From: an uncultured Clostridia bacterium
GTDB taxonomy: Bacteria > Bacillota > Clostridia > Christensenellales > CAG-917
Reading direction: 5' to 3'
DNA length: 36,232 nucleotides
Assembly: GCA_947624885.1 (NCBI GenBank)
Contig: CANQMD010000006.1
Coordinates: forward strand, 1 to 36,232
Position numbers and translations under genes: made by a program. The notes under the pieces were generated by a model. That model was not told the origin of the DNA. It saw only the letters and a program-made list of their open reading frames with translations, and searched no databases. This document shows, piece by piece, positions 1-36,232 of the stretch. Positions within the stretch are counted from its first letter, which is position 1. Every line of letters starts with the position of its first letter.

Positions 1-593
1 AGCTCGTCCAGCACTTGCATGAGTGGCTCTGATATCGGCAGGGCACGCTCGCTCCCTTCGGACTTTGTGCCATGTATATACAGAACTTTGCGCTCTATAT
101 CTACATCATCCCAACGGACATTGAGAGCTTCGGAGCGCCTGCACCCTGTCCAGAGGTAGAACTCAAACAAGGATTTGTAGGGACTGTCCGCCAGCTTGCG
201 CATGAATTCTTCACGCTCTCGCCTTGTTAGAGCTGTACCAAGCCTCTGGTGGTGCTTTACATTGTCTACCCACCGCATCGGGCTTTTGTCCAAAAGCTCA
301 AGCTTCACGGCTCTGTCCAGAGCTTCGCCCAGCACCTGACGCACATACTGCCTCATGCGCTCCGCTTTGACTCTCTCCAGAACCGCTTCTATTTGCGCCA
401 CCGTCAACGCTTCAAGCGGCTGCGCTTTCAGCTCAGATGGGATATGTATGCGAATAATCATCTCAATGTTGCGGTAGGTAGACGGCTTCACGCGCTTTTG
501 TTTGTACGCTTGCCACTCCTGCAACCACTCGCCGAGCGTGAGATCTCGCTTGCTCAATCCGTTGATGTAGTCTATAAGTGTGTAGTCGCTCAT
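1..593 (-). CDS. Tyrosine recombinase (phage/ICE-type integrase), 3' part cut off by the window edge
   Basis: I read this gene directly from the minus strand. It starts at an ATG at 593-591 and stays open to base 1, giving about 197 residues of the N-terminal part. The first ~60 residues resemble the SAM-like arm/core-binding region of integrases. Near residue 150 the sequence LWTGCRRSEALNVRWDDV carries the first catalytic Arg of the family, and GTKSEGSERALPIS carries the beta-hairpin Lys. The HxxR box and the nucleophilic Tyr lie beyond the window, so completeness cannot be judged. Its ATG overlaps the stop of the upstream 214-residue gene (ATGA, 4 nt), so the two are translationally coupled. 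Together with the XRE repressor and the tRNA-Thr 3' fragment it marks the end of an integrative element that extends leftwards. Role inferred from family: site-specific integration and excision. Confidence 0.9.
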   Translation of the reverse strand, partial: MSDYTLIDYINGLSKRDLTLGEWLQEWQAYKQKRVKPSTYRNIEMIIRIHIPSELKAQPLEALTVAQIEAVLERVKAERMRQYVRQVLGEALDRAVKLELLDKSPMRWVDNVKHHQRLGTALTRREREEFMRKLADSPYKSLFEFYLWTGCRRSEALNVRWDDVDIERKVLYIHGTKSEGSERALPISEPLMQVLDE

Positions 594-1234
594 GTATGGG
601 ACTCCTTTTTGTGTTTTGCGCGCCATAAATCACGCTCGCATTTTGCTTCGGGGGTGTTTTTAAGAGCTCTTCTTATAGGTTTGTCTATGGCTTCTGCCAA
701 GGTGTTATAATAGTCATAATCAGAGTCGGATAAATACCCACTATCATGCATGAGGCGTAATATGATAAAGCGGTAGTTAAATAACTTCTTGCGAATGTTT
801 TGAACTAAACCTCGTTTAGCGTAACCAAATGTAGAGCCGTATAAATAATCGAGCGTAGACTCTTGTTTTTCTATTTTGTTGGGATATAAAACTTCAAGTA
901 TTTGCGACAATAGGTAATCGTCGGCTTCATCTTCGATTTCATCCTCGCATGATAATTCTTTTACGAAATCTATTTTTTCGTCGTCCTCGTCTAACGGCAA
1001 CGCCAACAGTTGAAGGGCATACTCAACGGGTTTTTGCCAATCTCTAACGCGCCAATTAAGTAACAGCTTCGATAGTAAAAAGCCTTTGGGCATGTCGGGA
1101 TACTCCAAGCCCAAAAGCACGAAATCCTGTATAAAATCGGCAATATCACCCCCACAGGCTTTGCGCCTGTAAGGATGATATTGATATGCTATTTTAGCAT
1201 ATTTGACGTACTCGATTGCCTCTTCGTCAGTCAT
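590..1234 (-). CDS. Hypothetical 214-residue element protein, possibly sigma-factor-like
   Basis: Acidic 214-residue protein encoded between a small acidic protein and the integrase. Starts at ATG 1234-1232, five bases after the TAA of the upstream gene. Residues 25-50 contain GGDIADFIQDFVLLGLEYPD, which has the spacing and character of sigma-70 region 2 (D-x-x-Q-D/E-x-hydrophobic). Residues 160-195 could form a second helical domain where region 4 would sit. No clear helix-turn-helix or catalytic motif is visible, so the sigma-like reading is weak. Regulatory modules of Tn916-type elements carry a small sigma-like gene between the XRE repressor and int, and this gene has the same position. 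A conserved element protein of unknown function is the safe call. Confidence 0.75.
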   Translation of the reverse strand: MTDEEAIEYVKYAKIAYQYHPYRRKACGGDIADFIQDFVLLGLEYPDMPKGFLLSKLLLNWRVRDWQKPVEYALQLLALPLDEDDEKIDFVKELSCEDEIEDEADDYLLSQILEVLYPNKIEKQESTLDYLYGSTFGYAKRGLVQNIRKKLFNYRFIILRLMHDSGYLSDSDYDYYNTLAEAIDKPIRRALKNTPEAKCERDLWRAKHKKESHT

Positions 1235-1239
1235 GGGGT

Positions 1240-1464
1240 TTACTCCTCTTCCTCGTCGTCCTCGTCATAGTCGTCCTCGTCGTCATCGTCGCCGATGCAG
1301 AACCCTATGGCGGAAACGTGTCCTCTTGGTTGAAGCTCTTTTTCAAGCTCGATTGCGCCCGCGGCATTGCTGAAAACCAAGCGGTTGAGCTTGTCGCTCT
1401 TGATGAAGTTCTCTACAACTTTGTTGAGCTGCGCCTCTGCGCTTGCTATTGTGTTGTTTCTCAT
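1240..1464 (-). CDS. Small acidic-tailed hypothetical protein (74 aa)
   Basis: The start is set at ATG 1464-1462 because AAAGGGGGTG lies just upstream. A TTG 18 nt earlier would place that Shine-Dalgarno inside the gene. The last ~17 residues are almost entirely Asp and Glu (GDDDDEDDYDEDDEEEE), encoded by a GAC/GAA-rich run. The N-terminal half looks helical (AEAQLNKVVENFIKSDKLNR). I do not recognise the family. It is the second gene of the minus-strand element operon, 14 nt after the stop of the 57-residue gene and 5 nt before the 214-residue gene. Confidence 0.65.
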   Translation of the reverse strand: MRNNTIASAEAQLNKVVENFIKSDKLNRLVFSNAAGAIELEKELQPRGHVSAIGFCIGDDDDEDDYDEDDEEEE

Positions 1465-1478
1465 GCGCTCACCCCCTT

Positions 1479-1652
1479 TCAATTCAGCAATCCCTGTTGC
1501 TCAATCATGTAGTTCAACAGTTTTTTGTCGTCCTTGCGAGGGAACAGCGCAAACTCTTTGCCACCGAGTTGCAATGTGTAGGCGATGTAAGGCACTTCTT
1601 CGCCTTGGTCGTTTACAAAGGTCTTTTGGGTGATTTCAATTTCAGCCTTCAT
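1479..1652 (-). CDS. Small hypothetical protein (57 aa), first gene of element operon
   Basis: A short gene read by eye on the minus strand: ATG at 1652-1650, stop TGA at 1481-1479, 57 residues. A strong AGGAGG lies 6 nt before the ATG. The product begins MKAEIEITQKTFVNDQGEEV, contains LQLGGKEFALFPRKDDKK and ends IEQQGLLN. This looks like a compact beta-rich fold of the kind common among small phage/ICE proteins. It is the first gene after the operator-controlled promoter at 1700-1729, so it should be directly repressed by the neighbouring XRE protein. Function unknown. Confidence 0.7.
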   Translation of the reverse strand: MKAEIEITQKTFVNDQGEEVPYIAYTLQLGGKEFALFPRKDDKKLLNYMIEQQGLLN

Positions 1653-1677
1653 GGAAGCCTCCTATAAATGGTTTTTT

Positions 1678-1694
1678 TACGCTTAATAAGCGTA
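1678..1694. promoter_or_regulatory. Operator palindrome O1
   Basis: Contains the perfect 15-bp palindrome ACGCTTAATAAGCGT (1679-1693), extended to 17 bp by T and A. It lies between the -10 box and the ribosome binding site of the minus-strand operon. Probable binding site of the XRE protein encoded at 1774. Confidence 0.7.
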
Positions 1695-1699
1695 ATTAA

Positions 1700-1729
1700 A
1701 GAATATCACGCTTAATAAGCGTATGTCAA
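1700..1729 (-). promoter_or_regulatory. Promoter for the minus-strand element operon
   Basis: Read on the minus strand: a perfect -35 TTGACA (1729-1724), an 18-nt spacer (1723-1706) and -10 TATTCT (1705-1700). One palindromic operator (1708-1722) fills the spacer and another (1678-1694) lies just downstream of the -10. A bound repressor would block polymerase. Confidence 0.75.
1708..1722. promoter_or_regulatory. Operator palindrome O2 (with a half-site at 1737-1745)
   Basis: Second identical copy of ACGCTTAATAAGCGT, 29 bp from O1 centre to centre, placed exactly in the -35/-10 spacer. A third, degenerate site, TACGCTTATCAG, starts at 1737 upstream of the XRE gene and keeps only one half. This suggests autoregulation of the repressor through a weaker site. 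Confidence 0.7.
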
Positions 1730-1773
1730 GAAAAAATACGCTTATCAGTTGTAAAATTTTGATGAGGTGGAAT

Positions 1774-2061
1774 ATGATAACTTTGTCTGATATACAAAAA
1801 AAATTAGCGGAATGTATTAAACAATGCGGAATGACACAAACCGAATTAGGGCGTAGATTAGGTATTAAACAACAAACTATATCGCATTATGTCAAGGGTG
1901 ACATAATGCCCGCACTTGATACTTTGGCAAATCTCTGCAAAATTTTAGATATTTCCCCCGCCTACATTCTATGTTATGAAGATGAAAGCGGAGCAAAAGA
2001 TATATCCGAAGTGTTTGAATATTCGGACGGCACTCATTCTGTGCGCCATAAGAAAGGTTAA
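1774..2061 (+). CDS. XRE-family helix-turn-helix repressor (95 aa)
   Basis: Start chosen at ATG 1774 because GATGAGGTGG precedes it at good spacing; upstream in-frame starts would run through the operator region. Residues 1-65 form a standard HTH_3 domain: LAECIKQCGMTQTELGRRLG, then KQQTISHYVKGDIMPALDT, where the QQTISHY helix is the recognition helix. Residues 66-95 form a short acidic tail. It is divergent from the element operon and separated from it by two perfect palindromes, so it is most likely the repressor that keeps the integrase operon silent. Size and layout match phage cI-like or ICE repressors without a protease domain. How induction occurs is not visible. Confidence 0.88.
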   Translation: MITLSDIQKKLAECIKQCGMTQTELGRRLGIKQQTISHYVKGDIMPALDTLANLCKILDISPAYILCYEDESGAKDISEVFEYSDGTHSVRHKKG

Positions 2062-2160
2062 TTTTCTCTATTGTGCTGTGTGTTGTTTTTCGTCCTTGAA
2101 GCTCTCCAAGGGCTTTGAAAGAGCTTTTGCGCCCTTCCTTGACATCTTGCCCGTTTGAGG

Positions 2161-2223
2161 GTGCGCGCGCGGTGAAGGGGCGCACGCTAACCCGCTTTGC
2201 CACCCCTTCACCCACTCGCGCAC
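2161..2223. repeat. Long imperfect hairpin next to the tRNA attachment site
   Basis: GGTGAAGGGG (2171-2180) pairs perfectly with CCCCTTCACC (2203-2212), and GTGCGCG (2161-2167) pairs with CGCGCAC (2217-2223). It begins about 100 bp after the XRE stop and 17 bp before the tRNA fragment. There is no T tract, so it is not a standard terminator. It may be an element-end structure or a recombinase/relaxase site. The rest of 2062-2239 holds no gene I can support. Confidence 0.55.
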
Positions 2224-2239
2224 ATGCTCCTCAACCCGT

Positions 2240-2284
2240 TTCGTAATCAGCAGGTCGGCGGTTCGAGTCCGCCTACTAGCTCCA
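2240..2284 (+). other. 3' half of tRNA-Thr(CGU): attachment-site remnant of the integrated element
   Basis: From the anticodon loop TTCGTAA (2240-2246) onward this is a normal tRNA: anticodon-stem strand TCAGC, variable loop AGGTC, T arm GGCGG-TTCGAGT-CCGCC, acceptor strand TACTAGC, discriminator T and CCA. The required partners are absent upstream: acceptor 5' strand GCTAGTA and anticodon-stem strand GCTGA. Only the half 3' of the anticodon loop is therefore present. Tyrosine recombinases often cross over in the anticodon loop and leave such a 3' duplicate. The intact tRNA-Thr should lie at the far end of the element, to the left of this window. Confidence 0.8.
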
Positions 2285-2310
2285 AACCCGTCTTTTGACG
2301 GGTTTTCTTT
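2284..2310 (+). terminator. Intrinsic terminator after the tRNA-Thr 3' half
   Basis: AAACCCGTC (2284-2292), loop TTTT, GACGGGTTT (2297-2305), followed by TCTTTTAT. The terminator directly after CCA indicates that this is the original chromosomal 3' end of the tRNA gene. Confidence 0.85.
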
Positions 2311-2350
2311 TATATTGGCAGACCCGCACCGTGCAGACAATGTAGATGTA

Positions 2351-2458
2351 TGCCGCTTCGCTTTTTGGCGATGCCTGACCTTTGTCTACGCTGACGCTCG
2401 CTTCCGGGTGTAAACGCCCTCGCTCGCTATTACGCACGCAAGCGTGCTACGAGTACGT
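2351..2458. repeat. 109-bp direct repeat, copy 1
   Basis: Begins TGCCGCTTCGCTTTTTGGCG and ends at GAGTACGT. Differs from copy 2 (2533-2641) at only a few bases. Contains the small palindrome GCACGCAAGCGTGC. No supported gene lies in 2311-2724; this repeat pair and a terminator are all I see there. Confidence 0.8.
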
Positions 2459-2532
2459 ATACCGGCGAAAAACAGTATTTCGATGGAACTTCTTAATATG
2501 GCGGAATCGCCCCGTGCAAACATATACTTATC

Positions 2533-2641
2533 TGCCGCTTCGCTTTTTGGCGATGCCTTACCTTTGTCTACGCTGACGCTTCGCTTCCGGGTGTAGACGC
2601 CCTCGCTCGCTATTACGCACGCAAGCATGCTACGAGTACGT
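2533..2641. repeat. 109-bp direct repeat, copy 2
   Basis: Same sequence as 2351-2458 with one inserted T and a few substitutions, including a G-to-A change that breaks the inner palindrome. The two copies are 182 bp apart, start to start. Confidence 0.8.
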
Positions 2642-2659
2642 CAGCTAGCTTAAAAAATT

Positions 2660-2688
2660 ATACCCCACTTTCTAGTGAGGTATTTTTT
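2660..2688. terminator. Bidirectional terminator after the macrodomain gene
   Basis: ATACCCCACT (2660-2669), loop TTCT, AGTGAGGTAT (2674-2683), with one mismatch in the stem. A T run follows on the plus strand and an A run precedes, so it can act in both directions. On the minus strand it lies about 40 bp past the stop of the macrodomain gene. Confidence 0.75.
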
Positions 2689-2724
2689 ATGGAAAAGCAC
2701 AGAATATCATGTTGCAGAAACAAA

Positions 2725-3216
2725 TCAAGCGAGCAATTCGTTTACAAGTGCGAAGTCTTCGGAGGAGTACGCGACGATGTAGACATAGATGGCATACGCA
2801 GAGAACTCTCGCAATGTTTTGATGGCAATGCTCACTGCGTCGCGCTTTGGATAGCGGTAGGCGCCGGCGGAAATTAGCGGAAACGCAATGCTCTTTATGC
2901 CCTTTTCAATGGCAATTTGCATGCACGTCCGATAACAGCTTTCAAGCAATTCCGCCTCGCCGTAGCCTCCTCCATGCCAAACCGGGCCGACTGTGTGAAC
3001 AACAAATTTTGCCGGCAGATCGTAGCCGCCCGTAATCTTCGCGTCGCCCGCGTAGCAACCGCCCAATGTCCTGCATTCCTCCAAAAGTTGGGGACCCGCC
3101 GCGGCGTGAATGGCGCCGTCAACGCCGCCACCGCCAAGCAGCGAACTGTTTGCGGCATTGACGATAGCGTCGACTTTCAATTTGGTGATATCTCCCTTGA
3201 TAGCTTCAAGTTTCAA
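2725..3216 (-). CDS. Macrodomain protein (ADP-ribose binding, O-acetyl-ADP-ribose deacetylase type)
   Basis: A single macrodomain of 163 residues when started at TTG 3216-3214, which follows GGGAGG by 11 nt and gives [20 protein letters not shown], the usual family N-terminus. An ATG at 3303 would add ~29 residues, overlap the upstream gene by 47 nt and lack a visible ribosome binding site. Signatures: [18 protein letters not shown] (residues 8-25), then the [14 protein letters not shown] loop that contacts the distal ribose, HTVGPVW (74-80), and the phosphate-binding loop [12 protein letters not shown] (112-123). This is closest in type to the MacroD/YmdB group, which hydrolyses O-acetyl-ADP-ribose and removes ADP-ribose from acidic residues; the exact substrate is not readable. 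It is the last gene of a minus-strand group, 40 bp after the PLC-like gene, and a bidirectional terminator follows. Confidence 0.9.
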
Positions 3217-3256
3217 AGCGTAAACATCCTCCCGTTGCCCTTCCCTGCGTGAAGAT

Positions 3257-4459
3257 TCATGCAAGATCTGCCGCGGCGGGATCAAGCAATATTTCTTGGA
3301 CAAGTCTGCTGTTGTATGCCTTGATTTTGGCGTTTATGCGGGCGTTGAAGTCCTTATTTTTGCAATTTGAGAAGTCGGTGTGCACAATGGGCATAGCGGC
3401 GAGCCAAGCGTCGAAGCGCGGATCGTCCAGCACGCGCGGGTTGTGGTAGTTGGCAAAGTCGATGAGCGACCATCTGATGATCATATCTCCGAAATCCGCA
3501 AAATGCGTGTTGAAGGCGCCCTGTGTTTGATTCACGCGCAACATATCCTTGTATTGCGCTTTCGACGCTTCTTTCGAGGCGCCGTCGATCATGTCCATAA
3601 GCAGATCGCTGTCAAAACGATGATGCCACGGATGATAGGCGTTCGCGTCCTCATCGAAGAAATATTTGTCGTAATCGCCATGTCCGGAATGGATATACTC
3701 GGTGTCCAACTTGGATTCATCTGGGCTGTCGAGGAGCACAACGCCGCTCTGAGTGCCGCCGAGCGTTACGTCGTTGTATCTGAGTTCTCCTATCCGCACG
3801 CCCTCGGCGCCGTCCACATTCATGACGTTGGCGGCCTCGTAATGCACATAATCGAGGAGCGATTTCCCATCCGCTTTGACGCTCGCTATGTAGTCGTGCA
3901 GGTCGCTGAGCGTGCCGTTTTCGCCGAGATAGACGGGCTCGAACATGGGCAGAAGCACCTCGCCCGTGGACGACGCGAGAAAGTTGAGCAAGTCGGTGAT
4001 GATGGTTTCAAGCGGCACGGAAAGCAGCACGTGCTCCGCCCACCATGTGCCGTCAGAATAGCGGCTGCATTTGATCTGCATGTATCTCACGCCCTGACCC
4101 AGCAGCGTTTTCACGTCCGCCGCTTGCGTCTTGGCGAAGCGGAAGGTGAAACCTTTGATCAGCGGATCGAACTTCGCCATAGCGCCGCCAGCGTCGCTCA
4201 GCCCGAAAGCGCCGCCCGCCTTTACGTTGTATGACGAAACGCCGTGCCCGCCGAGCATGGCGATATCCACAATGCGCGGATTTGCCGTGACGATGCCCTC
4301 GATGTCGCCCAAAACGCAGTCGTAGCCGCCATCGGTGCTGCCTGAGTCGGCGCGGATATTTTTTGCTTGCAGCACCACGCTGAAAAACACGGTCAGCGCG
4401 ATAGCGATCACGCCGATCGGGACGAACACAGCCGTCAAAATTTTTGCTTTTTTGGTCAT
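3257..4459 (-). CDS. Membrane-anchored PI-PLC-like (phosphodiesterase TIM barrel) protein
   Basis: 400 residues from ATG 4459, which follows AGAGGG by ~6 nt; an ATG 30 nt further up lacks such a site. Residues 8-30 are one hydrophobic helix (signal anchor), so the rest is outside the cell. The following ~330 residues resemble the X-domain of phosphatidylinositol-specific phospholipase [15 protein letters not shown] (65-78) places a His at 72 like the first catalytic His, [15 protein letters not shown] (123-137) is the next strand, and [16 protein letters not shown] (139-154) places His143 like the second. Where classical enzymes have D-x-R in the second strand, this protein has Gln128 and Lys130. 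Activity on PI itself is therefore uncertain; glycerophosphodiester or other headgroup chemistry is possible. It sits between a PAP2 phosphatase and a macrodomain gene on the same strand. Confidence 0.75.
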
Positions 4460-4475
4460 AATATCCCTCTTGAAT

Positions 4476-4509
4476 GCAATAAAACCCAACGTAAATCGGG
4501 TTTTATTGC
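4476..4509 (-). terminator. Hairpin between the PAP2 and PLC-like genes (possible terminator or attenuator)
   Basis: Perfect 12-bp inverted repeat: GCAATAAAACCC (4476-4487), 10-nt loop, GGGTTTTATTGC (4498-4509). The T-rich part lies inside the stem, so termination is probably partial. It fills almost the whole 69-bp gap and could set the ratio of the two proteins. Confidence 0.6.
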
Positions 4510-4528
4510 GGATCGTATTCGGATTTGG

Positions 4529-5863
4529 TCAGTCGGCGGCTTGAGAGTCGGGATCTGAGATATCCTGCGCGGTGGGAGCGTTGGGTTTTTCGAAATGCTC
4601 AGCCTTCGCAGAATTGTCGGATGAAGTTTGCAAATCGGAGTCGTCCGTTGCGGGAGCGTCGGTCGAAGGCTCGGCGGACGACGCAGATTCGGTTTGCTCT
4701 GCAGATTGTTCGGTGTTTTCCTCTGCGGTTTCCTCGGCGGATCGTTCGGAGGGATCACCACCGACGGACGCTGCGGCGAGCTGCTTGCGCGGGAATATCG
4801 CGAAGAAGTGTTCGCCCTTGCGGATGAAGATCTCCCAAGCGATGGCGATGCAGACAAAGGCGAGGGTGCCGCCGAAGAGCACGTCGCTCATGTAGTGCGC
4901 GCCGACAACGATGCGGCTGATTGCGACCAGAGCGGTATAGACGATGGGGACGACCCAGCACGCCCATTTTGCGGCTTTTTTATTTTTGAGGTCGAACAGG
5001 TCGGGGATCATGATCAGCGCGTAGACGGTGCCCGCGGAGCAGGTATGCCCTGACGGGAAGGATTTGAACGCGTCGTCCACGCCGTACAGCTGTTCAAAGC
5101 CGAGCAGGACGCTCTTGTCGGGCTGGCCGTTGATTTGGTACCATCTGGTGAAGCCGTTTGCGGAGTTGTCCGCGATGTAGGAGGCGCCCAGCGTCGAGTT
5201 GATCGCCCTGAAGCGCATCCTGCCGATGGGGTCCTTGATGATCATGATGAGTACGTTTGCGACGAGGATGCCTATGCCGGCGGCGATGATGAAGCGCAGC
5301 AGCTTGACAAGCGTATCGCGCGTGAAAAGGCGCGTGACAAGTATGGACGGAATGGCGATGAGCGCCCCGAGGACAGCCTCGACGGCGTACACGGTGAAGC
5401 TGTGGCGGAAGTCGTCAACGGCTTGCAGAGTTTGCAAGGCGGACACAGACGGCGCGTTGCCTGCGGCGACGTTGCCGTTGATGATGTTGGCGGCGACGTG
5501 CTCCATGAGGTACTTGAAAACGTCCTTGACGGTGTACCAGCACGCGGCGACAACGCCGATGGCGCACACGACGGAGATCGCGATGCCGAGCGCCTTGTTT
5601 TTGTCCTTGACGATCTTTATGCCGCTCCAGAACAGCACGCACAGAGCGAAGGCGATCATCAAATAGATGGGCACGCAGCCGACGCACTCAAACAGCACGC
5701 CGAAAAAGTCGTTTGAAAAATATTCGCCGTCCTTCAGCGCGTTTTTGGTGAGGATGGTGCTGACCTGCAGGTCGCAGAATGTGGCGACCAGCAGCAAGCC
5801 CACAAAGATCACGACAAACAGCGCGATGGCGACGAGGGTTTTTGCCTTTAAACTGAGTTTCAT
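4529..5863 (-). CDS. PAP2-family membrane phosphatase with long acidic C-terminal tail
   Basis: 444 residues from ATG 5863, which follows AAGGTG; a start 51 nt upstream has no such site. Several hydrophobic segments (about 9-29, 56-81, 93-110, 160-178, 190-209, 300-315 and 328-345) make an integral membrane protein. The three PAP2 motifs are present: K210-x6-R217 (KDPIGRMRF, with Phe in place of the usual Pro), FPSGH (269-273), and S316-R317-x5-H323-x3-D327. The two His residues are the phosphotransfer residues of the family, which dephosphorylates phosphatidate, undecaprenyl pyrophosphate or similar lipids. Residues ~368-444 form an unusual disordered tail rich in Glu, Ser, Ala and Asp. It is the first gene of the minus-strand group with the PLC-like and macrodomain genes. 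Substrate unknown. Confidence 0.9.
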   Translation of the reverse strand: MKLSLKAKTLVAIALFVVIFVGLLLVATFCDLQVSTILTKNALKDGEYFSNDFFGVLFECVGCVPIYLMIAFALCVLFWSGIKIVKDKNKALGIAISVVCAIGVVAACWYTVKDVFKYLMEHVAANIINGNVAAGNAPSVSALQTLQAVDDFRHSFTVYAVEAVLGALIAIPSILVTRLFTRDTLVKLLRFIIAAGIGILVANVLIMIIKDPIGRMRFRAINSTLGASYIADNSANGFTRWYQINGQPDKSVLLGFEQLYGVDDAFKSFPSGHTCSAGTVYALIMIPDLFDLKNKKAAKWACWVVPIVYTALVAISRIVVGAHYMSDVLFGGTLAFVCIAIAWEIFIRKGEHFFAIFPRKQLAAASVGGDPSERSAEETAEENTEQSAEQTESASSAEPSTDAPATDDSDLQTSSDNSAKAEHFEKPNAPTAQDISDPDSQAAD

Positions 5864-5904
5864 AATTTTCACCTTGTTTTTGGATTGTTTTATATTATAA
5901 GAAC

Positions 5905-5933
5905 ATTTTAACATATATATTTGCGCATTTCAA
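5905..5933 (-). promoter_or_regulatory. Promoter of the PAP2 gene
   Basis: Minus strand: -35 TTGAAA (5933-5928), 17-nt spacer, -10 TAAAAT (5910-5905), about 42 nt from the ATG. A TATAAT at 5899-5894 is an alternative -10 without a good -35. Confidence 0.6.
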
Positions 5934-6007
5934 CCCAAAAATAGCGGCAAATGGACGGCAAATTGCACAATGCGGCGGAGGCGGACAACAATTTGCAAAA
6001 TTTGCTA

Positions 6008-6036
6008 TTGATATCTTGGGCAAAATGATGTATACT
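6008..6036 (+). promoter_or_regulatory. Promoter of a non-coding transcript
   Basis: -35 TTGATA (6008-6013), exactly 17 nt, -10 TATACT (6031-6036). No ribosome binding site or convincing gene follows; the next element is an RNA ending in a strong terminator at 6257-6286. Confidence 0.75.
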
Positions 6037-6042
6037 TATGAC

Positions 6043-6286
6043 AGAAACAAAGTTTCCTGCAACGTGCGTGATAGCGCTCTATTTTGAACCACAATTTCTA
6101 TACGGGATTGCGCGTCCGAACAAAATGCGGAGATGTCAGGCCTCAACAGATTCAGTGGAAGACAGAAACCGCACGGCAGCATTTACCCACCCTGCTTATA
6201 CAGCGGGTTTATAAAATGGCGCTACACGGCGACGCGGGACAGTCGCAAGACGCAGACCCCACTCGGTTGAGTGGGGCCCTTTTTTT
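6043..6286 (+). ncRNA. Structured non-coding RNA (~240 nt), candidate 6S RNA
   Basis: The transcript is bounded by a good promoter and a strong terminator. It can fold into one long irregular rod: CCTGC near the 5' end pairs with GCGGG near the 3' end, CGTG with CACG, TAGCGC with GCGCTA, ATTTT with AAAAT, and GAACC with GGGTTT. Inside, a further arm pairs TGCGG with CCGCA and TGTC with GACA. The TTTCCTGC...GTG start and the matching 3' strand resemble the closing stem of 6S RNA, which binds the housekeeping RNA polymerase. It lacks the conserved motifs of tmRNA, RNase P RNA and SRP RNA. The size is larger than most 6S RNAs (180-200 nt), so identity is tentative; another regulatory RNA is possible. 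The open reading frames inside it look accidental. Confidence 0.55.
6257..6286 (+). terminator. Intrinsic terminator of the non-coding RNA
   Basis: CCCCACTC (6257-6264), loop GGTT, GAGTGGGG (6269-6276), then CCC and seven T. Very stable and canonical. Confidence 0.9.
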
Positions 6287-6287
6287 G

Positions 6288-6320
6288 CCCCAAAAAATCA
6301 CTTTGTAATTTTTTTGGGGC
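6288..6320. repeat. Dispersed palindromic repeat, family D, copy 1
   Basis: CCCCAAAAAATCAC, then TTTGTAATTTTTTTGGGG: an inverted repeat of CCCCAAAAAAT and ATTTTTTTGGGG. The same element occurs at about 25453, 25648 and 25893. The remaining bases to 6491 hold no feature I can support. Confidence 0.75.
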
Positions 6321-6491
6321 CCCCCCAATCGCTCCGCTTGTGTGGAACTTTACAGCCCGCCCGAACGTGAGGATGACACACGTCACGCTCACCTTTTCGT
6401 TCACTGCGCTATCACGCCGGCCGCTAAAAACTGTCCACCGGACACTTTTCTTAACGCGGCGTTCGATTCCCTATTTTCAGTTGATGCTATA

Positions 6492-6533
6492 AAAACAAAC
6501 CTATCTTGAAATGATTCAAGATAGGTTTGTTTT
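6492..6533 (-). terminator. Terminator of tRNA-Glu (symmetrical)
   Basis: Perfect 19-bp stem: 6492-6510 pairs with 6515-6533 around the loop ATGA. It ends in TTTT on both strands. It lies directly at the 3' end of the minus-strand tRNA and could also stop transcription entering from the left. Confidence 0.9.
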
Positions 6534-6607
6534 GGTACCCCCATAGGGAATCGAACCCTAGATTCCGCCGTGAGAGGGCGACGTCTTAACCGCTTGACCA
6601 TGAGGGC
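6533..6607 (-). tRNA. tRNA-Glu (anticodon CUC)
   Basis: 75 nt on the minus strand with CCA encoded. Acceptor strands GCCCTCA and TGGGGGT (G1 pairs with U72 as a wobble), D arm GTC-AAGCGGTTA-AGAC, anticodon stem TCGCC/GGCGG with loop CTCTCAC (anticodon CTC), T arm TAGGG-TTCGATT-CCCTA, discriminator A. The D-arm and anticodon-arm sequence is typical of bacterial tRNA-Glu. The leader contains 70-bp tandem repeats that begin at its 5' end. Confidence 0.92.
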
Positions 6608-6838
6608 ATGAGGTACGATGAGTTTTGATGAGTGCAGGTTTTACACTTGCGCGAGTACCGCTGCTCCGAAGGAGGGGCATGAGGTACGATTGGTTTTGGT
6701 TGCGTAGGTTTTACACTTGCGCGAGTACCGCTGCTCCGAAGGAGGGGCATGAGGTACGATGAGTTTTGGTTGCGCAGGTTTTACGCTTGCACGAGTACCG
6801 CTTGCTCCGAAGGAGGGCATGAGGTACGATGAGTTTTG
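6606..6838. repeat. 70-bp tandem repeat array abutting tRNA-Glu (three copies plus a partial)
   Basis: Each unit begins GCATGAGGTACGAT and ends ...CTCCGAAGGAGG. Unit starts are at 6606, 6677, 6747 and 6817 (periods 71, 70, 70). The fourth copy breaks off around 6838. Each unit carries the short hairpin CTCC-GAA-GGAG. The array is in the 5' leader of tRNA-Glu. Open frames across it are repetitive and have no ribosome binding site. Confidence 0.88.
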
Positions 6839-6861
6839 AGGGGCTTGTTTGTAGCTTTTTG

Positions 6862-6890
6862 ATAATAACATATTTTTGAGATACGCGCAA
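6862..6890 (-). promoter_or_regulatory. Possible promoter of tRNA-Glu and its repeat leader
   Basis: Minus strand: -10 TATTAT (6867-6862), 17-nt spacer, weak -35 TTGCGC (6890-6885). If used, the primary transcript would carry ~250 nt of tandem repeats before the tRNA. Confidence 0.4.
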
Positions 6891-6942
6891 GCGATTTGAA
6901 GCGTGAAGGCAAAAAAATTTTTGGATAGCGTCGCGGGCAAGC

Positions 6943-6968
6943 AAAAGGACGGGGACAATGCCCCGCCC
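6943..6968 (-). terminator. Terminator of the InlB-repeat lipoprotein gene
   Basis: Minus strand: GGGCGGGG (6968-6961), loop CATTGT, CCCCGTCC (6954-6947), then TTTT. It lies 44 bp past the stop of the C-terminal segment at 7012. This supports the gene really ending there rather than at 7367. Confidence 0.8.
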
Positions 6969-7011
6969 TTTCGGACTTTTTGCTGTGCGAATGCACGATG
7001 TTGATGTGGGA

Positions 7012-7381
7012 TTACTCTGCCAATTCAATACTCCATTGAGCAGTACCATTTTGATAATCATCTGTTGTGATGTTTACGTTGTAATGATAACCGGGCTTCA
7101 ATGTGATTGTAAGCTGTTGATCCTCTCCAATTCCTGACGAATAAACTTGTTTCCAAATGCAACCAGAATCATCGTCGGAATCTACAACAAGCGTTGCATT
7201 GCCCTCAACGAGTGCTGTCAAAGTGATTTGCACTTCTTCCTCAACTGTCAACGTCCACCATTGACCTTTTTCATAATCTGCGATTTCGGAAGTATGTTCG
7301 CCGAGGAGTTGCTCAAGCGTGATAGTTGTAGCAGACTCTTTGCTGTCGCTACCTTGGGGAAGTTCATCAGTACCCCCCCCC
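7012..7381 (-). CDS. Out-of-frame C-terminal domain of the InlB-repeat lipoprotein
   Basis: An open frame on the minus strand with coding character ends at TAA 7014-7012, directly before the terminator. It has no start signal of its own; the nearest ATG in frame (7464) lies inside the upstream gene. Removing one G from the G9 tract at 7373-7381 joins it in frame to the large gene as ...STSTGGGTDELPQGS..., matching the linker GTGGGTDKPG used earlier in the same protein. The segment (~120 residues) is acidic and beta-rich (EKGQWWTLTVEEEVQITLTA, then YNVNITTDDYQNGTAQWSIE), resembling pre-peptidase C-terminal or carbohydrate-binding-like sandwich domains; I cannot name the family. It is either a phase-variable extension or the result of a homopolymer error. 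Confidence 0.7.
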
Positions 7382-10300
7382 TGTACTCGTGCTGCCTTCG
7401 CCAAAGGTATACTCTTGTCCGTCGACGCTAATTGTGATGTTGAGGTTGCCATAGCCTGCGCCATAGTCGGGATCTTCGCCTATCCATTCGCCTTTAAATT
7501 GCTGACCGTCAATGGTGATGGTCAGGTTTTTGCCGGAGAACTCAAGGGTGCCCTCTTTGGAGGATCCCATTTCTTCACCATAATACACCGTTATGGTTTT
7601 GGTCGCAAAGTCAATAGCCAGCGTAGTGCCGTAATCTGCTGTGAAGCAGCGCCATGTGGTAAGATATTGAGCAATAAACACCATATTGCCTGTAAGCGTG
7701 AAGCTGTTGGAATAATCGCAATCGTACCAATCAGTATCCTCGCCACTTGGATCTTCGCCTTCAAGAACGAAACCTGCAAACCAATAATACCATTCCTTAG
7801 GCTCAAAACCGAACGTAGAGAAGTCTGCGGGGAGGAATACGGTCTTGTTGAGTTTGCTTGCTTCAAACTTTTCGACATAGTCGTCGCCTGTGGCGTTGTC
7901 GCCGGGTTTGTAGGTCACGGTGTAGCCGTTGAACTTCTCCTCATAAGCGCCGTCGTACTTGCCGTCGGGTGTGCCCGAAACAGAAAGGCTGCCGTCCTCA
8001 TCGCTTTGATAGATCGTCCAATCGGAATAAGCGTCTTTGCCAACATAGACGTTCCACTCAAGCACATCACTGTGTTCGCTGAACTCATACTCGAAAGTCA
8101 CGGTTTCAGAGCCATCGGAGAACGTTGCGTTCCAACCTTCGATTGTGAGGGTGAGTTTCTGTGTATTGGAATCAGTGTACTCGCCGTCGGGAAGGGGCTC
8201 AGCAGTTTGGGGGTCACCCGGTTTGTCAGTACCCCCCCCCGTTCCTGAATTTTCAGGAGCGAGGGTGCTGGTGCGAGGATTGTCCGCGGAGGTGTCGCCG
8301 ATCATCAATGTGCCGTCGTCAAAGATCGCAATCGAGAAGCTGATGCCTGTGGCATTGCAATAGTAATAATATTGCACTTCGTGTCCCTCGTGCGTTCCAT
8401 TAAACCAATTTGTTTTCTGGCTGGTGATCGGGAAAGTTTCCGTCTTTTCAGCCGCATCGCCAATGGAATAAGTGACGGTGACTTTGTTTGTCAAGCAGTT
8501 GGTGGCAATGATCAATTTGGTGATCTTGTACTCGCCCAAAGAATTGCTCCACGTTGCCTCGCCTGTGTAAGTGACCTCGATGGGGGTTACGCACTCCGCA
8601 ATAAATTTGCCGTCCTGATCGCCGATCTCAACAGAGCCGTCTTCATAGACTGCCAAAGTGAATTTGCTGCTTGTGCTGTAAGTCACGTCATACAGATATT
8701 TGAGGGTCGCCGTATTGCTTGTGCCTTCAAGCGCCGTCTTTGCGGATTTTGCGAGAGTTGCAAGTCTGTCGCTGTATGTTGACGATCCAAAGTACTTGTA
8801 ATCAATGATCGCATATCCCGCCTCTTTTGAAGTGTTGATGGATATCCTTGTGATTACATCACTGTTGGGAAGTGTGGCAGACGCAAACAAGTCCTTCATG
8901 TCGGGATCTTCCACAAGATAGTTCTCGCTACCATACTTGCCGGGATTGCATGAGTCGGTCTTGATGTATCCTTCTCCCAACAGGTTAAACTTGAAGGAGA
9001 ATGCGTCGCTATCTTCGCCATAGGTGCCAGACACATAGTATGCCTTTTCGCCGATTTGGCAATAAGTACCCTCATAGGTTTCAGTGCCGTTGACAAGTTT
9101 GAAACTCCAATCCTCGGCGATCGTGATCGTGCCATAGTTGCCCGTGTTTTTGTAATCGCCCGCAGCAATTTGCGTTTCGTCCGTCTTGGCATATTCGCCG
9201 TTCAGCGATGCTGTTTCGCACGCTGCATTCAGTTTACTGTCAGTAAGCGTGAATGTGTAGTTGTAATAGAGTTTTGCGGGTTGTCCGTTGCCCCACTCAT
9301 ACTCAGGATTGCCAACGCTGTATTGCGCGATGTACTGATTTGTAGCAATTTGATAGTAGTTGATCTCGGTGAAATTGTCGCCGTCCGTCACATACAGTTT
9401 GCCGTTTGCGGTGAAACCGAACTTGTATTCCTGATCCTCGCAGGTGTAGAAACCGCTGAGAGGAGCAGTGATCTCGTCCTTGGCGAGAGCGGAGCCAAAT
9501 TCATATGCTTCATAGTTCAAGTAAATGACGGTGTTGATCTGTTCCTTCTCGATGTCGATGGTGCCCTTCGCGTTCGCAACGGATTGCGTGACAGGCTTGG
9601 CGTCGGTCGAATTGAAGGTGATGGTCATTGTGATGTTGCTGCCGTCAAGCGTGAATGACAATTCATATCCGTCAAAGTCGCCGCTGTTGCTTGCAAGGTG
9701 CAGGTGCAACAATTTGCCGCCGCCCTTTGCAGAAGCCGTGAGGAGGTCGGAATAGATTGCCGTGAAGGTGATCTCGCTTTCCTCATTGAGTTTCAGCTTT
9801 TCGCCCGCTCTGATGGTCTTTGTTTCCTCGCCCGCTTGATACTGCCAATACAGGAAGTAGGGATAGTTGTTCTTCTTTGTAAAGGTAGGATCTGGGAGCG
9901 TGTACTCGGTGTAAGGATCTTGAGGATCGTCCGCCATCGTGCCCTCGCCGCCTTCGTTGGTCGCGAACTTGATGTTGACCTTGGTCGCCTCGTCCATCCA
10001 CTTCGCATCGAAGGTGACGTTTGCGTCAATTTGGTTGGTGGAGTAGGTTTCGCCTATGCGCCACACTTTTTGAGTTTCGTCGCCCTCAACCGTCCAACCA
10101 ACAAGTTTTTTACCTTCGTTGGAGAAGCCTGTTTCGTCGGGAAGCGTGCAGCTGCCGCTCAATTTGCCGAACGTTTTGGGTGCGGGAGCGTCGCCTTGTG
10201 CGCCGTCGCCAAGGTTGAAGGAGAAGTAATGCCTGAAGATCGCCTCAAGAGTGTAGTCCTCCATGATCTCGGTGTCAAAATCGAATTCGTCCGTCGTGCC

Positions 10301-12844
10301 TTCTATCGCCCAGAATGCAAAGTACAGGGATTGATCTGCATTGTACGTAGGAGCGGGAGTGGGCGCAGTTGCCTTTTCGCCATGGTTGATGGTTTGAGTT
10401 GCAAAACTGTCGTTGTCCTCGGTCTTGTAAGTAAGAGTGTAGCTGTCCTTGACAACCTTCCACTGTGCGGTGAAAGTGGTGTCATAACTGAAACTAGTGT
10501 AACCATTTTTATAGGATCCTGCGTCTTTAATTTCTTCCGTGTCAGAACGTTTCCAGCCAACAAATCTGTAGCCTGCATAGCTTGCTTCCAGATCTTCAAT
10601 GGAAGGAAGTCCGGTCATGTCGCCATCATAACCATAATAGTAACCACCCTCAATCCAATCAAACAAAGGTGCTGTTGCGCCATCGGATTGTGTTGCGCCA
10701 TTGAGGTCATAGGTTATTTTGGCTTCATATTGCGCTGTGAGAGTGATATCCGCTGTGATGGGAGTCGTGGTGTAAGCAAACTCTCTGTAACCGGACGTAC
10801 TGCTTGTGAAATAGTGGAACGACAAAGTCTTGTCGCTGCTGCTAGAATAGGGCTTCGTCATGGGGAAGTCGTCGGGCAGCGTGAAGAATTCGCCCTCATT
10901 CACCTTGACCTCTTTTTGATAGTCGTTTGCGCCCTTCACCGTCACGGTGTATTGCGTTGCGGGCTTGGTGAGAGAGAGGCTGAACGTCTGGTCGTTGTAC
11001 TGAGTAATGGTGAGCGTGTGATCTTCGCTGTTATAGGTGAGGAAAATCCAACCGGAGGACTCGTCCAAAACTGCAAGAGATCCCTCGTTGTTGCAGATCT
11101 GAGCAAGCGCATAGGTGCCCTGGATATATCCGCTCTTCAAATCCAACTCAATTTGTTGTGCTGTGATCGTCACCGAGCAGGGACCATAATACATGCTGTC
11201 GGCGCTCCATTCGCCAATGAAATCTGCGGGAATGCTTTCTGCCGCGGGATATGTGATGGTCTTGATCGAAATGGTGATGAAGACATCGGTTTGATCCTCT
11301 TCAATGGTGAAGTGGTCATAGTTGAAAGGCTCGCCCTTTTCGTTGGTGTCGGGATCAAAATAGAAGCACTCAAGGGTTTGGTTTGCCGCAAGGTCGTCTT
11401 CAACTCCAAGCAGTTCAAGGAGTCTATAATATCCTGTATCGCCAAGCGAATACGCCCAACCTTCACCATCACGGTGCGTTGCTTGGATAGAATCAAGATA
11501 ATCATCCGCTGTTTCGCCAAAGATGGTCACAAACACCGTGGGATAGTCAGGCTCTTGATACGCTTTGAGAAGAAGATCGTCGATCCCCTCTGCATTCAGA
11601 AGCAATCCGTCGTTTGTGAGTTTGAGCGAGAATGTCAAATACTCATAAGTTCCGGCAACAAAGTCATACGCTCTGCCCGCGATATTGTAGCCGTTGGCTG
11701 CGTCGCCGGTGATGTTGCCGCTGTAAGTCAAACCGCTCGTTTCGTTTTTCAAGCTGATGGATTCGGCTGTGATCGTTGCGGTGTAGGTCGCGTCGTCGTC
11801 CTGCCACACACCAATGTACGTCGAGTCGGGATAGACCGCCCTGGACAATGATTTTGCCGTGCCGTCAACGCCGTCTGTCACGATTGCATAGTGCAAAGTG
11901 TTGGAGTTGGTTGCGTCAAGGTAGAAGTGGATCACTATCGCGGTCGTTTCCCATCCGTCTGCGCCCATTGTGCGGTAGGAGCCGGAAAGAATATAGCCGT
12001 TTTCAGCCGCTTCAATAGTCGTGCCGTCTTCGTTGCCCTCCGTGTAGGTGATGTAATGGCTGTCACCATTGTGAATGATCGTGAAGGAAATGTAGGCGCT
12101 GCTCTCTATCGAGGCCTTTTCATACCCATCATCAAGCGGATCGAGTCCGTTGCTGAACTCGCCGATGTACTCCGGCGCCAATGTGATGCGATTGGGCTTG
12201 GTGTACTCGTCATAGTTTGCCTCATCATCAAGTTTGGACATCGCAAGCGTTGCGCCTCCGTCAAGCAACCAGATGTGATAGGTCACCTTTGTGGGAAGGA
12301 ACGTTTCGGGATCAAGATCGCCATTGCCCTCAAACGTGTAGCCGCCCAACTCCCAGAAATACGGTGTGAAAGCTGCATATTGCTTGCCCGTTTCAGGAAG
12401 GTCGGACACTACCGCCTTGATGGTGTTGTCGGAAGGATCCTCTTCGATCGTGATCGGCGCGGCACCTGTCGTTTCCCATGTGCCCGCAAAATCGTCAAGG
12501 TCAAAGTTGTACTTCCACTGCGCAACATACGTGATGTTTGCAGTCACCGTCACCTCTGCGCCCGGAGCGAGTTTGGATCCGCCTTCCGCCTGCCAGCCGT
12601 CAAACGTGAAGTTTGCCCACGCGGGCATATCCGTCGCCGTCGGCAGCGTAAGTTTGGAGCTGTCCTCAACTTCCTTCGCAGCAGGGGCTGTGCCGGTGCC
12701 CTTGTACTCGCCAAGCGCGTACGTCACTGTGTATTTGGTCGCGGGAGTTTTGTCTGCGTCATCATTGCACGCCACAAACACGCCAATGCACAGCGTGAGC
12801 ACAAGCACTACTGCCAGAACAGAAATTAAAACTTTTCTCTTCAT
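7367..12844 (-). CDS. Very large InlB/Flg_new-repeat surface lipoprotein (1825 aa as read)
   Basis: Starts at ATG 12844 with AAGGAG 9 nt upstream. Residues 1-26 are a lipoprotein signal (MKRKVLISVLAVVL..., lipobox FVAC), so the mature protein is attached through Cys26 to the outer face of the membrane. Residues ~35-110 form a first InlB B-repeat (Listeria-Bacteroides repeat) with the typical FDGWQ core and ITYVAQW end. Residues ~115-630 contain repeated beta-sandwich units beginning (Y/F)IGxW or FAGTW. Residues ~634-1033 hold a series of InlB repeats (FVGWK, FAFWAIEG, LVGWTVEG and related cores). More beta units follow to ~1530, then a Gly linker over a G9 tract, a further InlB-like repeat (FAGFVLEGED) and a second G9 linker at ~1821, where the frame ends in TGGGY-stop. 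InlB repeats serve as stalks or adhesive modules. Function inferred: adhesion or glycan binding. It is divergent from the giant YDG/MBG gene. Confidence 0.9.
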   Translation of the reverse strand: MKRKVLISVLAVVLVLTLCIGVFVACNDDADKTPATKYTVTYALGEYKGTGTAPAAKEVEDSSKLTLPTATDMPAWANFTFDGWQAEGGSKLAPGAEVTVTANITYVAQWKYNFDLDDFAGTWETTGAAPITIEEDPSDNTIKAVVSDLPETGKQYAAFTPYFWELGGYTFEGNGDLDPETFLPTKVTYHIWLLDGGATLAMSKLDDEANYDEYTKPNRITLAPEYIGEFSNGLDPLDDGYEKASIESSAYISFTIIHNGDSHYITYTEGNEDGTTIEAAENGYILSGSYRTMGADGWETTAIVIHFYLDATNSNTLHYAIVTDGVDGTAKSLSRAVYPDSTYIGVWQDDDATYTATITAESISLKNETSGLTYSGNITGDAANGYNIAGRAYDFVAGTYEYLTFSLKLTNDGLLLNAEGIDDLLLKAYQEPDYPTVFVTIFGETADDYLDSIQATHRDGEGWAYSLGDTGYYRLLELLGVEDDLAANQTLECFYFDPDTNEKGEPFNYDHFTIEEDQTDVFITISIKTITYPAAESIPADFIGEWSADSMYYGPCSVTITAQQIELDLKSGYIQGTYALAQICNNEGSLAVLDESSGWIFLTYNSEDHTLTITQYNDQTFSLSLTKPATQYTVTVKGANDYQKEVKVNEGEFFTLPDDFPMTKPYSSSSDKTLSFHYFTSSTSGYREFAYTTTPITADITLTAQYEAKITYDLNGATQSDGATAPLFDWIEGGYYYGYDGDMTGLPSIEDLEASYAGYRFVGWKRSDTEEIKDAGSYKNGYTSFSYDTTFTAQWKVVKDSYTLTYKTEDNDSFATQTINHGEKATAPTPAPTYNADQSLYFAFWAIEGTTDEFDFDTEIMEDYTLEAIFRHYFSFNLGDGAQGDAPAPKTFGKLSGSCTLPDETGFSNEGKKLVGWTVEGDETQKVWRIGETYSTNQIDANVTFDAKWMDEATKVNIKFATNEGGEGTMADDPQDPYTEYTLPDPTFTKKNNYPYFLYWQYQAGEETKTIRAGEKLKLNEESEITFTAIYSDLLTASAKGGGKLLHLHLASNSGDFDGYELSFTLDGSNITMTITFNSTDAKPVTQSVANAKGTIDIEKEQINTVIYLNYEAYEFGSALAKDEITAPLSGFYTCEDQEYKFGFTANGKLYVTDGDNFTEINYYQIATNQYIAQYSVGNPEYEWGNGQPAKLYYNYTFTLTDSKLNAACETASLNGEYAKTDETQIAAGDYKNTGNYGTITIAEDWSFKLVNGTETYEGTYCQIGEKAYYVSGTYGEDSDAFSFKFNLLGEGYIKTDSCNPGKYGSENYLVEDPDMKDLFASATLPNSDVITRISINTSKEAGYAIIDYKYFGSSTYSDRLATLAKSAKTALEGTSNTATLKYLYDVTYSTSSKFTLAVYEDGSVEIGDQDGKFIAECVTPIEVTYTGEATWSNSLGEYKITKLIIATNCLTNKVTVTYSIGDAAEKTETFPITSQKTNWFNGTHEGHEVQYYYYCNATGISFSIAIFDDGTLMIGDTSADNPRTSTLAPENSGTGGGTDKPGDPQTAEPLPDGEYTDSNTQKLTLTIEGWNATFSDGSETVTFEYEFSEHSDVLEWNVYVGKDAYSDWTIYQSDEDGSLSVSGTPDGKYDGAYEEKFNGYTVTYKPGDNATGDDYVEKFEASKLNKTVFLPADFSTFGFEPKEWYYWFAGFVLEGEDPSGEDTDWYDCDYSNSFTLTGNMVFIAQYLTTWRCFTADYGTTLAIDFATKTITVYYGEEMGSSKEGTLEFSGKNLTITIDGQQFKGEWIGEDPDYGAGYGNLNITISVDGQEYTFGEGSTSTGGGY
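7373..7381. repeat. G9 homopolymer at the frameshift point
   Basis: Nine C on the plus strand (nine G in the gene). With nine, translation stops at once (GGG-TAC-TGA). With eight or eleven it enters the C-terminal domain. The flank TCAGTA before the C tract is identical at the other tract, 8232-8240. Confidence 0.9.
8232..8240. repeat. G9 homopolymer in an in-frame glycine linker
   Basis: Nine C on the plus strand, read in the gene as ACG-GGG-GGG-GGT-ACT-GAC (TGGGTD). Slippage here would truncate the protein near residue 1540. Confidence 0.9.
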
Positions 12845-12882
12845 TTTTTGTTACTCCTTTTTTAGATTTTTATATAATTAAA

Positions 12883-12910
12883 ATTATATACGTTTTGTTA
12901 CCCCACAAAA
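12883..12910 (-). promoter_or_regulatory. Probable promoter of the InlB-repeat lipoprotein gene
   Basis: Minus strand -10 TATAAT (12888-12883), about 40 nt from the ATG. The -35 is poor (TTTTGT at 16 nt). The -10 sits in a small AT palindrome (12871-12890). Confidence 0.4.
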
Positions 12911-12929
12911 ACTTTGTCGATTTTTGCGG

Positions 12930-13027
12930 GAAGCCTCCGCGCAGGGGGATGTTTCGACTGCGCTCAACATGACAGCTGGGACGAAGCCTCCGCGCAGGGG
13001 GATGTTTCGACTGCGCTCAACATGACA
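12930..13027. repeat. Family A repeats, tandem pair
   Basis: Two copies, 53 bp apart, of GAAGCCTCCGCGCAGGGGGA followed by TGTTTCGACTGCGCTCAACATGACA. The core recurs near 13315, 25331, 25741, 25801, 25992 and 26050, as either ATTCTTCGAC...CAGAATGACA or ATGTTTCGAC...CAACATGACA. Confidence 0.85.
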
Positions 13028-13031
13028 CGCT

Positions 13032-13220
13032 CAAAATTGCTCAGCGCCCGACGCTTTTTTTTGAGGAAAGCGTTAAGCGCGCACCGCAATTTTATCGCTA
13101 CTCCGCGCACGAAAATCGCTGGTCGCAGATTCCTCGCGTGAGAGAAAGATAAGAAGCGTTGCAAGACGCTCGTCATGGCTCGGCGATTTTTGTGCTTGGG
13201 GGCGCGGGCTGTTGCCCGCA
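13032..13220. repeat. Family C repeat, full copy (upstream of the giant gene)
   Basis: About 189 bp beginning AAAATTGCTCAGCGCCCGAC and ending in the hairpin GCGGGCTGTTGCCCGC. It contains GGCGCTGAGC-like complementary ends and AACGC...GCGTT pairing around a T8 tract. Roughly 90% identical by eye to 25109-25299 in the same orientation. Confidence 0.85.
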
Positions 13221-13413
13221 ACAATCCCCTCAGTCCGCCGATACTCGGCGGACAGCTCCCCTTACTAAAGGGAGCCTTTTTCTGTGGCGAGGAACGGGCG
13301 GGGTGCCTTTGCAAAGGGGGATTCTTCGACTACGCTCAGAATGACAGGAGAGAATGGGGACAATCCCCTCAGGCACCTGAAGGTGCCAGCTCCCCTTACT
13401 AAAGGGAGCCTTG
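13220..13413. repeat. Family B (two copies) and family A (one copy) repeats
   Basis: B copies at 13220-13281 and 13357-13412 read ACAATCCCCTCAG, a variable hairpin, then CAGCTCCCCTTACTAAAGGG and AGCCTT. The hairpins are GTCCGCCG/CGGCGGAC and GGCACC/GGTGCC: different sequences, same shape. An A copy lies between them (about 13311-13349). Bases 13413-13487 are purine-rich with no gene. Confidence 0.82.
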
Positions 13414-13487
13414 AGTGGAGGAAGTGGAGTTTTGAAAGGGGGGGAAGATGAAAGGAAGATTAAATGGGAATGGGAAAAATTGGGGGA

Positions 13488-13519
13488 TTGACAAAGGACG
13501 GGGGCGGGAGTAATATAAT
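13488..13519 (+). promoter_or_regulatory. Promoter of the giant surface-protein gene
   Basis: Perfect -35 TTGACA (13488-13493), 17-nt spacer, -10 TAATAT (13511-13516), with an overlapping TATAAT at 13514-13519. Transcription from here leaves a ~315-nt untranslated leader. Confidence 0.7.
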
Positions 13520-13654
13520 AGTATGTATGCATATACGCGGGCGCAGGTGTGCGTTGCGGGGGTGCGTGCGTAATATAAGGGAATCAAGGCGTTGACTGAA
13601 AGGCGACGGACGGCAGACTTGCAAACGGGACGCAGAGGCTGAAAAGAAGCGGAG

Positions 13655-13800
13655 CGGAGCGCAGGAGCGGGGAAGCAAAGCGGGTGACAGGCAGAGCGGA
13701 GCGCGAGAGCGGGAAGCAAAGCGGGTGACAGGCAGAGCGGAGCGCGAGAGCGGGAAGCAAAGCGGGTGACAGGCAGAGCGGAGCGCAGGAGCGGGGAAGC
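13655..13800. repeat. 41-bp tandem repeats in the leader of the giant gene
   Basis: Unit starts at 13655, 13697, 13738 and 13779 (periods 42, 41, 41). Each reads CGGAGCGC, (A)GGAGCGGG or GAGAGCGGG, AAGCAAAGCGGGTGACAGGC. The fourth is partial. Purine-rich on the coding strand. No known riboswitch pattern is seen in 13520-13839. Confidence 0.85.
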
Positions 13801-13839
13801 GGGAAGAGCGAAGAGGTCAACGGCAGATAGGGTGGAAAT

Positions 13840-16800
13840 ATGAGAACAAAAATGACAGGGAACAACGGCAATGTGAAGATCAGGGCGCTGAGGCTGATCG
13901 CGATCGGGCTGTGCTTTGCAGTGGTGTTTGCTTTGACGTTGGCGTTTGCGGGGCAATCGCTGAAAGTGGCGGAAGCTACATACAGTTCAAGCGGCGCGAC
14001 AGAGAGTGTGATCTTCAGTGATAAGGATAAACAGTCAGGTAATCAGGATCAAAAGGCTACCGCGGCGATCATTGGCGATACGGGGGACATACCCGCGACA
14101 AAATTCGGCACCGGTGAGAACACTCTGCCGACCACGAGCAGTCCTTCGGGCTTCCCCGGCGCAGGAAACAATTCCACCTGGTATTTCACAGAAACTTTTG
14201 ATACCGTTTCAGCCTCAGTTGGCACTCAATCTGTGGCAAAGGGCGACAATAACGGCGATACGAACACTTTTGTGTCTGAGGGCGGAAAAGACTATTGGAA
14301 ATTCGGATACCAAAAAGCTAACGCAGCGGCGAACACAGGGTGGGCAATATCATATCAATTGCCGTCTTTCGTCATGAAATTGGCGCAGTCGTCTTATTTT
14401 ACGGTGACGGTATGTTCATCATTTGGATATCTGCATCTTCCTACATATAGTTATGCTAGTCAGCATCGTACCATGTTTGGAACGATATATACATTCGATT
14501 ATTTGAGCGACGACATTGCGGACGCTGGCTATGTGAGGGACAATTATGCATCTGGGTCCCTTCCCGCCACTGCCACAAGTAAACAAATTCAAGGAGATGT
14601 GCTAAACGACGCCCAGACATATGGTGAGAGCAAGACAAAAACAAGCGAATTGACGGTTACAAATCAAAAATACCTGAATATAGGTGTGGGCGGTCAAACT
14701 TGGCACATGGGCGGAGAACTTACGGGTAGTCGCGCTAAATATTGCGAATTGGGCACGCTAAAAGTATACTTTAAGATAACTATCAATGATTTTTCAAGCA
14801 GGAGTAAAAGCGAAACTTTCAATGACGGCGGAGCGCCGGTGTGGGCGAACGACTATGGATTGAAGGCAGGAACCAAGGAAGATTACTCCGTGCCGTACAG
14901 ACCGGCAGCCGAGGACGGAACGCCTCAGCAAGGGACGGACGACAACGAGTGGACGGTTTGGGATTTGGAACAATTTGGAGGAACGGCATACAGAAACTAC
15001 CCGTCCGATACGGCAACGAGGTTGATGTCGTATCAAGGTACTCCAATAAATATAAATGACAACCCAACGGGCGTAGGAAACTACTACAAATACACGCAAT
15101 TGTCGGTCATAGACTCATACAACTACGGCTCCACAGACGGTTTCAGCAGGGACGCGATGGACAACATGGAGAATTGGACGACCGCAAAGAACACGATGGG
15201 GCTTTTCGGAAAATATTTGACCTCGTCCGCAACATCGTCAAGCAATTTGGATTGGGGGAATGCAACTCAAAAATATGCAAGCGGATTGAAAACGTTGCAA
15301 TTGGAGTTTACAAACTCGGCGACGGAAGAGGAAGGGTCTACAACAATACAGCTGTACTCGAATGCATCAACCAACCCTTATGACTTTTATATTGACGCGG
15401 GTGCGACTTTGGCATACATCAGAATAAACTTTATTGACAGTTACGGATATATAAAAATAGGAATTTATGCGAAAACGAACTTCAGCCTTACGCTGACGGT
15501 GACGGACTTTGGCGACAGATCGCTTGTCAAGACGATAGAATACGGCGGGATAGACACACAGCAACCGGGCGCGCCGAAGCTGGAGGGCGTGGACGACAAC
15601 GACAGCTTGAGAGTTGTGCAGACAAGCACGCATACGGGAAGCTGGCATACCTCAAACAACCTGGAAATGATGTTGACGACGGCGAGCAATGACAATGTGA
15701 TCGCGCCAAACCTGTACTTCATCGCGGTGGGCAAGACGGAAACAGGAAATGATATCCCCTCGGATTTTGCAGACTACAATTGGGCGAGCGAGGCATGGAA
15801 GGTCGTGGCGATACTCACCAATGACAACAAGGATGACGGCTTGACGGTGAGATATAACTTTGAGAACGGGCAATTCTCCGTGGGAGGAAAGACGATAGAC
15901 GGGTACGGCGGAGATACGACCGGAATGGGAAAATACCGATTCAGAGTGTACTCATTCGATATGGCGGGAAATGCTGGGACCCCGACGGACTTTTTTGTCA
16001 ACGTGGACTATGAAAAGCCGAACTACAACGCCAAGATCACGTATGGCGAAGAAGGGAAGGAGGAGTTGACCCCCGCAGAGAACGGCAAAAAGTGGATAAA
16101 TAAGACGGGATTGAAGATCAACATAATGCCGACGATAAACGGCGAGGAAAGATTTAACGCGTCGGGCAATACGCTGGCGTTTGAGCACAGCGGCGTGACA
16201 GCGTTTGTTTCCGCCTCCAACGAATCCTCATCTTTTGGGTATTATTCGTTTGTGGGAATGAGCGCCGGGTTTGTAGCGGCGGGCATGGGCACAGATAACA
16301 AGGTGAGGTATAAGCTGAACGCGACGGACGAGTCGATCACCGCGGAATCGGGCAAGACATACTGGCTGATCGTGGAGATAGCCAAAGAGGGCGAAGGCGG
16401 ATTTATTTTGCATATAGAAGAGGGGGACGATAGCGGTCCGAACGGGACGGAGCCCCTTTCGTTTGCGTGGGAAGTGACGTTTACGATCCTGCCCAGCACA
16501 TACAACGGGACAGCAAGTTTTGACGAAGAAGGAAATACGTCGCCGGATTGGAAGAGCGGCATGCATATCAACATAGACAGGAAGGCTCCGAGCGTCGGAA
16601 ACGTCGCGCTGTCGGCGGATGAGGCGGCGGAGATAGGCGTTGATGATGTGGACGGCAAATTTTCGGCAAGCCTCGAGGACTTGAAGGCGATGACTCCGAG
16701 CCAAAGACAATGGTACTACGAGAGATACGTCGGCGCGGAACTTACGCTGAAAGCGGACGAGATGTGGGACAACTACTCCTCCGGATTCAACGTGTACTTC

Positions 16801-19800
16801 GGCGTGAAGGCGCTGGGGACGCTTGACGAACTTGCGGAGTTTGAGAAAAAAGACTTTTTGAACAAATACGCGACGTTGTCGGCGGCAGAAATTTTGGAAT
16901 ATCTGGACAGATTCACCAAAAAGTCGGGCGACGACTTCAGCGGCCTGGATCTGTCGCTGGACAGCGACGCGCAGGGCGTGGATCTGAGATACGGCGGCGA
17001 CAAGGAAAGCACGCACACGGCGGGCTTGAGGCTGGTGTACGTGTGGGTGACGGACCAGGCGGGGAACTGCTCCGAGCCGAGTCTGTTCAGAATTTTTGCG
17101 GACTGGACATCATACACGGTGAGAGCGAACGTTGCCTCGTCGGATAAGTTGGCGAAAAATACCGCGAGCATACGCTTGACGGATACGCTGACCGTGCAAC
17201 GCGGCGAATCTTTGCCGATGGAGTTGACCGTGGCGAACGGATTTGTGCCATACAGACTGTCGCTTGGCGCAAATTGCGACTTGATGACAAACTACACCTC
17301 GCAGGCGGGCAACTTTGCCGCAGCATCAGAGGCGTATGAGGGATTGATCACCGTGACTCCGTCAGAGGTGGACAGCGGCTGGGGCATCGGCTTGCAATTC
17401 ACGTTTGACAAGGAGGACTTCAACGACATAACCACCGAGGAGAGAGAACTGCAATTCAGACATAGGCAGGTCGTGATCTTCTCGGCGGGCGAGCAGAACT
17501 CCGTGACGTACAAGGCGGACAGAGTGAACGCGGACGATCTGACGATCAACATCCAATCCGACGCGGACGAAAAGCTGGTCGCGGCGATAAGAGCGGCGAT
17601 GAAGCTGCGCTTTGTGGAAGACTTCGAGGAGCAGGAATATACGCTGTATACAGATAGGGAGAATCCGCGCCTCGCAACGAGAGAGAGCGGAAACGCGTAT
17701 GTGGACAGCGCGGGAAATCCGCTGCCGTTTGCCGCGGTGAATACGGGCGCGTATCAGGCGTATCTGTATATAGACAAGTACGACGAGGCGTTTGTGGAGG
17801 ACGGCGTGACATACGACGAGGACGGAAACAGAACGTTTGCGCCCGCAAGTCGCATCGGTATCACCGTGGAGCAAAGACAGCTGTACGTCGTGCCCGTTGA
17901 AAAGACGGTGGTGTACGGCGATGAGATAGCGATGGAGTTCGGGCTGTTTGCGACAAGCGATCCCGCAGAGGACGAGGAAGAATGGAAACTCGCGGAAGGC
18001 GACGGCGAACTTTCAGGCAAGATCAAGCTGGACGGCGTGGACGGCTGGTCGGCCGACGAGAATGGCAAATATATAGGCGCTGCAAAGATAGACGCGGGCA
18101 CGTACAGGATCATCGTGGACGGAGAGGCGTTCATGATAGACGGCGAGTACGGATATAACTACGCGGTCAACTTTGTCGCGAACAAGACGTTCACAATAGA
18201 GCGCAGAGAGGTGGAGATCGTCATTCTGGGAGATAGCAAACAGTTTGGCGACGCGGATCCGCTGTTTAAGTTTGGCGTGGACGCGACTCAATTTGGGGAA
18301 GGCGAAGACATCCTCGCCGAGATTTTCCCGTCGTTTGATACGGACGAAGATCAAGCTGTGGGAGATAAGACCTACAAGGCGTATTTCAGCGCGGCGATCA
18401 CGCGCGTTGCGGGCGAAAACGTCGGCAAGTACGACTTTGAGGAGATAGACCTCGAATATGTCGGCGCAAACAAGAACTACGCGCTGAAGGCGGTGGAGCC
18501 CCAAGAAAAACAACAATTTGAGATAACCAAGAGAACGGTGGAGATCGCCGTCGCGGGGTCTACGTCGCTGCAGGCGGACGGAATTTTTGAAAAAGAATCC
18601 GCAAATATCGGCTTCAGATTGGTCTACGCAAAGGACGAGATCGAAGTGGTGAAGCAGGAGATCCAAAAGTTGATCGAGAGCGGACTGCTGACGATAGGCG
18701 ATCTTGCCGAGAGCCTGCCAGAGGACGAGAACTACTCCAAGACGGAACTGTATAACGTGTCGCTGAACGCGGACCTCGCGGACGGGCAGAACGTCACGAT
18801 CGTGCTGAGCAGCGCGGATAACGGCGACAAGTACTTTGTGTACTACGCGCAAAAGGACGTGGTGGTCATTGCCGTGAAAGCGGGCGCAAAGTTCGAGGCG
18901 ACGTTCGGCGAGAAGATAAGCATAAACTATAGGGATAATAAAGCGAAATTCGACGTGACGAAGAACGGCGAAGAGATGAACTACGAGTCGATCGCGTGGA
19001 CGTTGGAGGTCGAGGGTCACGGCGCGGACGATATCCTGAACGTGGGTACGTATACCGTGAAGATCACGGCGCAACACTTCTACAAGCAGTACGGCGAAGA
19101 GGAAACAGGCGTGAAATATATCGCGGAGCCTCTGCAGGTGTCCGTGGCGCCCGCAAAGATAGCGGTGAAGCCGAAATTTGCCGCGACGACAAAACAGTAC
19201 GGCGACGACGACAGCGCGTACGGCATCTCGTGGAAGATCGTGAGCGTGAACGGCCAACCTATCGAGGAAGGCGGGAACTACGCAGGCGTGGATTACGCGA
19301 CCATACGCGGATATGTCGAAAAACAGTATAACAAGAACTTCTACTACGTCAGAATGGCGGATAAGGACGGGACAAAGTCGCCCGCGACGATTTCCGACAG
19401 CGTGACGAACAGCCTGCACCTCACCAAGGACGGCGCAAAATATGTCGCGGCGCTGATCGGCGAGGCGAAACAGTGCGAAAATCAAAACTTCAGCATTGAC
19501 CCGAGCAAACAGTCCGAGGACGCGCTGGATATAAGCCCAAGACCTATCCAACTTGACTTGGCAAAATTTGTCGGCGTTTCAAAGGACTACGACGGAAATA
19601 ACCTCGCGTACTACACGGGGAATACGCTGCTTGCCGCGCTGAACATCGCGGGCGTGTACGAGGCGTACGACATCGCGAGCCAGCTGCTGTTCAACGACAG
19701 CGCGGAACTGCAATTCGAGGCGAGATACTCCGAGATGGGATCACCGGCGGTGCCGCTGACGATCGTCACGATCACGTTTGCAAAGCTGAGTCTTGTGGGC

Positions 19801-22800
19801 GAGAAGGCGGAAAACTACGTCGTGAGCAAGCTGGTCAACTCCGCAAATAACGGCGCGGAAGTTTCGGGCGAGGCGCTCGCGAAGGACGGAGAGAAAGAAA
19901 TAGAGTCGCTTGAGGGCGTGACGATCACGATCAGGTTTACGGATAACGCGACGGCGGACCTCGACGGCGAATACGAGCAATATACCATATATATACGCGC
20001 GGGCGCGTTGGGCGTGAGAAGAGAGGGCAGCGTGTTTGTCACAAAGGTGTACGACGGCAAGACTACCTTCTCGGCGGATAACGTGTCGGTGGACGCGCAA
20101 TTCGCAGCCAATACCGAGGGCAGCGCAAGTACGTTTTTGCTGTCGACCGCGAAGATCACGGTGCTGAGCGAACTGGACGGCAACTATGTCAACGTGACCG
20201 GTGATGAAAACCAAGGCACGAAGTTTATCAACCTGGCGCTGTTTTTCACCTTTGACGACATCGACCCCGAGCAGATCACGATCGCGAACGGAAATCCCGA
20301 TTACGCGGCGGTGTATCAGGACAGCGGCGTGAAGGTGGAAGTCAGAACTGTTGGCGGGCAGAAGGGCATTTTGGTGTCCATCGCGGACTTTGCGATCACC
20401 GTCAATAAGAGAGAGATCAACGCGCAATCGTTTGGAACGCTTAAGGCGGTGGATCGCGAATACAACGCGCAGACGAGAGTCGCGATCGAGTTTACGTTTG
20501 CGGACGGCGCGGTGGTGAGCGGCGACGACGTGGGCCTTGCCCTGGAGGGAATCGCGAGCGATAAGAACGCGACGAAGGATAAGCCGCATACGGTCACCGT
20601 GGACAAGGAACACTCGCTGGTGAGAAACGCGAACTACGCGCTGAACGTGGACTCCATCAACGAGGTATATGCGGGCGAGAGGGCGCTGACTGTCAACATC
20701 AAGAAGGCGCAGTTGCTGCCGAACATCATATTTGCAGACAAGATCTACAACGCGGAAGCGGAGTTGCTTGAAAAGGACTTCTCATGGCTGAAGACGGCGA
20801 CGTTCAGATCCGTCAAATACTTCGAACAGCTGGCGGAGGAGTTGTCGTATCTAACAATCGAAAATACGGCGACGATCCTGCTGTCGAAGGACGGAAAAGT
20901 GAATTGCAACGTCGTACTCGTCGACGATACGGCGGTGAAACACTCCGTGATCGTGAGAGGGATTAAGCTGAAAGTTACGGACGCGACGAAGATAGACCTT
21001 GGCAACTACGAACTTGCGGGGACTTGCTATAGGGGCGGCGCGAAGGTGGAGGAGGCTCCGACGCTTGAGGACGGGCTGGAACTTGACGACCTCGAGATGA
21101 CAGAAGCGATCCTGCTTGATAAGGCTCCGCTGCAGATCATGGACACCAACGTCAAGGTGCACGACAAGATCTACGACGGCACGAGGAACGCGGATATCGA
21201 CGTTGCTCTGCCTGAGGATACTCCCGCAAATGACAGAGAATATATCTTTATCACCGCTACGGGCGAGTTTACGTCGCCAAACGCGACGGAGTCCGCTACG
21301 GCGATCATAAAGACGGGATCCGCAATTTTGCAACTCACTCAAAAGGGTAAGGACGAAAAGAAGGACCAAGAAGGGCTGCTGAACAACTACTACATCAAGT
21401 ATACGAGCGCGAGATTTACGGGAAGCGCCATAAAACAGCGCCCCGTCAGCGCTACGGTCAGCCTGGGCGAGAGAGCGTATAACGCGCTGGAGTCGGTGAG
21501 TACGTCGCTGATCACGTATACGTTTGACGACAGCATGCTGCCTGCGGACAGAACTTCGTATAACGTGCAGACGAAGGGCGGCGCGTTCTATATGGATAAG
21601 AACGTCAATCGCAAAGGCGACGATATCCTCAACAAACTCGGCGCGGTGTATAACCCCGAACTTAAGGACAGGAACAGCGTGAACAGCAGCAACTACCGCC
21701 TGCTTGCCGCATACGACAAGGAACAGAGCACAGGAAATCTGTACGCGGTGCTGCTTGAGAACGGGAAGTTTATGCTCGCGGCGGAGTACCTCGAAAGCAA
21801 GAGCGCGGAAGGCGCCTCGTACGCGATGGTCGCGACGGACGGCGCGGATACTCCCGCTCAGGACGAGGAGCCGCTGAAGGTCAAGAGTTTCTACTACGAC
21901 TTGCCGAGCAGCGCGAAAGCGATAGAAAAGAGCAACGAGGAGGCGCACAGCAGAGCGCAGGGCGCGGAATCGGACGGCACGATGTGCATAATCGGATATG
22001 TCGAGATAAGCGGCAAGGGATATTGGCTGGTCACAGAGGAGTACGCGGAAAGCGTGAAGGACACCAACCCCGACGACGTGACGACGCTTGACAAGGCGTT
22101 GACGTATATCCACGGCGAAGGCAAGATCACGCCGCTGTCGTTGTCGATACCTACGGGCGCGGTCACTCCCAAGGCGGACACGCAAGCCTTCAAAAAACAA
22201 TATGACGGAACAAGAAAGTTCTTTGGAGTTGCGGGTACAGACTATACGTTTGACACAAGCGCATTTATAGGAAAGAAAGCCGGCGACGACGTGTATTTGG
22301 AAAATATCCAAGCGGAGTTTAACAGCGCGGACACAAACGCCTCGAGAGTGGTGTTTACGGGCACGCTGGCGGGCAAAGATAAGGACAACTACACGCTGAA
22401 GGAAGGCAGCGTCGCCTCGGCGAACGCGAAGATCGTCAAGAGAACGATCACCGCGACGCTTCAGGACGGACAGATGACCTTCGGCACGCTGGTGGGCAAC
22501 GTCATGGGCGAGATAAAATACTCGCTGGGAAGCGCGGAGATCCAAGTTGAGGGGAACAACTTCTACATCAATTACTACGACTACTTGAGGACGCTGGGAT
22601 TCCTGTCGGAAGGCACAACTCCGAAGCCCGAGGACGTGAAATACGTCAACGAACTCGCGACGGGCAATCTGTACGACTTTGCAAACGGGGAATTTGTGCC
22701 GCATCCCAATTTGGAAAGCGCGGACAGCTTTACGTACATCAAGCTGAGCGGCGACTTCCTGCAACTGCCGAGAGCAAAGGCGAGTTTTGCAACCTCTACG

Positions 22801-25056
22801 CCAAACGTGGGCGCGGAGGGCAGATACTACCTGACGGGCGGCAACGCGACGAACTTCGAGTTCGAAGCAAAATATACGGGCAACGGCGTTTACAGCACAA
22901 CGCTGAAGACCAATCTGTCAAAGCTGGAAGTGATCCCCAAAGACGTGTACGTGGCGGCAACGCGCAACGACGCGGAAGTGGTGTACGGCGGCATCATCCC
23001 AAGCGGCAGCGGAAGCAACAGCATCGCATTCTATGACGAGAACGGTCTGCCGTACTCGTTTGCCTCGGGCGAATCGTACAACAGCCTGTTTGTCGTGGGC
23101 GGCGTGGACTACGGCCCGCAAATGAAGTGGATGGAGTACGATCGCGAACTCAATACGGAAAAACCGGCGACTTCGTTTACAACCCCCGACAATATGTCGT
23201 CGACATCTTTGGCGTATGTCGCAAGATTTGTGATGTTTGAGGGCGCGGACTACAGCCTTGGAACTTTGCCCGGCGGCAAGACGATGAACGGCGCGATAAA
23301 GAACTACCGCTTCCACTTCGGGTTTGTGTCACACGAACAGCGCGAGGACGGAGGATATGACTACTATATCAACTTCAGCACGAAAGCAGGCGATCATGCC
23401 GCGGAGGGAGATCTGCCGACGGACGGCAGCTTCTACAGAGCGTATACATCTACGCTGACGATCGTCAAACCCGTGATCGAGGGCGTCAACGTGCTGGACG
23501 ATCAGTCGTTTGAATACGACGGACTTGACAAGCTGCCGAGCATTGTCACCGGCCTCAAGGCGGGCGATACGGTGGCGATGATAATCTCGGATACCACCAC
23601 GGCTACGTCAGCCGTCAACGCAAAGACTTACGTCGGCAAGATCAAAGTCACGCGCAAGACCGTCTGGAACGAGAGCGATACTACAGGCGTGGAGAGCGAA
23701 TGGATATCGGAAAACAGCGTGAAATTGACGATCACTCCCGCAACGCCCAACCTTACGACGAAGGACGACTCGAAAATATACGACGGCATCCCGTACACCT
23801 ACGACTACACCTCAAGCGGCGGAATGGTCACGGGCTTGAAAGTGTCGCTGCAGGCGGGTGACGCAAACTTGTACTACGAGAAGCTGGTGGGCAGCACATA
23901 CTACCGCGCTTACGGCTTGGACGAGAGTGGAAATCAGGTGCCGCTGCTGCACGATAGCGACGGGTACTACTATATCGGAGCGCGCGGGGAGAGTCTGCCT
24001 TGGACGGGCGAAACCTATGCGTACAGCACGGACTATCAGGACGGCGCGAGGACGGGCGTTGTGAACGTCGGAACGTACAGGATAGTGATAGAACTGACAG
24101 GCGCGTTTGAAGAACATCAACAGGGCAACTTCAAAGCCGTCACCGTGTACGCGTACTTCACAATCACCGCCAGACCCGTGGCGATCACAAGCCTCGCGGT
24201 CAACGGCAAGGGACACAACAACGTCACGGACGAGTCCGGCGCATATGTGTTTAAGGAAATGTTCGGCGCGGCCGGGACGGAACAATTTGTCGTTACGTAC
24301 AATGTCGAAACGCTGGGGCTGCCCGCTAACGCCGAGAGCGCCAAACTCGACAAAAACAGCACCGTCGTCGAAGGGCTGGAAGGCGTTAAGTCCGCGGGTA
24401 GATACTACTTCACCGTGAAAATCAAGGACAACAATGTCAATAGCGCCAACTACACGCTGTCCGGCGCAACGGGCGTGCTGGAACTCACTCAAAAGGATTT
24501 CCTGTCCGCGGGCGGAAAGGGCGAAACCGCAAACGACGTGCTGTCTTTCAAGGATAGCGAAGAGGGCGTGGTGGCGAACAGACTGGTCGTCAGACACATC
24601 AAGAGCACCGGCGGTACGGGCGCGGACCTCGACATGTGGAAGAGAGTGGAAACCTATATGCCGGCAATAAGCGACAACGCGAAACTCGCGGGTATTGTGC
24701 AGGTGCAACTATATAACGGCAACACCAAGGTCAATATCTCGGGCAGAACGGTGGAACTGACTATAGCGTTGCCCGAAAACGTTGACGAAAACCTCGAAAA
24801 TGTCGTGGTGTACGTTAAGAACGCTCAGGGCGGTCTGAGTAAGCTGAGCGAGGACGACTTCTTCCTGCACGACGGGAGCATCACCTTTGAAACCGATTAT
24901 CTCGGCGAGATCGTGTTTGTCAACGTCGCTAGGTTTGAGATCAACCCCTACCTGCTGTGGACGGCGGTCGCGGTGGGAGGCTTGATCGTCGCATTTGTGC
25001 TGTGGGTGCTGATCGCATTCATCGTGCGCAAAGCGAAGATGCCAAAACTCATCTGA
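13840..25056 (+). CDS. Giant secreted YDG/MBG-repeat surface protein with C-terminal membrane anchor (3738 aa)
   Basis: ATG 13840 follows GGGTGG by 4-5 nt. Residues 1-46 are a long signal peptide (basic start, hydrophobic core LIAIGLCFAVVFALTLAF, likely cut after VAEA). Residues ~47-560 form an N-terminal region of different base composition. Residues ~560-1100 are Ig-like or bacterial cadherin-like modules (DMAGNAG, TDQAGNCSEP). From ~1340 to ~3440 come MBG-type modules (VVYGDE ~1351, KQFGDAD ~1466, KQYGDDD ~1786, VVYGG ~3047) and YDG-type modules (KDYDGNN ~1914, KVYDGKT ~2068, REYNAQT ~2203, KIYDGTR ~2442, KQYDGTR ~2785, FEYDG ~3225, KIYDGIP ~3311). A distinct beta domain covers ~3570-3700. 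Residues ~3703-3728 are one transmembrane helix followed by RKAKMPKLI; no LPXTG motif is present. Role inferred: long adhesin or stalk. It stands alone between repeat clusters and has its own promoter and terminator. Confidence 0.93.
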   Translation: MRTKMTGNNGNVKIRALRLIAIGLCFAVVFALTLAFAGQSLKVAEATYSSSGATESVIFSDKDKQSGNQDQKATAAIIGDTGDIPATKFGTGENTLPTTSSPSGFPGAGNNSTWYFTETFDTVSASVGTQSVAKGDNNGDTNTFVSEGGKDYWKFGYQKANAAANTGWAISYQLPSFVMKLAQSSYFTVTVCSSFGYLHLPTYSYASQHRTMFGTIYTFDYLSDDIADAGYVRDNYASGSLPATATSKQIQGDVLNDAQTYGESKTKTSELTVTNQKYLNIGVGGQTWHMGGELTGSRAKYCELGTLKVYFKITINDFSSRSKSETFNDGGAPVWANDYGLKAGTKEDYSVPYRPAAEDGTPQQGTDDNEWTVWDLEQFGGTAYRNYPSDTATRLMSYQGTPININDNPTGVGNYYKYTQLSVIDSYNYGSTDGFSRDAMDNMENWTTAKNTMGLFGKYLTSSATSSSNLDWGNATQKYASGLKTLQLEFTNSATEEEGSTTIQLYSNASTNPYDFYIDAGATLAYIRINFIDSYGYIKIGIYAKTNFSLTLTVTDFGDRSLVKTIEYGGIDTQQPGAPKLEGVDDNDSLRVVQTSTHTGSWHTSNNLEMMLTTASNDNVIAPNLYFIAVGKTETGNDIPSDFADYNWASEAWKVVAILTNDNKDDGLTVRYNFENGQFSVGGKTIDGYGGDTTGMGKYRFRVYSFDMAGNAGTPTDFFVNVDYEKPNYNAKITYGEEGKEELTPAENGKKWINKTGLKINIMPTINGEERFNASGNTLAFEHSGVTAFVSASNESSSFGYYSFVGMSAGFVAAGMGTDNKVRYKLNATDESITAESGKTYWLIVEIAKEGEGGFILHIEEGDDSGPNGTEPLSFAWEVTFTILPSTYNGTASFDEEGNTSPDWKSGMHINIDRKAPSVGNVALSADEAAEIGVDDVDGKFSASLEDLKAMTPSQRQWYYERYVGAELTLKADEMWDNYSSGFNVYFGVKALGTLDELAEFEKKDFLNKYATLSAAEILEYLDRFTKKSGDDFSGLDLSLDSDAQGVDLRYGGDKESTHTAGLRLVYVWVTDQAGNCSEPSLFRIFADWTSYTVRANVASSDKLAKNTASIRLTDTLTVQRGESLPMELTVANGFVPYRLSLGANCDLMTNYTSQAGNFAAASEAYEGLITVTPSEVDSGWGIGLQFTFDKEDFNDITTEERELQFRHRQVVIFSAGEQNSVTYKADRVNADDLTINIQSDADEKLVAAIRAAMKLRFVEDFEEQEYTLYTDRENPRLATRESGNAYVDSAGNPLPFAAVNTGAYQAYLYIDKYDEAFVEDGVTYDEDGNRTFAPASRIGITVEQRQLYVVPVEKTVVYGDEIAMEFGLFATSDPAEDEEEWKLAEGDGELSGKIKLDGVDGWSADENGKYIGAAKIDAGTYRIIVDGEAFMIDGEYGYNYAVNFVANKTFTIERREVEIVILGDSKQFGDADPLFKFGVDATQFGEGEDILAEIFPSFDTDEDQAVGDKTYKAYFSAAITRVAGENVGKYDFEEIDLEYVGANKNYALKAVEPQEKQQFEITKRTVEIAVAGSTSLQADGIFEKESANIGFRLVYAKDEIEVVKQEIQKLIESGLLTIGDLAESLPEDENYSKTELYNVSLNADLADGQNVTIVLSSADNGDKYFVYYAQKDVVVIAVKAGAKFEATFGEKISINYRDNKAKFDVTKNGEEMNYESIAWTLEVEGHGADDILNVGTYTVKITAQHFYKQYGEEETGVKYIAEPLQVSVAPAKIAVKPKFAATTKQYGDDDSAYGISWKIVSVNGQPIEEGGNYAGVDYATIRGYVEKQYNKNFYYVRMADKDGTKSPATISDSVTNSLHLTKDGAKYVAALIGEAKQCENQNFSIDPSKQSEDALDISPRPIQLDLAKFVGVSKDYDGNNLAYYTGNTLLAALNIAGVYEAYDIASQLLFNDSAELQFEARYSEMGSPAVPLTIVTITFAKLSLVGEKAENYVVSKLVNSANNGAEVSGEALAKDGEKEIESLEGVTITIRFTDNATADLDGEYEQYTIYIRAGALGVRREGSVFVTKVYDGKTTFSADNVSVDAQFAANTEGSASTFLLSTAKITVLSELDGNYVNVTGDENQGTKFINLALFFTFDDIDPEQITIANGNPDYAAVYQDSGVKVEVRTVGGQKGILVSIADFAITVNKREINAQSFGTLKAVDREYNAQTRVAIEFTFADGAVVSGDDVGLALEGIASDKNATKDKPHTVTVDKEHSLVRNANYALNVDSINEVYAGERALTVNIKKAQLLPNIIFADKIYNAEAELLEKDFSWLKTATFRSVKYFEQLAEELSYLTIENTATILLSKDGKVNCNVVLVDDTAVKHSVIVRGIKLKVTDATKIDLGNYELAGTCYRGGAKVEEAPTLEDGLELDDLEMTEAILLDKAPLQIMDTNVKVHDKIYDGTRNADIDVALPEDTPANDREYIFITATGEFTSPNATESATAIIKTGSAILQLTQKGKDEKKDQEGLLNNYYIKYTSARFTGSAIKQRPVSATVSLGERAYNALESVSTSLITYTFDDSMLPADRTSYNVQTKGGAFYMDKNVNRKGDDILNKLGAVYNPELKDRNSVNSSNYRLLAAYDKEQSTGNLYAVLLENGKFMLAAEYLESKSAEGASYAMVATDGADTPAQDEEPLKVKSFYYDLPSSAKAIEKSNEEAHSRAQGAESDGTMCIIGYVEISGKGYWLVTEEYAESVKDTNPDDVTTLDKALTYIHGEGKITPLSLSIPTGAVTPKADTQAFKKQYDGTRKFFGVAGTDYTFDTSAFIGKKAGDDVYLENIQAEFNSADTNASRVVFTGTLAGKDKDNYTLKEGSVASANAKIVKRTITATLQDGQMTFGTLVGNVMGEIKYSLGSAEIQVEGNNFYINYYDYLRTLGFLSEGTTPKPEDVKYVNELATGNLYDFANGEFVPHPNLESADSFTYIKLSGDFLQLPRAKASFATSTPNVGAEGRYYLTGGNATNFEFEAKYTGNGVYSTTLKTNLSKLEVIPKDVYVAATRNDAEVVYGGIIPSGSGSNSIAFYDENGLPYSFASGESYNSLFVVGGVDYGPQMKWMEYDRELNTEKPATSFTTPDNMSSTSLAYVARFVMFEGADYSLGTLPGGKTMNGAIKNYRFHFGFVSHEQREDGGYDYYINFSTKAGDHAAEGDLPTDGSFYRAYTSTLTIVKPVIEGVNVLDDQSFEYDGLDKLPSIVTGLKAGDTVAMIISDTTTATSAVNAKTYVGKIKVTRKTVWNESDTTGVESEWISENSVKLTITPATPNLTTKDDSKIYDGIPYTYDYTSSGGMVTGLKVSLQAGDANLYYEKLVGSTYYRAYGLDESGNQVPLLHDSDGYYYIGARGESLPWTGETYAYSTDYQDGARTGVVNVGTYRIVIELTGAFEEHQQGNFKAVTVYAYFTITARPVAITSLAVNGKGHNNVTDESGAYVFKEMFGAAGTEQFVVTYNVETLGLPANAESAKLDKNSTVVEGLEGVKSAGRYYFTVKIKDNNVNSANYTLSGATGVLELTQKDFLSAGGKGETANDVLSFKDSEEGVVANRLVVRHIKSTGGTGADLDMWKRVETYMPAISDNAKLAGIVQVQLYNGNTKVNISGRTVELTIALPENVDENLENVVVYVKNAQGGLSKLSEDDFFLHDGSITFETDYLGEIVFVNVARFEINPYLLWTAVAVGGLIVAFVLWVLIAFIVRKAKMPKLI

Positions 25057-25072
25057 AAAATTGATCGAGGAG

Positions 25073-25100
25073 CAGGGCGCGGTGAAAACACCGCGCCCTG
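25073..25100 (+). terminator. Terminator of the giant gene
   Basis: CAGGGCGCGGTG (25073-25084), loop AAAA, CACCGCGCCCTG (25089-25100), then ATTGTTTTC. Perfect 12-bp stem, 17 bp after the stop. Confidence 0.88.
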
Positions 25101-25108
25101 ATTGTTTT

Positions 25109-25299
25109 CAAAATTGCTCAGCGCCCAACGCTTTTTTTTGAGGAAAGCGTTAAGGGCGCACCGCAATTTTGAAGCTACTCCGCGCACAAAAATCGCAGGT
25201 CGCAGATTCCTCGCGTGAAAGAAAGTCAAGAAGCTATTCCAAGACGCTCGTCATGGCTCGGTGATTTTTGTGCTTGGGGGCGCGGGCTGTCGCCCGCTT
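25109..25299. repeat. Family C repeat, full copy (downstream of the giant gene)
   Basis: Same orientation and extent as 13032-13220: AAAATTGCTCAGCGCCCAAC ... GGCGCGGGCTGTCGCCCGC. Begins directly after the terminator of the giant gene. Confidence 0.85.
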
Positions 25300-26100
25300 G
25301 TTTTGTGGCGAGGAACTTGCGCCGTGCCTCTGCAATGGGGATTCTTCGACTACGCTCAGAATGACAGGATAGAATTGCTCAGCGCCCAACGCTTTTTTTT
25401 TGAGGAAAGCGTTAAGGGCGCACCGCAATTTTGAAGCTACTCCGCGACATTACCCCAAAAAATCACGTTGTAATTTTTCGGGGACCCCATTCTTGCTCGG
25501 ACACACTTTGGTGATTATAAATTTTAGGCAAGAAGAAGTGCAAGACGCTCGTCATGGCTCGGTGATTTTTGTGCTTGGGGGCGCGGGCTGTCGCCCGCGA
25601 CAATCCCCTCAGTCTGCGCGAGGCGCAGACGGCTCCCCTTATAATCACCCCAAAAAATCACGTTGTAATTTTTTGGGGACCCCGAATGGGTGCCTTAAGA
25701 GGAGGAATTGGAGCATTGATTAGTAAACTTGCGCCGTGCCTCTGCAATGGGGATGTTTCGACTTCGCTCAACATGACAACTGAGAATGGGGACGCTCGGA
25801 CAGGGGGATTCTTCGACTTCGCTCAGAATGACAGGAAGAACAAGGGGACAATCCCCTCAGGCACCTGAAGGTGCCAGCTCCCCTTATAATCACCCCAAAA
25901 AATCACGTTGTGATTTTTTTGGGACCCCGAAGGGGCGCCTCAATTGGAAAAGAGGAGCCTTTTTTGTGGCGAGGAACGGGCGGGGTGCGTCTGCAAATGG
26001 GGATTCTTCGACAGGCTCAGAATGACACGAGAAAATGAGCAAGGCTTGGGCAGGGGGATGTTTCGACTTCGCTCAACATGACAGCGATGAAGAGGGAGCC
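25300..26100. repeat. Dense cluster of dispersed repeats A, B, C and D
   Basis: No gene is supportable here. In order: A 25331-25368; C truncated 25372-25446; D 25453-25488; end part of C 25525-25597; B 25598-25641 (hairpin GTCTGCGC...GCGCAGAC); D 25646-25683; A 25741-25778; A 25801-25835; B 25845-25887 (hairpin GGCACC/GGTGCC); D 25891-25928; A 25992-26028; A 26050-26084. D copies insert right after the B element's CCCCTTATAAT, so B and D appear fused into a composite. Short open frames here are repeat-encoded and differ from copy to copy. Confidence 0.8.
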
Positions 26101-26177
26101 TTTTTGGGGCGAGGAATGGAGAGGGGAAGGGGAATATAAAAATGGCATAAAGAGTGGGGCGGAGGGGGAGATTGTAC

Positions 26178-26206
26178 TTGCAAAATTTGAGGATATGGTG
26201 TATAAT
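26178..26206 (+). promoter_or_regulatory. Promoter of the rpiB-V-ATPase operon
   Basis: -35 TTGCAA (26178-26183), 17-nt spacer, perfect -10 TATAAT (26201-26206). It is 25 nt from the rpiB ATG, and no other promoter is obvious before the end of the operon. Confidence 0.8.
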
Positions 26207-26231
26207 ATTTTGAAAGTCGGAGGAGGGCGAT

Positions 26232-26684
26232 ATGAAAGTTGCGGTGGGATGCGATCACGGCGGATTTGTGCTGAAGGACAGAGTGGTGCGCACATTGAAA
26301 GAGTTGGGCGCGGAAGTCGTGGATCTTGGCACGGACAGAGGAGATGTTTCGGTGGATTATCCCGAATTCGGACTTAAGGTGGCGAAGGCTGTCGCGAGCG
26401 GAGAATGCGACGCGGGCGTGCTGATGTGCGGGACGGGGATCGGAATTTCGATCGCCGCAAACAAGGTGAAAGGAATTCGCGCGGCTGTGGTGACAAATAC
26501 GTATATGGCAAAACTCACAAAAAACCACAATAACGCCAATATTATCGCGCTGGGCGGCAGGGTGATCTCAGAGGACGAGGCGGAAGAGATCGTGAAAGAA
26601 TGGTATACGGCGGAGTACGAGGGCGGAAGGCATCAGAAACGCTTGGATATGATTTGCAAAATAGAGGACGAGAACTTCAAATGA
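26232..26684 (+). CDS. rpiB: Ribose-5-phosphate isomerase B
   Basis: 150 residues, the normal length of RpiB, with GGAGGAG upstream of ATG 26232. It interconverts ribulose 5-phosphate and ribose 5-phosphate in the non-oxidative pentose phosphate pathway (some family members act on galactose 6-phosphate or allose 6-phosphate). Visible signatures: CDHGG (7-11), VDYPEFG (41-47), catalytic Cys66 in CGTGIGISIAANK, His99-Asn100 in KNHNNANIIALGGR, and basic residues in GGRHQKRL near the C-terminus that bind phosphate. It is the first gene of the operon. Its stop overlaps the start of V-ATPase subunit H (ATGA, 4 nt), so translation of the two is coupled. The link between a sugar isomerase and the ATPase is probably organisational. 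Confidence 0.95.
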   Translation: MKVAVGCDHGGFVLKDRVVRTLKELGAEVVDLGTDRGDVSVDYPEFGLKVAKAVASGECDAGVLMCGTGIGISIAANKVKGIRAAVVTNTYMAKLTKNHNNANIIALGGRVISEDEAEEIVKEWYTAEYEGGRHQKRLDMICKIEDENFK

Positions 26685-27013
26685 AAGAGTGCATAATCGA
26701 CAACGTGATGGAAGAGGTGAGGTCGGCGGAAAGCACCGCGGACGAGATCATCGAAAACGCCCGTCAAAAGGGTAAGGAGTTGGTGCTTGAGGCACAGACT
26801 GACGCAGAGAGGCGCAGAAACGACTCAAAACGCAACGCCAAGGAACTCAAAAAGCAGGCGGCGGCTGACGCTCAGAGCCTCGCGAAGGAAAAACGGGACG
26901 CGTTGATCAAAAAGGGCGAGGCGGCGGCAAAGGAACTTGTGGACAACAAGAATTCCGCCGTTGAGGAAGCGGCGGACGCTGTGGTGGCGACGCTGATCGA
27001 AAGCTATAAATGA
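26681..27013 (+). CDS. V-type ATPase peripheral-stalk subunit H (coiled coil, AhaH/NtpF-like)
   Basis: 110 residues from ATG 26681; an in-frame upstream start at 26600 would run far back inside rpiB and is rejected. The protein is almost entirely a charged coiled coil (ENARQKGKELVLEAQTDAER, then AKELKKQAAADAQ). It pairs with subunit E in the peripheral stalks that hold the catalytic head against the membrane part. Sequence in this family is poorly conserved; the assignment rests on coiled-coil character, length and position directly before subunit I, which is standard in bacterial and archaeal V/A-ATPase operons. Confidence 0.85.
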   Translation: MKECIIDNVMEEVRSAESTADEIIENARQKGKELVLEAQTDAERRRNDSKRNAKELKKQAAADAQSLAKEKRDALIKKGEAAAKELVDNKNSAVEEAADAVVATLIESYK

Positions 27014-27040
27014 CGACGGGAGATCGTCGGGATCAGACAT

Positions 27041-29125
27041 ATGATCGTTGAAATGAAAAAGCTGGTGCTGATCGGGCACCGCGAAAACACCGATAAGCTG
27101 CTGAGCGCTCTGCACAGGTTGAAATGCGTCGAGGTCACGAAAACGCGGGAGATCGACGAAACCGTGCGCGGCGATTTTTCGGCGGCGGAGGATAAACTGC
27201 GGGCGGATCGCGCTCGCATAGAGTTTGCTTTTTCGTTTTTGAAAGAACAAAAAAAGAAGGCGGAGGCGCTGGCTAAACGCACAGAGAAGGCGGAACAGCC
27301 GTTTATCAATACTCCTATCGAGGCTCCGTCCGTCAAGCAGATCGTGAGAATGTCGTTTGACGACTTCGATCGCGTTGCGCAAAAAGAGGCGGAATTGATG
27401 GCGAACGTCGCGGATCTGGAGGAGATCGCGAGCAGAGAACGCGAAATAGAACAGGAAAAATTGCAGGCGAAAGAGAATATCGCCGCGCATGAGATATATA
27501 AATTTTTGAAGAAGGCTTACGACGAATACTCGGACAGCGCGAGGACGTTTGTGGCAATAGGCTGCGTGCCGTCGCAGAGGGCGGCAGAACTTGTCGCTTT
27601 TGCGGAGAGTCAGCCGTTGATGGAGATACAGCTGCCAGACGTTGGCAAGTCGCAGGCGTTTGCGTTGATCGCGCACAGGGATATCGAGGAAGCGACGCGC
27701 AAAAAGTTGCAGGAGTTGGACTACTCGCCGCTGCAATTTGCGGGGGATAAGTCGCCGCTGAAAAACATCGAGGAGTTGGAAAAGGAACTCGCGTCGCTGG
27801 AGTTGGAACTTGAGGAATTGATCACACGGGCGCTTGTCAAAGAGATGTTTATCGCGGACTTCAAGACGCTGTTTGACTTTTATCAAGTGAGGATAGAGAG
27901 AGGAAAGGCGCTGGGTGGTTTTGCGAATACAAAGCAGAGTTTTGTGCTGGAAGCATGGTTGCCCGCAAAGGACGAAGAGAGAGTGAAAAAGGCGATCGAC
28001 GGAACGTCGGACGCGTTTGCATACGAATTTTGCGAGCCCGAAGAGGGCGAAGTGGCGCCGACGTTTGTCAAAAACAACCCCATCGTCACGCCATATCAGG
28101 ATATCACAAACATGTACAGCGCGCCGAAGTACGGATATGACCTCGACCCAAACCCCGTCATGTCGTTTTTCTACTTTTTGCTGTTTGGCATGATGCTGGC
28201 GGACGCGGCGTACGGGCTTATATTGGCGATTGGCGGGCTGGCGACGTATCTCTTCAAAAAACCCGTGCCGGGGAAAGGCAGACTGCTGTTGATAATAGGT
28301 ATGGGCGGCATTTCCACGGTGATCTGGGGCGCGATATTCGGCGGCTGGTTTGGGCTGGATATCAGCGGAACTTTTTTGGAAAAATTGCAATTGATCAAGC
28401 CTCTTGAAGGCAACGGTCCCCTCATTTTGCTGGGAATTTCATTTGCGCTGGGATTTGTGCACATCGTTGTGGGTATGTTGATGAACGCGATCAACCTGCT
28501 GCGCAAAAAGCGCCCTATGGACGCGTTTGCGGAAGTGGGAACGTGGTATATCATCTTTACGGGCATAATTCTGTTGGCGGTGGGACTGCTGTTTTTGAAG
28601 GACGTGCCCGCGGTGAAGTACGTGGGGATCGCGCTGGCGGCGGCGGGCGCGCTGCTCATCCCAATATGCAATATGCGCGGCAAGAAGGGCGCGAAAAAGG
28701 CGATGGGTTTTTTGGGCGGATTTGGAAAACTGTACGACGGCGTGAATATCCTGTCGGATATTTTGAGTTACGCGAGGCTGTTCGGCTTGGGACTCAGCGG
28801 CAGCGTCGTGGCGTTGGTCGTCAATCAGATCTGCCAAGTGGTGCTGGGATTTTTCCCGCAAGGGTCCGCGCTGATCGCGATAGGATATATAATTTGCGTG
28901 CCCATTTTCCTGGTGGGGCATGTATTTAACATCGCGATATCCACTTTAGGGGCCTACGTGCACAATTGCAGACTGCAATATATCGAATTTTACGGAAAAT
29001 TTTATGAGGGCGGCGGACACGTGTTTGTGCCTTACGGAACGAACACCAAGTACACATATCTTGTTTCGCCGAACGAAAACGATCCTTTGAGGGTGAGGGA
29101 CGCGAGTCCTTCCCCCGCGGAATAA
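27041..29125 (+). CDS. V-type ATPase subunit I (membrane stator, a-subunit equivalent)
   Basis: 694 residues. The first ~375 residues are the cytoplasmic arm, rich in coiled coil (LKEQKKKAEALAKRTEKAEQ; EIEQEKLQAKENIAAHEIYK), where the peripheral stalks attach. The C-terminal half, from ~PVMSFFYFLLFGMMLADAAY on, has seven to eight membrane segments, including GISFALGFVHIVVGML and the LSYARLFGLGLSGSVVAL helix near residue 575. That helix carries the conserved Arg (in YARLFGL) that faces the ring and allows ion exit. No good Shine-Dalgarno precedes the ATG; the gap after subunit H is 27 nt, and translation may be partly coupled. Confidence 0.95.
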   Translation: MIVEMKKLVLIGHRENTDKLLSALHRLKCVEVTKTREIDETVRGDFSAAEDKLRADRARIEFAFSFLKEQKKKAEALAKRTEKAEQPFINTPIEAPSVKQIVRMSFDDFDRVAQKEAELMANVADLEEIASREREIEQEKLQAKENIAAHEIYKFLKKAYDEYSDSARTFVAIGCVPSQRAAELVAFAESQPLMEIQLPDVGKSQAFALIAHRDIEEATRKKLQELDYSPLQFAGDKSPLKNIEELEKELASLELELEELITRALVKEMFIADFKTLFDFYQVRIERGKALGGFANTKQSFVLEAWLPAKDEERVKKAIDGTSDAFAYEFCEPEEGEVAPTFVKNNPIVTPYQDITNMYSAPKYGYDLDPNPVMSFFYFLLFGMMLADAAYGLILAIGGLATYLFKKPVPGKGRLLLIIGMGGISTVIWGAIFGGWFGLDISGTFLEKLQLIKPLEGNGPLILLGISFALGFVHIVVGMLMNAINLLRKKRPMDAFAEVGTWYIIFTGIILLAVGLLFLKDVPAVKYVGIALAAAGALLIPICNMRGKKGAKKAMGFLGGFGKLYDGVNILSDILSYARLFGLGLSGSVVALVVNQICQVVLGFFPQGSALIAIGYIICVPIFLVGHVFNIAISTLGAYVHNCRLQYIEFYGKFYEGGGHVFVPYGTNTKYTYLVSPNENDPLRVRDASPSPAE

Positions 29126-29650
<525 letters not shown>

Positions 29651-29653
29651 ACT

Positions 29654-30229
29654 ATGAGCAAGGAAGATATCATCGCCAAAATTAAGAGCGACGCTCAGGC
29701 GAAGGCGCAACTCATCCTCGACGAACAGCAGAGCAAAGCGGACGAGATCCTCGCCTCCGCCGAGAGTGAATGCGAACAAGTCATGGTGGAAACTCGTCGT
29801 CAGATAGACGAAATGACGAGGCAGACGCTTGAAAGAGCGCAGTCGGTTGCTCAACTCGACGCTAAACGCATTTTGTTGGACGCGAGGCTTGAGATCATCG
29901 ACCGTGTGTTTGCGCGCGCTTTGGAGAAATTGACTCAGCTTGACGACGTGCAGATGAGAGAACTGCTGTTGAATATGCTGTCGGAGGCGGAGGACGGCGA
30001 CGAGGTGCTGTTGAACGCGCGAGGTCGCGCTCTGTTGAGCGAGGCGGATATTTGCGCGTACGCAAAAAAACGCAAGATCTCGCTGTCGCTTGCGCAAGCG
30101 GACGGCGATTTTGCGGGCGGATTGGTGCTGAGAAAGAACGGAGTGGACAAAAACCTCACCTTCGAAGTGGAATTGGCGCAATTGCGCGACTGCCACGAAA
30201 CGGAAATCGCAAAACAGATCTTTGGTTGA
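29654..30229 (+). CDS. V-type ATPase subunit E (peripheral stalk)
   Basis: 191 residues, the usual size. Residues 1-~100 form a long N-terminal helix (KIKSDAQAKAQLILDEQQSK) that pairs with subunit H. The C-terminal ~90 residues form the globular domain that binds the top of subunit B (LLNMLSEAEDGDEVLL, GDFAGGLVLRKNGVDKN with the conserved GG-x-V). Starts 3 nt after the stop of subunit K. No strong Shine-Dalgarno precedes its ATG, so it is probably coupled to K. Confidence 0.93.
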   Translation: MSKEDIIAKIKSDAQAKAQLILDEQQSKADEILASAESECEQVMVETRRQIDEMTRQTLERAQSVAQLDAKRILLDARLEIIDRVFARALEKLTQLDDVQMRELLLNMLSEAEDGDEVLLNARGRALLSEADICAYAKKRKISLSLAQADGDFAGGLVLRKNGVDKNLTFEVELAQLRDCHETEIAKQIFG

Positions 30230-30230
30230 T

Positions 30231-31181
30231 ATGTCAGAAAAATTTGTGTTTGAAAACGCGCGTATAAAGTCTTTGGAGAGCAAGCTGCTCACAAGACAGT
30301 CTATGCAGAGATTGGCGGACAGCGGATCCCCCGCCGCGGCGTTCAGGACGCTGCTGGATCTGGGGTTTGGCATGGGCTTGAACGTGGAGCAGGGCGATTT
30401 TGACGCGCTGTTTGAGGGGGAGGAAATCCGCAACGTGGAAACCGTGAAGGAATTTAACGTGGCGGGCGCGCTGGATCCGTTGCTGTTGCAATACGACTAC
30501 CTTAACCTCAAATTGCAGCTGAAGGCGATTGCGCTTGGCAAACGCGAGGAAGAGCGCTGCCCCGAAGGTCTGAAAAGTTTTGAGGAAATTTGCGAGATGT
30601 GCGCCGAGCAGGACGAGGAAAAACTGAGCGGCCGCATGGGAATGGCGATCCTCGACGTGCGCAGAAAGGGAAAGGCGACTCCAAGAGAGATAGACGTTGC
30701 GGTGGACAAGAGAATGTTTGAGGATATACTTGCCTGCGCAAAACAGAAACTTGTGAGGGAGTATTTCCGCCTGAAGATAGACGGCGCAAACTTGCTGACA
30801 TACCTCAGAGCGAAGAGGCTTGGGTTGGACGCGGCGTTTTTTGAGGAGAGTTTTGTCAAGGGCGGAAACCTCGACATATCCCAACTGTACGACGCGACGA
30901 CAGACAAAGTGTGCGACGCGGTGAAGGGAAGTCCGCTTTTTGAGCCTTTCAAGAGGGCGCTTGAGGACGGGCAGGTCATGGCGTTTGAGGTGGCGGCGGA
31001 CAATATCGCGCTTGCGTATGTGAGAGCGCAGAGGGAAGATATGTTTTGCGTGGCACCGATATTGGCGTACGCGCTGCAAAAACAGACTCAGCTTAAGGCG
31101 GCGAAACTTGTCGTCGCAGGGATAAAAAACGGCGTTGATCCCGCCGTGATCAAGGAGAGATTGAGAGATGTCAACGCGTGA
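30231..31181 (+). CDS. V-type ATPase subunit C (central-stalk adaptor, d-subunit equivalent)
   Basis: 316 residues from ATG 30231, one base after the stop of E; a TTG three codons earlier is an unlikely alternative. Members of this family form a funnel of helices that seats the central stalk D/F on the K ring. Visible family features: FENARIKSLESKLLTRQSM at the N-terminus, the LLLQYDYLNLKLQLKA helix near residue 85 and repeated FF...LKIDGANLLTYLRAKRLG near residue 180. The 3' end overlaps subunit F by 14 nt. Confidence 0.93.
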   Translation: MSEKFVFENARIKSLESKLLTRQSMQRLADSGSPAAAFRTLLDLGFGMGLNVEQGDFDALFEGEEIRNVETVKEFNVAGALDPLLLQYDYLNLKLQLKAIALGKREEERCPEGLKSFEEICEMCAEQDEEKLSGRMGMAILDVRRKGKATPREIDVAVDKRMFEDILACAKQKLVREYFRLKIDGANLLTYLRAKRLGLDAAFFEESFVKGGNLDISQLYDATTDKVCDAVKGSPLFEPFKRALEDGQVMAFEVAADNIALAYVRAQREDMFCVAPILAYALQKQTQLKAAKLVVAGIKNGVDPAVIKERLRDVNA

Positions 31182-31503
31182 AGGATCTGTTGCGGTGGTC
31201 GGGGATAAGGATTCCGTGCTGGCGTTTAAGGCGCTGGGCGTGGACGTGTTTCCCGTCGATAACGAGGACGACGCAAAGGAGAGAGTGCATATGCTTGCCC
31301 GCACGCACTCCGTGATCTACGTCACGGAGCAGGTGGCGCTGTGGGCGGCGACATATCTCAAAAGATATTCGGCAAGACCATATCCCGTGGTGGTGCCGAT
31401 CCCGTCTGCGAGCGGATCACAAGGTCTGGGTATGGCGGGAATAAAAGCAAATGTGGAAAAAGCGATAGGCGCAGATATTTTGTTTGACAAAGAGGACAAA
31501 TAA
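31168..31503 (+). CDS. V-type ATPase subunit F (central stalk)
   Basis: 111 residues with a Rossmann-like fold: [20 protein letters not shown] is typical of the family start, followed by [10 protein letters not shown] and [17 protein letters not shown]. Overlaps the 3' end of subunit C by 14 nt. F binds D in the rotating shaft and can modulate ATP hydrolysis. Its stop shares one base with the start of subunit A (TAATG). Confidence 0.95.
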
Positions 31504-33269
31504 TGGAAATCGGAAAGATAGTCAAAGTTTCAGGTCCGTTGATCATTGCGGAGGGAATGGCTCAATGCAAGATGTTTGACGTTGTGCAGGTAAGCGACAA
31601 AAAACTTATCGGCGAGGTCATTGAACTGAGGGGCGACAGGGCTTCGATCCAGGTGTACGAGGAAACGAGCGGCCTCGGCCCCGGCGAGAATGTGTACTCC
31701 ACGGGCGCACCGCTGTCCGTCGAACTCGGTCCCGGTTTGATCGAGGGAATTTACGACGGGATCCAACGCCCATTGCAGAAATTGCGCGAGGCGAGCGGCG
31801 ACAGGATCGAGAGAGGGGTGTATATCCCCGCCGTTGATCACGAAAAGCTGTGGGAGTTTGTCCCCGTGGTCAGCGTGGGCGACAACGTAGAGGCGGGCTC
31901 TGTGCTGGGAACCGTGCAGGAAAACGTGTTGATCAAGCATAAAATTATGGCGCCGTTTGGCGTGAAGGGCACCGTGAAAGAGATAAAGAAGGGCAGCTTC
32001 ACCGTGGACGACGCAGTTGCGACGGTCGCGACGGAGAAAGGCGACGTGAAGGTCACTATGCTGCAAAAATGGCCCGTGCGCCGCGGCAGACCATATCTTG
32101 AAAAACTGTCCCCAAATACGCCTTTGGTCACGGGACAGAGAGTGATTGATACGCTGTTCCCCATCGCGAAGGGCGGCGTTGCGGCGGTCCCCGGTCCGTT
32201 TGGAAGCGGCAAGACCATCGTGCAACATCAGCTGGCAAAGTGGGCGGACGCGGATATAATCGTGTACGTGGGCTGCGGCGAGCGCGGAAACGAGATGACG
32301 GACGTGCTGAACGAATTTCCGTCGTTGATCGATCCGCACAGCGGACAGCCGCTTATGAAACGCACGGTGTTGATCGCAAATACGTCGGATATGCCCGTTG
32401 CGGCGCGTGAAGCGTCGATTTACACGGGGATCACGATCGCGGAATACTTCCGCGATATGGGGTACTCCGTCGCGATCATGGCGGACTCCACGTCGCGCTG
32501 GGCGGAAGCGTTGAGAGAGATGAGCGGACGTCTTGAGGAAATGCCCGGCGAAGAGGGATATCCCGCCTATCTGAGCTCACGACTCGCGGAATTTTATGAA
32601 CGCGCGGGCGTGGTCAAGGTGCTGGGGCAGGAAGGAGTCACGGGGTCGATCACGGCGATAGGCGCGGTGTCGCCTCCCGGCGGCGATCTGTCTGAGCCTG
32701 TGTCGCAGGCTACGTTGCGCATCGTCAAAGTGTTTTGGGGACTGAGCGCGTCGCTGGCGTACAAACGTCACTTCCCCGCGGTGGATTGGCTGACAAGCTA
32801 CTCGCTGTACGCGGACAGAATGAGCGAATGGTACTCCGACAACATCGGCGATGAGTGGATGGGCTTGAGAGCGGACTTGATGCGCATTTTGCAGGAGGAG
32901 GCGCAGCTGGACGAGATCGTCAGACTTGTGGGTATGGACGCGCTGTCGCCCGAAAACAGACTGACAATGGAAACGGCAAAGTCCATAAGAGAGGACTATC
33001 TGCACCAGAACGCTTTTCACGAGGTGGATACGTACGCGTCGCTTGAAAAACAGCAATATATGATGAAACTCATCATGGAGTTCGACCGCCTCGCAAAGGA
33101 AGCGCTGGATAAAAACGTGGATATAGAGGATATACTCGAACTGCCCGTGAGAGAGAAGATCGGAAGGGCAAAATATATCCCTGAAACGGAGATGTCGGAG
33201 TTTGACGCTCTGCTGAAGGAGATCAACGCAAGCGTGCTCGCGCTCACCGAAAATGGAGGGGAAAACTGA
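31503..33269 (+). CDS. V-type ATPase catalytic subunit A
   Basis: 588 residues, full length. N-terminal beta barrel ([14 protein letters not shown]), then the non-homologous bulge region typical of A subunits (~residues 110-190). Walker A is GPFGSGKT at 231-238, with the catalytic Lys and Thr intact. The arginine-finger partner comes from subunit B. The Glu of the GERGNEM motif (~260) is the general base of the family, and [20 protein letters not shown] is well conserved. Six alternating A and B subunits make the hexameric head. Start and stop each share one base with the neighbours (F and B), so production is tightly coupled. Confidence 0.98.
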
Positions 33270-34660
33270 TGCTTAAAGAATATAAAACTATCAGGGAAAT
33301 TGTCGGACCGCTTATGCTGGTGGACGGCGTTGAGGGCGTGAAATACAACGAACTTGTCGAGATAAGACAGGCAAACGGCGAGATCAGAAGCGGAAAAGTG
33401 CTTGAGATCAACCGCGATAAGGCGCTCGTGCAGCTGTTTGAGCCGTCGCAGGGCATAAAAATGACGACTGCCAGAGCAAGATTTTTGGGCCACGGCATAG
33501 AGTTGGGCGTGAGCGAGGATATGCTGGGCAGAGTGTTTGACGGCATGGGCAGACCGCGCGACGGAGGCGCGGCGATCATACCCGATATGAAGCTGGATAT
33601 CAACGGGCAGCCCATAAACCCCGTCGCGAGGGATTACCCCAACGAGTTTATTCAAACGGGTATAAGCGCGATAGACGGGCTGAATACGCTGGTGCGCGGG
33701 CAGAAACTGCCGGTGTTTTCGATGTCGGGCATGCCGCACGCCGAACTCGCGGCGCAGATCGCAAGACAGGCGAAAGTGCTGGGCACCGACGAGAAATTCG
33801 CCGTGGTGTTTGCCGCTGTGGGAATTACCTTTGAGGAAGCGGACTTTTTCATCTCCGACTTCAGACGGACGGGCGCGATAGAACGCGCGGTCATGTTTAT
33901 CAACCTTGCGAACGACCCCGCCGTGGAACGTATATCTACGCCGAGAATGGCGCTGACCGCCGCGGAATACCTAGCGTTTGAAAAGGATATGCACGTGCTT
34001 GTGATCACGACGGATATCACCAACTACGCCGAGGCGCTGAGAGAGGTGTCCGCCGCGAGAAAGGAAGTGCCCGGAAGGCGCGGCTACCCGGGATATATGT
34101 ATACCGACCTCGCAAGCCTGTACGAGAGAGCGGGCAGGATAGTCGGGAAGAAGGGCTCGATCACTCAGATCCCCATCCTGACCATGCCGGAGGACGACAA
34201 GACTCACCCCATCCCCGACCTCACGGGATATATAACAGAGGGGCAGATCATCATATCGAGGGAACTGTATAAGAAGGGCATAACCCCGCCTATCGACGTG
34301 CTGCCGTCGCTGTCGCGCCTTAAGGACAAGGGCATTGGCGCGGGCAAGACGCGCGAGGATCACGCGGATACGATGAACCAGCTGTTCAGCGCGTATGCGC
34401 AAGGTAAGGAAGCAAAGGAATTGAGCTCCATCCTGGGCGACGCGGCGCTGACCGAAACGGATAAAAAACTTGCAAAGTTTGCGGATGAGTTTGAAAAACG
34501 CTACGTGTCGCAGGGCTTCGACTGCAACCGCTCAATCGAGGAAACGCTTGACCTTGGGTGGGATCTGCTTGCGCTGCTGCCGAGAAGCGAACTCAAACGT
34601 ATCAGAGATGAGTATCTTGAGAAATACCTCGATCCAAGACTTGAAAAGAAAGAGAATTGA
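33269..34660 (+). CDS. V-type ATPase regulatory subunit B
   Basis: 463 residues. The fold matches A but Walker A is replaced by [15 protein letters not shown], as in non-catalytic B subunits. Conserved blocks: [20 protein letters not shown] at the start, [20 protein letters not shown] in the middle, and [16 protein letters not shown] with RAGR downstream (arginine finger region). Start shares one base with the stop of A. Ends two bases before the ATG of subunit D. Confidence 0.97.
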
Positions 34661-34662
34661 CA

Positions 34663-35298
34663 ATGGCAAAGCTGAACGTTAATCCAACCAGAATGGAACT
34701 CAGACGGCTCAAAAACCGCCTGAAAACCGCAGTCAGAGGACATAAACTGCTGAAGGATAAGTCCGACGAGATGGTGCGGCGATTTATGCTTTACATCAGA
34801 GAAAACAAACGCCTCAGAGAAGAGGTGGAGGGAGAGTTGCAGGCGGCGTTGAACTCGTTTATGCTGGCAAGGGCGACATCGTCCGACGCGACTATCGAAG
34901 AGGCTGTGGCTATGCCCGGCACTACCGTGCGCCTGAAAACCTCGTCAAAAAACGTGATGAGCGTGGAAGTGCCCGTGTTTGAGATAGAAAAGGGAGAGGA
35001 GAGCGAACTGTATCCGTATTCGTTTGCGAGCGTGACCTCGGAGTTGGACGACGCTATCGCTTCGCTGTCAAAACTTATGCCTAAATTGCTCAAACTTGCG
35101 GAGGTGGAAAAAACCTGCAATATGCTTGCGGACGAGATCGAAAAAAACAGGAGAAGAGTCAACGCGCTGGAATATGTCATGATCCCGCAGCTGGAAGAAA
35201 CTATCAAATATATCACTATGAAACTCGACGAGAACGAGAGAGGCGCGACTACCAGACTGATGAAGGTCAAAAGTATGCTGGAAGAACGCAAGGATTGA
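34663..35298 (+). CDS. V-type ATPase subunit D (rotor shaft)
   Basis: 211 residues from ATG 34663; a TTG two codons earlier overlaps the stop of B and is less likely. Two long helices form the coiled-coil shaft that turns inside the A3B3 head: N-terminal MELRRLKNRLKTAVRGHKLL, a conserved family signature, and C-terminal KNRRRVNALEYVMIPQLEET. The short middle domain binds subunit F. It is the last ATPase gene, so the order H-I-K-E-C-F-A-B-D is complete. Confidence 0.96.
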   Translation: MAKLNVNPTRMELRRLKNRLKTAVRGHKLLKDKSDEMVRRFMLYIRENKRLREEVEGELQAALNSFMLARATSSDATIEEAVAMPGTTVRLKTSSKNVMSVEVPVFEIEKGEESELYPYSFASVTSELDDAIASLSKLMPKLLKLAEVEKTCNMLADEIEKNRRRVNALEYVMIPQLEETIKYITMKLDENERGATTRLMKVKSMLEERKD

Positions 35299-35324
35299 TC
35301 GCCGCGCGCAACAGGGAGGGAACT

Positions 35325-36053
35325 ATGCTGAAAAAAATTATCAACGGGTTTTTTGCGGGAATGAGCATTTCCATCGGCGGCGCGGCTTTTTTGATGTGCT
35401 ATAATGAGAATAAGTTTGTGGGCGCGTTGCTGTTTTGCGTGGGCCTGCTGAGCGTGTGTTGGTTTGGATTTTCGCTGTATACCGGGAAGATCGGGCTGAC
35501 CATCGAGAAACACTCCAAAGAGGATATTTCCGTGCTGTTGCTGGGACTGCTTGGCAACGCGATCGCGTCGATCGCTTGCGGATATCTGTTGGCGTACGCC
35601 ATACCGCAAATCGGCGATGTGGCGCATACCCTCGCGGAGGCAAAACTCGCGCAGGGATATCTCAAAGGCTTCATTCGCGCCATATTCTGCGGGATATTGA
35701 TATATGTCGCCGTGTACGTGTATTCAAACAAAAAGTCGGTGCTGGGCGTGATCCTGGGCATCCCCGCCTTCATCGTCAGCGGATATGAACACTCGATCGC
35801 GGATATGTTCTATTTCGCCGCGTCGGGGATAGCCTCCTCAGAAGCGTTTGGTTATATCTGGATCATCGTGATCGGAAACTCGGTGGGCGGATTGCTTATC
35901 CCCGCGCTGCAACTGCTGGGAAATGTGACTTTTAAGAAAAAATCCGCAGACGAGAACGCCGCGGTCGCCGCAAGCGGAACGGGCCTCATGCCCGAAAAAG
36001 CGGAGGTCGCCGCAGAGATAGCAAGCGACACGGCGCAGGATAGCGAGGAATAG
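35325..36053 (+). CDS. Formate/nitrite transporter (FNT) family channel
   Basis: 242 residues from ATG 35325, which follows GGGAGG at 5 nt; an ATG ten codons earlier overlaps subunit D and lacks a site. Six hydrophobic segments (about 8-25, 31-52, 68-92, 112-134, 138-156, 174-199). The FNT signature is clear: SGYEHSIADMFYF (152-164) carries the conserved central His156, equivalent to the His of FocA, and GNSVGG lies at 184-189. Residues 205-242 form an acidic Ala/Glu-rich tail. Family members are pentameric channels for formate, nitrite, hydrosulfide or acetate/lactate, often with a proton. The gap to subunit D is 26 nt, so it is part of the same transcript. Formate is the likely substrate in a fermenting anaerobe, but the sequence does not decide this. 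Confidence 0.93.
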   Translation: MLKKIINGFFAGMSISIGGAAFLMCYNENKFVGALLFCVGLLSVCWFGFSLYTGKIGLTIEKHSKEDISVLLLGLLGNAIASIACGYLLAYAIPQIGDVAHTLAEAKLAQGYLKGFIRAIFCGILIYVAVYVYSNKKSVLGVILGIPAFIVSGYEHSIADMFYFAASGIASSEAFGYIWIIVIGNSVGGLLIPALQLLGNVTFKKKSADENAAVAASGTGLMPEKAEVAAEIASDTAQDSEE

Positions 36054-36063
36054 GGAAGAGAGG

Positions 36064-36200
36064 TGACAATCCCCTCAGTCCGCTTGAAATTGCTCAGGGC
36101 TTTGCCAAATTGCGACAGCAATTCGGCACAAAAGCCCACCGCAATTTCTGCGCTGCTCCGCGCACAAAAAATATACGCTTCGCAATTCTGCATTTAGCAA
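36064..36200. repeat. Truncated B and diverged C repeats after the FNT gene
   Basis: GACAATCCCCTCAGTCCGC is the start of a B element, cut at ~36082. It is followed by GAAATTGCTCAGG...CACCGCAATTTCTGCGCTGCTCCGCGCAC, a diverged C element with a different internal stem (AATTGC/GCAATT). No clean terminator lies between the FNT stop and this repeat, so the repeat may serve as one. Confidence 0.7.
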
Positions 36201-36232
36201 GAAGCGAGCCTTTGAGGATAAAATGCTCATGG

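Follow-up and report, generated by a model that had tools for sequence, protein, structure and literature searches.

Between two listed open reading frames (ORFs), one ending at 5914 and the next starting at 6641, the window (the whole stretch of DNA that was analysed, 36,232 nt) carries a locus at 6043-6286 within which no ORF of at least 80 aa was found, in agreement with an earlier reading made from the letters alone (hereafter the sequence-only reading), which had seen no gene there. This locus is almost certainly the single 6S RNA (ssrS) gene of this Clostridia genome, with a predicted transcript of about 244 nt and a 6S body of about 190 nt that adopts a rod fold. The following features were assigned:

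6008-6013, + strand: -35 element TTGATA, its TTG conserved in orthologues, 17 nt from the -10 element
6031-6036, + strand: -10 element TATACT, bringing the promoter to 10/12 consensus matches
6051-6244, + strand: 6S RNA body (RF00013 positions 1-187 of 187; also matched by model R2, see below)
6055-6077, + strand: closing stem, 5' strand, pairing with 6219-6239
6082-6090, + strand: bubble-adjacent helix (P2-like), 5' strand, pairing with 6206-6215; likely pRNA template
6091-6103, + strand: central bubble, 5' side (RF00013 match, orthologue alignment, RNAalifold)
6104-6188, + strand: apical arm (three pairs, 6104-6106/6186-6188, plus inner helices)
6189-6205, + strand: central bubble, 3' side, with a small predicted hairpin (6191-6196/6202-6207)
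6206-6215, + strand: bubble-adjacent helix (P2-like), 3' strand (RF00013 alignment and pairing analysis)
6219-6239, + strand: closing stem, 3' strand, pairing with 6055-6077
6257-6286, + strand: intrinsic terminator (stem 6257-6276, then CCC and seven T at 6280-6286)
6533-6607, - strand: tRNA-Glu(CTC), the next feature after the terminator

Elsewhere in the window, the gene of a 1825-aa lipoprotein-like surface protein (ORF 12844-7367) contains two tracts of nine G on its coding strand (-), at 7373-7381 and 8232-8240. The frame ends just past the first of these, whereas a different register stays open as far as 7012, and this tract could be either length-variable (phase-variable) or an assembly error. 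A repetitive ORF of 3738 aa at 13840-25056 (+ strand), with a signal-like segment at its N-terminus and a membrane-like one at its C-terminus, was judged by eye to encode a giant surface protein.

The covariance search with RF00013 (6S RNA), which the sequence-only reading had proposed as a check, returned a full-length match at 6051-6244 (model positions 1-187 of 187; 36.9 bits; E 5.9e-6 in the 36,232-nt stretch), and a search of the entire draft genome gave no match besides this one (E 4.1e-6). This score lies 9.5 bits below the RF00013 gathering cut-off of 46.4 bits, which is a database rule and no biological feature, and the match is therefore sub-threshold, though statistically clear. Accordingly, a Rfam scan of the window at gathering cut-offs reported a tRNA alone and no 6S RNA, so that annotation at the gathering threshold overlooks the 6S gene. 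Among the other Rfam matches in the region, ClpQY_promoter coincides with the terminator hairpin, and this match as well as those to MS2, the L2-Alphaproteobacteria leader and eiav_FSE were far below their cut-offs (E 0.14-4.7) and were attributed to chance. With the same RF00013 model, 6S RNA was found in five of 14 control genomes (four of these above cut-off) and, at E <= 0.1, in 68 of 100 relatives, 47 of the 100 being above cut-off; within the genus of the window 11 of 20 genomes gave a match, none of the 20 above cut-off. At E <= 0.01, the model returned nothing in three (L014, L015, L018) of eight loci of undoubted orthologues.

A DNA similarity search located the RNA in 17 of the 40 genomes examined, its own included, comprising 15 of the 20 genomes of the genus and two of four other family members. 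One orthologue from another genus (G023) was found at the same place by DNA similarity and by RF00013, with 53.5 bits, above cut-off. As an independent test, a covariance model (R2) was built exclusively from 15 family members outside the genus of the window, all of them above the RF00013 cut-off. In the window's genome R2 matched exactly 6051-6244 with 137.2 bits and E 5.7e-30, a rough value given the short calibration of the model, and had no other match. A genus model (R1) revealed 6S RNA in 15 of 20 genomes of the genus; the window itself is part of this model, and its R1 score of 208.5 bits was for that reason left out of the evidence. The remaining five genus genomes (G008, G009, G013, G014 and G018, drafts 62-95% complete) gave no match by RF00013, DNA similarity or R1, likely owing to gaps in the draft assemblies, with loss as a further possibility.

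The apical arm (6104-6188) carries the conserved segment AUGUCAGGCCUC and the mostly conserved UCAGUGGAAGACAG. A search for exact copies of these segments, with the loop allowed to vary, hit 51 contigs from named genomes, almost all of them MAGs of Clostridia/Bacillota, with Sellimonas caecigallum (Lachnospiraceae) as the one named species. A Rfam scan covering 18 of these 51 loci placed RF00013 above cut-off in 12, while L090, L094, L107, L110, L114 and L116 gave no RF00013 match above threshold. The 6S RNA of S. caecigallum (L106) has identical apical motif segments, but differs from that of the window in its higher RF00013 score (56.2 bits, above cut-off). The inner arm, which the sequence-only reading had taken as a poor fit to 6S RNA, is thus the normal 6S apical arm, common to Lachnospiraceae RNAs above the Rfam cut-off. 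The same reading had left the choice between a divergent 6S RNA and a new family. A new rod-shaped family merely resembling 6S RNA could explain why the score falls under a curated cut-off and why the gathering scan of the window yields only a tRNA; however, it would lack the homology to a known RNA family that is found here, and it is at odds with the smooth series of orthologues joining the window to RNAs above cut-off, with the score given by the independent model R2 and with the apical motif shared with Lachnospiraceae 6S RNAs. This alternative is consequently considered highly improbable, and of the two earlier options 6S RNA has held, on the full-length RF00013 match and on R2.

In the excerpt of PMC8876501, 6S RNA is described as having a body of about 200 nt and usually one gene per genome. 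Both agree with the locus: 6051-6244 measures 194 nt, the aligned part is 175-193 nt long in 17 sequences, and RF00013 and R2 each have a single match in the draft assembly, which is 95% complete. The length of 244 nt had earlier been held against 6S identity; about 8 nt of it are leader, and linker and terminator together make up another 42 nt or so. Since this extra length lies outside the 6S body, that doubt falls, and the interval 6043-6286 is better read as a primary transcript in which leader and terminator flank a narrower 6S body. A relative in the same order (G059) presents two 6S RNA matches above cut-off (G059:C126:3124-3327 and G059:C134:16138-16340). Two 6S RNAs, 6S-1 and 6S-2, are known in B. 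subtilis.

The well-spaced promoter and the terminator described by the sequence-only reading were both recovered, and from the former, transcription is expected to start near 6043. Promoters with at least 9/12 consensus matches were present in 15 of 17 orthologues, 3-16 nt upstream of the aligned RNA start, whereas 20 rounds with shuffled flanks gave a mean of 1.15 and at most 3 of 17. A terminator was found downstream in 16 of 17 (shuffled flanks: mean 1.25, maximum 3). The exceptions are L015 and L016, whose promoters reach 8/12, and again L016 for the terminator. The stem sequences of the terminators differ among species and are unrelated, indicating that function, and not the letters, has been conserved. 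Promoter, structured RNA and terminator in succession would also be expected of a cis-acting leader, be it a riboswitch or an attenuator, that controls a gene downstream by using the terminator as a switch. Such a leader was rejected, as in the window no co-directional (+ strand) gene lies close behind the terminator, the next feature being the tRNA-Glu on the opposite strand; the near-constant terminator with its unrelated stems and the RF00013 match likewise argue against it, leaving it only a minimal probability.

In 12 of the 26 loci that were scanned, a tRNA-Glu(CTC) gene lies close to the 6S RNA, mostly downstream (besides the window L014, L016, L017, L018, L024, L030, L049 and L051-L054). 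Since the loci offer little flanking sequence (often some 1.5 kb per side) and one of the tRNAs is 2.7 kb distant, this synteny is kept as a side note. Beside the tRNA-Glu, 6604-6838 contains a 70-bp unit repeated 3.3 times in tandem, an array present at a single place in the genome.

Folded alone, the RNA of the window has a minimum free energy of -77.6 kcal/mol (z -2.12), and six of 200 shuffles fold equally well; the opposite strand folds better than the + strand (z -2.73). Single-sequence folding was therefore rejected as proof of structure, being too weak and not strand-specific. The long-range pairing proposed by the sequence-only reading is present, although the fold of the single sequence is merely modestly above chance and the support is carried by comparative data. 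In an alignment of 17 orthologue sequences (A1), a rod of 50 pairs was scored. Paired bases occupy 93.1% of the cells, and in 16 of the 50 pairs both partners have changed, compared to a mean of 6.1 in shuffled alignments; ten of these 16 fall in the closing stem, which has 19 pairs. The pairings are thus kept among homologues, so that one of the two refuting outcomes named by the sequence-only reading, homologues without these pairings, did not arise. The covariation score of 0.188 was reached by none of 500 shuffles (0.118 when shuffled), and slid versions of the structure scored at most 0.086, a comparison in which the tested structure is favoured since it derives partly from the window's own fold. 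RNAalifold, run on A1 without the drawn-up structure, gave 42 pairs, including 14 with double changes. Covariation thereby backs a rod consisting of closing stem, central bubble and apical arm. On the other hand, a measure of further pair types in A1 was not above shuffles (331 of 500 reached its value), the helix 6082-6090/6206-6215 has no compensatory changes among the 17 sequences, and helix 4 (6107-6111/6179-6183) is paired in merely 75% of the cells. On the 3' side of the bubble, a hairpin is predicted in 16 of 17 orthologues at -5.4 kcal/mol or lower, and is weak in L013 (-2.0). The conservation of promoter, terminator and pairing across the genus also bears on the idea that this 6S copy has decayed or fallen silent, for which the sub-threshold score is the sole favourable point; together with the single copy in the genome, it makes decay extremely unlikely.

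For this 6S RNA gene, homology, a conserved structure and its own promoter and terminator are directly supported. The RNA resembles RF00013 in its full-length match, body size, closing stem, central bubble, apical arm and stand-alone gene, but adds the closing-stem pairing 6072-6077/6219-6224, where the RF00013 alignment is unpaired. Ms1 RNA of Actinobacteria is, in the excerpt of PMC9130861, likewise a polymerase-binding sRNA structurally related to 6S RNA, but it is actinobacterial and core-binding, whereas the RNA of the window matches RF00013 and has its relatives in Clostridia. According to the excerpt of PMC8876501, 6S RNA mimics an open promoter and binds the active site of the sigma-A/sigma-70 holoenzyme, and is released when a pRNA is copied from the 5' side of the bubble. 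By homology, transcription and processing, polymerase binding and pRNA synthesis may be presumed at this locus as well. The housekeeping-type promoter would drive a transcript of about 244 nt ending at the intrinsic terminator, and the 6S body of about 190 nt would fold as the rod described above. This rod would act as an open-promoter mimic bound by RNA polymerase with the housekeeping sigma factor, which would then free the 6S RNA by transcribing a short pRNA from the 5' side of the bubble. Judging from its position, the pRNA should be complementary to about 6080-6093. For Clostridium acetobutylicum, the excerpt of PMC3879012 reports strong expression of 6S RNA and several Northern blot bands. 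B. subtilis 6S-1 is described in the same portion of PMC8876501 as a rod with a small 3'-bubble hairpin already formed in the free RNA, like the one predicted in the window; the likeness rests on that description. A more speculative and rather unlikely proposal is a lineage variant whose 3'-bubble hairpin (6191-6196/6202-6207) competes with the bubble-adjacent helix (6089-6090/6206-6207) for the same two G bases, so that the tuning of release might differ from that of 6S-1.

Literature searches on 6S RNA, Firmicutes and Clostridia brought up no title on this lineage, and none joining 6S RNA with Christensenellales. The gene is an ordinary, somewhat diverged 6S RNA gene that is overlooked by annotation using Rfam cut-offs; the label "atypical" given earlier applies to its sub-threshold Rfam score and not otherwise. 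The significance of the locus beyond annotation is little. For uncultured Clostridia, the RF00013 seed could gain from the alignment made here, as under the Rfam cut-off 6S RNA may seem absent from these organisms though it is present.
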